Positions 1 through 64,000 of a DNA stretch of 64,000 nucleotides are shown piece after piece. The notes below the pieces were generated by a model. The model had not been told where the DNA came from and did not search any database. It saw only the letters and a program-made list of their open reading frames with translations. Each line of letters opens with the position of its first letter. Positions within the stretch are counted from its first letter, which is position 1. The stretch is from Candidatus Flavonifractor intestinigallinarum (lineage in GTDB: Bacteria > Bacillota > Clostridia > Oscillospirales > Oscillospiraceae). Made by a program: the position numbers and the translations under genes. The stretch spans positions 1 to 64,000 of the forward strand of contig DWXO01000047.1 of NCBI GenBank assembly GCA_019119165.1, given 5' to 3'.

Positions 1-133
1 TCACCTTCGCGTGCTCTGTAGTGTGCCTGTTTCTCAAGCCCATTCTAACAAATTTCGATTTACTGCGTTAGAGGCACTGTGTTTCATTTCCCTTTGGTGC
101 CTTGGAGCGCAGCGGAAAGGAATGGTCATAATT

Positions 134-1525
134 ATGGAACGCAATTTCCAGACCGCCGAGCCCTTCCGCATCAAGGTTGTGGAGCCCATTAAAAAGACCA
201 CCCGGGCCTATCGTACTCAGGCTCTGAAGAATGCTCAGTACAACGCCTTCCGTCTGAAGGCCGAGGACGTGTATGTGGACTGCCTGACCGACTCCGGCAC
301 CACCGCCATGAGCACCGAGCAGTGGTCCGCCATGATGCTGGGCGACGAGAGCTACGCCGGCTGCAAGAGCTTCTATAAGCTGGAGGCCTCCGCTCAGGAA
401 GTGTTCGGTATGCCCTATGTGCAGCCCACCCACCAGGGCCGCGGCGCCGACTTCATCATGGCTCAGTATTATGCCAAGCCCGGCAAGTATGCTGTGGGCA
501 ATATGCACTTTGACACCTTCCACGGCAACGCTGAGATCCTGGGCGCAATCCCCGTGGACTGCGTCATCGACGCCGGTCTGGACGCCGCCAGCCCCGCCGA
601 GGACTTCAAGGGCAACATCGACCTGAACAAGGTCCAGAAGATCATCGACGAGCACGGCGAGGACGCCATCTCCGTCATCATCATCACCGTCACCTGCAAC
701 AACAACGGCGGTCAGCCCGTCTCCATGGCCAACATCAAGGCCGTCAGCGAGTTTGCCAAGGCCCACAACATCCCCGTGGTCATCGACTCCGCCCGTCTGG
801 CTGAGAACGCCTGGTTCATCAAGCAGCGCGAGCCCGGCTATGAGAACAAGGATATCCGCGAGATCACCCGCGAGATGTTCTCCTACTGCGAGACCGCTAC
901 CATGAGCTCCAAGAAGGACGGCCTGGTCAACATCGGCGGCCTGATCGTCACCCGCAACCACGACTTCTACCTCTACTCCAACGTCCAGGCCATCGTTCAC
1001 GAGGGCTTCATCACCTACGGCGGTCAGTCCGGCCGTGACATGGAGGCTCTGGCTGTGGGCCTGAAGGAGGCCACCACCGACGAGTACCTGGAGTACCGCA
1101 TCAATCAGGTCAAGTACCTGGGCGACCGCCTGAAGGAGAAGGGCATCCCCTGCGTGGAGCCCAGCGGCGGCCACGGCATCTATGTGGACGCCCGCCGGTT
1201 CTTCCCCCACATTCCTCAGTACGAGTTCCCCGCCCAGCGGCTGGTGGTGGCCCTCTATGAGGAAGCCGGCATCCGCGCCGTGGAGATGGGCGCCTGCGCC
1301 TTCGGCGGCAAGGACCCCGTCACCGGCGAGCCCATCTGGCCCGCTCTGGAGCTGATGCGCATCTCCGTGTCCCGCCGCGTGTACACCAACAACCATCTGG
1401 ACTGCATCGTCAATGCTCTGGAGTACATCTATCAGCACCGCGACGAGTATAAGGGCATGAAGCTGGTCTATGAAGGCCCCATCACCGCCCTGCGTCACTT
1501 CACCGCCGGTTTCGAGCTGCTGTAA
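134..1525 (+). CDS. tnaA: Tryptophanase (tryptophan indole-lyase)
   Basis: PLP-dependent beta-eliminating lyase that splits L-tryptophan to indole, pyruvate and ammonia in the cytosol. The 463-aa protein has the family signatures LTDSGT, PTHQGRGA and the PLP lysine in MSSKKDGLVNIGG (about Lys261). Tyrosine phenol-lyase is the close alternative. At the TPL position that binds the phenol (MERG in TPL) this protein has VEMG, and where TPL has FTTTR it has FDTFHG; both are tryptophanase-like. The ATG at 134 is chosen because AAAGGA lies 12 nt upstream; the longer ORF start at 11 has no ribosome-binding site. A strong hairpin terminator follows, and an NSS amino-acid symporter lies downstream, which suits tryptophan import. 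The TnaA-versus-TPL choice is inference from two positions. Confidence 0.9.
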   Translation: MERNFQTAEPFRIKVVEPIKKTTRAYRTQALKNAQYNAFRLKAEDVYVDCLTDSGTTAMSTEQWSAMMLGDESYAGCKSFYKLEASAQEVFGMPYVQPTHQGRGADFIMAQYYAKPGKYAVGNMHFDTFHGNAEILGAIPVDCVIDAGLDAASPAEDFKGNIDLNKVQKIIDEHGEDAISVIIITVTCNNNGGQPVSMANIKAVSEFAKAHNIPVVIDSARLAENAWFIKQREPGYENKDIREITREMFSYCETATMSSKKDGLVNIGGLIVTRNHDFYLYSNVQAIVHEGFITYGGQSGRDMEALAVGLKEATTDEYLEYRINQVKYLGDRLKEKGIPCVEPSGGHGIYVDARRFFPHIPQYEFPAQRLVVALYEEAGIRAVEMGACAFGGKDPVTGEPIWPALELMRISVSRRVYTNNHLDCIVNALEYIYQHRDEYKGMKLVYEGPITALRHFTAGFELL

Positions 1526-1539
1526 CTGATATGCGCCCC

Positions 1540-1574
1540 GGACCGGGGCCAAACTGGCCCCGGTCCTTCTTTTT
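1540..1574 (+). terminator. Rho-independent terminator of tnaA
   Basis: Perfect stem GGACCGGGGCC-AAACT-GGCCCCGGTCC followed by TTCTTTTT, starting 15 nt after the tnaA stop codon. Confidence 0.9.
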
Positions 1575-1677
1575 CTGGATACACGTCATTTCGGGGAGAC
1601 ACCCCACAGCCGGAACAAAGTCAAGTACGCTTTGTTTGGACAGGCGCGTCTGTGCGCCCGGTCGAACGGCTCAGCGC

Positions 1678-1761
1678 AAAAAAACCGCAGGAAAGCTGGC
1701 ACTTTCCTGCGGCGCAATGGGCAGAAAACCGGCCCCAGACGGGGCCGGAATCCTGTACATC
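1678..1761 (-). ncRNA. Candidate small RNA of about 84 nt between tnaA and the NSS transporter
   Basis: The minus strand has an orphan transcription unit in the 387-nt tnaA-symporter gap. A consensus promoter (TTGACA-17-TATAAT, 1768-1796) is followed by a first hairpin (CCGGCCCC-GTCT-GGGGCCGG, 1729-1748) and then an intrinsic terminator (CCGCAGGAAAG-TGCCAG-CTTTCCTGCGG plus seven Ts, 1678-1712). The predicted transcript runs from about 1761 to 1678. A reading frame crosses it, but it has no ribosome-binding site and continues past the terminator, so it is probably non-coding. Family and targets are unknown to me. Apart from this unit I see nothing else in 1575-1912. Confidence 0.6.
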
Positions 1762-1767
1762 ACATGG

Positions 1768-1796
1768 ATTATATGCCCATTCTCCTCTGCTGTCAA
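1768..1796 (-). promoter_or_regulatory. Sigma-A promoter of the candidate small RNA
   Basis: On the minus strand TTGACA and TATAAT are both perfect hexamers with an exact 17-nt spacer. No minus-strand gene lies downstream before the terminator at 1678-1712. Confidence 0.75.
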
Positions 1797-1912
1797 GCGG
1801 CGGATGCGCAGAGCGGCGGCCCGGCGGGCTGCCAGCATCAAATTGAATCTTGTTCCCATGCGACTGGTCTCCTGGATCCCCGTACGCTTGCATAGAGGAT
1901 AGGAGGAACAAA

Positions 1913-3286
1913 ATGGCCAAGCCTGATCAATCTTTGCCATCCCCCGAACGCGAACAGTTCGGAAACCGCATTTCCTTTGTTCTCGCCTCCATGGGCGGCG
2001 CCATCGGTCTGGGCATCGTTTGGAAATTTCCCTATCTGGTCGGCCGTCACGGCGGCGCAGCCTTTATCGTTGTCTATCTGATCGCTCTGCTTCTGGTAGC
2101 CGTCCCCGTACTCATCACGGAGTTCACCATCGGCCGTAAAACCGGCACCAGCTATACCACCGCTCTGAAAAAGCTGCTGCCCGGCAAGAAATGGTATCTG
2201 GTCGGTATTCTGGGCGTTATTGCCCTGATTCTGACGCTCTCCTTCTACTGCGGCATTGCCGGCTGGACCATCTCTTACATCATCAAGTCTATCACCGGCG
2301 CATACAGCGGCATGAATACCGAGGAGATCGGCACCATGTTCAGCAATTTCTCCGCCGATCCCTTCCAGATGATCCTGTGGCTGGGCGTTATGCTGCTGCT
2401 CACCACCCTTATCGTGGTACGGGGCGTCAAGGGCGGCATCGAAAAGGTGTGCAACGTCCTGCTGCCCATCATGTTTGTCATGATCATTTTCCTGGCCATC
2501 CGTTCCGTTCTTCTGCCCGGAGCGGACGCCGGTATCAAGTTCTACCTGCTCCCTGACTTCTCCAGCCTGGACGCCGAGGCCATCATGGCGGCCATCGGAC
2601 AGTCCTTCTTCGCCCTGGGTGTGGGCTGCGGCAACCTGGTGGTCTACGGTTCCTACCTGGACCGCAAAGAGACCATCGGCAGCAGCACCATGATGGTGGT
2701 GGTAGGCGATACGGTGGTAGCCATTCTCTTTGGCCTGATCATCTTCCCCGCCGCCTTTGCCTTCAACATAGAAGCCGGCATGGGCCCCCCGCTGGTCTTT
2801 ATCACCCTGCCCGCCATCTTTGCCCAGATGCCCTTCGGCATGGCCATCGGCGCCGTCTTTTTCATCATGCTGTTCTTTGCCTGCCTGACCTCCACCATCT
2901 GCATCATGGAGGCTATTGTGGGCTATCTGGTGGATGAGCTGAAATTCTCCCGCAAAAAGGCCTCCTGGCTTGTTACCATCGTCGTCTTTGTCATCGGCTC
3001 CATTATGATGATGTCGTATGGGCCTCTGTCTGATTTCCTCATCCTGGGCAAGACCATCTTTGATTTCTTCAACGACACTGTGGTATCCGCCATTCTGCTG
3101 CCGCTGGGCGCTCTGCTCATGGTCATTCTGGTGGGCTGGATTCTCAAGCCCCAGTCCATGCTGGAAGAGGCCAACATCGGCAAGGGTATCAAAATTGGGA
3201 AGTATTATAGCATAACGGTCCGCTATATTGCGCCGGTGGCTATCTTCTTCATGTTCCTGCAGCTGATCGGCGTGATCAAATTCTGA
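1913..3286 (+). CDS. Sodium-dependent amino-acid symporter (NSS/SNF family), probably tryptophan importer
   Basis: A 457-aa inner-membrane carrier with about 11-12 hydrophobic segments. The N-terminal signature FVLASMGGAIGLGIVWKFPYL, followed by GRHGGAAF and a conserved PVLITEFTIGRKTG, is the transmembrane-1/2 region of neurotransmitter:sodium symporters, where Na+ and substrate bind in the unwound helix. Bacterial family members (TnaT, MhsT, LeuT) carry hydrophobic amino acids. Position just after tryptophanase suggests tryptophan, but that is inference from context. The ATG at 1913 is preceded by GGATAGGAGGAAC, a strong ribosome-binding site; the longer ORF from 1850 has none. It has its own terminator and is separated from tnaA by 387 nt holding a small-RNA candidate on the other strand. 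Confidence 0.88.
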   Translation: MAKPDQSLPSPEREQFGNRISFVLASMGGAIGLGIVWKFPYLVGRHGGAAFIVVYLIALLLVAVPVLITEFTIGRKTGTSYTTALKKLLPGKKWYLVGILGVIALILTLSFYCGIAGWTISYIIKSITGAYSGMNTEEIGTMFSNFSADPFQMILWLGVMLLLTTLIVVRGVKGGIEKVCNVLLPIMFVMIIFLAIRSVLLPGADAGIKFYLLPDFSSLDAEAIMAAIGQSFFALGVGCGNLVVYGSYLDRKETIGSSTMMVVVGDTVVAILFGLIIFPAAFAFNIEAGMGPPLVFITLPAIFAQMPFGMAIGAVFFIMLFFACLTSTICIMEAIVGYLVDELKFSRKKASWLVTIVVFVIGSIMMMSYGPLSDFLILGKTIFDFFNDTVVSAILLPLGALLMVILVGWILKPQSMLEEANIGKGIKIGKYYSITVRYIAPVAIFFMFLQLIGVIKF

Positions 3287-3319
3287 CCCCCTTTTCATCA
3301 GCCGCCTTCTTATTCCCCT

Positions 3320-3371
3320 GGCACAGCGGGGTCCGGTTTATCCGAACTCCGCTGTGCCTCTATTTTATTGC
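3320..3371 (+). terminator. Terminator after the NSS symporter
   Basis: Long imperfect stem GCACAGCGGGGTCCGG...CCGAACTCCGCTGTGC followed by CTCTATTTTATT. Confidence 0.75.
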
Positions 3372-3378
3372 CTTTCTC

Positions 3379-3407
3379 TGGACAATCCTGGGGTTTTGGG
3401 TTAAACT
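3379..3407 (+). promoter_or_regulatory. Possible promoter of the YheO-like regulator
   Basis: TGGACA, a 17-nt spacer and TAAACT lie about 60 nt upstream of the start codon. Both hexamers deviate from consensus, so this is tentative. Confidence 0.35.
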
Positions 3408-3467
3408 GAAAGCAACAATATCGGGTCAAGCACCTAAAGACTGCGACCTTAACGAGGAGAGTCGTAT

Positions 3468-4124
3468 ATGGAACGCAAGCAACAGCTGGAAGCGATCCTT
3501 CCCCTCATGCATTTTTTTGGTGAAATGCTGGGGCCGGATGCTGAAATCATTTTATATGACGTGGATGACCGGGTGGTGTATCAGGTTCTCAACCCCATGG
3601 ACGACGAGATGGTACCGGGCAGTGAGATGCGCTCCCTGGAGCGGAACTTCATAGACTCAAAGATTTATGAAAAAGAGGAATTTATCGTCAATTACCGGGC
3701 CCTCTCCCGGTCCAGACACAAGCTGAAATCCGCCACCTTCTTTTTGAAAAACAACCCTGAGCGGCAGCTCCGGGGCATGATTACCGTCAATATCAACGTG
3801 GACCGTCTGGTGGAGCTGCGGGACGCCCTCAATGTGATGATCTCAGGCTACCGCCCCTACGAGGCCTCTGCCAACAGCCCGTTCTACAACAACTTTGAAG
3901 TGTCGGTGGAGGGTCTGGTATCCACCGCCATTCAGGATGAGCTGGACCGCTTCGGGGTGGAGCCCACCCGGCTGAGCTATCAGGAAAAGATGGAGATGGT
4001 ACACAGCCTGGACGAAAAGGGTATCTTCCTGGTGAAGGGGGCCATTGCGGAACTGGCCGCCGCCCTCAAGACCACCGAAACCAGCATTTACCGCTATTTG
4101 AACAAGCTTCAGGAACAGTCCTGA
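3468..4124 (+). CDS. YheO/DauR-type transcriptional regulator (PAS-like plus helix-turn-helix)
   Basis: A 218-aa cytosolic regulator. The N-terminal half (about residues 5-120: LPLMHFFGEMLGPDAEIILYD...RGMITVNINVD) matches the YheO-like PAS ligand-sensing domain, and the C-terminus (about 165-216: QEKMEMVHSLDEKGIFLVKGAIAELAAALKTTETSIYRYLNKL) is the associated helix-turn-helix. The family includes DauR, a regulator of D-arginine catabolism. A ribosome-binding site GAGGAGAG lies 8 nt before the ATG. It stands alone between two terminators. Its place next to tnaA and an amino-acid symporter makes it a candidate regulator of those genes, which is inference only; the ligand is unknown. Confidence 0.85.
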   Translation: MERKQQLEAILPLMHFFGEMLGPDAEIILYDVDDRVVYQVLNPMDDEMVPGSEMRSLERNFIDSKIYEKEEFIVNYRALSRSRHKLKSATFFLKNNPERQLRGMITVNINVDRLVELRDALNVMISGYRPYEASANSPFYNNFEVSVEGLVSTAIQDELDRFGVEPTRLSYQEKMEMVHSLDEKGIFLVKGAIAELAAALKTTETSIYRYLNKLQEQS

Positions 4125-4130
4125 ACCATT

Positions 4131-4167
4131 AAAAAAACGTGCTGCAAAAGCAGCACGTTTTTTTGTT
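4131..4167. terminator. Bidirectional terminator between convergent genes
   Basis: AAAAAAACGTGCTGC-AAAA-GCAGCACGTTTTTTT: a perfect stem with an A-run on one side and a T-run on the other. It serves the regulator (plus strand) and the flavodoxin gene (minus strand), whose stop codon overlaps its edge. Confidence 0.92.
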
Positions 4168-4672
4168 ACGCCTTAATGGCCTCCCGGGCAAAGTCGGCGG
4201 CCTGGTCCAGGTCGTTCTGGTCCGGGTGGGTCAGGGCCAGGTCAAAGGCCTGGATCATGGACTTGAACTTGGCATCGTCGGGCTTTTCTTTCAGCTGGGC
4301 CTCGTACCGGTCCCGTACCGCCTGGGGCATCTTGCCGGTGCAGAAGAAGCTGCTCACCACCTGGTTGCCCTTGGGGACCTCCCCCTTGAAGCGGTCGGAC
4401 AGGGAGGCGAAGTACAGCTCGGAGATGCCGAAACCGGCGGTGCCGAAGAGGGCCACCCGCTTGCCGTACAGGCTATGTAAAAACTCCTGCATGGCCGGAG
4501 TGAGGGTACCCTTGTCGGTCCAGGACCCGGCAAAGACCAGCTCCGCCTGGTCCACGTTCTGAGGGGGCGGGCCGAAGGCCACAATGTCGTGGCCCTCACA
4601 GGCGGTCCGGATAGCCTGAGCCACCTGGGCGGTGTTGCCGGTCTGGCTGTCGAATACAATGGCGATTTTCAT
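4166..4672 (-). CDS. Flavodoxin-family protein
   Basis: A 168-aa cytosolic flavodoxin fold protein. The FMN phosphate-binding loop is FDSQTGNTAQVAQAI at residues 6-20, and a second flavin-contact stretch follows around residues 55-85 (GSWTDKGT, VALFGTAGFG). It is likely a low-potential electron carrier; partner enzymes are not identifiable. The start at 4672 (MKIAIVF) is chosen because AGGAGGACCT precedes it; the longer ORF only adds codons from a family B repeat. It sits downstream of rnhA with 45 nt between them, filled by that repeat. Confidence 0.85.
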   Translation of the reverse strand: MKIAIVFDSQTGNTAQVAQAIRTACEGHDIVAFGPPPQNVDQAELVFAGSWTDKGTLTPAMQEFLHSLYGKRVALFGTAGFGISELYFASLSDRFKGEVPKGNQVVSSFFCTGKMPQAVRDRYEAQLKEKPDDAKFKSMIQAFDLALTHPDQNDLDQAADFAREAIKA

Positions 4673-4693
4673 AGGTCCTCCTTTGGACAATGG

Positions 4694-4721
4694 ACGGGCC
4701 GATGTGGGCATCGGCCCCTAC
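4694..4721. repeat. Family B palindromic repeat, copy B1
   Basis: GGGCCGATG-TGGG-CATCGGCCC followed by CTAC. The same unit recurs at 13.2 kb and 27.9 kb. It supplies the rnhA stop codon (TAG at 4718-4720, minus strand). Confidence 0.8.
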
Positions 4722-5155
4722 TTATACTTCCGGCTTTCAGCCACCGCCAGCTCATCGCACCGGTTGTTGTACGGGTTGTCGGCGTGGCCTTTGACCCAGT
4801 GGAGGTGGACGGTGTGATAGTCGCACAGGTCCAGCAGGGTTGCCCACAGGTCCGGGTTGAGGGCGGGCTTTTTGTCCCCCTTCACCCAGCCTCTGGCCTT
4901 CCAGCCCCTGGCCCAGCCCTTTTCCAGGGCGTCAATGACGTACTTGGAGTCGGAGTAGAGCTCCACAATGCAGGGTTCTTTTAAGGCCTTCAGGGCGGTG
5001 ATGACCCCGGTGAGCTCCATACGGTTGTTGGTGGTGTGGGCCTCTCCGCCGGAGAGTTCCTTTTTGAACTCCCCGTATTGCAGGATGGCCCCCCACCCGC
5101 CGGGGCCCGGGTTACCCGAGCAGGCCCCGTCGGTGTAAATGGTAACTGTTTTCAT
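4718..5155 (-). CDS. rnhA: Ribonuclease HI
   Basis: A 145-aa endonuclease that cleaves the RNA strand of RNA-DNA hybrids. It shows the complete family pattern: [15 protein letters not shown] (first catalytic Asp), [15 protein letters not shown] (Glu), [11 protein letters not shown] (Asp), and [19 protein letters not shown] (His and last Asp). The ATG at 5155 has GGAAGGAG 6 nt upstream, so it can be translated on its own. The frame is also open upstream through a family A repeat into a DUF559 domain (separate entry), so a longer fused product is possible. Its stop codon lies in a family B repeat. Confidence 0.93.
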
Positions 5156-5563
5156 AGATCTCCTTCCAAACCTTCCCCCCACAGGGGGGAAGGTGCCCCC
5201 GCAGGGGGCGGATGAGGGGGACTGTCGCTCCACTTTCTGGCTAATGATAGTACAGACACCCTCAAATCGCTGCAAAATATCCAAATTACTAAACCGTAAT
5301 ATGGTGATGCCGTAGGTCTGCTCTAAAAATTCCGTACGGATTTTGTCCTCTTCCTGTCCCGTCTCCTCAAAATGCTGGGAGCCGTCCAACTCTACGGCCA
5401 GTTTTGCGGCGGCGCAGTAGAAATCCACAATATAGGGACCGAATACCACTTGTCGCCGGAATTGAATGGGAAAGGTGCGTAAAAACTGATACCACAGCTT
5501 GTTTTCTTCTTTGGTAGCATTTTTCCTCAGACTTTGGGCGTTTTTTCTCATCCATGGACGCAT
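4718..5563 (-). CDS. DUF559 (Vsr-like) endonuclease-domain ORF, in-frame fusion with RNase HI
   Basis: The ORF upstream of rnhA encodes a DUF559 domain of about 115 aa ([28 protein letters not shown]...[31 protein letters not shown]), a family related to very-short-patch-repair endonucleases. The usual catalytic features D-F-Y and E-L-D-G are visible. After [14 protein letters not shown] there is no stop. Translation passes through a family A repeat ([16 protein letters not shown]) into rnhA in the same frame, giving a 281-aa fusion. The start at 5563 has GGGGGAG upstream, which itself comes from another family A repeat; Met at 5551 is an alternative. Whether the fusion is made, or DUF559 is a decaying gene that lost its stop to the repeat, cannot be decided here. 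Confidence 0.65.
5170..5221. repeat. Family A palindromic repeat, copy A1
   Basis: CCTTCCCCCC-ACA-GGGGGGAAGG followed by a second small palindrome and GGATGAGGGGG. It lies inside the DUF559-rnhA open frame and contains no stop in that frame. Confidence 0.85.
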
Positions 5564-5570
5564 GAGATAC

Positions 5571-5755
5571 TCCCCCTCATCCGGCCCTGCGGGCCACCTT
5601 CCTCCCTCAGTGAGGAAGGTCAAGCGGTGCAGAGCTTCCCCCCACTGGGGGGAAGCTGGCGAGCGCAGCGAGACTGATGAGGGGGCCTTCTGTCGTGCAT
5701 CCCCTCATCCGGCCCTATGGGCCACCTTCCCCCCACAGGGGGGAAGGTCAAGCGG
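5571..5755. repeat. Composite family A repeat, copy A2 (three modules)
   Basis: Three modules in 185 nt: an inverted unit CCCCCTCATCCGGCCC...CCTTCC..GGAAGG; a related unit AGCTTCCCCCC..GGGGGGAAGCT with the linker GCGAGCGCAGCGAGACTGATGAGGGGG; and a third CCCCTCATCC...CCTTCCCCCC..GGGGGGAAGG. It fills the gap between the SHOCT gene and the DUF559 ORF. Confidence 0.85.
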
Positions 5756-5763
5756 TATATACG

Positions 5764-6138
5764 TTACAGCTCCTTCAAAATCTCCTGCCGCTTCTGCTCA
5801 TACTCCTCTTTGGTGATGAGCCGCCGGTCATAGAGTCCTTGGAGCTGTTCCAGCCGCTGCTGAGGGGTCCCCTTGGGGGAGCCGGTGGAGACTCCCTCCT
5901 CCTCGATGTGGATTTCGGGGCCGATATACTTCTTGCCGAAGGCAGAATAGAAGTTGGTACCGGCGATCACCGCGGCAAGGATGGTCCAAATGATACCGAA
6001 GATGAGGCCAAAGCCCCCCACCATGGCAAACTGGGGAATGATGACGAACAGGCCGATGAGCACAAACACGCAGCCCATCACGCCCCCCGCCACCGAGCCG
6101 GGCTTACTGGGCCGGTAGGTCACCCGTTTTCTGGACAT
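5764..6138 (-). CDS. Small two-helix membrane protein with C-terminal SHOCT domain
   Basis: 124 aa. Two hydrophobic helices occupy about residues 17-36 and 41-62 (VAGGVMGCVFVLIGLFVIIPQF, GGFGLIFGIIWTILAAVIAG). The C-terminus RLEQLQGLYDRRLITKEEYEQKRQEILKEL is a typical SHOCT (short C-terminal) motif. SHOCT proteins are thought to oligomerise or bind partners, and no enzymatic role is indicated. The ribosome-binding site GGAGGAATAAGCC overlaps the gyrA stop codon and only 3 nt separate the genes, so it is likely co-transcribed and translationally coupled with gyrA. The function is unknown. Confidence 0.8.
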   Translation of the reverse strand: MSRKRVTYRPSKPGSVAGGVMGCVFVLIGLFVIIPQFAMVGGFGLIFGIIWTILAAVIAGTNFYSAFGKKYIGPEIHIEEEGVSTGSPKGTPQQRLEQLQGLYDRRLITKEEYEQKRQEILKEL

Positions 6139-6141
6139 GGC

Positions 6142-8649
<2,508 letters not shown>

Positions 8650-8674
8650 GCTGTTGCCTCACTTCTGTATGAAT

Positions 8675-8790
8675 CGTTAGGAGTTAGGAGTGAGGAGATA
8701 GGAGTTGTGGTATTCGCCGCAGGCGAATATATTTCAAATCTGTCCGGCATAGCCGGACTCAATATCTCCTATCTTCTATCTCCTAACTTG
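8675..8790. repeat. Family C repeat, copy C1 (gyrB-gyrA gap)
   Basis: An imperfect inverted repeat: GTTAGGAGTTAGGAGTGAGGAGATAGGAG at one end and CTCCTATCTTCTATCTCCTAAC at the other. Inside are two hairpins, TATTCGCCGCAGGCGAATA and GTCCGGCATAGCCGGAC. Two further copies lie at 21.8 kb and 25.9 kb. Confidence 0.85.
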
Positions 8791-8792
8791 AA

Positions 8793-10742
8793 TCAATAGT
8801 CCAGGTTCACCGCGTACTTGGCGTTGCGCTCGATGAACTCCTTCCGGGGCTCCACCTTCTCGCCCATCAGGACGGTAAAGGTCTGGTCGGCCAGAACGGC
8901 GTCGTCCAGCTCGATGCGCTTGAGGGTGCGCCGCTCCGGGTCCATGGTGGTCTCCCACAGCTCATGGGGGTTCATCTCGCCCAGGCCCTTATACCGGGAG
9001 ATATCCACTTTGGCGTTGGGGTTATCGCCCCGCAGCTCGGCGGCGATCTTTTCCCGCTCGATGTCGTCAAAGGCCACCCGGGTGGTCTTGCCCCGGGTCA
9101 GCTTGTACAGGGGAGGCACGGCGGCGTAGACGTAGCCGTGCTCAATGAGGGGCCGCATGAAGCGGAAGAAGAAGGTCAGCAGCAGCGTGCGGATGTGGGA
9201 ACCGTCCACATCGGCATCGGCCATGATGATGATCTTGTGATAGCGCAGCTTGCTCAGGTCGAAGTCGTCCCCGATACCGGCGCCCAGGGCGGTGATGACG
9301 GGGGTCAGCTTGTCGTTGCCGTACACCTTGTCGGCCCGGGCCTTCTCCACGTTGAGCATCTTGCCCCACAGGGGGAGGATGGCCTGGAACCGGCTGTCCC
9401 GGCCCTGGGTGGCCGAGCCGCCTGCGGAGTCGCCCTCCACGATGTAGATCTCGGTGAGCTCGGGGTTGACCTCGTTGCAGTCCCGCAGCTTGTCGGGCAT
9501 GGCGGCGCCGCCCAGGGCGGTCTTGCGGCGGATGGACTCTCTGGCCTTCCGGGCGGCCTCACGGGCCCGGTTGGCCATGAGGGCCTTCTCCAGGATGGCC
9601 TTGCCCACGGCGGGGTTCTCCTCCAGGTATTCCGACAGCTTCTCAGTAACGATGTTGTTCACCAGGGTACGGATGGAGGCGTTGCCCAGCTTAGCCTTGG
9701 TCTGGCCCTCAAACTGGGCCTCGGTGAGCTTGACGGAGATGACGCAGGCAATGCCCTCACGGCAGTCCTCGCCGGACACCTTGTCCTCGTCCTTGAGGAT
9801 CTTCATCTTCTTGCCGTAGTTGTTGAGCACGGTGGTGAGGGCCCGTTTGAAGCCCTCCTCGTGCATACCGCCTTCGGGGGTGTGGACGTTGTTGGCGAAG
9901 GAGACGATGGTCTCGTTGTAGCCGTCGTTGTACTGGAAGGCCACCTCCGCCATGGAATCCTCCTTCTGCCCCGCCATATAGATCACGTCGGGGTGGATGG
10001 GGTCCTTGGAGCGGTTGATGTAGGACACGAACTCCCGGATGCCGCCGGCGTAGTGCATGGTGTCGCTCTGCTCCCTGCCGGGGCGGTTGTCGATGGTGTG
10101 GATGCGCAGGCCGGCGTTGAGGAAGGCCTCCTCCCGCATCCGGGTGTGGAGGGTCTCGTAGTTATACTCGGTGACCTCGAACATCTCGGGGTCGGGCTTG
10201 AACACCACCTCGGTACCGTGGCGGTCGGTGTCCCCCACCACCTGCATGGGCTGGGTCACCTTGCCCCGGGAGAACTTCATCTCGTAGATCTTGCCCTCCT
10301 TGTGGACCCGCACCTCCAGCCACTCGCTGAGGGCGTTGACCACGCTGGCGCCCACGCCGTGGAGACCGCCGGACACCTTGTAGCCGCCGCCGCCGAACTT
10401 GCCGCCGGCGTGGAGGATGGTGAACACCACCTCCAGGGCGGGCAGGCCGGTCTGAGGCTGGATGTCCACGGGGATACCGCGGCCGTTGTCCACCACGGTG
10501 ATGATGTCGCCCTCACCGATCTTTACGGTGATCTCGTCGCAGTAGCCGGCCAGGGCCTCGTCGATGGAGTTGTCCACGATCTCATATACCAGGTGATGCA
10601 GGCCGGACTCGCTGGTGGAGCCGATATACATACCGGGGCGCTTGCGGACGGCCTCCAGACCCTCCAGCACCTGGATCTCGGAGCCGCCGTACTCATGCTC
10701 CACCTGGGTGGTGCTCAGTTCCAATTCTAACTCGTCAGACAT
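8793..10742 (-). CDS. gyrB: DNA gyrase subunit B
   Basis: 649 aa; the ATPase subunit of gyrase. GHKL ATP-binding elements are [27 protein letters not shown] and [15 protein letters not shown]. The TOPRIM metal-binding domain has EGDSAGGSA and [21 protein letters not shown]. The C-terminus [19 protein letters not shown] is typical. The start at 10742 (MSDELELEL) has AACGGAGGT upstream; the longer ORF begins inside a family B repeat and is rejected. The recF-remB-gyrB-gyrA order is the classic origin-proximal arrangement of Bacillota. Confidence 0.97.
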
Positions 10743-10758
10743 AATAACCTCCGTTACC

Positions 10759-10817
10759 GTAGCGGGCGGCCAAAGGCCGCCCCTACACCCATTGTAGGGG
10801 CCGCCTTTGGCGGCCCG
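10759..10817. repeat. Family B-like palindromes, copy B2
   Basis: Two facing palindromes, GGGCGGCCAAAGGCCGCCC and GGGCCGCCTTTGGCGGCCC, each flanked by GTAGGGG/CCCCTAC, between remB and gyrB. Confidence 0.75.
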
Positions 10818-10827
10818 ATTTACTGAT

Positions 10828-11091
10828 TTACTCAAAGCTGTTGTTCTCCGCCCGCCGCAGCAGGGTGGCGGCGGAGAGCTGGCACAGGTAGACCACCGGC
10901 GGTCCCGCCTGCCCGGCGCACAGCACAAAGGAGCGGGGCAGATCGTCGGACACGTTGACCAGCCGTCCCTCCTTCTCCGCCCGCTCCAGAAAGGAACGGG
11001 TCAGATGGGAGGAGGAGGTGTTGTCCAGATCGAACAGCCCCACCACGTCCCCGAAGGGCACCACCACGTTCTGACCGATGTGGAGATACAT
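10828..11091 (-). CDS. remB: RemA/RemB-family (DUF370) regulator
   Basis: 87 aa. The N-terminus [28 protein letters not shown] and the segment [14 protein letters not shown] match the DUF370/RemA family, whose Bacillus members control biofilm-matrix genes by binding DNA as oligomeric rings. The location between recF and gyrB is that of Bacillus yaaB (remB), which supports the RemB label. GAAGGAGGGC precedes the ATG. It follows the upstream small membrane-protein gene with no gap, its start codon abutting that gene's stop, so the two are likely translated together. Confidence 0.85.
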
Positions 11092-11403
11092 CTACTTGCC
11101 CTCCTTCTTGTCCCGGACGATTTTGGGCCGCCACAGCCAGCGGTACAGCTTCCAGCCCAAAAACAGCCCCACAAAGAAACCCAGGGCAGGCAGGCCGGGG
11201 ATAAAGAGCAGCTGGGTCACCGGGGAGTTGTCCGACTCCCACAGGTTGAGCCGGTGGACCACAATGGCGGCCGTCACCAGAACAGCAGCCACCGGGGGAA
11301 TCAGCTTCCACAGCTTGCTTCCCTTCCGGGTGAACTGGCACACCAGAAACTCCAGCAGAAAGCCCCCAACCAGGGGGACCAGGGCAAGGATCAAAAGTAT
11401 CAT
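11092..11403 (-). CDS. Small membrane protein of unknown function between recF and remB
   Basis: 103 aa with three predicted transmembrane helices (about residues 1-22, 34-50, 66-88) and a basic C-terminus WRPKIVRDKKEGK. I do not recognise a family. The ribosome-binding site CAGGAGAAGCC lies just before the ATG. The gene is sandwiched between recF and remB on the same strand and abuts remB directly, so it belongs to the same operon. A role in envelope or matrix regulation would be guesswork. Confidence 0.7.
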   Translation of the reverse strand: MILLILALVPLVGGFLLEFLVCQFTRKGSKLWKLIPPVAAVLVTAAIVVHRLNLWESDNSPVTQLLFIPGLPALGFFVGLFLGWKLYRWLWRPKIVRDKKEGK

Positions 11404-11443
11404 AGGCTTCTCCTGAATCTCATCTGTAGCACGGGCCGGTTTG

Positions 11444-12550
11444 TCACCCCACCAGAGCGCCGTTTTGAATGTGGAAGGTCCGTCCCTCCCCCAGCCGGTC
11501 CAGGCTCATTTCCTCGCAGCAGGTGATGAAAACCTGGCCTCCGTTGATGCGTTTGAGGACAAATTCCTGCCGTTTATGGTCCAGCTCGCTGAGCACGTCG
11601 TCCAGCAGCAGCACCGGCCACTCCCCCGTCTCCTGGAAGAAAATTTCCCGGGAAGCCAGCTTGAGAGACAGGGCCGCCGTCCGGGTCTGGCCCTGGGAGG
11701 CAAAGGTTTTGGCGCTCACCCCGTCCAGTTCCACCATCAGATCGTCCTTGTGGGGCCCAGACAGGCACTGGCGGGCCTCCAGCTCCGCCTTCCGGTGGGA
11801 ATTCTGGTGCTGGATCAGCTGTTCCAGCAGGGTACGGGTGGGAGCCAGGGGGTCGTCAATGGTGCTCACCGTCTGATAGCCCAGCCCCAGCTCCTCCCGT
11901 CCCCCGGAGAAATCCCGGTGGATGGGGGGCGTCACCTCCCGGAGCCGCTTGATGAAGTAGGCCCGGTAGTGGATGAGCATGGCCCCGGTCTGGGCCATGC
12001 GCAGATTGAACTCGTCCAGGGTGTCCAGCAGGGAGGGATGCTCCTCCCAGTCCCGCAGAATCCGGGTCTTGTGTTCGTAAAGCCGCCGGTACTCCGCCAG
12101 CGCCTCGGCATATCTGGGCCGCAGCTGGCAGATGCAGTCGTCCAGGAACCGGCGGCGCACCGCCGCACCCTCCCGGATGAGCCACAGATCCTCGGGGCAG
12201 AAGAGCACCGTGTTGAGCACCCCCGCCAGCTCCCCGGCGGTCTTTAATTTCACGCCGTTGGAGAAGAGCTGCCGCCGCACCCCCCGGCCCAGCCGGGCCT
12301 CCAGGGTGAAGTCCCGCCCCCGGGAGAAGACCTCCGCCTTTACAAAGGCGCGGTCCACTCCCATCTGGATCAGCTCCCGGTCGTACCGGGCCCGGTGGGA
12401 GGAGGCGGTGGACAGGTAGGCGATGCCCTCCAGCAGGTTGGTCTTGCCCTGGGCGTTCTCCCCCCAGATCACATTGACGTTGGGAGAAAAGCTTCCCTCA
12501 AAGTGGAGATAATTGCGAAAAAAGTCCAGGCAGACCGATTTTACGATCAT
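11444..12550 (-). CDS. recF: DNA replication and repair protein RecF
   Basis: 368 aa, an SMC-like ATPase that with RecO/RecR loads RecA at single-strand gaps. Walker A is [18 protein letters not shown] near residue 30. The signature segment [31 protein letters not shown] and Walker [13 protein letters not shown] are all present. The start at 12550 ([14 protein letters not shown]) overlaps the stop codon of the S4-domain gene (ATGA), which shows translational coupling and overrides the longer ORF. Confidence 0.96.
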
Positions 12551-12759
12551 AAAACTTCCACGCGCAGGTCGTCCAGGGTGACCACGTCGCCGGGGCGCAG
12601 CTTCTTGCCCCGCATGGTACACACCTCCCCGTTGACCTGGACCTCTCCGTCCTGGATGCGCTCCTTGGCCTCCCCGCCGGTCTCCACCAGACCCTCAAAT
12701 TTCAGCAGGGATTCCAGCTTGATAAATTCCGTTGTGATTTTGGATTGAATGGTTTTCAT
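12547..12759 (-). CDS. yaaA: S4-domain RNA-binding protein YaaA (RlbA-like)
   Basis: 70 aa with a single S4 RNA-binding domain ([49 protein letters not shown]). The small S4 protein encoded directly before recF is conserved in Bacillota (B. subtilis YaaA, linked to ribosome assembly). Both ends overlap neighbours by ATGA: its start overlaps the thioesterase stop and its stop overlaps the recF start. Confidence 0.9.
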
Positions 12760-13196
12760 GCCTCAGAACTTCTCCCTTCTTCGTGCAGGGATTGCAGCAA
12801 TGTCCACAGCTGGGGCAGGGCCTTTTTCAGGGCCACCGGCCGGGCCTTGGCCCGGTCGTAGAAGAAGTGGCCGGAGGTGCCCTCCGCCCGCAGCTCCCCG
12901 GTGTCCGCGTTGACCATTTTATAGGACAGCTGCATTTTGGCGGGAGACAGGGACTCCACCGCCATATGGATGGCGATTGTCTCCCCAAACCGGGTCATGG
13001 AGCGGTACTGGCAGCTCACGTCGGTGACGGCAAAGTCGATGCCCGCGTCCACCGCATTGTGGTAGCTCCAGCCGATCTGGTCCATAAAGTCGGTGCGGGC
13101 CTCCTCCATCCATAGGATATAATTTCCATGGTGGACGATGCTCATGCCGTCGGTCTCATAAAATTGAACCTTGTGCAGGTAAGGATGCAATTCCAA
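12756..13196 (-). CDS. Hotdog-fold acyl-CoA thioesterase (YbgC/FadM-like)
   Basis: 146 aa. The motif [27 protein letters not shown] is the 4-hydroxybenzoyl-CoA-thioesterase-type active site, with the catalytic Asp in ETD and the HHGNY helix. It is expected to hydrolyse acyl-CoA; chain specificity is unknown. The start is set at TTG 13196 because AGTGAGGAAAACATC lies directly upstream. The longer ATG ORF (13241) only gains codons from a family B repeat and has no ribosome-binding site. It is coupled by ATGA overlap to yaaA, an unusual insertion of a thioesterase gene into the dnaN-recF operon. Confidence 0.82.
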
Positions 13197-13223
13197 GATG
13201 TTTTCCTCACTTTCTGAGGGATT

Positions 13224-13300
13224 ACGGGCGGATGTGGGCATCCGCCCCTACGTCAACGTCCCCAATCTGGTTGTAGGGGCCGATGCCTTCATCGGCCCGT
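13224..13300. repeat. Family B repeat pair, copy B3
   Basis: GGGCGGATGTGGGCATCCGCCCCTAC and, facing it, GTAGGGGCCGATGCCTTCATCGGCCC. They lie between dnaN and the thioesterase gene. Confidence 0.8.
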
Positions 13301-13321
13301 CGATAACAGACCTCATTGCCC

Positions 13322-14434
13322 TTATTCCCCGGCCTTCAGGCGGACGGGAAGTACCATATACAGGAAATTCTCCTCCCCCTCGGTGGGCAGGATGACGCAG
13401 GGGGACACGCTGGTGGACAGCTCCAGCCGCACCTTGTCGGCGGGGGCGGCCTTGAGGGCGTCCATCAGATACTTGTTGTTGAAGCCGATCTCCAGCCCCC
13501 TGCCGTCGCCGGTGACGGGGCACTGGTCGTAGGCGTCGCCGATGGCGGTTTTGGTGGAAATTTTCATCAAACCGTCCTCAAAGACACACCGCAGAGGACA
13601 TTTCAGCTTCTCGGTGATAATGAGGGAGACGCGCTCGATGGAGGACAGCAGCGCCCGGGTCTCGCCCTCCAGGCAGATGTCGTTGCTGCGGGGGATGGCC
13701 TGGCGGTAAGCCAAAAACTCGCCCTCCAGCCGGCGGGTCACCAGCATGGTGGAGCCGGCCTTGAACATGACGTGCCGGGCGCCCTGGGTCACCGACACCG
13801 GCTCGTCGCAGTCGGTGCAAATTTTTTCCACCTCGGACAGGGCGGAGCCGGGGACCACGAAGGAGAATTCCGGGGCGCCGTCCTTCTTGTCGATGGCCTC
13901 ATGGCGGAGGGCCAGCCGGAAGCCGTCCACCGACACCACGGTGAGGCCGTTTTCGTCGGCCTCAAAGAGGGAGCCGGTGTGGACCGGGCGGCTCTCGTTG
14001 TCGCTGACGGCAAAAATGGTCTGGGAAATCATGGCTTTCAGCTTGGACTGGGACAGGGTGAGGGAGTTCTGATATTCCACCGTGGGCAGCTCGGGGAACT
14101 CCTCCGGGTCGGTGCCCAGGATGTTGAACTCACTGGGTCCACAGGTGATGTGGACCATATAGTTGTTGGTCTGGAAGGTAACGATGTCGTCGGGCAGCTT
14201 CCGGATGATCTCGCCAAACAGCCGGGCGGCCAGCACCAGGGTGCCGGTCTCGCTGATGTCGGCAGGCACGATGGTGCGGATTCCGGTGTCCAGGTTATAG
14301 CCGGTGAGCCGCAGCTCCTGACCGGCCTCCAGCAGAATGCCCTCCAGAGCGGGAATGGAGCTCTTGGGGGAGACGGCACGGGAGGCGGTGGAGATGGCGG
14401 ATTGCAGCAGTGCCTTTTCGCAGGAAAATTTCAT
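13322..14434 (-). CDS. dnaN: DNA polymerase III beta sliding clamp
   Basis: 370 aa; forms the ring-shaped dimer that tethers replicative polymerase to DNA. Three clamp domains can be followed (MKFSCEKALLQSAISTASRAVSPKSSIPALEGILLEA; LKAMISQTIFAVSDNESRPVHTGSLFE...TVVSVDGFRLALR; and FNNKYLMDALKAA...CVILPTE). The start at 14434 is preceded by GGAGGAACG; the longer ORF runs through the DnaA-box region and is rejected. It lies immediately downstream of dnaA, as expected at oriC. Confidence 0.97.
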   Translation of the reverse strand: MKFSCEKALLQSAISTASRAVSPKSSIPALEGILLEAGQELRLTGYNLDTGIRTIVPADISETGTLVLAARLFGEIIRKLPDDIVTFQTNNYMVHITCGPSEFNILGTDPEEFPELPTVEYQNSLTLSQSKLKAMISQTIFAVSDNESRPVHTGSLFEADENGLTVVSVDGFRLALRHEAIDKKDGAPEFSFVVPGSALSEVEKICTDCDEPVSVTQGARHVMFKAGSTMLVTRRLEGEFLAYRQAIPRSNDICLEGETRALLSSIERVSLIITEKLKCPLRCVFEDGLMKISTKTAIGDAYDQCPVTGDGRGLEIGFNNKYLMDALKAAPADKVRLELSTSVSPCVILPTEGEENFLYMVLPVRLKAGE

Positions 14435-14780
14435 ATTTGTTCGTTCCTCCGTTTCGTGGGGAGAGGGAGGGCTCCCCGGGATCTCTCGCGCTCCTCCGGA
14501 GAGAGGAGGGATATAGTTCGTAATAGTAAGCCGTAGGGGAAAACATTGTGGAAAAGTGGCGAAACTCCTTGTGGCCCATGGTTCGGCCCGTCCACAGGGG
14601 GTGTGGACAAAAAAGAGGGGGTTTCCACAGGGGAAAAGGAGCAAAAAAGTTTTCCACATCCCCTTTTCCACATCTCCCCGAATGGAGGTGGAAATGTGGA
14701 AAGGAGTCTGGAAACCGGATTTCCAGTCGAAATCCAGTTTCATTCATATTTATGCAAGAATATTCAGAGGCCATTCAGCC
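14435..14780. other. dnaA-dnaN intergenic region with DnaA-box cluster (part of oriC)
   Basis: A 346-nt gap holding at least six DnaA-box-like 9-mers: TGTGGAAAA (14547), TGTGGACAA (14602), GTTTCCACA (14621), TTTTCCACA (14650), TTTTCCACA (14664) and TGTGGAAAG (14695). An AT-rich stretch lies next to dnaA (14735-14780, CATTCATATTTATGCAAGAATATTC). This matches the incC side of a bipartite Bacillota origin. The exact unwinding site cannot be fixed by eye. Confidence 0.8.
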
Positions 14781-16097
14781 TTATTCATACCGGGCGTTGA
14801 TGTTGGCGTTGATGTCCTTGATGACTTCTGCAATTTCGGGGCTCTGCTTGGTCAATTTCTCGATACGGTCGATGGAGTGCATGACGGTGGTGTGGTCCCG
14901 GTTGTCAAATTCCTTGCCGATCTCCTTCAGGGACAGGTTGGTCATGCGGCGGATCTGATACATGGCGATCTGGCGGGCCAGGGCGGTGTCCTTGGTGCGG
15001 CCCTGCCCCCGGAGGGCCTCCTCGTCGATGTTGTAGAACTTGCTGACCTCGTCAATGATGATCTCGGGCGAGGGGAGAAACTCCGCCTTGTCCTTGAACA
15101 TATCCCGGACGGCCCGGGTGACGGTGTCCACGTCCACGCTCTCCCCCATCAGCTCCTGGAAAGCCAGGATCTTGTTGACGGTGCCCTCGATCTGCCGCAC
15201 ATTGGAGGTGATGTTTTCCGCAATATACTGGAGCACGGGATCGGGCAGGTTCATGCCCCGGCGGATGGCCTTGGTCTTGATGATGGCCACTCTCGTCTCG
15301 TAGTCGGGGGGCTGGATGTCCACGGGCAGGCCCCACTCGAACCGGGTGCGCAGCCGGTCGTCCAGCCGCAGCATCTCCTTGGGGGGGCGGTCGGCGGTGA
15401 ACACGATCTGCCGCTTGGCCTCGTACAGGGTGTTGAAGGTGTGGAACATCTCCTCCTGGGTGGATTCACGGCCGGCGATAAACTGCACGTCGTCCATGAG
15501 GAACACGTCGGCGGAGCGGTATTTCTCCCGGAACTCGGGGTTGCGCCCCTCCCGGATGGCCTGGATCAGCTCGTTGGTGAAGGAATCTCCCTTGATATAC
15601 ACGATGCGGAAGTCGGGATGGGACTGGTGGATCTTGTGGGCGATGGCGTAGAGCAGGTGGGTCTTACCCAGGCCGGACTCGCCGTAGATGAACAGGGGGT
15701 TGTAGGTCTGGGCGGGCTGTTCCGCCACCGCCAGGGCGGCGGCGTGGGCGAACTTGTTGGAGGCGCCCACCACGAAGCGCTCGAAGGTGTACTCCTCGGT
15801 GCCCGGGAGGAACAGATCGTCGTTTTTCTTCTTGCCGTAGCCCTCCAGCTCCCCCTCCCCCAGCACCACCACCTCAAAGTCGGAGGAAAACAGCTCATGG
15901 AGGGCCTTCTGGATGTTGGGGATGTAGCGGGAGTTGATGATGTCCCGCTTGAAGTTGGTGGGGGTGTGGAGCACAAACCGGTTGGACTCCAGCGCCACGG
16001 GGGTGGCGTCGTCAAACCAGGTGTTGATGGCGGTGGCTGTCATTTCCCCCTCCATCAGAGAGAGGACCTTGGCCCAGAGATCGGCCGGTAGATTCAC
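14781..16097 (-). CDS. dnaA: Chromosomal replication initiator protein DnaA
   Basis: 438-aa AAA+ initiator. The N-terminal domain I is NLPADLWAKVLSLMEGEMTATAINTWF; Walker A is GESGLGKTHLLYAI and Walker B is VFLMDDVQFIAG; sensor/arginine elements DDRLRTRFEWG follow. The C-terminal DNA-binding domain carries the DnaA signature RMTNLSLKEIGKEFDNRDHTTVMHSIDRI. The start is GTG at 16097 with AAGAGGTGG upstream. A promoter overlapped by a DnaA box lies at 16233-16261, which suggests autorepression. The ORF-track start at 16175 lies in the leader. Confidence 0.97.
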   Translation of the reverse strand: MNLPADLWAKVLSLMEGEMTATAINTWFDDATPVALESNRFVLHTPTNFKRDIINSRYIPNIQKALHELFSSDFEVVVLGEGELEGYGKKKNDDLFLPGTEEYTFERFVVGASNKFAHAAALAVAEQPAQTYNPLFIYGESGLGKTHLLYAIAHKIHQSHPDFRIVYIKGDSFTNELIQAIREGRNPEFREKYRSADVFLMDDVQFIAGRESTQEEMFHTFNTLYEAKRQIVFTADRPPKEMLRLDDRLRTRFEWGLPVDIQPPDYETRVAIIKTKAIRRGMNLPDPVLQYIAENITSNVRQIEGTVNKILAFQELMGESVDVDTVTRAVRDMFKDKAEFLPSPEIIIDEVSKFYNIDEEALRGQGRTKDTALARQIAMYQIRRMTNLSLKEIGKEFDNRDHTTVMHSIDRIEKLTKQSPEIAEVIKDINANINARYE

Positions 16098-16232
16098 GGA
16101 AAGACCACCTCTTTTGTAGAATGGATGGCCGCTGCGGGCGCAGCAAAACAAGACCTTGAAAGCAAAGGCTCTCAAGACCTGGACGGTGGTGCTGCCGCCG
16201 GCGGCGGGCGTACAAATAATTTAACGAATAAC

Positions 16233-16261
16233 ATTATAGCAAATCACCCTGTGGAAAGCAA
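16233..16261 (-). promoter_or_regulatory. dnaA promoter overlapped by a DnaA box
   Basis: TTGCTT, a 17-nt spacer and TATAAT on the minus strand. The DnaA box TGTGGAAAG (16250-16258) covers the -35 and spacer, and two more boxes lie upstream at 16287-16307. This is the expected layout for DnaA autoregulation. Confidence 0.75.
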
Positions 16262-16307
16262 CGATACAATTATAAAAAGAAACTACTTTTCCACACAGAT
16301 TTCCACA
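16250..16307. other. DnaA-box cluster upstream of dnaA (second part of oriC)
   Basis: TGTGGAAAG (16250), TTTTCCACA (16287) and ATTTCCACA (16299) within 58 nt, in an AT-rich context (ACAATTATAAAAAGAAACT). Together with the dnaA-dnaN cluster this suggests a bipartite origin. The remainder of the 527-nt dnaA-rpmH gap holds the dnaA leader and the rpmH promoter and leader; I see no other gene in it. Confidence 0.7.
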
Positions 16308-16475
16308 CAGTCTGACGGTGGAGGTTGGCCGGCCATAGGGGCCGCCTCTGCCCGGAGCCGCAAAAAGAATGGGGCGGAAGGGCTTATGCGTGGGGGTGTG
16401 TGCAACAGGGGCCACAAGATATGGTATTTTCCCGCCGGACCCGGAAAAAAACCAAAAAAGAAACCAAATTAGTGG

Positions 16476-16505
16476 TTGACAGGCCATTTTAAAATAGGCT
16501 ATAAT
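16476..16505 (+). promoter_or_regulatory. rpmH promoter
   Basis: TTGACA, an 18-nt spacer and TATAAT lie 120 nt before rpmH on the plus strand. The leader contains a GC-rich hairpin around CCGCAGCCGAAAGGCTGTTG. Confidence 0.85.
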
Positions 16506-16624
16506 ACCATGTGCATCATGTAAACTGGTATGGTGTAAAGCAGTTTCATTTGACGACCGCAGCCGAAAGGCTGTTGTGGTGGGCGGGGAGACCCGCTTGA
16601 TTTTTGTACAGGAGGTGTCCCAAC

Positions 16625-16759
16625 ATGGTTCGTACCTATCAGCCCAAGAAGCGCCAGCGCTCCAAGGAGCACGGGTTCCGTAAGCGTATGCGTACCGCCA
16701 ACGGCCGCAAGGTCCTGGCCCGCCGCCGCGCGAAGGGCCGCGCCCGTCTGACCCACTGA
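16625..16759 (+). CDS. rpmH: 50S ribosomal protein L34
   Basis: 44 aa, [24 protein letters not shown]...[12 protein letters not shown], the full conserved L34 sequence pattern; too short for the ORF track. AGGAGGTG precedes the ATG. It is the first gene of the rpmH-rnpA-yidD-yidC-khpB operon that leaves the origin opposite to dnaA. Confidence 0.97.
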
Positions 16760-16860
16760 TGGGTCCGCAAATGGAATAGGGCATTTCATAGGGGCGGGGG
16801 AGCTTTTCCCACCGCCCCTGCGCAGCATACGGAAGTTTGGACCGGGAAAGGAGGACCGCC

Positions 16861-17208
16861 GTGGAGCACACCATATCCCTCAAGCAAAATCATGTGTTCC
16901 GCCGCCTGTACAGCAAGGGCAAAAGCGCGGTCAATCCCTGTCTTGCACTCTATTGCCGGAAGAACAACTCCCCCCGCAGCCGTCTGGGCATCACCGTGGG
17001 GGTGAAGGTGGGCAAGGCGGTGGTGCGCAACCGCACCCGCCGCCGCATCCGGGAGGCCTATCGCATCCATGAGGACCGCTTCCTGCCGGGCTACGACCTG
17101 GTGGTGGTGGCCCGGGTCCGGGCCGGCCACAGCCGGTACCGGGAGGTGGAGCGCAGCCTCCTCTCTCTGGCGGACAAGCTGGGTCTGCTCCGAAAGGGGG
17201 AGGCCTGA
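16861..17208 (+). CDS. rnpA: Ribonuclease P protein component
   Basis: 115 aa; the protein subunit that assists the RNase P ribozyme in tRNA 5'-end maturation. The RNP signature [20 protein letters not shown] is intact, and the N-terminal [17 protein letters not shown] forms the leader-binding cleft. The start is GTG at 16861 with AAAGGAGGACCGCC upstream; the ORF-track TTG start eight codons earlier has no proper spacing. It ends one nt before yidD. Confidence 0.94.
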
Positions 17209-17209
17209 A

Positions 17210-17428
17210 TTGAAGCGCCTTCTTCTGGCCCTCATCCGGTTTTACCGCAAGCATATCTCTCCCGCCCGTCCCCCCTGCTGCCGTTTCATTCCCACCTGCT
17301 CCCAGTATGCGCTGGAGGCGGTGGAGAAATACGGTGCGCTCAAGGGGGGCTTTTTGGCCATTCGCCGTATTCTCAAGTGCCAGCCCTTCCATAAGCAGGA
17401 ATCCATCGAGTACGACCCCGTGCCGTAA
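17210..17428 (+). CDS. yidD: Membrane protein insertion efficiency factor YidD
   Basis: 72 aa, [60 protein letters not shown], a complete YidD with the conserved [11 protein letters not shown] and RILKCQPF motifs. The start is TTG at 17210 with AGGGGGAGG upstream, 1 nt after the rnpA stop. The ORF track lists the same frame from an earlier spurious start. The product is a peripheral membrane protein thought to help YidC/Sec insertion. Confidence 0.92.
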
Positions 17429-17459
17429 CGGCAAGACAATGTAACTTGGAGGCGCACAA

Positions 17460-18788
17460 ATGGAAATCATCCTCACCCCCTTTGCGTGGCTGCTGAAAGC
17501 CTTTTACAGCTTCTGCGGCAGCTATGGCCTGGCTCTGGTGTTCTTTGCCCTGGTGGTCAAGGTGGTGCTCTTTCCCCTCTCCCTGAAGGGCAAGCGCAGC
17601 ATGATCCAGATGAACATTCTCCAGGGCCAGATGCAGAAGCTGCAGAAGCAGTACGGCAAGGACCGGCAGCGCTATAATCTGGAGGTTCAGAAGCTGTATC
17701 AGAAGGAGAAGATCAACCCCATGGGCGGCTGCCTGTGGTCCTTCATCCCCCTGCTCATCCTGATGATCCTCTACCCCATCATCCGCGAGCCCATCCACTA
17801 TATGATGGGCATCAACGACGCCAACTCCCTCAACGCCATTGCCCAGGCCGTGGGTTGGAGCACCCATGCCGTGGACATGGGCTGGATCAAGGAAGCCGCC
17901 GATACCTTCACCAACAGCGGCTATAACCAGCTGTATCTGGCCTCCCTCATCAACGCCGACAACCTGTCCGCGGTCCAGCAGGCGGTCACCGCCGCCGGCG
18001 GCGCGGGCGCCAACGTGTTCTCCATCAACTTCAGCCTGTTTGGTCTGGTGGACCTGTCCCAGGTGCCTCAGCTCCAGTTCTGGACCATTGCCGGCGGCTT
18101 CGGCCTGTTCCTGCTGCCGGTGATCTCCGCTGTGTCCGGCGTGCTCTTCTCCCTCATCTCCATGAAGACCAACGCCATCAACAAGCAGAGCGCCCAGGCG
18201 GCCAACAGCGGCTCCGCCAAGACCATGCTCATCATCTCCCCCCTGATCTCCCTGTGGATCGGCTTTGCCATGCCCGCCGCCCTGTGTCTCTACTGGGTGG
18301 CCAACAACCTGCTGAGCATGATCCAGGAGTTCCTGTGCAGCCGTATCCTGAAGAAGGACTACGAGGAGGCCGCCCGCAAGCAGGCCGAGCGTGAGCGCCA
18401 GGAGAAGGAAGAGGAGAAGGAGGAGCGCCGCCGCAAGGCCGAGGAGCGGGCCCGCCGCATTGAGGAAGAGAAGCTCAACCGCGGCAAGAAGAAGAAGGCC
18501 GAGAAGAAGCACGAGGACGAGGAGAAGATCCCCGGCATCGTGAAGGAGTACAGCTGCGTGGGCCTGCGTCAGTACGCCCGCGGCCGGGCCTATGATCCCT
18601 ACCGCTACAGCGAGGACGGCCCCACCTGCTACCCCGGCGAGGCCCCCATTTTCGGCAGAAAGCCGGACAAGTCCGCCCCCGTGGAGGAGGAACCCGCGCA
18701 GGAGACCCCCGCTCTGGAGGCCGTCCCCCAGGTTGACGCCTCTGCCGCTGACACCCCTGCCGCCGGTGACGGCGAAACCAAGGAATAA
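17460..18788 (+). CDS. yidC: Membrane protein insertase YidC/OxaI
   Basis: 442 aa. The five-helix YidC core spans about residues 1-290, with the cytoplasmic hairpin MIQMNILQGQMQKLQKQYGKDRQRYNLEVQKLYQKEKINPMGGCLW after the first helix. Unlike many Bacillota YidC proteins, no lipoprotein signal peptide is seen; the chain begins directly with a hydrophobic helix. A long charged C-terminal tail (about 295-442) starts as a Lys/Glu/Arg-rich coil (AERERQEKEEEKEERRRKAEERARRIEEEKL) and ends acidic and Pro/Ala-rich. Such tails can contact ribosomes, which is inference here. TTGGAGGCGC lies before the ATG. Confidence 0.93.
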   Translation: MEIILTPFAWLLKAFYSFCGSYGLALVFFALVVKVVLFPLSLKGKRSMIQMNILQGQMQKLQKQYGKDRQRYNLEVQKLYQKEKINPMGGCLWSFIPLLILMILYPIIREPIHYMMGINDANSLNAIAQAVGWSTHAVDMGWIKEAADTFTNSGYNQLYLASLINADNLSAVQQAVTAAGGAGANVFSINFSLFGLVDLSQVPQLQFWTIAGGFGLFLLPVISAVSGVLFSLISMKTNAINKQSAQAANSGSAKTMLIISPLISLWIGFAMPAALCLYWVANNLLSMIQEFLCSRILKKDYEEAARKQAERERQEKEEEKEERRRKAEERARRIEEEKLNRGKKKKAEKKHEDEEKIPGIVKEYSCVGLRQYARGRAYDPYRYSEDGPTCYPGEAPIFGRKPDKSAPVEEEPAQETPALEAVPQVDASAADTPAAGDGETKE

Positions 18789-18826
18789 CGGCGCCTGCCG
18801 TTGATTCATAAGGAGAGATACCCAAA

Positions 18827-19567
18827 ATGCTGAAATGGATCGAGAGCACCGGCAAGAGCGAGGAGGCCGCCATCGAGGCCGCCCTGCAGAAGCTGGGCAT
18901 GGATCGGGACGAGGTATCTGTGGAGGTCCTGGAGCGGGCCAAGTCCGGCTTCCTGGGGATCGGCAGCTGTCCCGCCAAAGTGAAAGTAACCTACGAGGCC
19001 CCCGCCCCCGTGGAGGAAAAGGCTCCCGTTGCCCAGCCCGTTCAGGAGGAGAAGCCCGCCCCCGCTGTGGAGGCTGAGGCCCCCGCCGCCGCCCCCGCCC
19101 AGGGGGAGAAGGCTGAGCAGATTGACGCCTTCCTCACCGGCCTGCTGTCCCACATGGGGGCCCAGGCCAAGCCGGTAATCAAAATGGACGAGAACGGCAC
19201 CTACCAGGTGGAGCTGGTGGGCCAGGACCTGGGCGGCCTCATCGGCCGCCGGGGCGAGACCCTGGACGCCATCCAGCAGCTCACCGGCTATGCCGTCAAC
19301 CACGGCCAGTCCAAGCGTGTCCGCATCCATGTGGACGCCGAGGGCTACCGGGCCAAGCGGGAGGAGTCCCTCATCCGTCTGGCCCACAAGGTGGCGGGCA
19401 AGGTGGTCAAGTACCGCCGGAACGTGACCCTGGAGCCCATGAACGCCTATGAGCGCCATGTGATCCACACCGCCCTCCAGGATACCCCCGATGTGACCAC
19501 CTACTCCATCGGTACCGAGCCCAACCGCCGGACCGTGGTGGCCTACAGCCGGGGCGAGCACCGGTAA
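18827..19567 (+). CDS. khpB: RNA-binding protein KhpB/Jag
   Basis: 246 aa with the three Jag parts in order: Jag_N (residues 1-52, MLKWIESTGKSEEAAIEAALQKLG...AKSGFLGIG), an Ala/Pro/Glu-rich linker to about 100, a KH domain with GGLIGRRGETLDAIQQLTGYAVN, and an R3H domain near the C-terminus (NAYERHVIHTALQDTPDVTTYSIGTEPNRRTVVAY). It is the usual partner of KhpA and neighbour of yidC. In most Bacillota mnmE and mnmG follow; here mnmE is absent from the window and mnmG lies inverted 6 kb away. Confidence 0.94.
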   Translation: MLKWIESTGKSEEAAIEAALQKLGMDRDEVSVEVLERAKSGFLGIGSCPAKVKVTYEAPAPVEEKAPVAQPVQEEKPAPAVEAEAPAAAPAQGEKAEQIDAFLTGLLSHMGAQAKPVIKMDENGTYQVELVGQDLGGLIGRRGETLDAIQQLTGYAVNHGQSKRVRIHVDAEGYRAKREESLIRLAHKVAGKVVKYRRNVTLEPMNAYERHVIHTALQDTPDVTTYSIGTEPNRRTVVAYSRGEHR

Positions 19568-19572
19568 GACCT

Positions 19573-19788
19573 TCAAAAAAGTGACAAAGTCACTTTTTTG
19601 AGCAGGATGCAGCCCGCCGCGCGCATAATTGCTCCGCCCATGGCGAAGCAATTCCACACTTGCGGGCTGAGAAGTGTTTTCCCCGACGTACTTGTCGCCG
19701 GGGAAAACGGATTTGACTTTATTTGCGCCTGCGGGCGCAAACTCTGCGAGGCTGAAAGGACCCTGAGCCAATGGCTCAGGGTCCTTTT
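19573..19788. terminator. khpB terminator and cluster of inverted repeats
   Basis: Five palindromes in 216 nt. The first (TCAAAAAAGTGAC-AAA-GTCACTTTTTTGA, 19573-19601) is a terminator in both directions. Then comes a nested structure in which AGCCCGC...GCGGGCT encloses AATTGCT..AGCAATT (about 19608-19670). GTTTTCCCCGACG..CGCCGGGGAAAAC and TTTGCGCCTGCGGGCGCAAA follow. The last (AAAGGACCCTGAGCC-AAT-GGCTCAGGGTCCTTTT, 19755-19788) again looks like a terminator. No reading frame of note is present. Confidence 0.7.
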
Positions 19789-19800
19789 GCGTAAAATAAA

Positions 19801-19850
19801 ACCTTCCCCCCACAGGGGGGAAGGTGGCCCAAAGGGCCGGATGAGGGGTG
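19801..19850. repeat. Family A repeat, copy A3
   Basis: ACCTTCCCCCC-ACA-GGGGGGAAGGT then GGCCCAAAGGGCCGGATGAGGGG, the archetype of the family, directly downstream of the acetyltransferase gene. Confidence 0.85.
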
Positions 19851-19871
19851 CTGTGTCAAGGCAGCAGAGTC

Positions 19872-20450
19872 CTACGGGGCAGGCGTTTCCGCAGGATTCT
19901 CAATGGTGCGGATCACCTTGCAGGGATTGCCCACCGCCACCACATTGGGGGGGATGTCGTGGGTGACCACGCTGCCCGCCCCGATCACCGCTCCGCTGCC
20001 GATGGTGACGCCGGGCAGTACCGTCACGTTGCCGCCGATCCACACGTTGTCTCCCACGGTAATGGGTTTGGCAAACTCCAGGCCGCTGTTGCGGGTGGGC
20101 CAATCTACCGGATGACCGGCGGTGTAAAACCCGCAGTTGGGGGCGATGAACACGTTCTCCCCAAAGACCACCGGGGCGCAGTCCAGCACCACCAGGTTGT
20201 AGTTGGCGTAAAAATGCTCCCCCACCGTGATGTTGGAGCCATAGTCGCACTTAAAGCCGTGGTTGATGGTGAGGTGCTCCCCGGTCTTGCCCAGCAGCTC
20301 CTTCAGCAGGGCCAGCCGTTCCTCCTCCGCCCCGGGAGCCAGTCCCTCCAGCTGGTGGCACAGCTGGGCCGCCCGGGTCCGCATGGCCTGCAATTCCGGT
20401 ACTTCGGCGTTGTACAGCTCACCGGCGAGCATCTTTTCCAGTTCCGTCAT
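19872..20450 (-). CDS. Maltose/galactoside O-acetyltransferase-like hexapeptide transferase
   Basis: 192 aa. The N-terminus MTELEKMLAGELYNAEVPELQAMR is the Maa-type cap domain, followed by left-handed beta-helix hexapeptide repeats (GENVFIAPNCGFYTAGHPVD..., GDNVWIGGNVTVLPGVTIGSGAVIGAGSVVTHDIPPNVVAVGNPCKVIR). The histidine in TAGHPVD is the catalytic base of the family. It acetylates sugars from acetyl-CoA; the natural substrate is unknown. The start at 20450 has GGAGG 8 nt upstream, sitting at the end of the ricT terminator's T-run. Confidence 0.88.
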   Translation of the reverse strand: MTELEKMLAGELYNAEVPELQAMRTRAAQLCHQLEGLAPGAEEERLALLKELLGKTGEHLTINHGFKCDYGSNITVGEHFYANYNLVVLDCAPVVFGENVFIAPNCGFYTAGHPVDWPTRNSGLEFAKPITVGDNVWIGGNVTVLPGVTIGSGAVIGAGSVVTHDIPPNVVAVGNPCKVIRTIENPAETPAP

Positions 20451-20463
20451 AGCGCATACCTCC

Positions 20464-20492
20464 AAAAAACGGGCGGCCTTTTGGCCGCCCGT
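20464..20492 (-). terminator. Terminator of ricT
   Basis: Minus strand: ACGGGCGGCC-AAAA-GGCCGCCCGT followed by TTTTTT, starting a few nt after the ricT stop. The acetyltransferase ribosome-binding site follows at once. Confidence 0.85.
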
Positions 20493-20498
20493 CCTGTT

Positions 20499-21767
20499 TT
20501 ATTGGGGATTGGGATTCTGGGGCTTGTCCCCACGGGGACGGCGGTGATACCGGCGGCGTGGCCGCTTCTTCTCCCCGGCGGCATTGGCCTGTCCGCCCTC
20601 GGCGGCAGGCTTTTCAGGGGCGGGCTTCTCCTGGGCCTTGGGCCTGCTCTCAGGCCGGGGCTTGCCCTCTCCCTTGGGGGCCTTGGGCTGGGCGGCCTTC
20701 TGAGGAGGCTTGGCCTCCTCCTTCTTGGCCTGGGCCTGGGGCTGCTGCTGCTCCCCGCCGCTCTTCCGGCGGCGGCTGCGGCTCCGGCGGGGCTCCTGGG
20801 CGGGGGCGCTCTCCTCCTCCACAACCGCGCTCAGCCCCGCCAGGGCGGCGCTGACGCTGCCGGTCAGGGTGCGGGGCTCCTCCACCGGGGTCACCTTCCG
20901 CAGCTTGGCCAGCTCCTGACCGGGGGGCTCCACATAGTCCTCCGGCCGCTTGCCCTTGCCGTTGCGGATCACCCGCAGCTCACAGTTGTGGAAGCACTTG
21001 GGGGTCTCAGGGGCGTTGTCCAGCCGTACCTTCACCGTCTCTTTCAGCAGGTCCACCTGGCATACGTTGCCTGCTCCCTCGGGGGTCTCCACAAAGGACT
21101 CGTTCTTGGGCATCCGGTGGACCGCGTCCTCATAGGCCTCCTGCTCGTATTTCAGGCAGCACATGAGCCGCCCGCAGGTGCCCGAGATCTTGGTGGGGTT
21201 GAGGGACAGGTTCTGGGTCTTGGCCATCTTGATGGACACCGGCTGGAACTCGTCCAGGAAGGAGGCGCAGCACAGGGGCCGGCCGCAGATGCCCAGGCCC
21301 CCCAGCATTTTGGCCTCGTCCCGGACGCCGATCTGCCGCAGCTCGATGCGGGCGTGGAACACGCTGGCCAGGTCCTTCACCAGGGCACGGAAGTCCACCC
21401 GGCCCTCGCTGGTAAAGAAGAAGAGGATCTTGTTGCCCTCGAAGTTGTACTCCACCTCCACCAGCTTCATGTCCAGCCCGTGGGCGGCAATCTTCTCCTG
21501 GCAGATGGTGAAGGCCTTCTTCTCCTTCTCGTGGTTCTTCTCCACCGTCTCCAGGTCCTTGTCGGTGGCGATGCGCACCATGGGGCGGAGAGGCTGCACC
21601 ACCTCTTCATCCTCCACCATGGTGTTGCCCTGGGCGCACTCGCCGTACTCCAGGCCCCGGGAGGTCTCAATGATGACCCCCTGGCCGGGAGAGACCTGCT
21701 GTCCCTGGGGATCGAAATAATATTGCTTGCCCCCGCTTTTAAAGCGGACGCCGATGATCTCGGTCAT
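20499..21767 (-). CDS. ricT: PSP1-domain protein RicT (YaaT)
   Basis: 422 aa. The PSP1 core (residues 1-270) has the cysteine motifs GGLGICGRPLCCASFL and ISGTCGRLMCCLKYE that in Bacillus RicT help hold Fe-S clusters of the Y-complex (RicAFT), which guides RNase Y maturation of operon mRNAs. RNase Y is also encoded in this window (rny, 62.7 kb). The last 120 residues are a low-complexity Arg/Lys/Pro/Gln-rich tail (RRSRSRRRKSGGEQQQ...KKRPRRRYHRRPRG), absent from short family members and probably nucleic-acid binding. The start at 21767 has GGAGGTAATT upstream. Confidence 0.9.
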   Translation of the reverse strand: MTEIIGVRFKSGGKQYYFDPQGQQVSPGQGVIIETSRGLEYGECAQGNTMVEDEEVVQPLRPMVRIATDKDLETVEKNHEKEKKAFTICQEKIAAHGLDMKLVEVEYNFEGNKILFFFTSEGRVDFRALVKDLASVFHARIELRQIGVRDEAKMLGGLGICGRPLCCASFLDEFQPVSIKMAKTQNLSLNPTKISGTCGRLMCCLKYEQEAYEDAVHRMPKNESFVETPEGAGNVCQVDLLKETVKVRLDNAPETPKCFHNCELRVIRNGKGKRPEDYVEPPGQELAKLRKVTPVEEPRTLTGSVSAALAGLSAVVEEESAPAQEPRRSRSRRRKSGGEQQQPQAQAKKEEAKPPQKAAQPKAPKGEGKPRPESRPKAQEKPAPEKPAAEGGQANAAGEKKRPRRRYHRRPRGDKPQNPNPQ

Positions 21768-21784
21768 AATTACCTCCGGTTGTA

Positions 21785-21908
21785 TGAATGAGGAGATAGA
21801 AGTGAGGAGATAGGAGTGATGGTATTTGCCTTCGGCAAATAAGATCATATTGATCCGGCGCAGCCGCATACCATATCTTCTATCTCCTATCTCATAACTC
21901 CTATCTGA
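21785..21908. repeat. Family C repeat, copy C2 (holB-ricT gap)
   Basis: GAGGAGATAGAAGTGAGGAGATAGGAG at one end and CTTCTATCTCCTATCTCATAACTCCTATCT at the other, with the internal hairpin TATTTGCCTTCGGCAAATA and a degenerate second one. The repeat runs into holB and supplies its last codons and stop. Confidence 0.85.
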
Positions 21909-22900
21909 GAAAGCAATTGGGCCAGTCCAGCCCCCAGCCAGCCGGCCATATGGCCCGGGCCCACATAGAAGCCGCAGGCGGTGCGCAGCTGTTCCGTCAG
22001 AGCGGCGGCCCCGGTGAGGGCCTTGGGAGACAGGGCCTTGGCCCCCTGTTCCGCCAGGGTCCGGCGGCGGGGGTCGCTCTCATGAAGGGCCCCGGCGGCG
22101 CATACCAGGCAGTCCCGCACCAGCAGCAAAAACTCATCCAGCAGGGCGTTGAGGGAATCCCGGTCCCACTTGTCCCGCTCCAGTCCGGCGCAGAACTCCA
22201 GCAGGGCCAGCTCGTCCTTGGCGCAGAACCGCTCCAGCAGGGCAGCCGCCCCCTCCAGGGCGCGGCCGTCGGCGGCCCTGCCCTCCAGCTGGTCCACCGC
22301 ACGGCCCAGAATGCCCTCGCACCGGGCGGCGGCGTTGGAGATCTCCGCCGGGGAGCGGTCGGGATATCGGGCGGACAGCCAGGTCTCCGCCTCCTGCACC
22401 GTCACCGGGGAGAGGGTGAGTACCTCGCACCGGGAGCGCACCGTGGACAGCAGGGCGGCGGCGTTGTCGGTAAGCAGAAGGAAGGCGGCATAGGCCGGTC
22501 CCTCCTCCAGCAGCTTGAGCAGGGCGTTCTGGCTGGGGTCCTTCATGTTCTGGGCCCCCTCCAGAATGTACACCTTTCGGGGCGCCTCGTTGGGCTTGAT
22601 GTAGGCGTCGTTGCGGATGGCCCGGATGCGGGCCACGTTGAGCTCGTCCCCCTCACCTCCGGCGCGGATCACGTCGGGGTGGATGTGGCCCAGGGCCTTT
22701 TTACAGCCTGAGCAGGCCATACAGGGGACCTCCCCCCCGCCGGTACACACCAGGGCAGCGGAGAGCAGGCCGGCCAGGGTGCGCTTGCCCGACCCCGCCG
22801 GCCCGCTGATGATATAGGCGTGGGACAGCCCCCGCCGGGCGGTCTCCAGAGAGAGCTGCCGCTTGAGAGGGGTGTTGCCCGCCAATAAGGACAGGTCCAT
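21887..22900 (-). CDS. holB: DNA polymerase III subunit delta prime
   Basis: 337 aa, a clamp-loader AAA+ subunit. The P-loop region is SGPAGSGKRTLAG, the zinc module CMACSGCKKALGHIHPDV, and the SRC motif TVRSRCEV; TPLKRQLSLETARRGLSHAYIISG is the typical N-terminus. The start at 22900 is 1 nt from the darA stop. The final residues QIGVMR and the stop codon are encoded by a family C repeat, so the native C-terminus may have been altered slightly. Confidence 0.9.
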   Translation of the reverse strand: MDLSLLAGNTPLKRQLSLETARRGLSHAYIISGPAGSGKRTLAGLLSAALVCTGGGEVPCMACSGCKKALGHIHPDVIRAGGEGDELNVARIRAIRNDAYIKPNEAPRKVYILEGAQNMKDPSQNALLKLLEEGPAYAAFLLLTDNAAALLSTVRSRCEVLTLSPVTVQEAETWLSARYPDRSPAEISNAAARCEGILGRAVDQLEGRAADGRALEGAAALLERFCAKDELALLEFCAGLERDKWDRDSLNALLDEFLLLVRDCLVCAAGALHESDPRRRTLAEQGAKALSPKALTGAAALTEQLRTACGFYVGPGHMAGWLGAGLAQLLSQIGVMR

Positions 22901-22901
22901 C

Positions 22902-23225
22902 TTATACCCGCTCGAACCGCTCGATATCCACCACAAAGATGGTGGCGCCGCCAACCACCACCTCCACGGGCATACTGGGGTAGTAGCCGTAGCTCATCTC
23001 GGTGGTGGTGGGGATCATCTGCTTGCGGGAGTGGGAGTGCTCCTTGATGATGTCAATGACGTTCTGCACCTTCTCCTCATCCACGCCGATGAGGATGGTC
23101 ACGTTGCCCGCCATGAGAAAGCCGCCGGTGGTGGCCAGCTTGGTGGACGAAAAGCCCTTCTTGGTCAGGGCCTGGGTGACGGTGTTGGCGTCGTCGTGAT
23201 TGATGATAGCCAGAACCAGTTTCAT
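22902..23225 (-). CDS. darA: Cyclic-di-AMP receptor DarA (PstA/YaaQ)
   Basis: 107-aa PII-like protein, MKLVLAIINHDDANTVTQALTKKGFSSTKLATTGGFLMAGNVTILIGVDEEKV, with the family motif TTGGFLMAGN that lines the cyclic-di-AMP pocket. It lies directly before holB, as yaaQ does in Bacillus. GCAGGAGGGAT precedes the ATG. It is a cytosolic signal-receiver with unknown downstream partner. Confidence 0.92.
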   Translation of the reverse strand: MKLVLAIINHDDANTVTQALTKKGFSSTKLATTGGFLMAGNVTILIGVDEEKVQNVIDIIKEHSHSRKQMIPTTTEMSYGYYPSMPVEVVVGGATIFVVDIERFERV

Positions 23226-23276
23226 GGGTATCCCTCCTGCTTAAAGATGCCGGAAGTCCGGCGCTGGGGCCGCGTT

Positions 23277-24590
23277 TCACAGGACGGCCACAGAAACATC
23301 TTCCAGTGTATTATAACCTATTTGTTTCAAATATGCGATACTTTTTTTGTCCACACGCTCCCCCGGCGCGATGACGGGAACCCCTGGGGGATAAGGGGCC
23401 ACTTGGCAGGCGGCCACCTGTCCCTCCGCCTGTTCCAGAGGGAGGCTTTTACGGGGTGCAAAGAGGGCCTGCCGGGGGGTGAGGGCCATCTCCGGCGGGA
23501 CGGTTGGGGCGGGATAGCCGGGACAGGGCCCCAGCGCCACCTGCCTCAGGGCCTCCTCCAGCCTTGCAAAGTCCGACCGGCTGTCAGCGCAGGTGGGGAT
23601 CAGCACCACATGGCCCCCGTCGGCCATTTCGGGCCATACATTCTGTGCCTCCAGAGCTTCCTGGGCGGCGTAGCCGTCGGGGGCGCACAGGACCAGCCGG
23701 GTGGGGTCCAGAGGGGCGTCCTGTTCCGTGAGGGCGGGGAAGCGTTCCCGCAGCCGGGCCACCTCCTCCGCCGTCCGGCGGTAGGCTTTCGTCCCTCCCT
23801 CCAGCATATGGGCCCGGCACAGGTCCAGTGCGGCCATCATGGGATAGGAGGGACTGGAGGAGCCGTAAATGCTGGCCGCCCGCCGCAGGTCGGCGTGGGA
23901 GAAGGCGCCGTTTGAGAAGAGCAGGGCGCTCTGCCCCGGTGCCGGGAGGGTCTTGTGGGCGGAGGCCACCAGCAAGTCGGCCTCGGACAGCCCATAGTCC
24001 CCCAAAAAGGGCAGATGGGCCCCGTGGGCCCCGTCCACCACCAGCACGCCCCCATGGCGGTGCATCACTTCTGCAAGAGCGGGCAGGTCGGACAGCACGC
24101 CGTAATAAGTAGGAGAGGTGATGCACAGGGCCTTGATCTCCGGGTGAGCGGTCAGCTGTTCCTCCACCCGTTCCGGGGAAATAGGCCCGGTCACCCCGGC
24201 CCGGGCCAGCCAGGGCCGGTCCAGATACACCGGCTTTAAGTCCAGCAGGGCCAGGGCGTTGTAGGCCGAGCGGTGGCTCCCCCGGTCCAGCAGCACCGTG
24301 TCCCCCGGCTGGCAGGCCAGGGTGAGGGCGGCCAGCACCCCCTGGGTGGAGCCGCCGGTGAGAAAGAGACAGCTGTCCATGCGGAACAGTTCCGCCCACA
24401 GCGCCTGTGCCTCACCGATGGCCCCGCCCCCCTCAAACAGGTTGCCGGTGGGGGGCAGCTCGGTGAAGTCGATGGCGGCCAGGTTGTCCAGCCCCGGCAG
24501 GGGCTTGCCCTTGTGGCCGGGCATATGGAGCCGCAGGGGATTTTGAGCCGCGAAGGCAGTCAGAGCGTCATACAGCGGTGTGTTTTCCAC
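23277..24590 (-). CDS. Orn/Lys/Arg decarboxylase-like PLP enzyme (YaaO type)
   Basis: 437 aa, fold-type I PLP enzyme. MPGHKGKPLPGL near the N-terminus, GGSTQGVLAALTLA, VVDGAHGAHLPFLG and the PLP-lysine motif ASAHKTLPAPGQSALL are characteristic of the short Orn/Lys/Arg decarboxylase group. B. subtilis yaaO sits in the same neighbourhood (near holB and yaaQ), although tmk, found there, is missing here. Substrate unproven. The start is GTG 24590 with AAAGGAGGGAAATTCT upstream; the longer ORF is an artefact of a family A repeat. Confidence 0.85.
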   Translation of the reverse strand: MENTPLYDALTAFAAQNPLRLHMPGHKGKPLPGLDNLAAIDFTELPPTGNLFEGGGAIGEAQALWAELFRMDSCLFLTGGSTQGVLAALTLACQPGDTVLLDRGSHRSAYNALALLDLKPVYLDRPWLARAGVTGPISPERVEEQLTAHPEIKALCITSPTYYGVLSDLPALAEVMHRHGGVLVVDGAHGAHLPFLGDYGLSEADLLVASAHKTLPAPGQSALLFSNGAFSHADLRRAASIYGSSSPSYPMMAALDLCRAHMLEGGTKAYRRTAEEVARLRERFPALTEQDAPLDPTRLVLCAPDGYAAQEALEAQNVWPEMADGGHVVLIPTCADSRSDFARLEEALRQVALGPCPGYPAPTVPPEMALTPRQALFAPRKSLPLEQAEGQVAACQVAPYPPGVPVIAPGERVDKKSIAYLKQIGYNTLEDVSVAVL

Positions 24591-24640
24591 AGAATTTCCC
24601 TCCTTTGTGGAGAAAAGTAAGGTATGGCTTATCTGCCGGG

Positions 24641-24799
24641 CCCCCCTCATCAGTCTCGCTGCGCTCGACAGCTTCCCCCCAGTGGGGGGAAGCTCCATAC
24701 AAACCTTCCCCCCTCAGGGGGGTCGGACTGTCCGGTGGACAGTCCGATCAAAAGAACCCTTCCTAAACCCGTGGTGGCCCGCAGGGCCGGATGAGGGGG
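24641..24799. repeat. Family A repeat, copy A4, interrupted by a second palindrome
   Basis: Starts with CCCCCTCATCAGTCTCGCTGCGCTCGACAGCTTCCCCCC..GGGGGGAAGCT, then CCTTCCCCCCTCAGGGGGG, and ends GGCCCGCAGGGCCGGATGAGGGGG. Between the last two parts about 50 nt are inserted, including the perfect hairpin TCGGACTGTCC-GGT-GGACAGTCCGA (24723-24747). Confidence 0.8.
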
Positions 24800-24821
24800 T
24801 GTGCGTCAGGGATACCCTGCC

Positions 24822-25838
24822 TTACAGAGCTCCCTCGATCCAGGCGGAACCGGCCACCGTGTCTCCCAGATAGAACACCGCCAGCTGGCCTGGGGTGGGT
24901 GCCCGAGCGGGGGCCTTCATCTCAATGCGTACCCCGTTTTCGTGGGGATAGAGTACGCCCTCCGCCTGGGTGCGGGAGTGGCGCAGGCGGACGGTGACCT
25001 CCAGAGGCTCCGTCAGCCCCTCCACCCCGATCCAGTTGGGGGCGGAGCCAAACACGGTGGACTTGCCCAAATCGGAGCCGTCGGACAGCACCACCTCGCG
25101 GGTAGCGGGCCGCAGGGCGGTGACGAAGTACCGGTGGGGGCCGGACACCCCCAGCCCTCTCCCCTGGCCCAGGGTGTAGTGGTGGACCCCCTTGTGGCGG
25201 CCCAGCACCTTGCCCTCTTTGTCCACAAAATTGCCCTCCGGTGTGGAAAACCCACGGCGGTCCAGCCAGGCGGCGTAATCCCCGTCGGGGATGAAGCAGA
25301 TCTCCATGGAGTCCGGCTTGTCCGCCACGGGAATGCCAAAGCTGCGGGCCAGCTGCCGAACCTCCGTCTTTTCGTAATTTCCAAGGGGAAAAATCACTCT
25401 CTGTAATTGTTCTCTGGTCAATCGGGCCAGCATATAGGACTGGTCGTTGGCGGGTTTGCCTTTTTTCAGCACCCCGTTTTCCACATTGGCGTAGTGTCCG
25501 GTGGAAACATAGCGGGCCCCGATTTTGTCGGCCAGCCGGAACAGGGCGGGAAATTTCACCGTGGGGTTGCACAGGGCGCAGGGCAGGGGCGTGCGGCCGC
25601 TCTGATAGGCGGCGGCAAAGGGAGTACACACCTGGTCCTCCAGATCGGCCCGGATGTCGGCCACCTCAAAGGGGATGGACAGGCGCTGGGCCACGGCGGC
25701 GGCATCGGCCGCCCCGGTGCCCCCCAGGCCGATGTCCAGATAGAGGCCGGTGACGGCAAAGCCCTGCTCCTTCAGCAGGGTGGCCGCCACGGCGGAGTCT
25801 ACCCCGCCGGACAGGCCCAGTACCACAGAGTTTTGCAT
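24822..25838 (-). CDS. mnmA: tRNA-specific 2-thiouridylase MnmA
   Basis: 338 aa; makes the 2-thio group of U34 in tRNA-Lys, Glu and Gln. The PP-loop is LSGGVDSAVAATLL, the first catalytic cysteine is in PLPCALCNPTVKF and the second in SMEICFIPDGDY. The start at 25838 has GGTGG 8 nt upstream. It lies just downstream of mnmG, with a family C repeat between them; both products modify the same wobble uridine. Confidence 0.93.
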   Translation of the reverse strand: MQNSVVLGLSGGVDSAVAATLLKEQGFAVTGLYLDIGLGGTGAADAAAVAQRLSIPFEVADIRADLEDQVCTPFAAAYQSGRTPLPCALCNPTVKFPALFRLADKIGARYVSTGHYANVENGVLKKGKPANDQSYMLARLTREQLQRVIFPLGNYEKTEVRQLARSFGIPVADKPDSMEICFIPDGDYAAWLDRRGFSTPEGNFVDKEGKVLGRHKGVHHYTLGQGRGLGVSGPHRYFVTALRPATREVVLSDGSDLGKSTVFGSAPNWIGVEGLTEPLEVTVRLRHSRTQAEGVLYPHENGVRIEMKAPARAPTPGQLAVFYLGDTVAGSAWIEGAL

Positions 25839-25852
25839 ATGAAACACCACCA

Positions 25853-25979
25853 GATGAGAGATAGGAGATAGAAGATAGGAGATAGAAGATAGGGTAGTTG
25901 CCGCAGGCGAATGATTTTAATTTGTCCGGCTGCGCCGGACACCACAACTCCTATCTCCTATCTCATCACTCCTAACTAT
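25853..25979. repeat. Family C repeat, copy C3 (mnmG-mnmA gap)
   Basis: AGATAGGAGATAGAAGATAGGAGATAG at one end, CTCCTATCTCCTATCTCATCACTCCTAAC at the other, with internal hairpins TTGCCGCAGGCGAA and GTCCGGCTGCGCCGGAC. It reaches the mnmG stop codon. Confidence 0.85.
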
Positions 25980-27784
25980 TTTTCCAGCATTACCATCAGC
26001 ACGGCAACATCCGCCGGGCTGACGCCGGAAATGCGGGAGGCCTGGCCCAGGTTCAAAGGCCGGATCTGGTCCAGCTTCTGCCGGGCCTCCAGCCGCAGGC
26101 CCTCCATGGACAGGTAGTCCAGGTCGGCGGGCAGGGGCCTGTCCTCCATCTTGCGCTGCTCGGCCACCTGCCGCAGCTGCAGGTCGATGTACCCCTGATA
26201 TTTTACCGAGATTTCCACCGCCTCAGTCACTTCTGTGGATAACTCCGGCCGGTTTGGGTCCACGGCAGCCAGGCTGTCATAGGTGTTTTCCGGCCGGCGC
26301 AGCAGGTCCACCAGACGGCCCTCCGCCGTGCCGTTGTGGGTGAGGCGTTTGATCTCACGGTCCACGGCGGCGTATTTCTCCTCCACCGCCGCCAATCTTT
26401 CATCGCTCACCAGCCCGATAGCGTGGCCGATGGGGCACAGCCGCCGGTCGGCGTTGTCCTGTCGGTGGAGCAGCCGGTACTCGGTGCGGGAGGTCATCAT
26501 CCGGTAGGGCTCGTTGGTGCCCTTGGTCACCAGATCGTCGATGAGCACCCCGATGTACCCCTGGTCCCGCCGGAGGATCAGGGGGTCCCGGCCCAAAAGC
26601 TTCAACGCGGCGTTCACACCAGCCACGAAGCCCTGGACGGCGGCCTCCTCATAGCCGGAGGAGCCGTTGAACTGGCCCGCGCCGTAGAGGCCCCTCACCT
26701 TCTTGTGTTCCAGGGTGGGCAGCAGCTCGGTGGGGTCCACGCAGTCGTACTCGATGGCATAGGCGGGACGGGTCATTTCGGCGTGCTCCAGGCCGGGGAT
26801 GGTATGGAGCATTTGAATCTGTACCTCCTCCGGCAGCGAGGAGGAAAAGCCCTGGAGGTACAGCTCCTCCGTGTTCAGCCCCATGGGCTCCAAAAAGAGC
26901 TGGTGCCGCTCCTTGTCGGGAAAGCGGACGATTTTGGTCTCAATGGAGGGGCAGTATCGGGGGCCAACGCCCTCGATGGTGCCGTCGTACAGGGGGGAGC
27001 GGTCCAGATTGGCCCGGATGATGGCGTGGGTCTGCTGATTGGTGTAGGTCAGCCAGCAGATGGCCCTGTTTTCCGGGGGAATTTTGGTCTCAAAGGAGAA
27101 GGGGACCACCTGCTCGTCCCCCGGCTGGACCTCCAGCTGGGAGAAGTCCACGCTGCGGGCGTGGATGCGGGGGGGCGTGCCCGTCTTGAACCGGCGGAGG
27201 GTGACTCCCAGCCCTTTCAGGCTGTCGGTAAGGGGCAGGGCGGCGGCCAGGCCGTCGGGGCCGGAGTCCCTCGTCACCTCGCCGATGATGGTGCGGCCCC
27301 CCAGGAAGGTGCCCGAGGCCACCACTACCGCACGGACCTTGTATTCTGCGCCGTAAACCGTGCGCACGCCGGACACATGGCCGTTTTCCGTTAAAATGTC
27401 GGTGACCTCCGCCTGCTTGACCCACAGGTTGTCCTGGTTTTCCAGGGTGTGCTTCATGACCTCCTGGTACCGGCGGCGGTCGGCCTGGGCCCGGAGGGAC
27501 CACACCGCCGGGCCTTTGCCCCGGTTGAGCAGCCGGTACTGGATGCAGGCTTGGTCGGCAGCTCTGGCCATCTCCCCGCCCAGGGCGTCCAGCTCCCGGA
27601 TCAGGTGGCCCTTGCCGGTGCCGCCGATGGCCGGGTTGCAGGGCATATTGCCCACCGCGTCCAGATTGACGGTAAAGCACAGGGTACGGAGGCCCAGCCG
27701 GGCGGCGGCCAGGGCGGCCTCAATGCCCGCGTGGCCCGCGCCGATCACAGCAATATCAAAGGTTCCAGCGTCGTATGTTTGCAT
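25976..27784 (-). CDS. mnmG: tRNA uridine 5-carboxymethylaminomethyl modification enzyme MnmG
   Basis: 602-aa FAD-dependent enzyme that with MnmE installs the cmnm5 group on U34. The FAD-binding [17 protein letters not shown] is at the N-terminus; [25 protein letters not shown] and [16 protein letters not shown] are family signatures, and the C-terminal helical domain contains [17 protein letters not shown]. It is usually encoded after mnmE beside khpB; here it is on the opposite strand and paired with mnmA. The initiator ATG is at 27784. Confidence 0.95.
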
Positions 27785-27833
27785 GGTAGTTTCTCACCTG
27801 ATCCGTGGGGCCACGGCCCCGGAGTGATGTATT

Positions 27834-27959
27834 TGTAGGGGCGGGCACCCCAGGGTGGCCTCTCTTGCCCCTTTGGGGCAATTCACCTTCTGCCCACACC
27901 CGCCCGTGTACCGTGGACTGAGGACTGCCGATGGGCCGATGTGGGCATCGGCCCCTACA
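27834..27959. repeat. Family B repeat region, copy B4
   Basis: GTAGGGGCGGGCACCCCAGGGTGGCC at one end and GGGCCGATG-TGGG-CATCGGCCCCTAC at the other, in the lipid kinase-mnmG gap. The second unit is identical to B1 over 25 nt. Confidence 0.75.
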
Positions 27960-27975
27960 GTAAAAGAGACAGGCA

Positions 27976-28869
27976 TTACGCCCCATATACGATGGTCACA
28001 GCCTGGTGACAGTTGGTCACCTCCACCACCCGGTGGTCCCCGCCATACTCCCCGTCCAGGGTCCAGGCCAGGTCCTGATCGCTGATGATACGGACCTTGT
28101 TGGCGCGGAAGCAGGTCACCAGCCCCTTGTCATCGCTCTCCACATTGGTCAGGGCCTTCAAGATCCGCTGGAGCTGGAGCAGGGTCTTGGGCTGACGCAC
28201 CAGCATCACCTCAAACAGCCCGTCGTCCAGGGCGATGGGACGGCCCGGATTGGCCTGGATGCCGGCGATGGAGTGGGTGTTGGACACAAACCCCAGGCAG
28301 TAGCTGCCCAGCTCCACCTTGCCGTCGTGCTCCACCGTCATGGAGTAGGGCTTGATGGACCCCAGCCGGGAGAGCACCCCCATCAGATAGGCCAAATGGC
28401 CGAAAATGTGCTTGAACTGCTGGGGGGTGTTATAGGACAGGTCGGTAAAGGCCCCGAAGGCGGCCACATAGAGGAAATCCTGGTCGTTGAATTTCCCCAC
28501 ATCCACCGGCCTGGGCTTTCCCGCCGCCGCTACCACCGCCAGCTCCTCCAGGGTGCGGGGCAGATTCAGGTTCTTGGCGAAGTCATTGGTGGAGCCGGCC
28601 GGAATGTACCCCACCGTGGGCCGCTCCTCCGGGGACAGCTCCATCAGACCGGTCACCACCTCATGGAGGGTGCCGTCGCCGCCGGAACACACGATGCGGT
28701 CAAACTCCCCCGCCCGGTCCCGGGCTACCGCCGTGGCGTCCCCCGCCCCACGGGTGGGATGGACGGTCACATCCCACTTTTCCGTCAGGGCGTCCAGAAT
28801 GGGGGCCAGCCGCCCCCGCAGGGTGCCCTTGCCCGCATACAGGTTGTAGATAAACAGCAGCTTCTTCAT
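27976..28869 (-). CDS. Diacylglycerol kinase-family lipid kinase (YegS/DgkB-like)
   Basis: 297 aa. The catalytic-domain signature CSGGDGTLHEVVTGL and the downstream GYIPAGSTNDFAKNLNLP are the ATP-binding elements of the DAGK_cat family. The C-terminal beta-sandwich domain (LGFVSNTHSIAGIQANPGRPIALDDGLFEVMLV) follows the YegS pattern. It is expected to phosphorylate diacylglycerol or a similar lipid at the membrane surface. The start at 28869 (MKKLLFIYN) has GGAGCGATCG upstream and a promoter at 28921-28950. Confidence 0.88.
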   Translation of the reverse strand: MKKLLFIYNLYAGKGTLRGRLAPILDALTEKWDVTVHPTRGAGDATAVARDRAGEFDRIVCSGGDGTLHEVVTGLMELSPEERPTVGYIPAGSTNDFAKNLNLPRTLEELAVVAAAGKPRPVDVGKFNDQDFLYVAAFGAFTDLSYNTPQQFKHIFGHLAYLMGVLSRLGSIKPYSMTVEHDGKVELGSYCLGFVSNTHSIAGIQANPGRPIALDDGLFEVMLVRQPKTLLQLQRILKALTNVESDDKGLVTCFRANKVRIISDQDLAWTLDGEYGGDHRVVEVTNCHQAVTIVYGA

Positions 28870-28920
28870 TTCGATCGCTCCATAGGGGACGCAAATACAT
28901 CCCAGTATACATTGTTCCAT

Positions 28921-28950
28921 ATTATATACCGTCCCGGTGGGAAAACACAA
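28921..28950 (-). promoter_or_regulatory. Promoter of the lipid kinase gene
   Basis: Minus strand: TTGTGT, an 18-nt spacer and TATAAT, about 50 nt before the start codon. Confidence 0.6.
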
Positions 28951-29008
28951 CTCTTTTACGCACAAACCGCCCAGATTCCTCCGAAAACAGGAAAATGCCC
29001 GGCCCCAC

Positions 29009-29037
29009 TTGCTTTTCTGCGCTAAAGTGTGTAAAAT
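29009..29037 (+). promoter_or_regulatory. azlC promoter
   Basis: TTGCTT, a 17-nt spacer and TAAAAT, 36 nt upstream of the azlC start codon. Confidence 0.6.
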
Positions 29038-29072
29038 ATGGATTCGATCTCAGCGCAAAGGAAGTGTACGCT

Positions 29073-29783
29073 ATGGACCGCAAAGCCCTGTCCGCCGCCT
29101 TTCCGGTGACGGTGCCGGTGCTGATGGGCTATCTGGCCATCGGCATGGCCTTCGGCTTCATGCTCCAGGCCGTGGGCTACAACTTTATCTGGGCCTTTTT
29201 TATGTCTCTCACCATCTATGCCGGGTCGGGCCAGTATCTGGGGGTGACCCTGCTGGCCACCGCCGCCTCCCTGGGCACGGTGGCCCTCATGACCCTGCTC
29301 ATCAATTTCCGCCATCTGGTATACGGCCTGTCCATGCTGGAGAAGTTCCGGGGCATGGGCTGGCGGAAGTTCTACATGATCTTCTCCCTCACCGATGAGA
29401 CCTACGCCCTGCTCTCCTCCGCCCAGGCCCCGGTGGGGGTGGACCCCAGGAATTTTTATTTTGCCATCGCCCTGCTGGATCAGAGCTACTGGATCATCGG
29501 CTCGGTGATCGGCGCGGTGGCGGGGGCGCTGATTCCGGTGGATACCAAGGGCATCGACTTTGCTATGACCGCCCTCTTTGTGGTCATCGCCGTGGACCAG
29601 TGGAAGGCCTACCGCAAGCACCTGCCCGCGCTGCTGGGCGGGGCCGTCACCATTCTGTTTCTCATCATCCTGGGCCAGTTCTTCGGCCAGCAGCAGATGC
29701 TCATTGTCTCCCTGGGTGTGATTGTGCTGCTGCTGCTGCTGTTCCGGGACAAGCTGGAAGAAAAGGAGGAAGAAAAATGCTGA
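29073..29783 (+). CDS. azlC: Branched-chain amino-acid exporter, AzlC subunit
   Basis: 236-aa membrane protein with about 6-7 helices. AAFPVTVPVLMGYLAIGMAFGFMLQAVGYNF and YAGSGQYLGVTLLA with the conserved LLINFRHLVYGLSML are AzlC-family signatures. With AzlD it forms a two-component exporter of branched-chain amino acids and analogues. The ATG at 29073 has AAAGGAAG upstream. Its end overlaps azlD by 7 nt, so the two are coupled. Confidence 0.9.
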   Translation: MDRKALSAAFPVTVPVLMGYLAIGMAFGFMLQAVGYNFIWAFFMSLTIYAGSGQYLGVTLLATAASLGTVALMTLLINFRHLVYGLSMLEKFRGMGWRKFYMIFSLTDETYALLSSAQAPVGVDPRNFYFAIALLDQSYWIIGSVIGAVAGALIPVDTKGIDFAMTALFVVIAVDQWKAYRKHLPALLGGAVTILFLIILGQFFGQQQMLIVSLGVIVLLLLLFRDKLEEKEEEKC

Positions 29784-30109
29784 CCACCGCCGGGGCCATT
29801 GCCGCCATCGCGGTCATGGCTGTCGTCACCTTTCTCACCCGGGCCCTCCCCTTCCTGCTCTTTGACCGGGGGAGCGCGCCGCCCAAATTGATCCTCTATC
29901 TGGGCCGGGTGCTGCCCCCCGCCGTCATCGCCATGCTCATCATCTACTGCCTGAAGGACATCTCCTTTGCCCAGGCGGGAGGCTGGGTTCCCCAGCTCAT
30001 TTCGGTGGTGGTGGTGGTAGTTCTCCACCTGTGGAAGCACAACAACCTGTTGAGCATTTTTGGCGGCACAATTTTGTATATGGTACTGGTACAGGCCGTC
30101 TTTGTGTAA
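29777..30109 (+). CDS. azlD: Branched-chain amino-acid exporter, AzlD subunit
   Basis: 110-aa membrane protein, MLTTAGAIAAIAVMAVVTFLTRALPFLLFDRG, with the AzlD hallmark TRALPFLLF and four helices. The start at 29777 lies inside the azlC 3' end (7-nt overlap) with AAAAGGAGGAAG upstream. The longer frame in the ORF track is a shadow of azlC. Confidence 0.9.
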   Translation: MLTTAGAIAAIAVMAVVTFLTRALPFLLFDRGSAPPKLILYLGRVLPPAVIAMLIIYCLKDISFAQAGGWVPQLISVVVVVVLHLWKHNNLLSIFGGTILYMVLVQAVFV

Positions 30110-30122
30110 CAAAATAACCCAT

Positions 30123-30162
30123 AAAAAGCACCGGGGCGCCGCGCAGCGGCGCCCCGGTTATT
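30123..30162. terminator. Terminator after azlD
   Basis: CCGGGGCGCCGC-GCA-GCGGCGCCCCGG followed by TTATTT, and by GCTTTTTAT on the other strand. It can serve both azlCD and the convergent peptidase gene. Confidence 0.85.
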
Positions 30163-30186
30163 TACCTAAGAAAAGAGTTTTGCACA

Positions 30187-30207
30187 TTATCCACATGGTT
30201 TTCCACA
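30187..30207 (+). other. Two tandem DnaA boxes outside oriC
   Basis: TTATCCACA (perfect consensus, 30187-30195) and TTTTCCACA (30199-30207), same orientation, 12 nt apart start to start. They lie in the short gap between the azlD terminator and the peptidase stop codon, about 14 kb from oriC. They may act as a DnaA-titration or modulation site; this is inference. Confidence 0.5.
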
Positions 30208-30211
30208 TAGG

Positions 30212-31462
30212 TTAACGGAGCAGTGTCTGGTACTCCTCCGCCTTGCCCACACGGCCCACGGCGGACAGGGAGGAATTGGACAAATCCATCAGCTCCTCCG
30301 CCAGCGCGCGCACATCCTCCCGGGTGACGGCGTCGTAGGCGGCGATGATCTCCTCCTCGTCCAGCACCTTTCCCACCAGCATCTCTCCCCGGCCCAGGCT
30401 GCTCATATGGGCCTGGGTGGATTCCAGCCCCATCAGCACGTTGGCCTTGGACTGCTCTCTGGCCCGGTCCAGCTCCTCCTGGGTGACGCCGTGGTCGTTG
30501 AAGTCCCGGATAACCGACAGAATGGTGTCCAGGGCCTGGCGTTCGGTCTCCTTGCCCAGGGCGGTGTAGATGCCGAAGTAGCCCGCGTCGTCGTGGCAGG
30601 TGCCGTAGGAATAGATGGAGTAGCACAGCCCCTTCCGCTCCCGCACCTGCTGGAACAGACGGGAGGACATCCCGCCGCCCAGAATGGAGGAGAGCAGCTG
30701 GAGGGTGAACCGCCGGGGATCGGAGAAGGACAGCCCCGGAAAGGCCAGGGTCAGATGGTTCTGCTCAATGGCCTTTTTCTTGACCACAATGCCGCTGCGG
30801 TAGGCGGCGGGCTTGCTGGCAATGGGTTTGCGGGGCTCCAGCACAGCAAACCGGGCGGCCAGATCGTCCACGTCGGCCTGGGTAAACCGGCCTGCCAGGG
30901 CCACCACAATGGACTCAGGGCCGTAATGGCTGTCCTTGTACTGCCGCAGCCAGGCCCCGTCCATCTTCTCCAGGGTGGATTTCTTGCCCAAAATGGGCCG
31001 TGCCAGAGGGGAGCCCTGAAAGACCACCCCGGCCAGCCGTTCGGCGCACAGGTCCTCGGGGTTGTCCTCGTACATTCCGATTTCCTCTAAAATGACCCCC
31101 CGCTCGGTCTCCACGTCGCCGTCGTCAAATTTGGAGTGGAAGAACATATCGCACAGGATGTCGGTGGCCATGGGCAGATGGGTGTCCAGCACCCGGGCGT
31201 GGAAGCAGGTACACTCCTTGGTGGTAAAGGCGTTGACCTGTCCGCCGATGGCGTCCATCTCCTCCGCCAGCTGGGCGGCGGTGCGGGTGGCAGTGCCCTT
31301 GAAGAGCATATGCTCGATGAAGTGGGCGGCGCCCCCCTCCCCCGGCTTTTCGTGGCGGGAGCCGGTGCCCACCCAGATGCCCAGGCAGGCCGAGCGCACG
31401 CCGGGCACCTGCTCGGTGAGAATACGCACCCCGTTGGGGAGCGTCCGTTTTTCATAGTTCAA
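30212..31462 (-). CDS. M16-family zinc metallopeptidase (processing-peptidase-like)
   Basis: About 416 aa. The inverted zinc motif HFIEH with downstream ERGVILEEIGMYEDNPED is complete, and the second half (RFTLQLLSSILGGGMSSRLFQQVRERKGLCYSIYS) carries the Arg/Tyr substrate-binding pair of M16B proteins. It resembles Bacillus MlpA/YmxG and acts on peptides in the cytosol. The start is taken as TTG 31462 because GTGAGG lies 9 nt upstream; ATG 31483 in the same frame has no clear ribosome-binding site. A 27-aa membrane peptide is encoded just upstream in the same transcript. Confidence 0.88.
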   Translation of the reverse strand: MNYEKRTLPNGVRILTEQVPGVRSACLGIWVGTGSRHEKPGEGGAAHFIEHMLFKGTATRTAAQLAEEMDAIGGQVNAFTTKECTCFHARVLDTHLPMATDILCDMFFHSKFDDGDVETERGVILEEIGMYEDNPEDLCAERLAGVVFQGSPLARPILGKKSTLEKMDGAWLRQYKDSHYGPESIVVALAGRFTQADVDDLAARFAVLEPRKPIASKPAAYRSGIVVKKKAIEQNHLTLAFPGLSFSDPRRFTLQLLSSILGGGMSSRLFQQVRERKGLCYSIYSYGTCHDDAGYFGIYTALGKETERQALDTILSVIRDFNDHGVTQEELDRAREQSKANVLMGLESTQAHMSSLGRGEMLVGKVLDEEEIIAAYDAVTREDVRALAEELMDLSNSSLSAVGRVGKAEEYQTLLR

Positions 31463-31494
31463 ACAAAAGGACCTCACATTCATTTGTGTGGGGA

Positions 31495-31578
31495 TCAACC
31501 CCGGAGGGCGATCAGGAGCAGTACCACCCCGGTGATCGCCAGGACAAGGGTCAGGTATCCGATGACTTTCATTTTCAT
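31495..31578 (-). CDS. 27-aa single-helix membrane peptide upstream of the M16 peptidase
   Basis: A small ORF not in the track: MKMKVIGYLTLVLAITGVVLLLIALRG. A basic start, one hydrophobic helix of about 19 residues and a short basic end fit a small membrane protein. GGAGAGGAGCGG precedes the ATG, and a promoter (CTGACA-17-TATAAT) lies 38 nt further upstream. The stop is 12 nt before the alternative peptidase ATG, so the two would share an mRNA. No family is recognised. Confidence 0.6.
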   Translation of the reverse strand: MKMKVIGYLTLVLAITGVVLLLIALRG

Positions 31579-31615
31579 GCCGTGCCGCTCCTCTCCTCAG
31601 ATTGCCCTGCACGAC

Positions 31616-31644
31616 ATTATATCATACCTGAAATGGCTTGTCAG
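31616..31644 (-). promoter_or_regulatory. Promoter of the small-peptide/M16 peptidase operon
   Basis: Minus strand CTGACA, a 17-nt spacer and TATAAT, followed after 38 nt by the small-peptide start codon. Confidence 0.7.
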
Positions 31645-31699
31645 CCGAAAAACAAAGGGCTCAGGGGACAAAATAGAAAATTCTGTGAAAATCGCCTCC

Positions 31700-31728
31700 T
31701 TTACGATGGGGCTGGAAACGAGTATACT
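31700..31728 (+). promoter_or_regulatory. Nitroreductase promoter
   Basis: TTTACG, a 17-nt spacer and TATACT, 45 nt before the start codon. Confidence 0.5.
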
Positions 31729-31772
31729 GAGTTTAGCAATCACAGCCCCAGAGGCGGAAAGGAAGTTGGATT

Positions 31773-32300
31773 ATGAATCAGGAAGCGCTGAAGGTACTGG
31801 AAGAGCGGCGCAGCTGCCGGGCCTACAAGCCGGAGCAGATCACCGAGGAGGAGCTGCAGGCGGTGCTGAAGGCGGGCACCTACGCCCCCACCGGCATGGG
31901 CAGACAGTCCCCCATCATTGTTGCTGTGCAGGACAAGGAGATCATCGCCGCTTTGAGCAAGCAGAACGCCGCCATTATGGGCAACCCGGACATGGACCCC
32001 TTCTACGGCGCCCCCACCGTGCTCATCGTGCTGGCCGACAAGCAGTTCCCCACCTGGTTCTATGACGGCTGCTGCGTCATGGATAACCTGCTCAACGCCG
32101 CCGAGGCCGTGGGGCTGGGCTCCTGCTGGATCCACCGGGCCAAGGAGGAGTTTGAGTCCGCCGAGGGCAAGGCTCTGCTGGCCAAGTGGGGCATTGAGGG
32201 GGACTACGAGGGCATCGGCCACTGTGTGCTGGGCTACTGGGCCGAGGAGAAGCCCGCCGCCCCCGCCCGCAAGGAGAATTACATCTACTATGTGCGGTAA
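31773..32300 (+). CDS. Nitroreductase-family flavoprotein
   Basis: 175 aa. The N-terminus EVLEERRSCRAYKPEQITEEELQAVLKAGTYAPTGMGRQSP binds FMN (the RRSCRAYK arginines and the AP-G-Q-P loop), and AAEAVGLGSCWIHRA plus the C-terminal VLGYWAEEKPAAPARKENYIYYV complete the fold. It works as an NAD(P)H oxidoreductase of nitro or quinone-like compounds; substrate unknown. GGAAAGGAAG lies before the ATG. A decayed copy of its 3' end with the same terminator is found at 35.35-35.43 kb. Confidence 0.88.
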   Translation: MNQEALKVLEERRSCRAYKPEQITEEELQAVLKAGTYAPTGMGRQSPIIVAVQDKEIIAALSKQNAAIMGNPDMDPFYGAPTVLIVLADKQFPTWFYDGCCVMDNLLNAAEAVGLGSCWIHRAKEEFESAEGKALLAKWGIEGDYEGIGHCVLGYWAEEKPAAPARKENYIYYVR

Positions 32301-32315
32301 GAGCCGTAAATAAGC

Positions 32316-32343
32316 AAAAAGCGCGCCGAAAGGCGCGCTTTTT
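32316..32343 (+). terminator. Nitroreductase terminator
   Basis: AAAAAGCGCGCC-GAAA-GGCGCGCTTTTT. The same terminator sequence is repeated exactly at 35400-35427. Confidence 0.9.
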
Positions 32344-32360
32344 ATGTTAATTTGACCATC

Positions 32361-32412
32361 CAACCCCAGGGGGAAGGTGGCATTTGCGGAGCAAATGACG
32401 GATGAGGGGGCC
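32361..32412. repeat. Degenerate family A repeat, copy A5
   Basis: AACCCCAGGGGGAAGGTGG then CATTTGCGGAGCAAATG and ACGGATGAGGGGG. One arm is eroded and the internal GGCCC/GGGCC palindrome is replaced by CATTTGC/GCAAATG. Confidence 0.6.
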
Positions 32413-32430
32413 ATGTTCCTGACGCCGGGA

Positions 32431-33477
32431 TCAGGTCAGGGGGATCTCCACCCCGCAAATGGAGATGGAGGCCAGGTTTTCCACGTCCAGGGGAGTGTCG
32501 GGGCGGCGGACCAGATGAATCCAGCCGTCCTCCGAGGGGTCTGTGCCGCCGCTGCACCCACTACAGGCTTGGTCGTCCATCATAGGAATGGGGTTGCCGT
32601 CCTTGGTGTAGAGGGTAATGTCCTGGTACTCCACACAGCCATACCAGCCGTCGGGGGCGTTCTTGGGGACCCAGCTGTGGTGGCCCTTGAGGGCCTCCCC
32701 CTCGATATGCACATATACGCTGAGGGGAGATACTATCACTTCCGTAATGGTGGCGTCCACGTCCAGAGTGTGGACGGAGACATTGGGCTCCAACCGGATG
32801 ATGTGGTCCGGATAGTTCAGGGTGGTGCGGAAGGTCCAGGTCTCGTCGCAGTCGTAGATCTCCTCATAGGAATATTCGTTGCCGTTCCAGCCGGCATAGT
32901 GAAAGAGCTTGCCCAGCGTGACCTCCATGAGCTGACCGTGCAGGGATTCTTCATAGGAGGCGTAGTAGCTGGTGAGCAAAAAGCGGATTTGGTTGTCCGT
33001 AGGATCGTCATCCTCCAGCTGGGTATAGGTTCCCGCGCTGCCGTACTCCAGCTCCGGGAAGGTGGGGGAACCCCATTCGTCAAAGAAATACCCATTTTCC
33101 CAGTCCAGCACCGTCCCCTCCGGGGCGGTGAGGGTGACCCCCAGGTAAATGGTATAGTCGTCAGCCATGCAGTCGGTGAGAGTCATGGTCCAGCCGTTTT
33201 TGGTAATGGATTCTCCCAACTTCACGGCGCTCTGCCGGTATCCGGCGCTGTCGCCGAAGTAGCTGCGTACCACCGGCGGCACCACCACCGCCGCCCCCAC
33301 CGAGCCCACCAGCACCGCCGCAAGCACGGCGGCCGCCACGGCAGTGCGGCTCCACCGGCGGCGGGGTCTTTGGGCGGGCTGTTCCTGCCGGGCCGCCAGG
33401 GCACGGGCCAGGTCCTCCCTGCTCTCCTTCGTCAGCCTGATCTGGTTCAGTTCGTCCCGATAGCGTTCATCCATCAT
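32431..33477 (-). CDS. DUF4179-like anti-sigma factor, single-pass membrane protein
   Basis: 348 aa. A cytosolic N-terminus of about 40 residues (ELNQIRLTKESREDLARALAARQEQPAQRPRRRW) is followed by one helix (TAVAAAVLAAVLVGSVGAAVVVPPVV) and a large extracytoplasmic domain of about 275 aa rich in acidic and aromatic residues. This matches DUF4179 proteins encoded after ECF sigma factors. It overlaps the sigma gene by 11 nt, the normal arrangement for a sigma/anti-sigma pair. The domain outside the membrane probably senses an envelope signal. GGGAGGG precedes the paired ATGs at 33477/33474. Confidence 0.8.
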   Translation of the reverse strand: MMDERYRDELNQIRLTKESREDLARALAARQEQPAQRPRRRWSRTAVAAAVLAAVLVGSVGAAVVVPPVVRSYFGDSAGYRQSAVKLGESITKNGWTMTLTDCMADDYTIYLGVTLTAPEGTVLDWENGYFFDEWGSPTFPELEYGSAGTYTQLEDDDPTDNQIRFLLTSYYASYEESLHGQLMEVTLGKLFHYAGWNGNEYSYEEIYDCDETWTFRTTLNYPDHIIRLEPNVSVHTLDVDATITEVIVSPLSVYVHIEGEALKGHHSWVPKNAPDGWYGCVEYQDITLYTKDGNPIPMMDDQACSGCSGGTDPSEDGWIHLVRRPDTPLDVENLASISICGVEIPLT

Positions 33478-33952
33478 AGCAGTTCCCTCCCAGCTGCTGC
33501 CGCAGCTTGGCCTTGGCCCGGGCCAGGTGGGTGCTCACCAGGGCGGGACTCTGGCCCAGCAGGGCGGCAATCTCGTGTACCTCGTAGTCCTCGTAGTACC
33601 GCAGGTAAAGCACCTGCCGGTATTTGAGGGGCAGGCGGTTGACCTGCTCCAGCAGGGAGCCATCCTCCGGCTCCGGGGCCTCCACGCTCAGGTGGAGTCC
33701 CTCCTCCAGGGGCGCCCGGCGGCGGAACCAGGCGCTCTTTTTCCAGTTCTTGCACTGGTTGATGGCCACCCGCACCACCCAGGCCCGCTCCTGTCCCCAG
33801 TCGGGGAAGGTGCGCCCGTCGGCCAGCAGCTTGAGCAGCACCTCCTGACAGATGTCCTTGGCGTCGTCCAGATCCCCCAGCCAGGTGTAGCCCAGGCGAA
33901 TGATGGCGTCGGCGTAGCGGTCCACCAGCTCCCGGGCCCGTTGTTCCTCCAT
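33467..33952 (-). CDS. ECF-type RNA polymerase sigma factor
   Basis: 161 aa. Region 2 (LVDRYADAIIRLGYTWLGDLDDAKDICQEVLLKLL...RAWVVRVAINQCKNW) and region 4 (NRLPLKYRQVLYLRYYEDYEVHEIAALLGQSPALVSTHLARAKAKLRQQL) are both complete, with no regions 1 or 3, as in ECF factors. The start at 33952 has AAGGAGGGAGG upstream. It is transcribed with the anti-sigma gene from a TTGACA-type promoter; target genes unknown. Confidence 0.92.
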   Translation of the reverse strand: MEEQRARELVDRYADAIIRLGYTWLGDLDDAKDICQEVLLKLLADGRTFPDWGQERAWVVRVAINQCKNWKKSAWFRRRAPLEEGLHLSVEAPEPEDGSLLEQVNRLPLKYRQVLYLRYYEDYEVHEIAALLGQSPALVSTHLARAKAKLRQQLGGNCYDG

Positions 33953-33974
33953 GTCCCTCCCTCCTTTCACCCTT

Positions 33975-34004
33975 ATAACAATACAGACCGGCCTAATCTG
34001 TCAA
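33975..34004 (-). promoter_or_regulatory. Promoter of the sigma/anti-sigma pair
   Basis: Minus strand TTGACA, an 18-nt spacer and TGTTAT, about 22 nt before the sigma start codon. The -10 is weak. Confidence 0.5.
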
Positions 34005-34008
34005 AAAA

Positions 34009-34038
34009 CAAAAAAACCGCCATCCGGCGGTTTTTTTG
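34009..34038 (-). terminator. Terminator of the 34.05-35.24 kb membrane-protein gene
   Basis: Minus strand AAAAAAACCGCC-GGAT-GGCGGTTTTTTTG, placed 14 nt after the stop codon; also symmetrical on the plus strand. Confidence 0.88.
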
Positions 34039-34051
34039 TCTTTTCGATTGG

Positions 34052-35236
34052 TTACAGTCCTCCGGCCACCGCCCAGCCGATTAGGGTCAGCACGGCGGTA
34101 AAGGCCACCGACATCAGCAGCAGGGACCATCCGAAGGGCACGGGACCCTGGGGGGCAGGCGGCTCGGAGGTGAGCCGCAGGCCGGGACAGGCCTTGGGAA
34201 TATGGATCTTTTTTTGTCCGTTTCCCGCCCTGTAGCTGCCGTGGTACTGGAGGCGGTCCTCACCGGTGATGTGCAGATCGGTCAGGGGCACCACCGCCCG
34301 GCTGAGCAGGCTGCCCGGCAGGATGGTGCCGCTGCTTATGTCCCGGATGGCCCGCTGGATGGACGCCCGGGCCACCTCCTGGCTTTCCGGGGTAAGCCGG
34401 TCCCACACGATGGCCCGCATGGTGCGTACAAAGCGGTAGGGCTCCATGGCGTTGAGGGCCTGGATATCCACCTGCCACAGGGTCCCCCCTCCGTCCCGGG
34501 CCAGCACCTTCCGCACGGCAAAGCGGAAGGGGGTCAGAGCCTGAAAGCTCAGGATCAGAAGGAGTATCATGGCGGCAAAGCTGCCCAAAGCCGCCCCCAC
34601 CCAGGCCATGGAGAAGGTCTGCTGCATGGGCATCAGGGCAATGCACAGCATGACCACAATGGGCAGCAGCATGGCGGGAAGAGCGGCCAGCTGGAGGGGG
34701 CGCAGCCATTTGCTCTGGGGGATGTACAGCTCCACAGCGCCCTCCCGGAAATCCTGGGCCTGGTCGCCGCTGGGCAGCACCGGGTTTGCGCCGGAGCTGC
34801 GGAAGGAGACAATGACGGTGGGAATGGCCCCCAGCAGCGTAAAGCCATAGAGCATAAACAGATTGCCCCAGTAGGCCTTGGCATCCAGAACATCCATCTC
34901 CAGGAAGAAGGAGATGGTACGGAAGGACTGGAAGATGTCCAGACCGATCTCCTGGGAGATGGTGATGGCGCAGCTGAGCTGATGGGCAAAGTAGGTCATG
35001 CCTAAAATAATGAGGCAGGCGATGATACAGCCCTTTTTGCTCAGGCGGCCTCCCAGCAGCTCATAGCCCTTTATGGCGCACACCGCCATAACCAGGCCGG
35101 ACAGGGAGACCACATAGCCCAGCTGCCCCACCAGCACCACACACACCACGCCCAGCAGGGACCCCAAAAAGGCGCCTACTGCCCCTGCGATGATATTTTC
35201 CCGCTTCTCACTGGAGCGGGACGCTTCCTTGACCAC
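34052..35236 (-). CDS. Multi-pass membrane protein of unknown function
   Basis: About 394 aa with roughly seven hydrophobic helices: three near the N-terminus (AGAVGAFLGSLLGVVCVVLVG, VSLSGLVMAVCAIKG, CIIACLIILGMTYFA), three in the middle and one at the end (GWSLLLMSVAFTAVLTLIGWAVA). A soluble stretch separates the last helix from the rest. I do not recognise the family. The ORF-track ATG at 35281 overlaps the -10 of a strong promoter, so it cannot be in the message; the GTG at 35236, with AAAGGAGA 6-7 nt upstream, is the best start. It lies beside the sigma/anti-sigma pair but has its own promoter and terminator. Confidence 0.6.
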   Translation of the reverse strand: MVKEASRSSEKRENIIAGAVGAFLGSLLGVVCVVLVGQLGYVVSLSGLVMAVCAIKGYELLGGRLSKKGCIIACLIILGMTYFAHQLSCAITISQEIGLDIFQSFRTISFFLEMDVLDAKAYWGNLFMLYGFTLLGAIPTVIVSFRSSGANPVLPSGDQAQDFREGAVELYIPQSKWLRPLQLAALPAMLLPIVVMLCIALMPMQQTFSMAWVGAALGSFAAMILLLILSFQALTPFRFAVRKVLARDGGGTLWQVDIQALNAMEPYRFVRTMRAIVWDRLTPESQEVARASIQRAIRDISSGTILPGSLLSRAVVPLTDLHITGEDRLQYHGSYRAGNGQKKIHIPKACPGLRLTSEPPAPQGPVPFGWSLLLMSVAFTAVLTLIGWAVAGGL

Positions 35237-35279
35237 AGACCATCTCTCCTTTGCCCGCATGATTTGGGTTTGAGTCGCC

Positions 35280-35309
35280 ATTATACCATGGATGGGAGGA
35301 GAGTGTCAA
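35280..35309 (-). promoter_or_regulatory. Promoter of the unknown membrane protein
   Basis: Minus strand TTGACA, an 18-nt spacer and TATAAT. The -10 contains the ORF-track ATG at 35281, which moves the true start codon downstream. Confidence 0.75.
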
Positions 35310-35344
35310 TTTGTCCCGGAGCAAAGCGCGGGCGGACGCCCAGA

Positions 35345-35432
35345 TCCCGCCCGCAAAGAAAATTGTGCCTGTTATGTGCGGCAAGAGCCAAGGATCAGCA
35401 AAAAGCGCGCCGAAAGGCGCGCTTTTTGTGTT
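35345..35432 (+). pseudogene. Remnant of a second nitroreductase 3' end plus terminator
   Basis: The stretch reads CCCGCCCGCAAAGAAAATTG...TATGTGCGGCAAGAGCC and then the GCGCGCC-GAAA-GGCGCGC terminator. It matches the 3' end of the nitroreductase gene at 32264-32345 (PARKENCACYVRQ versus PARKENYIYYVR-stop) with scattered changes and loss of the stop codon. The upstream part of the gene is gone. With the intact copy it forms a direct repeat around the sigma/anti-sigma/membrane-protein block. Confidence 0.7.
35400..35427. terminator. Terminator of the sigma-54 activator gene
   Basis: AAAAAGCGCGCC-GAAA-GGCGCGCTTTTT, symmetrical. On the minus strand it follows the activator stop codon by 14 nt; on the plus strand it belongs to the nitroreductase remnant. 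Confidence 0.85.
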
Positions 35433-35440
35433 GGGAAGAA

Positions 35441-36796
35441 TTATTCCCGTTCCCGATTGGTATGGATCAAGCCGTATTTTTTAAGTTTGTATTGCAGGGT
35501 CCGCCTGGAGATACCCAGAGCGGCGGCGGTTTTCTCCCGGTGTCCGCCGTACTTTTCCAGGGCGTTAATAATGGACATCATTTCCTGTTCCGACAGGGAC
35601 AGCTCCGGCGTGTTGGGGGATAGTCTCTGCTGATTGGCAAAGCACCGGTTCGTCACATAGGTGGGAATGTCGTGGAGCCTGATGTAGGGACCTTCCGCCA
35701 TGGCCACCGCGCACTCCACCGCGTTTTCCAGCTCCCGCACATTTCCCGGCCACTCGTACTGGTGGAGTACGGACACCGTTTCATCGTCAAACCCCTTGAT
35801 ATTCTTTCCGTTGAGTTCCGCGTGGGTATGCAGAAAGCCCAGGGCCAGCTCGTCCACATCGCTCAGCCGTTCCCGCAGGGGAGGAATGTGAATCCGAATG
35901 ATATTCAGGCGGTAGTAGAGATCCTCGCGGAACTTTCCCTCCCGGACCTGGTCCTCCAGGTGCTCATTGGTGGCGGCAATGATCCTTGCCTTGACGGGCA
36001 GCTGAGCAACGCCGCCCACCCGGGAAAACTGCCGCTCCTGCAGGACCACCAGCAGGCGGGATTGCAGGTTGAGAGAAAGGGTGCCGATTTCGTCCAGAAA
36101 AAGAGTTCCCTCTCCGGCCAGTTCAAACTTGCCTTTCTGTTGGGTAACGGCCCCGGTAAACGCGCCTTTTTCATGGCCAAACAGGATGCTTTCAATTAGG
36201 GTGGGCTGGATAGACCCGCAGTCCACATGAACAAAGGGTTCCTTGGCCCGGTTGCTGGCAAAATGGATGGCTTTGGCCACAACGCCCTTTCCGGTGCCGC
36301 TTTCGCCGGTAATGAGTACATTTGATTTGAGGTTTTTTATTTTTTCAATGGTGTTGCGAATTTCGTTGACTTGAGGCGAGGACCCCCAGAAGGCTGGGGT
36401 TTGGTCGTCTCCCCCACGCTTGTGGAGGAACTGATGGGAGGGAAGCAGCCGGTTGATTTTGACAAGCAACTGACTGACGTCAAAGGGTTTTGTAATGTAA
36501 TCGCTGGCGCCCAGCTGCATGGCCTTTACCGCGCTTTCAATGCTGCCGTACGCGGTCATCATAATGGTGACCGGCTTTTTGCGGACGGTTTTGAGATGAT
36601 CCAATACCTGAAAGCCATCACACCCGGGCATCTGGATATCCAGGAGCAGCACGTCAAAGTTCTGTTCATCCAGAAATTGTTTGGTTTGCTTGCCGTTGTT
36701 GCTGACGGAGACCAGAAAACCCACCTGCTCCAGCTCGTGGCGCAGAATATGACAAATTCCCTGCTCGTCATCCGATATCAAGACTCGCGTGTTCAT
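35441..36796 (-). CDS. NtrC-family sigma-54-dependent response regulator
   Basis: 451 aa in three domains. The receiver domain (1-120) has the acidic pocket SDDE and phospho-acceptor Asp53 in LLLDIQMPGCDG. The AAA+ domain (about 140-370) has Walker A GESGTGKG, the sigma-54 contact loop GHEKGAFTGAVTQ and Walker B TLFLDEIGTL. The C-terminal Fis-type helix-turn-helix is EKTAAALGISRRTLQYKLKKYGL. It should bind upstream sites and open the sigma-54 promoter of the divergent catabolic operon when phosphorylated by the kinase encoded 15 nt upstream. AGGAGCG precedes the ATG. Target assignment is inference from the adjacent promoter. Confidence 0.94.
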   Translation of the reverse strand: MNTRVLISDDEQGICHILRHELEQVGFLVSVSNNGKQTKQFLDEQNFDVLLLDIQMPGCDGFQVLDHLKTVRKKPVTIMMTAYGSIESAVKAMQLGASDYITKPFDVSQLLVKINRLLPSHQFLHKRGGDDQTPAFWGSSPQVNEIRNTIEKIKNLKSNVLITGESGTGKGVVAKAIHFASNRAKEPFVHVDCGSIQPTLIESILFGHEKGAFTGAVTQQKGKFELAGEGTLFLDEIGTLSLNLQSRLLVVLQERQFSRVGGVAQLPVKARIIAATNEHLEDQVREGKFREDLYYRLNIIRIHIPPLRERLSDVDELALGFLHTHAELNGKNIKGFDDETVSVLHQYEWPGNVRELENAVECAVAMAEGPYIRLHDIPTYVTNRCFANQQRLSPNTPELSLSEQEMMSIINALEKYGGHREKTAAALGISRRTLQYKLKKYGLIHTNRERE

Positions 36797-36811
36797 TTGG
36801 CTCGCTCCTTT

Positions 36812-38275
36812 TTATCTGCCTTCAGCCTGCTTTGAAACCGGCAAACGGATCAAGCATACCGTTTTTTGATCTTTGGAAGAAATGGAAATTTGCCCGCCAT
36901 ATTTTTCAAGGGTCTGCTTCACAATAAAAAGCCCCAGGCCGGTACCGGTGCGTTTGGTCGTCACATAGGGGTTAAAGATCTTGTCCCCCAGTTCCGCGGG
37001 AATACCGCTGCCGGTGTCGGTAATGGCCACCTCAATCATTTGCTGCTGGGGGTCATAGCAGCTTTTTACATGAATCTCGCCGCTTTGCTGGATGGCCTGC
37101 ATGGCGTTAAGCAGGACATTGAGGAAAATTTGCTGGATGTGAATGCTGTTGGCCCGAATTTTGGGGGTTGTCTGATCCAGATCCACATCGATTTTGACCA
37201 GCCGGTCAAATTTTTGCCGTTCTGTCATGGTGACACAGGCAGAGATGGCGGCGTTGAGATCAATGTCGCTTACCTGGCTGCCTTCAATCCGCCCGTAGGA
37301 GAGCATTTGATCCACCACCGCGTCGATGCGGCTGGCGGAATACTGAATGATCCGCATGGATTCCATGCGGGTCTGTTCGGTGCAGGTGTTGGAAAGGGCA
37401 ATTTTGGAACATCCCATAATGTTCATGAGGGGATTTTTGATGTCGTGGGCCAGTCCCGCGGCAATATCGCCCAGCACACCGAATTGTCGCAGCTGTTCCA
37501 GTTCCAGCTCCATCATTTTCTGCCGGGTGACATCCTGCACCACCATGACGGCGCCGCTGATCTGCTCCTTGCTGTTTTTCAGCGGGGAGATCACGAAGTG
37601 AAAGATTTTCTGTTTGGTCTCATGATAGATGGTAAGATTATTTCCTGTGGCGCAGTTTTTTCCCTCTGCCAGATCGATTATGGTTTGGGCGATCTGGGTG
37701 GAGGCCGCGTCGTCAAAGAAAGAGAAGAAATTACGGCCCACATACTCCGTGGGGAGGTCGAACATATCAATGGCATACTGGTTGGAGAGCAACAGACTTC
37801 CGTCGGTCTGAAGGGCCAATACAGCGGAACTGATGCTGTTAAAGACCGCCCCGATCAACTCCTGGTTCTGAATGACCTCGTTGTTGAGCCTGGTGATCTC
37901 CAGATTGACCTTGGAATAGCTTTTCAGCCAAATGATGTCCTTCTCTTCAAAGGGGCCGTCTTTTCTGCAATAAATATTGTAGCAGGCATATTTATCCGTC
38001 TCACGAAAGCGGATCACAAGAATATAGATGCCCCGATAGAACACATTCTCCATCGACTCACCGTCACTGAGCCGGTGTTTGTTGTTTTCCAAAAATTCCT
38101 GGGGGATCTGGCCGTCCACCCCGTTCAGGTCCTCCCAGGCGTCCAGATAGATGGCTCCGCGGAAGGAAATCGTGGCAATAGCCACCCAGTCGGCTCCAAT
38201 CAAACGGTAAATTCCCCGCTCTTTCAGCTTCAAAATGGTTTCGTTGGCAATACAGGACGGATCAGGAAATAACAT
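36812..38275 (-). CDS. Cytosolic sensor histidine kinase (NtrB-like, GAF/PAS input)
   Basis: 487 aa with no transmembrane segment. The first 125 residues look like a GAF-like sensory domain (RLIGADWVAIATISFRGAIYLD...YACYNIYCRKDGPFEEKDIIWLKSYS); a PAS domain follows (about 140-255, IGAVFNSISSAVLALQTDGSLLLSNQYAIDMFDLP). The dimerisation H-box is GDIAAGLAHDIKNPLMNIMG, and the ATPase domain has NVLLNAMQAIQQ, DTGSGIP and TGTGLGLFIVKQTLEKYGG. It presumably senses an intracellular metabolite, perhaps a CoA thioester or acid of the pathway. The start at 38275 has AGAGGTG upstream. Confidence 0.92.
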   Translation of the reverse strand: MLFPDPSCIANETILKLKERGIYRLIGADWVAIATISFRGAIYLDAWEDLNGVDGQIPQEFLENNKHRLSDGESMENVFYRGIYILVIRFRETDKYACYNIYCRKDGPFEEKDIIWLKSYSKVNLEITRLNNEVIQNQELIGAVFNSISSAVLALQTDGSLLLSNQYAIDMFDLPTEYVGRNFFSFFDDAASTQIAQTIIDLAEGKNCATGNNLTIYHETKQKIFHFVISPLKNSKEQISGAVMVVQDVTRQKMMELELEQLRQFGVLGDIAAGLAHDIKNPLMNIMGCSKIALSNTCTEQTRMESMRIIQYSASRIDAVVDQMLSYGRIEGSQVSDIDLNAAISACVTMTERQKFDRLVKIDVDLDQTTPKIRANSIHIQQIFLNVLLNAMQAIQQSGEIHVKSCYDPQQQMIEVAITDTGSGIPAELGDKIFNPYVTTKRTGTGLGLFIVKQTLEKYGGQISISSKDQKTVCLIRLPVSKQAEGR

Positions 38276-38391
38276 AAGATTCACCTCTGAACAGTCAGTT
38301 TTATATGAGAGAAACCTGTTTCAAGCTTTATTTTGTATGGGAACGGGATCATTTTAAGGGGATCGAGAGCCGGTTTTTGAGGTATATGGCT

Positions 38392-38420
38392 AGTATATCA
38401 GATTTGTTTTCTCTGCACAA
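38392..38420 (-). promoter_or_regulatory. Promoter of the kinase/activator operon
   Basis: Minus strand TTGTGC, a 17-nt spacer and TATACT. The -35 overlaps one of the TGTGCA motifs, which would allow autoregulation by the activator. Confidence 0.55.
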
Positions 38421-38533
38421 TCCACACTTTTTTCGAGGGGGAGAAAAAGACGTGTGCAAAAGACAAAAAGAAAGATGTGCAATTTGTGCAAATTCTGGTT
38501 TGCTGCACATGGCAAAGTGCAAATTTTTGCACA
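38414..38533. promoter_or_regulatory. Upstream activating array of TGTGCA/TGCACA motifs
   Basis: Six TGTGCA or TGCACA hexamers (38414, 38453, 38476, 38485, 38504, 38528). They include the perfect palindrome GTGCAAA-TT-TTTGCAC at 38517-38532 and a repeat TGTGCAATTTGTGCAAATT. The array ends about 100 nt upstream of the sigma-54 promoter, the usual distance for an NtrC-type enhancer. Confidence 0.7.
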
Positions 38534-38631
38534 ATATCTAAAGTGTGTTTTTCCGACCTGTAGTTTGATTTTCGACTTGAATCGACTGCCGCACAGGCAC
38601 TAGCCGATTTCTTTTTGAAAAAATCCGGTTT

Positions 38632-38646
38632 TGGCACACCCTTTGC
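38632..38646 (+). promoter_or_regulatory. Sigma-54 (-24/-12) promoter of the catabolic operon
   Basis: TGGCAC-ACCCT-TTGC, an exact match to the sigma-54 consensus with GG and GC ten bases apart. It points into the operon beginning at 38779. Together with the activator array this accounts for most of the 503-nt gap 38276-38778; a possible 18-codon leader frame (TTG 38726 to TGA 38782) is discussed in the findings. Confidence 0.88.
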
Positions 38647-38778
38647 AATAATACTGGGGCAGCAGAGGCGATTTGTATGCAAGGTACGATCTGATCTGAC
38701 TCAAGAGAGAGAAAAGGAGGGAACCTTGGGCGCGGGAAAAAGAGGTAAGAGCCTTGTGACGGTAACGAAAGGGGTTGA

Positions 38779-40185
38779 ATGACCATTAAAGCGAAGAAAT
38801 TGATCGGCGGCATTTTGGGCGTTGTTTTGGCAGTGGCCATCTCACTGTGTCCCATACCTGAATTTTTAAGTGAAGTGCTGACCCGAAATTCCTTTATTGC
38901 GTTAGGTTGTCTGGTAGGCGCGGTTGTCTGGATGCTGCTGGATGTTTTGCCGGACTACCTGGCCACCACCGCAATGTGCGTGGCCTGGGTGGTAACGGGT
39001 GCGGTTCCGCTTTCCACGGCGTTTATCACCTTCAGCGGTTCCACCTGGTGGCTGCTGTTCGGCGCGCTGTGTATCGGCGTGGCGGCCTCCCAGTCCGGTC
39101 TGCTCAAGCGCATGGCGCTGCAAATGATGAACATTTTCCCGGCAAACTTCCGTGGACAGTCCATTGCCATGGTGATTTCCGGCATTGTGATTTCCCCCCT
39201 GATTCCCAGCACCGCGGCCAAATCCGCCATTGTGGCGCCGCTGGCCCGCAACATCAGCGAATCCATGGGCTATGAGCCCTGCTCCAAGCCCGCCAACGGT
39301 ATGTTCATGTCCTTCTACACCGGCTATGTATCCGCGGGCATGGGCTTCCTCAGCGCATCGTTTATCAGCTACTCCCTGGTGGGACTGATGCCCGAGGGCC
39401 AGGAGATTGGCTGGTTTGACTGGTTCCTGTATTCCCTTCCCTGGCTGGTGGTGGCCATTCTGCTGATGACCATTGCCATTCAGATCATGTACCGGCCCAA
39501 AAACGACCAGCCCGTTTCCAAGGAGTCCATCGTCACCCAGCTGAAAGAGATGGGTCCCATGACGGGCAAGGAGAAGATCACCCTGGCAGTCATGCTGGTT
39601 TGCCTGATCCTGTGGATGCTGGAAAAGACCCTGGGGATTTCTTCCGCCATGGTGGCTGTTGCCGGCGGTCTGGTTCTGATCGGCGCAGGGGTCTTTGGCC
39701 GGCAGGAGTTCCGTTCCAAAATTGCGTGGGACAGCATGATCTTTATCGGTACGTTCCTGTGTATCTCCGACGTCTTTGCCGCCCTGGGCATCAATGACGC
39801 TGTGAAGATTCTGCTGGGCGACTCCCTGGCCCCCCTGATCCAGAATCCCTGGATTCTCATTCCCTCTCTGTGTCTGCTGACCTTTGTGATCCGTTTCGTG
39901 GTTGTGTCCTGGACCGCTTCCGCCGTCCTGATCACCACCATTCTGCTGCCCCTGTGCTCGGTCTACGGCGTGCATCCCTGGATCGTAGCCTTTACCTGCT
40001 ACTGCAGCACCAATACCTGGAACGTGATCTACCAGAATACGCCCTACATTGCGGCTCTTGTTGCCACAGACAATAAGCTGGGTACCCACAACCAGCTGCT
40101 GCCCTTCTCCGTGGTATATATGATTACCTCCACCATCGGCTGTATGGCCTGTATCCCTCTGTGGATGCTCCTGGGCCTGTGCTGA
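38779..40185 (+). CDS. SLC13/DASS-family anion:sodium symporter
   Basis: 468-aa inner-membrane carrier with 11-13 helices. The two pseudo-repeated motifs of divalent-anion/sodium symporters are visible as SPLIPSTAAKSAIVAPLARNI and VVSWTASAVLITTILLPLC. The family imports carboxylates such as succinate, citrate or tartrate with Na+. As first gene of the sigma-54 operon it probably imports the pathway substrate. AAAGGGG lies 6 nt before the ATG. The identity of the acid is not visible from sequence. Confidence 0.85.
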   Translation: MTIKAKKLIGGILGVVLAVAISLCPIPEFLSEVLTRNSFIALGCLVGAVVWMLLDVLPDYLATTAMCVAWVVTGAVPLSTAFITFSGSTWWLLFGALCIGVAASQSGLLKRMALQMMNIFPANFRGQSIAMVISGIVISPLIPSTAAKSAIVAPLARNISESMGYEPCSKPANGMFMSFYTGYVSAGMGFLSASFISYSLVGLMPEGQEIGWFDWFLYSLPWLVVAILLMTIAIQIMYRPKNDQPVSKESIVTQLKEMGPMTGKEKITLAVMLVCLILWMLEKTLGISSAMVAVAGGLVLIGAGVFGRQEFRSKIAWDSMIFIGTFLCISDVFAALGINDAVKILLGDSLAPLIQNPWILIPSLCLLTFVIRFVVVSWTASAVLITTILLPLCSVYGVHPWIVAFTCYCSTNTWNVIYQNTPYIAALVATDNKLGTHNQLLPFSVVYMITSTIGCMACIPLWMLLGLC

Positions 40186-40241
40186 AAAACGGGAAACTGT
40201 TATCAACTTAAGATCAAACAATTTGTAAGGAGGAACTTGTA

Positions 40242-42002
40242 ATGGCGAAGAATTTCTTGTTTAATCCCAGTACCTATACCGGCGAGGGCCTGGACGCCAA
40301 AACCGTAGAGGTCATGAAGAGCACCATCGCCCGTCTGGAGCATCACGGCCTGCGGGAGATGAAGATGGACGACGTAAACAACCGCTATGCCGAATACTTC
40401 GTCAAGCATGAGAAGGACATCGGCGCCTTCGCCCTGATGCTCACGCCCAAGGGATACGGCAAGGACCCGGAAAACGCCATGTTCGACCTGCGCCGCATCA
40501 CCGAATACAACGAGATGCTCAGCTTCTACAACCTGGCCTGCCGTTACATTTTCCAGGTGTCCATCCTGGGCCTGGGCCCCATCTGGATGAGCGACAACGA
40601 GTATATCAAGAACAAGGCCGCTCAGGACCTGATCGACGGGCGGGTGTTCGGCTTCGGCTGCTCTGAGAAGGAGCACGGCGCCGACCTGTATGCCAACGAG
40701 ATGTGCATCACCGAGCTGCCCGACGGCAAGATGCGTACCGACGGCGAGAAGTATTATATCGGCAACTCCGACCGGGGCCTGATCTCCACCTTCGCCCGGT
40801 TCAAGGACAAGGACGGCAACTGGGGCGACTGGGCCTGGGTGCAGGCCGATCCCAAGGACATCCACTACAACGACAGAAAGCACATCAACGCCTCCTACCT
40901 CCACACCGGCTATGTGGGCGAGTACCTGCTGGTGGACTATCCCACCGATGAAAAGAACCTGATCACCCGTGGCCAGAAGGCCTGGGACGACGCTCTGGCC
41001 ACCGTCAACATCGGCAAGTTCCAGGTGGGCGTCTCCCCCATCGGCGTGGCCACCCACGCGTTCTACGAGTGCCTGCACCACTCCTACAACCGCTGGCTGT
41101 ACGGCCATCGCGTCACTGATATGCCCCACGTCCGCAAGATGTTCGTTGAGGCCTATCTGCGTACCGTCGGTATGCGTCTGTTTGCCTTCCGTGCCATTGA
41201 CTACTTCAAGTCCAGCTCCGCCACCGACCGCCGCTACCTGCTGTTCAACCCCGTCTCCAAGATGAAGGCCGCCCTGGAGGGCGTGACCGCCGTGTATCAG
41301 CTGTTTGACGCCGTGACCGCCCGGGGCTTCGAGTCTGAGACCTATATGGAGCAGGCCACCCGCGACATCCAGTCCTCTCCCCGCCTGGAGGGCACCGCTC
41401 ACGTCAACCTGGCCCTCATCCTCAAGTTCATCGACGGCTACTTCTTCCACCACGAGGACTACCCCGAGCTGCCCAAGCTGGGTCAGAGCGACGACTCCTG
41501 CGTGTTCCATCAGAGCTACGGCAAGATGAGCGACGTGACCTTTGCCGATTACCGCAAGGTGCTCAACGCCTGCCAACTGCCCAACGTGAAGGCCTTTGCC
41601 AAGCAGGTGGAGGCGCTGCGGACCCTCTTCGAGAAGTATCCCATTCCTCCCAAGGAGCGCACCAACCGCCAGAACATGGATTATATGCTCAACCTGGGCC
41701 ATATGTTCACCATGGCGCCCTACGCCCAGCTCATTCTGGAGGCCGCCAAGCTGTACGACATCGAGGACGAGATCATCAACCAGATGTTCAGCTTCTATGT
41801 GACCGATATGGCCACCTACGCCACCAAGCAGCTGTCCAGCCAGGAGAACGGCGAAGGCAGAGACGCCCTGCTGCTGGAGATCATCAACACCAAGCCCGTT
41901 CACGATAAGGCTGAGTATGACCGCATTTGGGACGAGACCATCCTGCCCCTCACCGACGCCTATATCATCAACGACGCCACTCGTTACTCCACCAACTGGT
42001 AA
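40242..42002 (+). CDS. Long acyl-CoA dehydrogenase-family flavoprotein
   Basis: 586 aa, far longer than the usual 380 aa. The FAD/substrate region is FGFGCSEKEHGADLYANEMCITELPDG (equivalent to the ALTEPEAGSD motif), followed by NVNIGKFQVGVSPIGVATHAFYECLHHSYNRWLYGH, the helical C-terminal domain, and a C-terminal extension of about 180 residues as in large acyl-CoA dehydrogenases. It would oxidise an acyl-CoA to the 2-enoyl-CoA. No electron-transfer flavoprotein genes are in the operon, so the electron acceptor must be encoded elsewhere. AAGGAGGAAC precedes the ATG. Confidence 0.85.
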   Translation: MAKNFLFNPSTYTGEGLDAKTVEVMKSTIARLEHHGLREMKMDDVNNRYAEYFVKHEKDIGAFALMLTPKGYGKDPENAMFDLRRITEYNEMLSFYNLACRYIFQVSILGLGPIWMSDNEYIKNKAAQDLIDGRVFGFGCSEKEHGADLYANEMCITELPDGKMRTDGEKYYIGNSDRGLISTFARFKDKDGNWGDWAWVQADPKDIHYNDRKHINASYLHTGYVGEYLLVDYPTDEKNLITRGQKAWDDALATVNIGKFQVGVSPIGVATHAFYECLHHSYNRWLYGHRVTDMPHVRKMFVEAYLRTVGMRLFAFRAIDYFKSSSATDRRYLLFNPVSKMKAALEGVTAVYQLFDAVTARGFESETYMEQATRDIQSSPRLEGTAHVNLALILKFIDGYFFHHEDYPELPKLGQSDDSCVFHQSYGKMSDVTFADYRKVLNACQLPNVKAFAKQVEALRTLFEKYPIPPKERTNRQNMDYMLNLGHMFTMAPYAQLILEAAKLYDIEDEIINQMFSFYVTDMATYATKQLSSQENGEGRDALLLEIINTKPVHDKAEYDRIWDETILPLTDAYIINDATRYSTNW

Positions 42003-42017
42003 TCACCGGATGCTGAT

Positions 42018-42070
42018 GCGCCTGCCTGCCGGAACCCCTGAGCGTTTTCCTCTGTCCGGCAGGCAGGCGC
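42018..42070 (+). other. Large intercistronic stem-loop
   Basis: GCGCCTGCCTGCCGG ... CCGGCAGGCAGGCGC: a perfect 15-bp stem with a 23-nt loop between the dehydrogenase and the first crotonase gene. There is no T-run, so it is more likely an mRNA-stability or processing element than a terminator. Confidence 0.7.
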
Positions 42071-42125
42071 TCCCATTCCCGGCAAAGCACAAATTTTTAT
42101 CCTAGAACAGACGGGAGACGTTTCT

Positions 42126-42902
42126 ATGGAATTTGAGCATTTTACATTAAATGTAACGGATGATATTGCGGTATTCACGGTGAATCGTCCCCAGGTTCGC
42201 AACGCAATGAACGAGGCCTGCTGGAAGGAGCTCTCCGCCTTTCTGGACTGGGTGGACCAGACCCCTACGTTGAAGGCCGTCATTATAACCGGCGCCGGCG
42301 AAAAGGCCTTTGTGGCCGGCGCGGACATCAACTTCCTGAAGGAGCGCACCATGGTGTCCGCCCTGGAGGTGCTGGCCCAGCGTACCCTCCGCAAGCTGGC
42401 CGCCTGCAAGCTGCCGGTGATCGCCGCGGTCAACGGCTACGCCTTCGGCGGCGGCTGCGAGCTGGCCATGGCCTGCGACATCCGTATTTCCTCGGAAAAG
42501 GCCGCCTATGCCCTGCCGGAGCTGGGGCTGGGCATTCTGCCCGCCGGCGGAGGAACCCAGCGCCTGGCCAAGCTGGTGGGCGTGGGCCGGGCCAAGGAGA
42601 TGATCCTGACCGGGCGCATCGTAAAGGCGGCGGAGGCCCTGGCCATGGGCCTGACCACCAAGGTGGTGGCGCCGGAGGAATTGATGGACGCCGCCTTTGA
42701 GACCGCCCGCTGCATTGCCCAAAAGGGTCCCTTTGCGGTCCGCCTGGCCAAGCAGGCGGTCAACGCGGCCCTGTCCACCGATGAGGATACCGGCATGATG
42801 ATCGAGGCCCTCAGCTATGGCCTGGTCATTGCAAGCGACGACCGCATGGAGGGCGTGACCGCCTTCCTGGAAAAGCGCACCCCTGAATTTTCCGGCCATT
42901 GA
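42126..42902 (+). CDS. Enoyl-CoA hydratase (crotonase family)
   Basis: 258 aa. The oxyanion-hole segments AGEKAFVAGADINFL and NGYAFGGGCELAMACDIRI, and both catalytic glutamates (in GGGCELA and in LPELGLGILPAGGGTQRL), are present, so it should be an active 2-enoyl-CoA hydratase. The C-terminus DRMEGVTAFLEKRTPEFSG is typical. It converts the enoyl-CoA made by the upstream dehydrogenase to a 3-hydroxyacyl-CoA. The ribosome-binding region GGGAGACG lies before the ATG. Confidence 0.9.
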   Translation: MEFEHFTLNVTDDIAVFTVNRPQVRNAMNEACWKELSAFLDWVDQTPTLKAVIITGAGEKAFVAGADINFLKERTMVSALEVLAQRTLRKLAACKLPVIAAVNGYAFGGGCELAMACDIRISSEKAAYALPELGLGILPAGGGTQRLAKLVGVGRAKEMILTGRIVKAAEALAMGLTTKVVAPEELMDAAFETARCIAQKGPFAVRLAKQAVNAALSTDEDTGMMIEALSYGLVIASDDRMEGVTAFLEKRTPEFSGH

Positions 42903-42980
42903 CCGGACCCAATTACATTGTTACCCCCCAAAAAACCTTTCATTAACGATCCTGCATGAGCAAAGGAAGTGAGGAACATC

Positions 42981-44141
42981 ATGAGAGATGTTGTCATCGT
43001 TGCATACGGCCGCAGCGCGGTTGCCAGAGCCGGAAAAGGTTCCCTGAAAAACACCAATCCCATTGAATACAGCGCCCAGGTGCTGCGGGGCGTACTGGAC
43101 AAAGTGCCCCAGCTGCCCGCGGAAGCCATCGAGGACGTGATCCTGGGCTGCGCCAAGCCGGAGCTGACCCAGCGCTATAACATCGGCCGCCTGGTGGCCC
43201 TTCGGGCCCAGCTGCCCTACAGCGTGCCCGGTCAGACCGTCAACCGGTTCTGTGCCTCCAGCCTTCAGGCCATCTCCACCGGCGCCAATATGATCCGCAG
43301 CGGCGAGGCTGAGGTGATCGTGGCCGGCGGCGTGGAATCCATGACCGACATCCCCTACATGGGGATCGGCAACCCGGAGTTCCGCAACCCGTGGCTGGAC
43401 GAGCATGAGCCCGGCGCCTACATGAGCATGGGCATCACGGCGGAAAACGTGGCCGGGCAGTACGGCATCAGCCGGGTGGAGATGGAGGAATTTGCCGTGG
43501 AAAGCCATCAGAAGGCGGCAAAGGCCCAGAACGCCGGCATTTTGGCGGAGGATATCATTCCTGTGGACGCCGTGGACGACGAGGGCAACAAATTTGTCTT
43601 TGACCAGGACGAGTGCATCCGGCCCAACAGCAGCCTGGAGGCGCTGGCCAAGCTGAAGCCCTGCTTCAAGCCCGACGGCGTGGTTACCGCCGCCATCTCC
43701 TCTCCCACCAACGACGGAGCCTCCATGGTGGTGCTCATGTCGGCGGAAAAGGCCCAGGCTCTGGGCATCCGGCCCCTGGCAAAGTATGTGGGCTATGCCG
43801 TCACCGGCGTGGACCCCTGCTACATGGGCATCGGTCCCATTTCCGCCATTGAAAAGGTCATGAAGCTCACCGGCCATACCGCCGACGAGATGGATGTGAT
43901 CGAGCTCAACGAGGCCTTTGCCTCCCAGGCCATCGCCTGCATCCGCACGCTGAATCTGGATATGGCCAAGGTCAATATCAACGGCGGCGCCATCGCGCTG
44001 GGCCATCCGCTGGGCGCCACCGGCGGCATCCTGGTCAGCAAGGCGCTGTCCCAGCTCCACCGCCAGAATGGCACCTACGCTCTGGTCAGTATGTGCATCG
44101 GCGGCGGTATGGGCGCTGCCGCCATATTTGAGGCCTGCTGA
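42981..44141 (+). CDS. Thiolase (3-ketoacyl-CoA/acetyl-CoA acyltransferase)
   Basis: 386 aa. The nucleophile Cys91 is in VNRFCASSLQAI, the catalytic histidine in GGAIALGHPLGATG and the second cysteine in MCIGGGMGAA. The NRFC-type context is common in degradative 3-ketoacyl-CoA thiolases. It would cleave the 3-oxoacyl-CoA with CoA to release acetyl-CoA. The start is ATG 42981 with GTGAGGA upstream; the ORF-track GTG four codons earlier overlaps that ribosome-binding site. Confidence 0.9.
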   Translation: MRDVVIVAYGRSAVARAGKGSLKNTNPIEYSAQVLRGVLDKVPQLPAEAIEDVILGCAKPELTQRYNIGRLVALRAQLPYSVPGQTVNRFCASSLQAISTGANMIRSGEAEVIVAGGVESMTDIPYMGIGNPEFRNPWLDEHEPGAYMSMGITAENVAGQYGISRVEMEEFAVESHQKAAKAQNAGILAEDIIPVDAVDDEGNKFVFDQDECIRPNSSLEALAKLKPCFKPDGVVTAAISSPTNDGASMVVLMSAEKAQALGIRPLAKYVGYAVTGVDPCYMGIGPISAIEKVMKLTGHTADEMDVIELNEAFASQAIACIRTLNLDMAKVNINGGAIALGHPLGATGGILVSKALSQLHRQNGTYALVSMCIGGGMGAAAIFEAC

Positions 44142-44176
44142 GCATCCGTCTGCGAATTGATAAAGGAGAATGTCGA

Positions 44177-45037
44177 ATGGAAAAAATTCATAACGTGTGC
44201 GTCATCGGCGCCGGCGTCATGGGCAGACAGATCGCCTTGAACGGGGCTGTAAGCGGATTTCAGGTGGCGCTGACCGATTCCTTCCCCGCCGCGCTGGAAA
44301 AGGCGGGGGCGTGGGCCAAATCCTACCTGACCACCTCGGTGGAAAAAGGAAAAATGACTCAGGAAGAGATGGAGGCGGCCCTGGGCCGTCTGACGGTAGA
44401 TCAGACGCTGGAGGACGCGCTGAAGCAGGCCGATCTGGTCATCGAGGCCATTATTGAGGAGGAGGAGGCCAAGCGGGAGCTGTTTACCACCGTCAGCAAA
44501 GTGGCCCCCGCCCACGCCATTGTGACCTCCAACTCCAGCTACATCCCCTCCTCCGTGTTTGCCCCCCTCTTTTCCGATCCCGGCCGTCTGGCCAACCTGC
44601 ACTACTTCAATCCCGCCATGCGGATGAAGCTGGTGGAGATCGTCCGGGGAGCGCACACCGCCGATGAGACCATCGAGACTCTGAAGGAGTTTGTGTCCGC
44701 CGTGGGCAAGACCTATATCGTGGTCAACAAGGAGATCGAGGGCTTTGTGGTGAACCGTCTGCTGCGGGCGGTGCAGGACGAGGGCTACTTCCTGCTGGAG
44801 AACGGCATCGCCTCCTTTGAGGATATCGACAAGGGCGCCGAGCTGGGTCTGAATTACCCCATGGGCCCCTTCCGGCTGATGGACCTCACCGGCCTGGATA
44901 TCAACTACTACAACCGCCAGCGGCACTATAAGGAGACGGGCGACGAGGCCGACCGTCCCCCCCGTGCGCTGGAGGAGCGCTTCCTCCGGGGAGACTACGG
45001 CAAAAAGACCGGGAAAGGCTGGTACTCCTATGAGTGA
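44177..45037 (+). CDS. 3-hydroxyacyl-CoA dehydrogenase
   Basis: 286 aa. NAD-binding VCVIGAGVMGRQIALNGAVSG at the N-terminus; the catalytic serine and histidine regions are VTSNSSYIP and LHYFNPAMRMKLVEIV; the C-terminal domain has VNKEIEGFVVNRLL and NYPMGPFRLMDLTGLD. It oxidises the 3-hydroxyacyl-CoA made by the hydratase to the 3-oxo form. AAAGGAGAATG precedes the ATG, and the 3' end overlaps the second crotonase gene by 8 nt. Confidence 0.92.
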   Translation: MEKIHNVCVIGAGVMGRQIALNGAVSGFQVALTDSFPAALEKAGAWAKSYLTTSVEKGKMTQEEMEAALGRLTVDQTLEDALKQADLVIEAIIEEEEAKRELFTTVSKVAPAHAIVTSNSSYIPSSVFAPLFSDPGRLANLHYFNPAMRMKLVEIVRGAHTADETIETLKEFVSAVGKTYIVVNKEIEGFVVNRLLRAVQDEGYFLLENGIASFEDIDKGAELGLNYPMGPFRLMDLTGLDINYYNRQRHYKETGDEADRPPRALEERFLRGDYGKKTGKGWYSYE

Positions 45038-45830
45038 CCCTGTGGGCAATGAATTGCTTCGGGTTAGCCGCAGCGGCGCCATCGCCACCATCACGCTGAA
45101 CCGGCCGGAGGTCAGCAACGCCCTGGCCTCCGAATCCTATGCCGCCGTGGCGGAAGCCCTGGAGGCCTGCGGGAGAGATGCGGATGTTCGCGCCGTGATC
45201 ATTACCGGCGAGGGAAAGCACTTTTCCGCCGGCGGCGATATCCGTAAATTCAAGGGCTATATTGAAAGCGGAACCTTCATTCAGCGGGAAAACGTGATTC
45301 GGGCCGGAAAAATGACCCAGGCGGTCCGCACCTGTCCCAAGCCGGTCATCGCCATGGTCAACGGCGCGGCGGCGGGCGCGGGCTGCGCGCTGGCCCTGTC
45401 CTGTGACTTCCGGATCATGACCCCCAAAAGCAGGCTGGGAATGTCCTTCATCAATATGGGCCTGTCCGGCGATACCGGATGTATGTATTTCCTGGAGCGC
45501 ATGATCGGGGCGGCAAAGGCCTGTGAGCTGATGATGCTGGGCAGCATGGTGGACGGTCAGGAGGCGCTGCGCCTGGGGCTTGCCAGCAAATTGGTGCCGG
45601 AGGAGCAGCTTCAGACGGAGACCCTGGCGCTGGCGGAACAGCTGGCCCGGATGCCCACCCAGGCCATTGCCCGTCAGAAGCGGCTGAGCTATGAGTTTTT
45701 CTACCGTGACCTGGCGCAGTTCAACCTCCGGGAGGCTGACTATATGTATGAGACCTCCCGCACGCCGGATTATAAGGAAGCGGTCTATGCCTTCCTGGAG
45801 AAGCGAAAGCCGGAATTTACAGGACAGTAA
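45030..45830 (+). CDS. Crotonase-family protein, probable enoyl-CoA isomerase
   Basis: 266 aa. The oxyanion-hole motifs GEGKHFSAGGDIRKF and NGAAAGAGCALALSCDFRI are kept, but both hydratase glutamates are gone: GCALA replaces GCELA, and SFINMGLSGDTGCMYFL replaces the PE-LG-P-GGGTQ segment. The latter looks like the GL-PD-G pattern of PaaG/isomerase-type crotonases. It may shift a double bond or act on an unusual intermediate. The start at 45030 lies inside the 3-hydroxyacyl-CoA dehydrogenase gene (8-nt overlap), indicating coupling. Confidence 0.85.
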   Translation: MSDPVGNELLRVSRSGAIATITLNRPEVSNALASESYAAVAEALEACGRDADVRAVIITGEGKHFSAGGDIRKFKGYIESGTFIQRENVIRAGKMTQAVRTCPKPVIAMVNGAAAGAGCALALSCDFRIMTPKSRLGMSFINMGLSGDTGCMYFLERMIGAAKACELMMLGSMVDGQEALRLGLASKLVPEEQLQTETLALAEQLARMPTQAIARQKRLSYEFFYRDLAQFNLREADYMYETSRTPDYKEAVYAFLEKRKPEFTGQ

Positions 45831-45842
45831 GGAGGGTGCAAT

Positions 45843-47009
45843 GTGAAACAGATGTTATCTGATATCAAGGTTCTGGATCTGACCACCACGGTGGCAGGAG
45901 CGGGCGCCGCCGCCATGCTGGCCGACTACGGCGCTCTTGTGATCAAGGTGGAGGGTCCTGACGGCGATCCCCTGCGGAAAATGCCGCCTTTTATGGAGGG
46001 CGAAAGCCTGGTCCACTGCTGGTTCAACCGGGGAAAGCAGTCCGTGGTTCTGGATCTGGAGACGGAGCGGGACGCCGCCGTCCTTGGGCAGATGATGAAC
46101 GGAGCCGATGTGGTGGTGGAGGATTTCAGGCCCGGATATCTGGCCCAGAAGGGGCTGGGTTACGATGCGGTCTCAGCCGCCAATCCGGGGCTGATCTACT
46201 GTTCCGTCACCCCCTTTGGTCAGACAGGCCCCTACCGGGATAAAGAGGGAAATGATCTCATGGCCCAGGCCCTCTCCGGCGTCATGGAGATCACCGGCGA
46301 GATGGACGGTCCGCCGGAAAAGCACGGCACCCCGGTGGGCGATTACGCCGCCTCCCAGAGCGCGTACTCCGCCATTGTGGCGGCCCTCTGCCTGCGGCTC
46401 AAAACCGGTGAGGGACAAGCCATCGATGTGTCCACCATGCGCAACCTGATCTGGCTCAACAGCGCTGTGGACCGGATCAATGTCAATGTCTACACCACCA
46501 GAGAGGGCAACCACCATCCCGCCCTGTCCCCCTTCGGCCTGTTCTACGGCAACAACGGTCAGAGCGTCATCATCTGCGGCCTCAACGCCAAGATCTGGAG
46601 CTCTCTGTGCCATATCATCGGCCATCCGGAGTATATCGACGATCCCCGCTACTCCACCGTAAGCCAGCGTACCGCAAACCGCTTTGAAGTGGTGGAAATG
46701 CTGGAGACCTGGCTCAAGACCTTTGACAACATCCAGGACGCCATCAAGCTGCTGGAAGAGGGCAACGTCCCCTCCTGCCAGGTCTATGGCGCCAGGGAGG
46801 TCTTTTCCGATCCCCACTATACCGATCCCCAGGTGGGCTGGCTGGTCCAGGCGCCCACTCCCACCAGCCTGCAGGCCAAGGGAAAGGCCACTTATCTGAC
46901 CCACAGTACCAACGCCAAATTCTCCAAGACACCCGGCAAAATCGGGCGGGCGCCCGACCTTGGCGAACATGACAGCGCTGTCACCGCACAGCTGGGGCTG
47001 AGGGAATGA
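45843..47009 (+). CDS. Family III CoA-transferase (CaiB/BaiF), first copy
   Basis: 388 aa. LSDIKVLDLTTTVAGAGAAAMLADYGALVIKVEGPDGDPLR is the CaiB/BaiF N-terminus, and HGTPVGDYAASQSAYSAIVAAL contains the catalytic aspartate (GDY) that forms the aspartyl-CoA anhydride. It transfers CoA between acids, which would activate the imported acid without ATP. The start is GTG 45843 with AAGGAGGGTGC upstream; the overlapping ATG at 45841 hits a stop. Confidence 0.9.
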   Translation: MKQMLSDIKVLDLTTTVAGAGAAAMLADYGALVIKVEGPDGDPLRKMPPFMEGESLVHCWFNRGKQSVVLDLETERDAAVLGQMMNGADVVVEDFRPGYLAQKGLGYDAVSAANPGLIYCSVTPFGQTGPYRDKEGNDLMAQALSGVMEITGEMDGPPEKHGTPVGDYAASQSAYSAIVAALCLRLKTGEGQAIDVSTMRNLIWLNSAVDRINVNVYTTREGNHHPALSPFGLFYGNNGQSVIICGLNAKIWSSLCHIIGHPEYIDDPRYSTVSQRTANRFEVVEMLETWLKTFDNIQDAIKLLEEGNVPSCQVYGAREVFSDPHYTDPQVGWLVQAPTPTSLQAKGKATYLTHSTNAKFSKTPGKIGRAPDLGEHDSAVTAQLGLRE

Positions 47010-47048
47010 CTGTCATCCCATGACGCGATGTGTAAAGGAGGAAAAACG

Positions 47049-48230
47049 ATGCAAGACCTGCTTTCGGGACTGAGAGTCTTGGACTTCACCACCAACGTGG
47101 CCGGGCCGGTGGCCACCGCCATGCTGGCCGACTACGGCGCTTCCGTGATTAAAGTGGAACGCCCGGTGCGGGGCGACGATAACCGCAGCTTCCCCCCCAT
47201 GATGGACGGCCAGGGCTTTATCCATTTCTGGTGCAACCGGGGAAAACAGTCCATTACCATCGATCTTGGAGATCCGGACGGGAAGCGTATCGTGGAGCAG
47301 CTGGTCCGGGAGTGCGATATCGTGGTGGAGAGCTACCGCCCGGGCATTATGAAAAAGTTCGGCATGGACTATGAGAGCTTTGCCGCCATCAAGCCGGACA
47401 TCATCTATTGCTCCGTGTCCGCCTACGGGCTTGTGGGCCCCTACTCCAAGCGGCCCGGCTACGATCTGATTGCCCAGGCCATGTCCGGTCAGATGGATCT
47501 GAACGGCGAGGCCGACGGCGCGCCCATGAAAAGCGGCATGACCCTGGGCGACTACTGGGCGGGACTGAACGCCTATTCCGCCCTGGTGACCGCCTGGTTC
47601 CACCATATGAGAACCGGCGAGGGGCAGATGATCGACGCCTCCCTGCTGCAGAACCTTCTGTTCAACAACGATACGGTGCTGGACTATAACATCGGCCGGT
47701 ACAAGACCCGCTCCGGAAACGACCACCCCTACCACGCTCCTTACGGTCAGTTCCGGGGACCGGACGGACGTTACCTCATCATTTGCGTGGACCGGGACGA
47801 GGTCTGGGTCCGGATGGCCCGGCTGCTGGGCCATGAGGAGCTGGCGGGACTGACCGAGCAGGAGCGCATTGAGCACCGGCTGGTACACCAGAAGATGATC
47901 GAGGAGTGGCTCGGGGGATTTGAGACCACGGATCAGGCGCTGAAGGCCCTGGAGGAAGCGGCAGTTCCCTCCTGCAAGGTCAGCAACATGAAGGAGGTCA
48001 GCACCGATCCCCATGTGCTGGAGAATGAGTGGCTGACCCGGGTGGACCTGCCGGAGGACATCACCACCCTCCGCTCCTGGCTGACCCGCAACGTCAACGT
48101 CACCTTTTCCAAAACGCCCGGCGTTTCCAAACCCTCTCCCGCGCTGGGCAACTGCAACTACAGCGTACTGGAGCGGCTGGGCATGACGAAGGACGAGATT
48201 GATCAACTGCAGAAGAAGTGGAATCCGTAA
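47049..48230 (+). CDS. Family III CoA-transferase (CaiB/BaiF), second copy
   Basis: 393 aa, clearly related to the preceding gene over its whole length (GLRVLDFTTNVAGPVATAMLADYGASVIKVERP; SGMTLGDYWAGLNAYSALVTAW with the catalytic Asp; FSKTPGVSKPSPALGNCN). Two adjacent family III genes may form a heteromer or act on different acids or donors. AAAGGAGGAAAAACG precedes the ATG at 47049. Confidence 0.9.
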   Translation: MQDLLSGLRVLDFTTNVAGPVATAMLADYGASVIKVERPVRGDDNRSFPPMMDGQGFIHFWCNRGKQSITIDLGDPDGKRIVEQLVRECDIVVESYRPGIMKKFGMDYESFAAIKPDIIYCSVSAYGLVGPYSKRPGYDLIAQAMSGQMDLNGEADGAPMKSGMTLGDYWAGLNAYSALVTAWFHHMRTGEGQMIDASLLQNLLFNNDTVLDYNIGRYKTRSGNDHPYHAPYGQFRGPDGRYLIICVDRDEVWVRMARLLGHEELAGLTEQERIEHRLVHQKMIEEWLGGFETTDQALKALEEAAVPSCKVSNMKEVSTDPHVLENEWLTRVDLPEDITTLRSWLTRNVNVTFSKTPGVSKPSPALGNCNYSVLERLGMTKDEIDQLQKKWNP

Positions 48231-48278
48231 TTCAAACCGTTGGGTGTCCCAGTCAAGTATACCTGAGGAGGTAATAGT

Positions 48279-49553
48279 ATGCCCCAGCTGGTCATAGCGC
48301 TGATCATTACGGTGCTGGTTATCATCTCTTTTTCCGTACAGGTGATACCCCTGCCTCTGACTGCCATGTTGGGGGCTCTGGCAATGGTGGTTTTTGGCAT
48401 CATTGAACCTGCCGACGCCATCTCAGCTTTCGGTTCTGATACGGTTATGATGGTGGCTGGGGTAATCATCATCGGCAATGCCATTTTTGAGACAGGTCTG
48501 GCAGAAAAGCTGGGCGCTTCCATCCTGAATCTGCCTATCATCGGCGGCAAGGAAAAGCGGCTGCTTCTCATTGTAATGATCATTATTACCGTGTTGTCCG
48601 CCTTTGTCAGCAATACCGCCGCCGTAGCCATGTTCCTGCCCCTGGTGGCCTCCATTGCGCAGAGCTCCAACGGGAAGATCAAAAAGAAGAACTGCTATAT
48701 GGCCATGGGTATTGCGTCGGTGGTAGGCGGTTTCTGTACCCAGTCCGGCTCCACGCCCCAGATGGTGGCGCAGGAGATCCTGCTGGAAACCGATGGCCTG
48801 CGGGGACTGACCTTTTTTGAGCTGACCAAGATCGGCGTCCTCATTGCCATTGTCATGTTCATTTACTTCCTCACGGTTGGCTACAGGCTTCAGGAGCGGT
48901 GCTTCAATTTCCCTGAGGTTCCCAATACCAGCACCACTCAGCAGACAGTTTCGCAAAGCACCTGGAAGCAGGTGGTTTCCGGCCTGATTTTGGTTGGCTG
49001 CGTCATTGGCTTTATTTCGGGCGTCCTTAGCTTCGGCATTATTTCTCTCCTGGGCGCCTGTGCCTGTATTCTCACCGGCTGCATTTCCCAGAAGCGGGTG
49101 TTTGAGACCATGGACTGGTCTACCATCATTGTGCTGGGCGGGTCCATCGGATTTGCCAACGGCATGGAAGAGAGCGGCGCGGTTAACCTGATCGGCGATG
49201 CGCTGGTCAACAGCTTCGGCCAGAATGGCGAAAATGTTCTGTTGGTCTTTGGGATGATCATTCTGCTGACGGCCCTGTTGAGCAATGTGATGTCCAACAC
49301 GGCCACAGTGGCGGTATTGGCCCCTCTGGGCATCAATGTGGCGCTGAAAATGGGCGCTGATCCCATTACCTTTGTGATCGGAATTATTATTGCCAGCAAT
49401 CTGGCCTTTGCGACCCCCATTGGTACGCCGCCCATGACCATGGTGCTGATCGGCGGCTACCGCTTTTCGGATTATGTGAAAGTAGGCGGACTATTTAACA
49501 TCATTGCAGTCGTTGTCACCATATTTGCCGTACCCCTGCTCTATGGATTTTAA
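48279..49553 (+). CDS. Second SLC13-type permease
   Basis: 424-aa membrane carrier of the ion-transporter superfamily. The motifs VSNTAAVAMFLPLVASIA and LLSNVMSNTATVAVLAPLGINVA are the duplicated SNT-containing signatures of SLC13/CitMHS-type transporters, and ASVVGGFCTQSGSTPQ and FATPIGTPPMTMVLIGGY are the re-entrant loop regions. It is clearly different from the 468-aa carrier at the operon start. It may import a second acid or export a product. GAGGAGGTAATAGT precedes the ATG. Confidence 0.85.
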   Translation: MPQLVIALIITVLVIISFSVQVIPLPLTAMLGALAMVVFGIIEPADAISAFGSDTVMMVAGVIIIGNAIFETGLAEKLGASILNLPIIGGKEKRLLLIVMIIITVLSAFVSNTAAVAMFLPLVASIAQSSNGKIKKKNCYMAMGIASVVGGFCTQSGSTPQMVAQEILLETDGLRGLTFFELTKIGVLIAIVMFIYFLTVGYRLQERCFNFPEVPNTSTTQQTVSQSTWKQVVSGLILVGCVIGFISGVLSFGIISLLGACACILTGCISQKRVFETMDWSTIIVLGGSIGFANGMEESGAVNLIGDALVNSFGQNGENVLLVFGMIILLTALLSNVMSNTATVAVLAPLGINVALKMGADPITFVIGIIIASNLAFATPIGTPPMTMVLIGGYRFSDYVKVGGLFNIIAVVVTIFAVPLLYGF

Positions 49554-49585
49554 GGTGTTACACCCCGGAACGGAAAGGAGAATTT

Positions 49586-50551
49586 ATGATGAAGGCCTCC
49601 GCGCTCTGTGATCTGCTTCATATTCAGTATCCCATCATGCAAGGAGGGATGCAGTGGCTGGCGACCCCGTCTCTGGCCGCGGCAGTCTCCAACGCGGGAG
49701 GGCTTGGCACCATAAACGCCTCTCTTTCCGAAAACCGGCAGGAGCTGATCGCGTTGATTCAGCGGACCCGGCAGCTGACCGACCGTCCCTTTGCCCTCAA
49801 TATCTCAATGCTCCCCCATTTGGCGGCCGGCGACCGCACCGATGAATTTATGGAAGTGGCCATCCAGCAGCAGGTGCCGGTCATTGAGACCTCAGGCAGA
49901 TCGCCGGCGGACTACGTCCCGGCGCTGCATCAGGCCGGGTGCAAGGTGGTCCATAAGGTGGCCTCGGTGAAGCACGCCCTCAAAGCGGAGGCGGCCGGTG
50001 TGGACGCCATCAGTATGATTGGCTTTGAGGCCGGCGGACATCCCGGCATGGACTATGTGGGCACCTTTGTGCTCCTGCCCAGCATCGTGGCAGCGGTCAA
50101 AATTCCGGTTCTGGCCGGCGGCGGCATTTGCGACGGAAAGAGCTATCTGGCCGCCCGGGCCTTGGGGGCCAGCGGCGTGATTATGGGTACCAGATTTTTG
50201 GCCTGTAAAGAGTGTCCGCTGCATGAAAACTTTAAAAACGTAATCCTTCAGGCCACGGAAAAGGACACCTTCCTGGTACAAAAGACCATTAAGAATGCCT
50301 GCCGCGTCTGGAAAAACCAGGCGTGTACCAAGCTCTATGAGCTTGAGGCCCATGGAAATCCCACCTTGCAGGACGTGCTTTACGTTGTCAACGGCCGCCG
50401 GCAGCGGCAGTGCTATGAAAGCGGAGACGTTCAAAGCGGCTCCTTCCCGGTGGGACAGTGCGTGGGACGCATCCACTCCATTCTCTCCGCCAAGGAGATC
50501 ATTGAGGAGATTGTGAGAGACGCGGAAGCACAGCTCAAGGCGCTGCTGTAG
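49586..50551 (+). CDS. Nitronate monooxygenase/FabK-like FMN protein
   Basis: 321-aa TIM-barrel flavoprotein. YPIMQGGMQWLATPSLAAAVSNAGGLGTINA, MIGFEAGGHPG and VLAGGGICDGKSYLAARALGASGVIMGTRFLA are the FMN-binding hallmarks of the NMO/FabK family. In a CoA-ester operon it may be an enoyl-CoA reductase rather than a nitronate oxidase, but this is inference. GGAAAGGAGAA precedes the ATG. It is the last gene before the operon terminator. Confidence 0.85.
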   Translation: MMKASALCDLLHIQYPIMQGGMQWLATPSLAAAVSNAGGLGTINASLSENRQELIALIQRTRQLTDRPFALNISMLPHLAAGDRTDEFMEVAIQQQVPVIETSGRSPADYVPALHQAGCKVVHKVASVKHALKAEAAGVDAISMIGFEAGGHPGMDYVGTFVLLPSIVAAVKIPVLAGGGICDGKSYLAARALGASGVIMGTRFLACKECPLHENFKNVILQATEKDTFLVQKTIKNACRVWKNQACTKLYELEAHGNPTLQDVLYVVNGRRQRQCYESGDVQSGSFPVGQCVGRIHSILSAKEIIEEIVRDAEAQLKALL

Positions 50552-50741
50552 CGTCAAAGCGCCCACAGACACTTCTACGCAATGTCAGGACCCATGTATC
50601 CGTGAGCTGCCGGTATTTTGCGGCCCAGCCTCAGCCTGCCGCCGGCTTGCGTTTTCCTGCAAATCCACCTGGGACAACCTCCCGCCATCGGTTCTGGTTC
50701 CGTAAAGTGTGGCCGCAGAAAGCGGAGATCCAATGGTCTTT

Positions 50742-50790
50742 GCACCTTCCCCCGGGCGCATTGTCATGTGCCCGGGGGAAGGTGCGTTTT
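50742..50790 (+). terminator. Terminator of the catabolic operon
   Basis: Perfect 16-bp stem GCACCTTCCCCCGGGC...GCCCGGGGGAAGGTGC followed by GTTTTGT. The exporter ribosome-binding site lies 20 nt further on, so read-through into that gene is possible. Nothing else is seen in 50552-50741. Confidence 0.8.
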
Positions 50791-50820
50791 GTACCGCCTG
50801 GCGGGAAGGAGGGCAAGCGG

Positions 50821-51810
50821 ATGCTGAAAAAATGGAGACAAAAAAATTCCCGGTTCTTTTTGAAGGACAGGGCGACCCTAACCAAACTGGCCCTGGCCTC
50901 CTATATGGGCTTTTTTCTGGTGTGGGCCTTGGGATTCCAGGCCACGGCCAGCATTAGCATCAGCGCCATCATGACCATTCCTCACGGCTCCACGGCAAGC
51001 AGGACCAGCGCCTACATACGAAAGCGGATGCTGGCGCAGATCATTGGTGTGGCCGTGGCCTATCCCCTGTATCTGTGGTTTCAGTGGGTCCCCTGGCTCC
51101 ATGACTCCCAGCGGCTGGCCCTGCCCATGACCCTGTCCCTTCTCATTACCGCCGCCATAAATCGGAAACTGCGCCTGAAGATTGCGGATATCACCATGCT
51201 GATGCCCGGCTATCTGGTCATCCTCATGACCCCCGGCTATGAGCTCTATCCCCTGATGCGGCCGGTCTATGTGCTGCTGGGGGTATTGATCGGATATGGT
51301 CTGAATGTGGTGCTCTTTGCGCCGGATTACGGTATCCTGGTGGAAAACAGCCTGGAGGAGATACAGGAGCAGCTGTGCCGGCTGATGGAACAGGCACAGC
51401 CCCTCTCCCACGAACAGCGGGCGGAGCTGAACCGGACCAAAACACAATTGGACGCCGCCAAAGGGTACCTGCTTTGCCTGAGGGAGGATAAGAAAAGGTA
51501 TGCTGCCGATGAAACCAGGCTGGCCCAATTTGAGGCCCATTTAGGGGCATGGGAGGCAGGATTTCATATTCTGCGGGCAGATTTGCCGGAGGGGGACTCT
51601 TGTGACTATTACAGCACGGCTCAGGCCCTTTTTCAGCGGCACAAGGCCATCCTAAATGGAGAAAGCGCCGCCCTGGATCAGATGACCTATCCATCCGGGC
51701 AGATGCTCTCTCAGGGGGTTCCCCTGGCCCGGCTGATCTGCTATGGACAGGCGCTGGCGGTTCTTGCCGCTGTGGCGGAAGCCCCGCAGCAGACAAAAAA
51801 TGAAGTATAA
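50821..51810 (+). CDS. Aromatic acid exporter (ArAE/FUSC-like) family protein
   Basis: 329 aa. The N-terminal half has about four to five helices (LTKLALASYMGFFLVWALGFQATASISISAIMTIPHGSTASRTSAYIRKRMLAQIIGVAVAYPLYLW...RPVYVLLGVLIGYGLNVVLFAPDY) with the RxxQxIxG pattern of ArAE/FUSC exporters, followed by a soluble helical C-terminal domain (ENSLEEIQEQLCRLMEQAQ). It probably exports an organic or aromatic acid. The start at 50821 has GGAAGGAGGGC upstream. It lies after the operon terminator and may be partly co-expressed with it. Confidence 0.82.
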   Translation: MLKKWRQKNSRFFLKDRATLTKLALASYMGFFLVWALGFQATASISISAIMTIPHGSTASRTSAYIRKRMLAQIIGVAVAYPLYLWFQWVPWLHDSQRLALPMTLSLLITAAINRKLRLKIADITMLMPGYLVILMTPGYELYPLMRPVYVLLGVLIGYGLNVVLFAPDYGILVENSLEEIQEQLCRLMEQAQPLSHEQRAELNRTKTQLDAAKGYLLCLREDKKRYAADETRLAQFEAHLGAWEAGFHILRADLPEGDSCDYYSTAQALFQRHKAILNGESAALDQMTYPSGQMLSQGVPLARLICYGQALAVLAAVAEAPQQTKNEV

Positions 51811-51840
51811 AGGCGCTTCCTGTCTCCAGGAAGCGCCTTT
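51809..51840. terminator. Bidirectional terminator between exporter and EIIC-like genes
   Basis: AAAGGCGCTTCCTG-TCT-CCAGGAAGCGCCTTT, overlapping the exporter stop codon. Confidence 0.85.
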
Positions 51841-51867
51841 CGCTGTATAAAAAGATCCGTTTGCCGG

Positions 51868-52956
51868 TCAGTCCAGCTTCAAATCTCCCTCTTTGATCCA
51901 GCCGATCCTGCGGAAGAACAGGCCGAACAGCCAGGTGAGGACGGCGGGAAGCACAAAGCAGATGAGGATCATCCCCGTCCAGTCAAAGGCGGTGATGGCC
52001 GCCTTGGCACCGGTGGCCACGTCGTTGACCCAGCCGGTGTACACCCCGATGGGGCCCACCATGCCGCAGGTGCCCATGCCGGAGGCCACGCCGGAGGCCG
52101 GGTCGTTCATCTGAAACCCAAAAACACAGGTGGCCAGAGGCCCGGTGATGGCGGAGGTCAGGATGGCGGGCAGCCAGATCCGGGGATTTTTGACGATGTT
52201 GCCCATCTGGAGCATGGAGGTGCCCAGACCCTGGCTCACCAGACCGCCCCAGCGGTTCTCCCGGAAGGAGAGCACGGCGAAGCCCACCATGTTGGCGCAG
52301 CAGCCCGCCACCGCGGCTCCGCCCGCCAGGCCGGTAAGGCCGATGGCGGCGCAGATGGCCGCCGACGAGATGGGCAGGGTGAGGGCAATGCCGATGACCA
52401 CCGACACCACAATGCCCATCCAGAAGGGCTGGAGGACGGTGGCCCACTTGACGAAGTCGCCGATGGAGGAGGCCGCCGTGCCGATGGCGGGGGCCCACAG
52501 GGCGGACAGCCCCACGCCCGCCAGGATGGTCACCAGGGGGGTGACCAGAATGTCGATTTTGGTCTCCTTGCTCACCACCTTGCCCAGCTCGGCGGCAATG
52601 ACGGCGATAAAGAGCACCGCCAGAGGCCCACCGGCCCCTTTGCCTCCGTCCAGGGTGGTGGAGCCCAGAGCGTTGGCGGCGTAGCCCACGGTGACCAGGG
52701 AGAAGAGCACCAGGGGGGGCGACTGGAGGGCGTAGCCGATGGCCACCGCCATAGCCGCGCCGCTCATGGCCGAGCAGTAGCCCCCCACCTCCACCAGAAA
52801 GGCCAGCCCCAGCTGTTTGCCCAGAGTGTCCAGGATGGTGCCGATGAGCAGGGAGCAGAACAGGCCCTGGGCCATGGCCCCCAGGGCGTCCACCCCGTAC
52901 CGCTTGGCGGAAATCACAATGTTTTTCTTTTTGAGAAATGCCGAAATCTGTCCCAT
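51868..52956 (-). CDS. PTS EIIC-like membrane protein (PTS_EIIC_2 family)
   Basis: 362 aa with about ten hydrophobic segments (GLFCSLLIGTILDTLG, GAAMAVAIGYALQSPPLVLFSLVTVGYAANALG, MGIVVSVVIGIALTLPISSAAICAAIGLTGLAGGAAVAGCCANMVGFAV). The pattern fits the stand-alone PTS_EIIC_2 family, whose members lack EIIA/EIIB domains, so phosphotransfer transport is not proven. The start at 52956 has AGAGGAACTGG upstream. A strong promoter with a 16-bp palindrome just downstream of the predicted transcription start indicates repressor control. Confidence 0.8.
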   Translation of the reverse strand: MGQISAFLKKKNIVISAKRYGVDALGAMAQGLFCSLLIGTILDTLGKQLGLAFLVEVGGYCSAMSGAAMAVAIGYALQSPPLVLFSLVTVGYAANALGSTTLDGGKGAGGPLAVLFIAVIAAELGKVVSKETKIDILVTPLVTILAGVGLSALWAPAIGTAASSIGDFVKWATVLQPFWMGIVVSVVIGIALTLPISSAAICAAIGLTGLAGGAAVAGCCANMVGFAVLSFRENRWGGLVSQGLGTSMLQMGNIVKNPRIWLPAILTSAITGPLATCVFGFQMNDPASGVASGMGTCGMVGPIGVYTGWVNDVATGAKAAITAFDWTGMILICFVLPAVLTWLFGLFFRRIGWIKEGDLKLD

Positions 52957-52985
52957 AACCAGTTCCTCTGTCAAAAAGTCATTAC

Positions 52986-53001
52986 AGGTGTCATGACACC
53001 T
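52986..53001. promoter_or_regulatory. Palindromic operator AGGTGTCATGACACCT
   Basis: A perfect 16-bp palindrome centred about 10 nt downstream of the predicted transcription start and 30 nt before the EIIC-like start codon, where a bound repressor would block transcription. Confidence 0.65.
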
Positions 53002-53010
53002 TAATGCACT

Positions 53011-53038
53011 ATTATACTGGACCAGAAATATTTGTCAA
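53011..53038 (-). promoter_or_regulatory. Promoter of the EIIC-like gene
   Basis: Minus strand TTGACA, a 16-nt spacer and TATAAT, both hexamers perfect. Confidence 0.8.
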
Positions 53039-53098
53039 GGAAAAGATGTCCGCTGCCCGGAAATGTGGTAAAATAGTTTGAAAAAGCGGCCGATCAAT

Positions 53099-53201
53099 AC
53101 CTTCCCCCCCTCAGGGGGGAAGGTGGCCCAGAGGGCCGGATGAGGGGGCCCCCTCATCAGTCTCGCTGCGCGCGACAGCTTCCCCCCTCAGGGGGGAAGC
53201 T
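53099..53201. repeat. Family A repeat pair, copy A6
   Basis: Unit 1: ACCTTCCCCCCCTCAGGGGGGAAGGTGGCCCAGAGGGCCGGATGAGGGGG. Facing unit 2: CCCCCTCATCAGTCTCGCTGCGCGCGACAGCTTCCCCCCTCAGGGGGGAAGCT. It ends 21 nt before the pepD start. Confidence 0.88.
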
Positions 53202-53221
53202 ATATAGAAAGGATGAGCTCT

Positions 53222-54655
53222 GTGACATTATCCGAACGTCTTGGCACCCGGACGGACATCACCGCCGGGGTGATAATTACCTTCCGCACCCTGTCCCGCC
53301 ACCCCCACCCCTCCCACCACGAGGAGGAAGTGGGTCAGGACTATATGGAGTTTCTCCGGGGCCTGGGCCTCTCCCCCGTCCGGGATGAGGCGGGCAATGT
53401 GATGGCCAACTGTCCCGCCACCCCGGGCCGGGAGGGCGAGCCCCTCCTCATCCTCCAGGGCCACATGGACATGGTGTGTGCCGTGGCCCCCGGCAGCGGG
53501 TTTGATCCCCTCACCCATCCGGTGACCATTCTGGAACAGGACGGTTACCTGTGTACCGACCGCCGCTCCTCCCTGGGGGCGGACAATAACCTGGGCAACG
53601 CCGCCGCCCTGTGGGTGGTGAGCCGTGGGGTAAGTCACGGCCCCCTGCGGTTCCTCTTCACCGTAGGCGAGGAGATGGGCCTGGAGGGGGCCAAGGTGGT
53701 GGACCCGGCCTGGCTGGCCGGGGCGGCCTTTTTGCTCAACACCGACGGTTTTCACCTGGGCCGGGCCATTGTGGGCTCCGCCGGAGGGCGGCGGGAGTGC
53801 TGGACCCGGGCCCTGGACACCTGCCCCGCCCCGGCGGGTGAGGCGTGGCGCATCTCTCTTACCGGCGGCACCGGCGGCCACTCCGGCGACGACATCCACC
53901 TGGGCCGCATCAATCCCATCAAGGTGCTGGCCGCTTATTTGAAGGAAGCGCCCGCCCTGGCGGTGGCCGATTTCACCGGCGGCTCCGCCTTCAACGCCAT
54001 CCCCGCGGCGGCAGAGGCGGTAGTGGTGGGACAAAAGCCCGATCTGGGAGCGCTGAAGGAGGCCCTCCTCCCCTTCCATGCCACCGACCCAAATCTGAAG
54101 CTGGACCTGTCCCCTGCTGATCGCCCTGAGACGGTGTGGACGGCCCACTTCCGCCAAAGGGTGCTGGACCTGATTACCGCTCTGGGCCATGGTGTGTTTG
54201 CCATGGACCCCCAGTTCCCCGGCGTGGTGGGGGCCTCGGCCAATCTTGGGGTGATCCGGTGTGAAGGGAATTACCTTGCCATCCGCCTCTTCCTCCGTGC
54301 CGCCCGGGAGGAGGACGAGAGGGCCATGGCGGAGGACAACCGCCGGTTGGCGGAACAGGCGGGCTTCTCCCTGTCTGTCACCGGCTATCCCGGCTGGCCG
54401 GGAGACAAAAACAACCCCCTGGCCCAGGCACTGGACCGGGTGTACCGGGTCCAGACCGGGCGGGGGCTGGAAGTGAGCGCGGTCCATGTGGGGCTGGAGC
54501 CCTCGGTGTTCCGGGCGAAAGCGCCGGAGCTGGTGATGGCCTCCACGGGACCGGATATTCTGGACGCCCACTCGGTGGACGAGCGGGCGCCGCTGGCGGG
54601 TCTGCCGGATTACGCCCTGCTGCTGGCGGGGCTGCTGGAGAAAGGGGTCAGCTGA
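53222..54655 (+). CDS. pepD: Aminoacyl-histidine dipeptidase (PepD, M20 family)
   Basis: 477-aa cytosolic zinc dipeptidase. Metal-site motifs are LQGHMDMV (His, Asp), LGADNNLG (bridging Asp), VGEEMGLEGA (catalytic Glu pair) and LNTDGF; the lid domain has GGHSGDDIHLGRIN, and EVSAVHVGLEPSVF lies near the C-terminus. The overall layout is that of the PepD carnosinase-type group. The start is GTG 53222, because AAGGA stands 8 nt before it, whereas the ATG at 53213 directly abuts that sequence. The 3' end overlaps the convergent rqcP gene by 8 nt. Confidence 0.9.
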   Translation: MTLSERLGTRTDITAGVIITFRTLSRHPHPSHHEEEVGQDYMEFLRGLGLSPVRDEAGNVMANCPATPGREGEPLLILQGHMDMVCAVAPGSGFDPLTHPVTILEQDGYLCTDRRSSLGADNNLGNAAALWVVSRGVSHGPLRFLFTVGEEMGLEGAKVVDPAWLAGAAFLLNTDGFHLGRAIVGSAGGRRECWTRALDTCPAPAGEAWRISLTGGTGGHSGDDIHLGRINPIKVLAAYLKEAPALAVADFTGGSAFNAIPAAAEAVVVGQKPDLGALKEALLPFHATDPNLKLDLSPADRPETVWTAHFRQRVLDLITALGHGVFAMDPQFPGVVGASANLGVIRCEGNYLAIRLFLRAAREEDERAMAEDNRRLAEQAGFSLSVTGYPGWPGDKNNPLAQALDRVYRVQTGRGLEVSAVHVGLEPSVFRAKAPELVMASTGPDILDAHSVDERAPLAGLPDYALLLAGLLEKGVS

Positions 54656-54893
54656 GCAGCTCCTTGTACAGGGCGGGGGCGTCGGCCTTGCCCACGTGCT
54701 CGGCCACCGACAGCACCTCCACCTTCACGGTGCGCTCGCCGAAGCGCAGCTCCAGCACATCCCCCACCTTCACGTCGTAGCTGGCCTTTACCGGCCGGCC
54801 GTTGGCGGTCACCCGCTGGTTGTCGCAGGCCTCGTTGGCCACCGTCCGGCGCTTGATGAGCCGGGAGACCTTGAGCCATTTGTCCAGGCGCAT
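54648..54893 (-). CDS. rqcP: S4-domain protein RqcP (YabO)
   Basis: 81 aa, MRLDKWLKVSRLIKRRTVANEACDNQRVTANGRPVKASYDVKVGDVLELRFG, an HslR/YabO-type S4 protein. B. subtilis RqcP works with RqcH in adding alanine tails on stalled 50S subunits. AAGGAGGACTC precedes the ATG. It is the last gene of the flippase-mazG-hup-rqcP run, matching the yabM-yabN-yabO order of Bacillus. Confidence 0.9.
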   Translation of the reverse strand: MRLDKWLKVSRLIKRRTVANEACDNQRVTANGRPVKASYDVKVGDVLELRFGERTVKVEVLSVAEHVGKADAPALYKELLS

Positions 54894-54931
54894 AGTTGAG
54901 TCCTCCTTGTTCTTTCAAACGATACGATTAC

Positions 54932-54965
54932 AAAAATGCCCGTCCTTCCGGACGGGCATTTTTTA
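54932..54965 (-). terminator. Terminator after hup
   Basis: AAAAATGCCCGTCC-TTCC-GGACGGGCATTTTTT, 9 nt after the hup stop codon; symmetrical. Confidence 0.9.
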
Positions 54966-54973
54966 TGGGTCAA

Positions 54974-55249
54974 TTACTGAGCCACAGCGTCCTTCAGGGC
55001 CTTGCCGGGCTTGAACACGGGCACCTTGGAGGCGGGGATCTTGATGCTCTCCTTGGTCTTGGGGTTGCGGCCGGTGCGCTCGGCACGGCACTTCACCTCA
55101 AAGGCGCCAAAGCCAACCAGCTGCACTTTGTCACCCTCGGCCAGGCACTGGGAAATGACCTCGATAGCGGCGTTGATGGCAGTCTCGGTATCCTTCTTGG
55201 ACAGGCCGGCCTTCTCGGCGGCCGCATTGATCAGTTCAGCCTTGTTCAT
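54974..55249 (-). CDS. hup: DNA-binding protein HU
   Basis: 91 aa, MNKAELINAAAEKAGLSKKDTETAINAAIEVISQCLAEGDKVQLVGFGAFEVKCRAERTGRNPKTKESIKIPASKVPVFKPGKALKDAV: a full-length HU with the GFGAFEV core and the RTGRNPKT DNA-binding arm. It compacts and bends nucleoid DNA as a dimer. CAGGAGGAACG precedes the ATG. Confidence 0.96.
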   Translation of the reverse strand: MNKAELINAAAEKAGLSKKDTETAINAAIEVISQCLAEGDKVQLVGFGAFEVKCRAERTGRNPKTKESIKIPASKVPVFKPGKALKDAVAQ

Positions 55250-55306
55250 TTGGTGCGTTCCTCCTGTTTTGCTCTGTACTTGAATATTTACTTAAGGCGT
55301 CTGCCT

Positions 55307-56095
55307 TTAAGTTTCCTTGGCGCGCTCCCATAGCTTGTCCAGTTCTTCCAGAGCCATGCCCTCCATGGCCTGATTCTGGGCGGCGGCCAGCGCCTCCACC
55401 TTGGCGAACCGGCTGATGAACTTGTCGGTGGCTTTGCCCAGCGCCACCTCCGGGTCTGCCTTCAAAAAGCGGGAGACGTTGACGGCGGAGAAGAGCAAAT
55501 CTCCCAGCTCCTCCTCCACGTTGGTGCCCTGGGCCACGGCGGTTTTCAGCTCCTCCAGCTCCTCGGACAGCTTGTCCAGAGCGCCGGAGATATCCGGCCA
55601 GTCGAAGCCCGCCTTTTTGGCCTTTTTCTGCACCTTCTCCGCCCGCCACAGGGCGGGCAGAGAGCGGGCCACGGCGTCCAGGGCGTCGGTGTTGGTGGCC
55701 TGGCCCTTTTCCTTGCGCTTGAGCTCCTCCCAGTTGGTGAGCACCTCGCCGGTGCCGGTTACGCTCACGTCCCCAAACACATGGGGGTGGCGGTAGATGA
55801 GCTTTTTGCACACGCCGTCGGCCACGTCGTCCAGATTGAACCGGCCGGCCTCCTGTTCCATGCGGGCGTGGAAGAGCACCTGGAGCAGCACGTCGCCCAG
55901 CTCCTCCTTCAGGTGGTCGGGGTTTTTCTCGTCAATGGCCTCCACGGCCTCATAGGCCTCCTCCAGGAAGTTGCGGCGGATAGACTCATGGGTCTGTTCC
56001 GCGTCCCAGGGGCAGCCGCCGGGGGCGCGGAGGATGCGGACAATCTCCTCCAGGTCCCGAACGTCATAGGAATCCTTATACTGAAAATCTACCAT
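55307..56095 (-). CDS. mazG: Nucleoside triphosphate pyrophosphohydrolase MazG
   Basis: 262 aa with two MazG folds. The first (LRAPGGCPWDAEQTHESIRRNFLEEAYEAVEAID...HLKEELGDVLLQVLFHARM) has the EEAYE/EELGD metal-binding glutamates; the second begins LDKLSEELEELKTA and VEEELGDLLFSAVNVSRFL. It removes damaged or excess NTPs. GCAGGAGGCC precedes the ATG. Confidence 0.94.
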   Translation of the reverse strand: MVDFQYKDSYDVRDLEEIVRILRAPGGCPWDAEQTHESIRRNFLEEAYEAVEAIDEKNPDHLKEELGDVLLQVLFHARMEQEAGRFNLDDVADGVCKKLIYRHPHVFGDVSVTGTGEVLTNWEELKRKEKGQATNTDALDAVARSLPALWRAEKVQKKAKKAGFDWPDISGALDKLSEELEELKTAVAQGTNVEEELGDLLFSAVNVSRFLKADPEVALGKATDKFISRFAKVEALAAAQNQAMEGMALEELDKLWERAKET

Positions 56096-56132
56096 ATTTC
56101 AAGGCCTCCTGCAACCTCTTTTTCCAAAAAAG

Positions 56133-57893
56133 TCAGCGAATCCGCAAGAGTTTCGCAATCTTATCACCCTTGGGCATCATTTCCAGGTCCTCCTTGGACA
56201 GCACCTTCAGCACCACGATGAGGATGACGTACACCACCACGCCGGCCAGGATGCCGCCGCCGGTGGCAATGGCGTTTTTGATGAAGGAGCCGGAGAAGTA
56301 CCGGGCCAGCAGGCCCTGGCAGCCCCAGGCCGCCGCCGCCATAAAGAGGGAGGCGATGAGGGGCTTGACAAAGACGGGGATGAGCCGGGGGGGCTGGGGC
56401 ACCAGGCGCTTGATGATGATGAGGTTGAGCACCGACACGATCACGAAGCAGGTCAGGGTGCCGATGGGGGCGCCGTAGATCATGAACTTGGGGTTGCCCA
56501 CCAGGGTGTAGCTGACGATGACCTTGGCCACGCCGCCGATCACCATGGTGATGATGGGCAGGTTGATGATGCCGTTGGCCTGGAGGATGGCGGAGGCCAC
56601 CACCTGGATGCACACGAAGAGGGAGGCGATACCCAGGATGGACAGCAGAGGTCCGGCAATGGTCTCATCCACGTTGCCGGCGGTGAGCAGCTGGATAATG
56701 GGGGTGCCCAGGGCGAACAGACCGAAGCCGCAGGGCAGGGCGATGAGGGCGGAGATGCGCATGGCGGACTCGGTGGTGCGGTGGGCGCCCAGGCTGTCCC
56801 GCCGGGCGATGCAGGCGGACACGGCGGGCACGATGCAGGCGGTAAAGGGAACCATGAGGTTGAAGGGCAGGTTGTAGATGCTCATGGTCTTGCCGTAGAT
56901 GCCGTACAGTCCCCGGGCGGAGTCCAGCACCGGGTTGAGCTGGGTGTCCGGATTGGTGAGCACCTCCGCCTGGAAGGCGGCCAGGTTCTCCTGGAAGATC
57001 TCCACCGCCTTGGGGAAGATGTCCAGCACGCTGTTGGAGATGCCGGTAAGGCCGTCCTGAATGGCGGTGAACACGGTTTGCAGCTGACTCTGCACCAGGT
57101 TGGTGTCGATGAGGTTGACGATGGACAGGGTGCAGGAGCTGAGGGTGATGGGCACCGCCAGCTTGAGCAGGTGGGAGAGGATGCTTCTGCTGCTGTCGGG
57201 CACGTCGCTGGAAGGGGTCCGATCCCGCCGGTTGGTGCGGATGTGGTTAAAGACCAGATAGCACACCGACAGAATGGAGCCGATGGACACGCCCAGCAGC
57301 GCGCCGGAGGCGGACAGCCGGTTTTTCAGGTCCTCGTCGGGGATGGCGGAGTTGAGGATGAGGAAGGCCAGGGCCAGGCCCAGGAACATCTTGGACAGGG
57401 CCTCAATGACCTGGGAGACGCCGGTGGGCACCATGTTCATGTGGCCCTGGGCGTAGCCCCGGAAGGCGGAGCAGATGCAGGTACACAGCACCGCCGGGGA
57501 CAGGGCCAGCACGGCAAAGACGGCCTTCTCGTTTTGCAGCACATACTTGGCCACAATGGGAGAGAACACCGACATACACACGAAGCTGAACAGGCCCATG
57601 AACAGGAACGCGAAGAAGGCCACCTGGAACACCCGGGACTTCTGATTCCGGCGGCCCAGGGTGTTGCACTCGCTCACCGTCTTGGACAGGGCCACGGGCA
57701 GGCCCGCGGTGGAGATGGTGAGGAAGAAGGTGTAAATGTTGTAGGCCGCGTTGAAGTCGCCGTAGGCCTCGTCGGACAGCAGGGCGGTCAGCGGGATCTT
57801 GTAGATGGCGCCGATGACCTTGACGATGATGGTGGTCATGGCCAGAATGGCCGCCGCGCCGTAGAAGGTATTTTTTTTCTGCTGGTTTGACAA
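56133..57893 (-). CDS. SpoVB/MurJ-like polysaccharide or lipid II flippase
   Basis: 586 aa with about 14 helices, MOP superfamily. The N-terminus GAAAILAMTTIIVKVIGAIYKIPLTALLSDEAYGDFNAAYNIYTFFLTIST is typical of SpoVB/YabM/MurJ proteins. An insertion of about 60 residues (SQLQTVFTAIQDGLTGISNSVLDIFPKAVEIFQENLAAFQAEVL) interrupts the middle. It probably moves lipid-linked cell-wall precursors across the membrane. The start is TTG 57893 with AAGGGGGATTACCG upstream. It stands upstream of mazG, as yabM does in Bacillus. Confidence 0.87.
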   Translation of the reverse strand: MSNQQKKNTFYGAAAILAMTTIIVKVIGAIYKIPLTALLSDEAYGDFNAAYNIYTFFLTISTAGLPVALSKTVSECNTLGRRNQKSRVFQVAFFAFLFMGLFSFVCMSVFSPIVAKYVLQNEKAVFAVLALSPAVLCTCICSAFRGYAQGHMNMVPTGVSQVIEALSKMFLGLALAFLILNSAIPDEDLKNRLSASGALLGVSIGSILSVCYLVFNHIRTNRRDRTPSSDVPDSSRSILSHLLKLAVPITLSSCTLSIVNLIDTNLVQSQLQTVFTAIQDGLTGISNSVLDIFPKAVEIFQENLAAFQAEVLTNPDTQLNPVLDSARGLYGIYGKTMSIYNLPFNLMVPFTACIVPAVSACIARRDSLGAHRTTESAMRISALIALPCGFGLFALGTPIIQLLTAGNVDETIAGPLLSILGIASLFVCIQVVASAILQANGIINLPIITMVIGGVAKVIVSYTLVGNPKFMIYGAPIGTLTCFVIVSVLNLIIIKRLVPQPPRLIPVFVKPLIASLFMAAAAWGCQGLLARYFSGSFIKNAIATGGGILAGVVVYVILIVVLKVLSKEDLEMMPKGDKIAKLLRIR

Positions 57894-57905
57894 CGGTAAT
57901 CCCCC

Positions 57906-59207
57906 TTAGTTGTTCTGGAACAGCAGAGGCAGGGCGTAGTCCGCCACTTCCCGTCGTACCCGCTCCAGGTCGATGGTCAAAAAGTCCCCATCCTTGTATA
58001 TGACCTTGCCCCGGGCCATATTCATGCACACGTCGGAGCCGTGGGCGGCGTAGGCCAGGTTGGAGATCACGCTGTGGCAGGGGGTCAGGTTCAGGTGGGA
58101 GAAGTCCACCAGGATCAGGTCGGCCTCATAACCGGCCTCAATGACGCCGGTCTTGCGGCCCAGAGCCACGCCGCCGTCTCGGGTGGCCATCTTCAGGGCG
58201 TCCAGGGGCAGCAGGGCCAGGGGATCGCAGTTAGCCCCGTTGTGGAGGATGGCGGCAAACTTCAGGTCGCTGAAGAAGTCGGTGCAGTTGTTGGAGGACA
58301 CGCCGTCGGTGCCCAGGCACACGTTGACCCCCGCCTGCTTCATGGCGGGCACCGGGGCAATGCCGCTGCCCAGCTTCAGGTTGGAGATGGGGTTGTGGAT
58401 GGAGGAGATCCCCTTCTCGGCCATGATGGCCCAGTCCTCAGGGATGGTCCAGACACAGTGGGCGGCAATGGCCCGGCCGTCCCACACGCCGTACTCGTCC
58501 AGGGTCTGGATGGGGGTCTTGCCGTGGCGGGCCAGGCAGGCCTCATGCTCCGCCTTTGTCTCGGAGATGTGGACGTGCATCCCCAGGCCGTGGTCCCGGG
58601 CGTAGTCGGCCATCCACTGCCACAGCTCCTTCCGGGAGGTGTACTCCCCGTGGATGGAGGCGTCGATGCGGATCTGGCCGTCGTTGTAGTTGTGCCACTT
58701 TTCGGTCAGCTCCCGCTGGGCCACGCAGTCGCCGTGGGTGGCGGGGTCGAAGGTGTCCCCGAAGAGCACGCCGCCACAGCACAGGTTGGCGCTGATCCCG
58801 GCGGAGGCCACCTCCTGGGCGATGATGTCGGTGTGCATATACATATCCGCGATGGTGGTGACGCCGGAGGCGATCATCTCCGCCAGACCCAGGGCGGTGC
58901 AGGACCGGACGGCCCGGTCGTCCCAGCGGGCCTCCACCGGGAAGATGTAGTTGTTCAGCCAGTCCTGGAGGTTGTTGCCGTCGCCGTAGCCCCGCATGGC
59001 GGTCATGGGCACATGGGTGTGGGCGTTGACAAAGCCGGGCATGAGCACGTTGCCCTTGCCGTCGATCTCCTGGTCAAAGGTTCCCTGGGGGCGGACGGCG
59101 CCCACGGAGACGATCTTGGTGCCCTCCACCGCCACATAGGCGCCGGGCAGGACGGTGCCCGCCTGGTCCATCAGCACGGCGGTGCAGTTGTGAATGAGAA
59201 TGGACAT
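57906..59207 (-). CDS. mtaD: Amidohydrolase: 5'-methylthioadenosine/S-adenosylhomocysteine deaminase
   Basis: 433 aa. Zinc-site motifs PGFVNAHTHVPM, MHVHISETKAEH, AIAAHCVWT and CLGTDGVSSNN give the His/His/His/Asp set of the ATZ/TRZ-type deaminases; SIHNPISNLKLGSGIAPV is characteristic of MtaD. It deaminates adenosine-type nucleosides (MTA, SAH or adenosine) in the cytosol. The next gene upstream encodes a purine nucleoside phosphorylase, which fits a nucleoside-salvage pair. The start at 59207 has AAAGGAGAC upstream; the longer frame is repeat-derived. Confidence 0.87.
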   Translation of the reverse strand: MSILIHNCTAVLMDQAGTVLPGAYVAVEGTKIVSVGAVRPQGTFDQEIDGKGNVLMPGFVNAHTHVPMTAMRGYGDGNNLQDWLNNYIFPVEARWDDRAVRSCTALGLAEMIASGVTTIADMYMHTDIIAQEVASAGISANLCCGGVLFGDTFDPATHGDCVAQRELTEKWHNYNDGQIRIDASIHGEYTSRKELWQWMADYARDHGLGMHVHISETKAEHEACLARHGKTPIQTLDEYGVWDGRAIAAHCVWTIPEDWAIMAEKGISSIHNPISNLKLGSGIAPVPAMKQAGVNVCLGTDGVSSNNCTDFFSDLKFAAILHNGANCDPLALLPLDALKMATRDGGVALGRKTGVIEAGYEADLILVDFSHLNLTPCHSVISNLAYAAHGSDVCMNMARGKVIYKDGDFLTIDLERVRREVADYALPLLFQNN

Positions 59208-59238
59208 AGTTTTGTCTCCTTTGGTTGAAATAGACAAG

Positions 59239-59356
59239 ACCTTCCCCCCTGAGGGGGGAAGGTGGCCTGAAGGGCCGGATGAGGGGGCGTGCGTCACGGG
59301 AATCCCCCTCATCAGTCAGCCTGCGGCTGCCAGCTTCCCCCCAGAGGGGAGAAGCT
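59239..59356. repeat. Family A repeat pair, copy A7
   Basis: CCTTCCCCCC-TGA-GGGGGGAAGG-TGGCCTGAAGGGCCGGATGAGGGGG, the linker CGTGCGTCACGGGAAT, then CCCCCTCATCAGTCAGCCTGCGGCTGCCAGCTTCCCCCC..GGGGAGAAGCTT. Lies between punA and mtaD. Confidence 0.88.
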
Positions 59357-59361
59357 TCGTC

Positions 59362-60189
59362 TTACCCGATCTGCTTCAGGCAGGAGAGCACCAGCCGGGA
59401 GAACTTGTCCTTGCAGGCCTCAGCGGCCTCCAGCACCTCCTCCTCGGAGAGGGGCTGATCCAGAATCCCGGCGGCCATGTTGGACAGGAGGGTGAAGCCC
59501 AGCACCTGCATCCCGCAGTGGCCGGCCACAATGACCTCGGGGGCGGTGGACATACCCACCGCGTCGGCCCCGGCCATGCGGGCGAAGCGCACCTCGGCGG
59601 GGGTCTCGTACTGGGGACCGGGGAAGTACATATACACGCCTTCCTTCAGCTCGATGCCCAGCTCCCCGGCGGCCTTCCGGGCCACATCCTGGAGGGCGGG
59701 GGTGTACAGGTGGGAGGCGTCGGGGAAGCGCACGCCGAACTCGGGCAGGTTCTCGCCCCGCAGGGGGGACTCCATGAAGATCTTGATCTGGTCGGTAATG
59801 AGCATCAGGTCGCCCGCCTTCCAGCTGGTGTTGACGCAGCCGGCGGCGTTGGTGACGATGAGGGTGTCGCAGCCCAGCAGCTTGAGCACCCGGACGGCGT
59901 AAGCCACCTCCTCGTAGGAGTAGCCCTCATAGTGGTGCATCCGGCCCTGCATGACGGCTACGCTCTGGCCCTCCAGGGTGCCGAACACCAGGCGGCCCTT
60001 GTGGCCGGGAGCGGTGGAGGCCTTGAAGTGGGGGATCTCCCCGTAGGGCACGGCAATGGCGTTCTCCACGATATCCCCCATGTAGCCCAGGCCGGAGCCC
60101 AGGATCATGGCCACCTTGGGGGCAAAGGTACCGATCTTGCTGCGGATGTAGTCGGCGCTCTCCTGATACTGCGCAAAGGTATAGTTCAT
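59362..60189 (-). CDS. punA: Purine nucleoside phosphorylase
   Basis: 275 aa, a trimeric-type (family 2) phosphorylase. The phosphate-binding segments VAMILGSGLGYMGD and GRLVFGTL, QGRMHHYEGYS, and the purine pocket VTNAAGCVNTSWKAGDLMLITDQI and GADAVGMSTAPEVIVA are all present. It splits inosine or guanosine with phosphate. GGAGGATCATTT precedes the ATG at 60189, and a good promoter lies at 60256-60284. Confidence 0.94.
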   Translation of the reverse strand: MNYTFAQYQESADYIRSKIGTFAPKVAMILGSGLGYMGDIVENAIAVPYGEIPHFKASTAPGHKGRLVFGTLEGQSVAVMQGRMHHYEGYSYEEVAYAVRVLKLLGCDTLIVTNAAGCVNTSWKAGDLMLITDQIKIFMESPLRGENLPEFGVRFPDASHLYTPALQDVARKAAGELGIELKEGVYMYFPGPQYETPAEVRFARMAGADAVGMSTAPEVIVAGHCGMQVLGFTLLSNMAAGILDQPLSEEEVLEAAEACKDKFSRLVLSCLKQIG

Positions 60190-60255
60190 AAATGATCCTC
60201 CTTAACAGCGGATGAAAGTAAAAGTTTTCGGTCCTATGAAAGGTTAATCTATGTA

Positions 60256-60284
60256 ATTATACACCTTGTAATAGCAAAAAGCAA
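60256..60284 (-). promoter_or_regulatory. punA promoter
   Basis: Minus strand TTGCTT, a 17-nt spacer and TATAAT. Confidence 0.7.
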
Positions 60285-60314
60285 CGAGGATTGCAGGCCG
60301 GAAAGGGGAACAGA

Positions 60315-60326
60315 AGTTCCAGAACT
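60315..60326. promoter_or_regulatory. Palindrome AGTTC-CA-GAACT next to the radical-SAM promoter
   Basis: A perfect 12-nt palindrome 7 nt upstream of the -35 hexamer, in the gap between the divergent punA and radical-SAM promoters. It could be a regulator site; a LexA-type role is only speculation because the spacing differs from GAAC-N4-GTTC. Confidence 0.3.
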
Positions 60327-60332
60327 CCCCTC

Positions 60333-60361
60333 TTGACTGGTACGTTTGTTCGATATATAAT
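60333..60361 (+). promoter_or_regulatory. Promoter of the radical-SAM/TIGR03915 pair
   Basis: TTGACT, a 17-nt spacer and TATAAT, 22 nt before the GTG start. Confidence 0.78.
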
Positions 60362-60382
60362 GGGGCCAAAGGGGGGAGTACG

Positions 60383-61633
60383 GTGGAGCTGATGGACAAG
60401 CTGACCATTTTGGCGGACGCGGCCAAATATGACGCAGCCTGCACCTCCAGCGGGGTGGACCGGCGGGGAGGCAAGGGCATGGGCAGCACCATGGCCGCCG
60501 GGTGCTGCCACTCCTTCTCCGCCGACGGGCGGTGTATTTCACTTTTAAAAGTGCTGTATACCAACCGCTGTATCTACGACTGCGCCTACTGTGTCAACCG
60601 CCGGTCCAACGACCTGCCCCGGGCGGCCTTCACCCCAAGGGAGCTGGCGGAGCTGACCATGGCCTTCTACCGGCGCAACTATATCGAGGGCCTGTTCCTG
60701 TCCTCGGCGGTGTGGGTCAGCCCCGACCGTACCACCGAGGAGATGATATCCGCCCTCACCCTCCTGCGGCAGGAGTACGGCTTTCACGGCTATATCCACG
60801 CCAAGGCCATCCCCGGGGCCGACCCGCTCCTCACCCAGCGGCTGGGCCAGCTGGCCGACCGGCTATCCGTCAACATTGAGCTGCCCAGCGAGGACAGCCT
60901 CCATAAATTGTGCCCGGACAAGGAGAAAAAGGCCATTCTGGCCCCCATGGCCCAGATCCGGGACGGCATCACCCAGGCCAAGGGGGAGCTGGTGAGGTAC
61001 AGGCACGCCCCCCGCTTTGCCCCGGCGGGCCAGTCCACCCAGATGATCATTGGGGCCACCCCCGAGAGCGACAAGCACATTTTGACCCTGACCCAGGCTT
61101 TATATGACCAGTATAAGCTGAAACGGGTGTTTTTCTCCGCCTATATGCCGGTGTCCGACAGTTCCCTCCTCCCTGCCCGGCGGGACTTCAAGCCGCCCCT
61201 GCTGCGGGAGCACCGGCTGTACCAAGCCGACTGGCTGCTGCGGTTCTACCACTTCCGGGCGGAGGAGCTGCTGGACGAGGCCCACCCCAATTTCGACACC
61301 CGGGTGGACCCCAAGTGTGCCTGGGCCCTGGGGCACATGGAGCAGTTTCCGGTGGAGGTGAACCGGGCCGACTATGAGACTCTCCTGCGGGTGCCCGGCA
61401 TCGGGGTGGTGTCCGCCAAACGGATTTTAACCGCCCGGCGGGTGGGGCCCCTCACCTTCTCGGGCCTGAAAACCCTGGGGGTGGTGCTAAAACGGGCCCA
61501 GTATTTTATCACCTGCTCGGGGAAAATGCTGGAGGGGCTGAGGGTGAACCCCGACGGGGTGCTCCGCCATCTGGTGGCCCTGGAAAGGCCCGCCCTGGCG
61601 GGCCATGAGCCGGAACAGCTGTCATTGTTCTGA
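60383..61633 (+). CDS. Putative DNA modification/repair radical SAM protein
   Basis: 416 aa. The [4Fe-4S] motif CIYDCAYC (C-x3-C-x2-C) follows LLKVLYTNR near residue 60, and a helix-hairpin-helix segment (RADYETLLRVPGIGVVSAKRILTARRVGPLTFSGLKTLGVVLKRAQYF) near the C-terminus suggests DNA contact. The combination, with the TIGR03915-type partner gene next door, matches the family annotated as putative DNA modification/repair radical SAM protein; the reaction is not established. The start is GTG 60383 with AAGGGGGGAG upstream; ATG 60392 is an alternative. Confidence 0.88.
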   Translation: MELMDKLTILADAAKYDAACTSSGVDRRGGKGMGSTMAAGCCHSFSADGRCISLLKVLYTNRCIYDCAYCVNRRSNDLPRAAFTPRELAELTMAFYRRNYIEGLFLSSAVWVSPDRTTEEMISALTLLRQEYGFHGYIHAKAIPGADPLLTQRLGQLADRLSVNIELPSEDSLHKLCPDKEKKAILAPMAQIRDGITQAKGELVRYRHAPRFAPAGQSTQMIIGATPESDKHILTLTQALYDQYKLKRVFFSAYMPVSDSSLLPARRDFKPPLLREHRLYQADWLLRFYHFRAEELLDEAHPNFDTRVDPKCAWALGHMEQFPVEVNRADYETLLRVPGIGVVSAKRILTARRVGPLTFSGLKTLGVVLKRAQYFITCSGKMLEGLRVNPDGVLRHLVALERPALAGHEPEQLSLF

Positions 61634-61689
61634 GGGGCGGCCTTTATGGCCGCCCGTCTCCCCCATCCGCACCGTGAAAGGAGGTCCCC

Positions 61690-62472
61690 ATGGACTGGCC
61701 CAGATTTGCCTACGAATACGACGGCAGCTTTGCCGGATTTCTCACCTGCGTGTTTGAAGCCTACGCCCACAAGGAGGAGCCCGCCTGCTTCCTCACCCAC
61801 GGGGACGGCCGGATGACCCTGTGGCCGGAGCGGGCGGTGGACACCGACCACCAGAAGGCCCGGCGGGTGTACCGCTCCCTGGAGCGGAGCATGGGCGCCC
61901 AGGGCAAGCGGCTGGTGACCTACGGCTTTCTCACCTGCCTGGAGGAGCGGGAGCTAATCCTGTGGGACTTTCTCCGGCTGGGCTACGAGCGGGGGCCGTC
62001 GGTGGTGCGGGACCTGACAAACCCCCGGGTGGCCGCGCTGGGCAAGGCGGTGGGGCACCTGACAAACGAGGCCCACCTGCTCAAGGGCTTCACCCGCTTT
62101 TCCGATCAGGACGGGGTGCTGGCCGGGGAGATTCAGCCCCAAAACCGGGTGCTCCCCCTGCTGCGGCCCCACTTTGCCGCCCGCTACCCCGGGGAGACCC
62201 TGGTGCTCTACGACCGCACCCACCGGGAGGCCCTGTTCTGCCAGAAGGGAAAGTGGGCCATCGTGCCCCTGGACCGGTTCCACCTGGCCCCGCCCGGGGC
62301 GGGGGAGCTGGATTGGCGGGCCCTGTGGCGGCAGTTTTACGATACCATTGCCATTGAGGGCCGCTATAACCCCAAATGCCGTATGACCCATATGCCCAAG
62401 CGCTACTGGGGCACCATGACCGAATTTCAGCGGGAGGCTCCATCCCCCTCCGGCGCTATGGAACAAATTTGA
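61690..62472 (+). CDS. TIGR03915-family putative DNA repair partner protein
   Basis: 260 aa. FAYEYDGSFAGFLTCVFEAY at the N-terminus, HLTNEAHLLKGFTRFSDQDGVLAGEIQPQNRVLPLLRPHFAARYPGETLVLYDRTH in the middle and MTHMPKRYWGTMTEFQ at the end follow this family, which is found only beside the radical-SAM protein above. Biochemical role unknown. AAAGGAGGTCCCC precedes the ATG. The 56-nt gap contains the palindrome GGGCGGCCTTTATGGCCGCCC. Confidence 0.87.
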   Translation: MDWPRFAYEYDGSFAGFLTCVFEAYAHKEEPACFLTHGDGRMTLWPERAVDTDHQKARRVYRSLERSMGAQGKRLVTYGFLTCLEERELILWDFLRLGYERGPSVVRDLTNPRVAALGKAVGHLTNEAHLLKGFTRFSDQDGVLAGEIQPQNRVLPLLRPHFAARYPGETLVLYDRTHREALFCQKGKWAIVPLDRFHLAPPGAGELDWRALWRQFYDTIAIEGRYNPKCRMTHMPKRYWGTMTEFQREAPSPSGAMEQI

Positions 62473-62473
62473 A

Positions 62474-62509
62474 GGACGCGCTGCAAAATTGCGGCGCGTC
62501 CCCCTTTTT
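62474..62509 (+). terminator. Terminator of the radical-SAM pair
   Basis: GGACGCGCTGC-AAAATT-GCGGCGCGTCC followed by CCCTTTTT, 2 nt after the stop codon. Confidence 0.8.
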
Positions 62510-62554
62510 CCCGGGAAAAGAGGGGGGAAAGGATTCTTCCGGAGACGAATTTTC

Positions 62555-62583
62555 TTGACAGAAGGCCCGTACAGCCTTAAAAT
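62555..62583 (+). promoter_or_regulatory. rny promoter
   Basis: TTGACA, a 17-nt spacer and TAAAAT; the leader is about 140 nt. Confidence 0.8.
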
Positions 62584-62728
62584 AGTTTCGGTGCATTTTT
62601 TGAAGGGCAAGGGGTACGCTCTTCAAATTTTTGTGCGGGTCGGACAAATCCGTGCCCGCCGCCCACATGGGAATTGAACAAAACGATCGAAACAAAAATC
62701 CAAACAGATGGAGGTGTGAACCCGGCTC

Positions 62729-64000
62729 ATGTTGCAAATTATATTAGCAGCCGTGATTGCGTTTGTGGTGGCGGCTGTGGTGTTTTTTGCCCTTGGCATC
62801 CAGTACCGCCGCCGCGTGGCGGAGAAGGAGATCTCCAGCGCGGAGGAGGAGGCCAAGCGCATTATCAACGAGTCCATCAAGAGCGCCGAGAGCAAGAAGC
62901 GCGAGGCCCTGGTGGAGGCCAAGGAGGAGATCCTCCAGGCCCGCAACGAGTACGAACGAGAAGTGAAAGAGCGCCGGGCCGACCTGCAGAAGCAGGAGCG
63001 GCGCTTGCAGCAGAAGGAAGAGAACCTGGACCGCAAGACCGAGAACATGGAGAAGAAGGAGGACACCCTGCAGCGCAAGCTGGCCGAGCTGGAAGAGGCC
63101 CGGGAAGAGGTGGCCACCGTCAAAAAGACCCAGATGGAGGTGCTGGAGCGGATCTCCGGCTTTACCGCTGAGGAGGCCAAGGACTACCTGATCAACCAGC
63201 TGGCTGAGGAAGTGACCCACGAGTCGGCCATGAAGGTGCGGGAGATCGAGGCCCAGTTCAAGGAGGAGGCAGACCAGAAGGCCAAGGAGATCCTGTCCCT
63301 GGCCATCCAGCGCTGCGCCGCGGACCATGTGGCGGAAGCCACCGTCTCTGTGGTACCCCTGCCCAACGATGAGATGAAGGGCCGCATCATCGGCCGCGAG
63401 GGCCGCAACATCCGCACCCTGGAGACCCTGACCGGGGTGGACCTGAACATTGACGACACCCCCGAGGTGATCACCGTCTCCTGCTTCGACCCCGTCCGCC
63501 GGGAGATCGCCCGGCTGGCTCTGGAGAAGCTGATCCAGGACGGCCGCATCCACCCCACCCGCATCGAGGAGATGGTGGAGAAGGCCAAGCGGGAGGTGGA
63601 CGCCACCATCAAGGCCGAGGGCGAGCGCGCCGTGTTCGAGACCAACGTCCACGGCCTGCACCCCGAGCTGATCAAGCTGCTGGGCCGGATGCGCTACCGC
63701 ACCAGCTACGGCCAGAACGTTTTGAACCACTCCATCGAGGTGTGCCATCTGGCCGGTCTGCTGGCCGCCGAGATCGGCGCCGACGTCACCGAGGCCAAGC
63801 GGGCCGGTCTGCTCCACGACCTTGGCAAGGCCATCGACCATGAGGTGGAGGGCTCCCACGTCCAGATCGGCGTGGAGCTGGCCCGGAAGTACCGGGAGAG
63901 CGAGAACGTGATTCACGCCATCCAGGCCCACCACAACGATGTGGAGCCCCAGACGGTGGTGGCCTGCCTGGTCCAGGCGGCCGACGCTATCTCCGCCGCC
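62729..64000 (+). CDS. rny: Ribonuclease Y, 3' end outside the window
   Basis: 424 residues visible; the gene runs off the right edge. An N-terminal membrane helix ([25 protein letters not shown]) is followed by a long coiled coil (about 30-150), a KH domain ([34 protein letters not shown]) and the HD domain with [12 protein letters not shown]; the C-terminal dimerisation part is missing. RNase Y starts mRNA decay at the membrane; RicT, its specificity partner in Bacillus, is also encoded here. GGAGGTG lies about 12-14 nt before the ATG. The ORF track lacks it because no stop is present. Confidence 0.95.

Follow-up and report, generated by a model that had tools for sequence, protein, structure and literature searches.

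Several small membrane proteins with a single span have been described in bacteria: E. coli YohP is a 27-aa protein of this kind (PMC7549839), CydX is another that tunes a membrane complex (PMC4325964), and AcrZ acts on AcrB (PMC7267776). In the TorE/NapE family, the gene for a small membrane protein accompanies those of the system whose anchoring and multimerisation the protein assists (PMC6134056). The M16B peptidase YmxG, or MlpA, is a further point of reference for the locus considered here. Its role is listed as not available in a 2025 review (PMC12731061), deletion of mlpA/ymxG alone does not impair germination in B. subtilis (PMC13393411), and the papers that we found describe no small protein partner of the YmxG/MlpA peptidase. 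The catalogue of small proteins in the global microbiome counts over 52 million families that are specific to one genus (PMC11364881).

The locus lies in a window of 64,000 nucleotides, by which we mean the whole stretch of DNA that was analysed, on contig C7 of a 2.3-Mb, 105-contig genome of Flavonifractor, a GTDB genus of gut bacteria. The first-pass annotation had placed a gene for a 27-aa membrane peptide at 31495..31578, and an open reading frame encoding MKMKVIGYLTLVLAITGVVLLLIALRG* is found at exactly these positions on the minus strand; it is, as had been supposed, short enough to fall under gene-calling limits. It stands ahead of an M16 peptidase gene and is placed for transcription before it. 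The features of the locus, all on the minus strand, are as follows.

31639..31644, minus strand: -35 hexamer CTGACA, from a promoter scan; TGACA is kept in most Flavonifractor and in G101
31616..31621, minus strand: -10 hexamer TATAAT with an extended -10 TG (TGATATAAT), from the promoter scan; conserved in most relatives
31588..31598, minus strand: ribosome-binding site GAGGAGAGGAG of the peptide gene, read from the sequence; a purine-rich site is kept in relatives
31495..31578, minus strand: gene for a predicted 27-aa single-helix membrane protein, MKMKVIGYLTLVLAITGVVLLLIALRG*, from its translation, a frame intact in 18/18 testable Flavonifractor, a homologue in G101 and a pN/pS of 0.26
31463..31494, minus strand: intergenic gap of 32 nt with the M16 ribosome-binding site GTGAGG (~31477-31472), from comparison with relatives
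30212..31462, minus strand: gene for an M16B zinc peptidase of the YmxG/BH2405 type, 416 aa from TTG, with the active-site motif HFIEH, from Pfam, a PDB match and start conservation

The neighbouring gene encodes an M16B peptidase without a membrane segment. Both Pfam domains are recognised (PF00675, 2e-39; PF05193, 5.4e-39), the HXXEH motif is present as HFIEH, and the closest solved structure, 3hdi (BH2405 of Bacillus halodurans, of the YmxG/MlpA type), matches over nearly the full length with an E-value of 4.6e-100. Where this gene begins affects the spacing of the pair. The peptide had been described as stopping 12 nt before the peptidase, a distance that rested on an in-frame ATG at 31483. 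This codon occurs in G000, G004 and G015 only and is missing from the close relatives G002, G018, G016 and G005, whose M16 proteins are 89-93% identical, and we therefore rejected it as the start. The TTG at 31462 and the GAGG-type ribosome-binding site ahead of it are retained across Flavonifractor, and G101 and most other genera have an ATG at about the same position. Because the upstream ATG is absent from close relatives and the TTG is kept together with its ribosome-binding site, TTG 31462 is the most likely start, which leaves a gap of 32 nt. Most relatives have a gap of 28-66 nt; that of G017 is 147 nt long, and in G001 peptide and M16 stand 992 nt apart, with a second nitroreductase gene separating them. 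The genes downstream of M16 are on the opposite strand, so the unit ends there; the M16 peptidase operon of the first-pass annotation holds to the extent that it comprises the peptide and M16 genes, and it contains just these two.

Two irregularities in the surroundings of M16 may be recorded. In G017 an inverted-repeat element of ~85 nt (GGGCTTGCTTGAAAATG...CAATTTTCAAACAAGCCC) is inserted between peptide and M16 (L017:1369-1497). G013 (L020) carries a second M16 fragment on contig C102:36532-36843, ~0.7 kb downstream of the full gene and 84% identical over residues 277-385, which is either a partial duplication or an assembly artefact.

The M16 gene is present in 20/20 Flavonifractor genomes examined, and the peptide profile finds one match per genome in 18 of them. 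These 18 are the testable genomes; the others are G011, whose contig ends inside the M16 gene, and G012, whose contig ends ~0.9 kb upstream of M16 and has a nitroreductase gene directly before it. Frameshifts or stops in close relatives would speak against the gene, and none is seen in 18/18. Across the 18 genomes, 10, 8 and 23 of the 26 codons vary at positions 1, 2 and 3 respectively (permutation P ~5e-5, which is indicative only, as the rows are phylogenetically related), and the pN/pS is 0.26. This low ratio and the excess of third-position changes make purifying selection on the amino acids of the peptide clear. The residues K4, G7, Y8, L9, L13, V19, L20 and I23-A24-L25-R26-G27 are invariant. 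An ORF of fewer than 50 aa thus has both a coding signature and a conserved frame, and on these comparisons we regard 31578-31495 (minus strand) as a genuine protein-coding gene, as had been claimed.

The peptide gene is retained in G003 and G001 despite the loss of its promoter, and in G001 it is retained although the nitroreductase gene separates it from M16. The peptide had at one point seemed absent from G001, a reading that we rejected, as it sits before the duplicated nitroreductase gene. The rearrangement itself (L148:235-2176) has left two tandem copies of a ferredoxin-domain nitroreductase gene, one on each side of the peptide, and before M16 only a tail, ...FFALRG*, remains, which looks like the remnant of a second peptide copy.

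The promoter and ribosome-binding site had been called strong and good, and both descriptions agree with what we find. CTGACA-17-TATAAT at 31644-31616 (minus strand) matches 11/12 positions of the sigma-70-type consensus and has an extended -10 TG, and GGAGAGGAG lies 9 nt ahead of the peptide ATG; transcription would start at ~31609. In the surrounding 2.5-kb region there are 2 promoter-like sites vs 0.5 expected from shuffling. G002 has GGACAAG at the -35 position, and the promoter is lost in G001 and G003, where a nitroreductase gene lies directly upstream.

Other signals were noted around the locus. A strong, bidirectional terminator-like hairpin (AAAAAGCGCGCC GAAA GGCGCGCTTTTT) occupies window positions 32316-32343, after a divergent nitroreductase-like gene at 31773-32300. 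A few tens of bases ahead of the M16 ribosome-binding site, several loci (L013-L020, L024, L042) share a CATACTA box, which has decayed in the window. The box also occurs in some genera that lack the peptide; it may be a further promoter element or else a conserved motif that is unrelated.

Profile searches for the peptide covered two overlapping sets, 301 genomes from the family and 394 from the order, and gave a sole accepted match outside the genus, that of G101 (E 4.2e-6). We took another, found in G107 (E 5e-4), as chance; it lies inside a 477-codon frame on a contig other than that of M16. The G101 homologue, VKTVPKILGYLALVLLCAALVLALIALRG, is 29 aa long with a GTG start, and is found 28 nt before the M16 coding block with the same type of promoter. 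In a maximum-likelihood tree of M16 proteins G101 is sister to Flavonifractor (support 93/96). The M16 gene itself is present in 115/301 family genomes (E<=1e-60) and the peptide is confined to the genus and G101, and because M16 is so common in the family without the peptide, M16 function does not need it in general.

The gene order suggests how the peptide arose. In G101 it follows a gene whose C-terminal end matches those of the genes before M16 in other genera, and from the S1-domain end it is our own reading that this gene is pnp. G166, G078, G122, G193, G184 and G108 have the putative pnp followed by M16 with no peptide between, and pnp and M16 are neighbours in Bacillus as well. The peptide was probably gained once, between pnp and M16, before Flavonifractor and its sister lineage diverged; in the simplest history the pnp linkage was lost later in Flavonifractor, after the gain. 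G246 (L044) has a promoter of like form (CTGACA...GTGGTAGAAT) ~130 bases before M16 and no peptide ORF, which is possibly either a loss or a state preceding the gain; given the similarity of this promoter, the G246 lineage may have lost the peptide.

As a protein, the peptide is predicted to be a single hydrophobic helix of membrane-spanning length, the best 19 residues having a mean Kyte-Doolittle hydropathy of 2.7-2.9 in four orthologues. The N-terminus carries a charge of +1 to +3 from lysines and the C-terminus is fixed as IALRG. By the positive-inside rule we would expect an N-in topology. Searches of Pfam, NCBIfam and PHROGs gave no named family above cut-off, the best scores being those of NF040514 (E 0.16) and NprX (E 0.06), both well short of it. 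The PDB profile search gave nothing but a stretch of cytochrome c oxidase that we ascribe to chance (E 5), and we accept no PDB relative of the peptide.

The distribution of changes along the helix is uneven. Within the genus 20/30 parsimony changes fall at residues 6, 10, 14, 18 and 22, and 3 more at residue 3. The helical periodicity has a P of ~0.01-0.03 over residues 3-25 or 5-25 in a small, related data set, and of 0.04-0.09 once the invariant RG is included, the test being weak and partly post hoc. The five variable residues form one helix stripe, which suggests that the peptide lies in the membrane as a helix packed onto a partner, and the helix would have one lipid-facing side and one conserved side that makes contacts.

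The coding signature, conservation, promoter and proximity to M16 are established by these comparisons, and we give about an even chance to the peptide being a single-span small membrane protein that packs against some membrane partner. Its own sigma-70-type promoter would drive its expression, most likely as part of a two-gene mRNA that also carries the housekeeping YmxG-type M16B peptidase, and the peptide would insert into the membrane most likely with the N-terminus in. The conserved helix face and the fixed C-terminal IALRG would then pack side-to-side on a membrane partner, either another protein or copies of the peptide itself, and the packing would stabilise or tune that partner in the manner of AcrZ-, CydX- or TorE-type microproteins. 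Because of the gene order the M16 enzyme is the first candidate for the partner, a choice that the data do not require.

A more specific proposal is that the peptide is a dedicated adaptor, which binds the M16B peptidase and holds it at the membrane. The order of the two genes is almost constant across the genus and G101, and TorE provides a precedent, as it anchors its partner TorC more firmly in the membrane (PMC6134056). The proteome of the B. subtilis inner spore membrane is reported to include MlpA/YmxG as a putative protease associated with membranes, making a membrane-associated M16 plausible (PMC13393411). Against these points, the part of the peptide likely to be cytoplasmic offers just ~5 residues beyond the helix, with residue 3 among the most variable, the majority of M16 genes in the family lack a peptide, and in G001 the two genes are 992 nt apart with another gene between. 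We consider the adaptor doubtful, and we are equally hesitant to call the peptide a lineage-specific membrane subunit of the YmxG-type peptidase.

The short hydrophobic helix with its N-terminal lysines would also fit a membrane-acting peptide, and the product could be a helix like those of type I toxins, or a pheromone precursor trimmed by M16. The M16B pair AlbF/AlbE matures the peptide subtilosin (PMC12731061), and one orthologue has a very weak, non-significant match to the NprX pheromone model (E 0.06). This match is far below cut-off, however, and the constraint extends over the whole helix rather than over a mature C-terminal part alone. A toxin also sits poorly with a near-consensus, constitutive-looking promoter, with the lack of any antitoxin gene seen adjoining the peptide, and with a single copy per genome that is kept vertically. 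We regard a toxin or signal as unlikely.

The first-pass annotation had also raised the regulation of M16 translation, in which case the peptide would be an inert leader or upstream ORF whose translation acts by coupling or attenuation. It is short and just upstream of M16, and the M16 start codon is a weak TTG. However, the purifying selection acts at the amino-acid level over the whole helix, M16 has its own conserved ribosome-binding site, and the gap varies between 28 and 147 nt (992 nt in G001), an arrangement that argues against translational coupling. There is no Rfam family match at the peptide locus and no terminator-like site between the genes, and the RNA around the peptide stop folds no better than when the post-stop bases are shuffled (mean z -0.25, 19 genomes); a conserved alternative RNA structure of the kind expected of an attenuator is thus not seen, the shuffle test covering the stop region only. 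A conserved hairpin at the stop, which had seemed striking by eye (GGGG...CCCC), was rejected on the same shuffles. With no RNA signal, an independent M16 ribosome-binding site and a variable gap, coupling or attenuation is unlikely, and we do not retain the regulatory proposal. Finally, a chance ORF in an untranslated leader has a negligible probability, for although ORFs of at least 20 codons are mechanically abundant (137 in 10.5 kb), this reading is refuted by the frame conservation in 18/18 genomes and the third-position pattern.

The peptide gene is a well-supported addition to those of the genus Flavonifractor. Its gain, which can be located on the tree, together with related loci that do not have the gene, shows the entry of a very short membrane protein into the conserved pnp-M16 locus, followed by purifying selection, and the peptide provides a handle on the M16B peptidase YmxG. 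Should the membrane-subunit reading be true, a housekeeping peptidase would work within a membrane complex in Flavonifractor, and its partner there would be a recent evolutionary addition with an origin that the tree can locate.

The peptide resembles YohP, AcrZ, CydX, KdpF and MgtS in having fewer than 50 aa, essentially one hydrophobic helix and a short charged end; AcrZ and CydX are described as binding and tuning a membrane protein complex (PMC7267776, PMC4325964). We found no sequence relationship to any of the five in Pfam, NCBIfam, PHROGs or the PDB. Unlike them, it is encoded next to a peptidase that lacks a membrane segment rather than next to a membrane enzyme, and its occurrence is limited to a single genus and the sister lineage. 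TorE and NapE belong to proteobacterial respiratory systems and were compared with it through library scans alone. In related genera M16 follows the putative pnp, and most YmxG-type orthologues of the family, unlike those of Flavonifractor, have no peptide gene before them. The peptide is not exceptional as a kind, and its family may already be among the catalogued small-protein families; it is a new, genus-level example of the single-span small membrane proteins already known.
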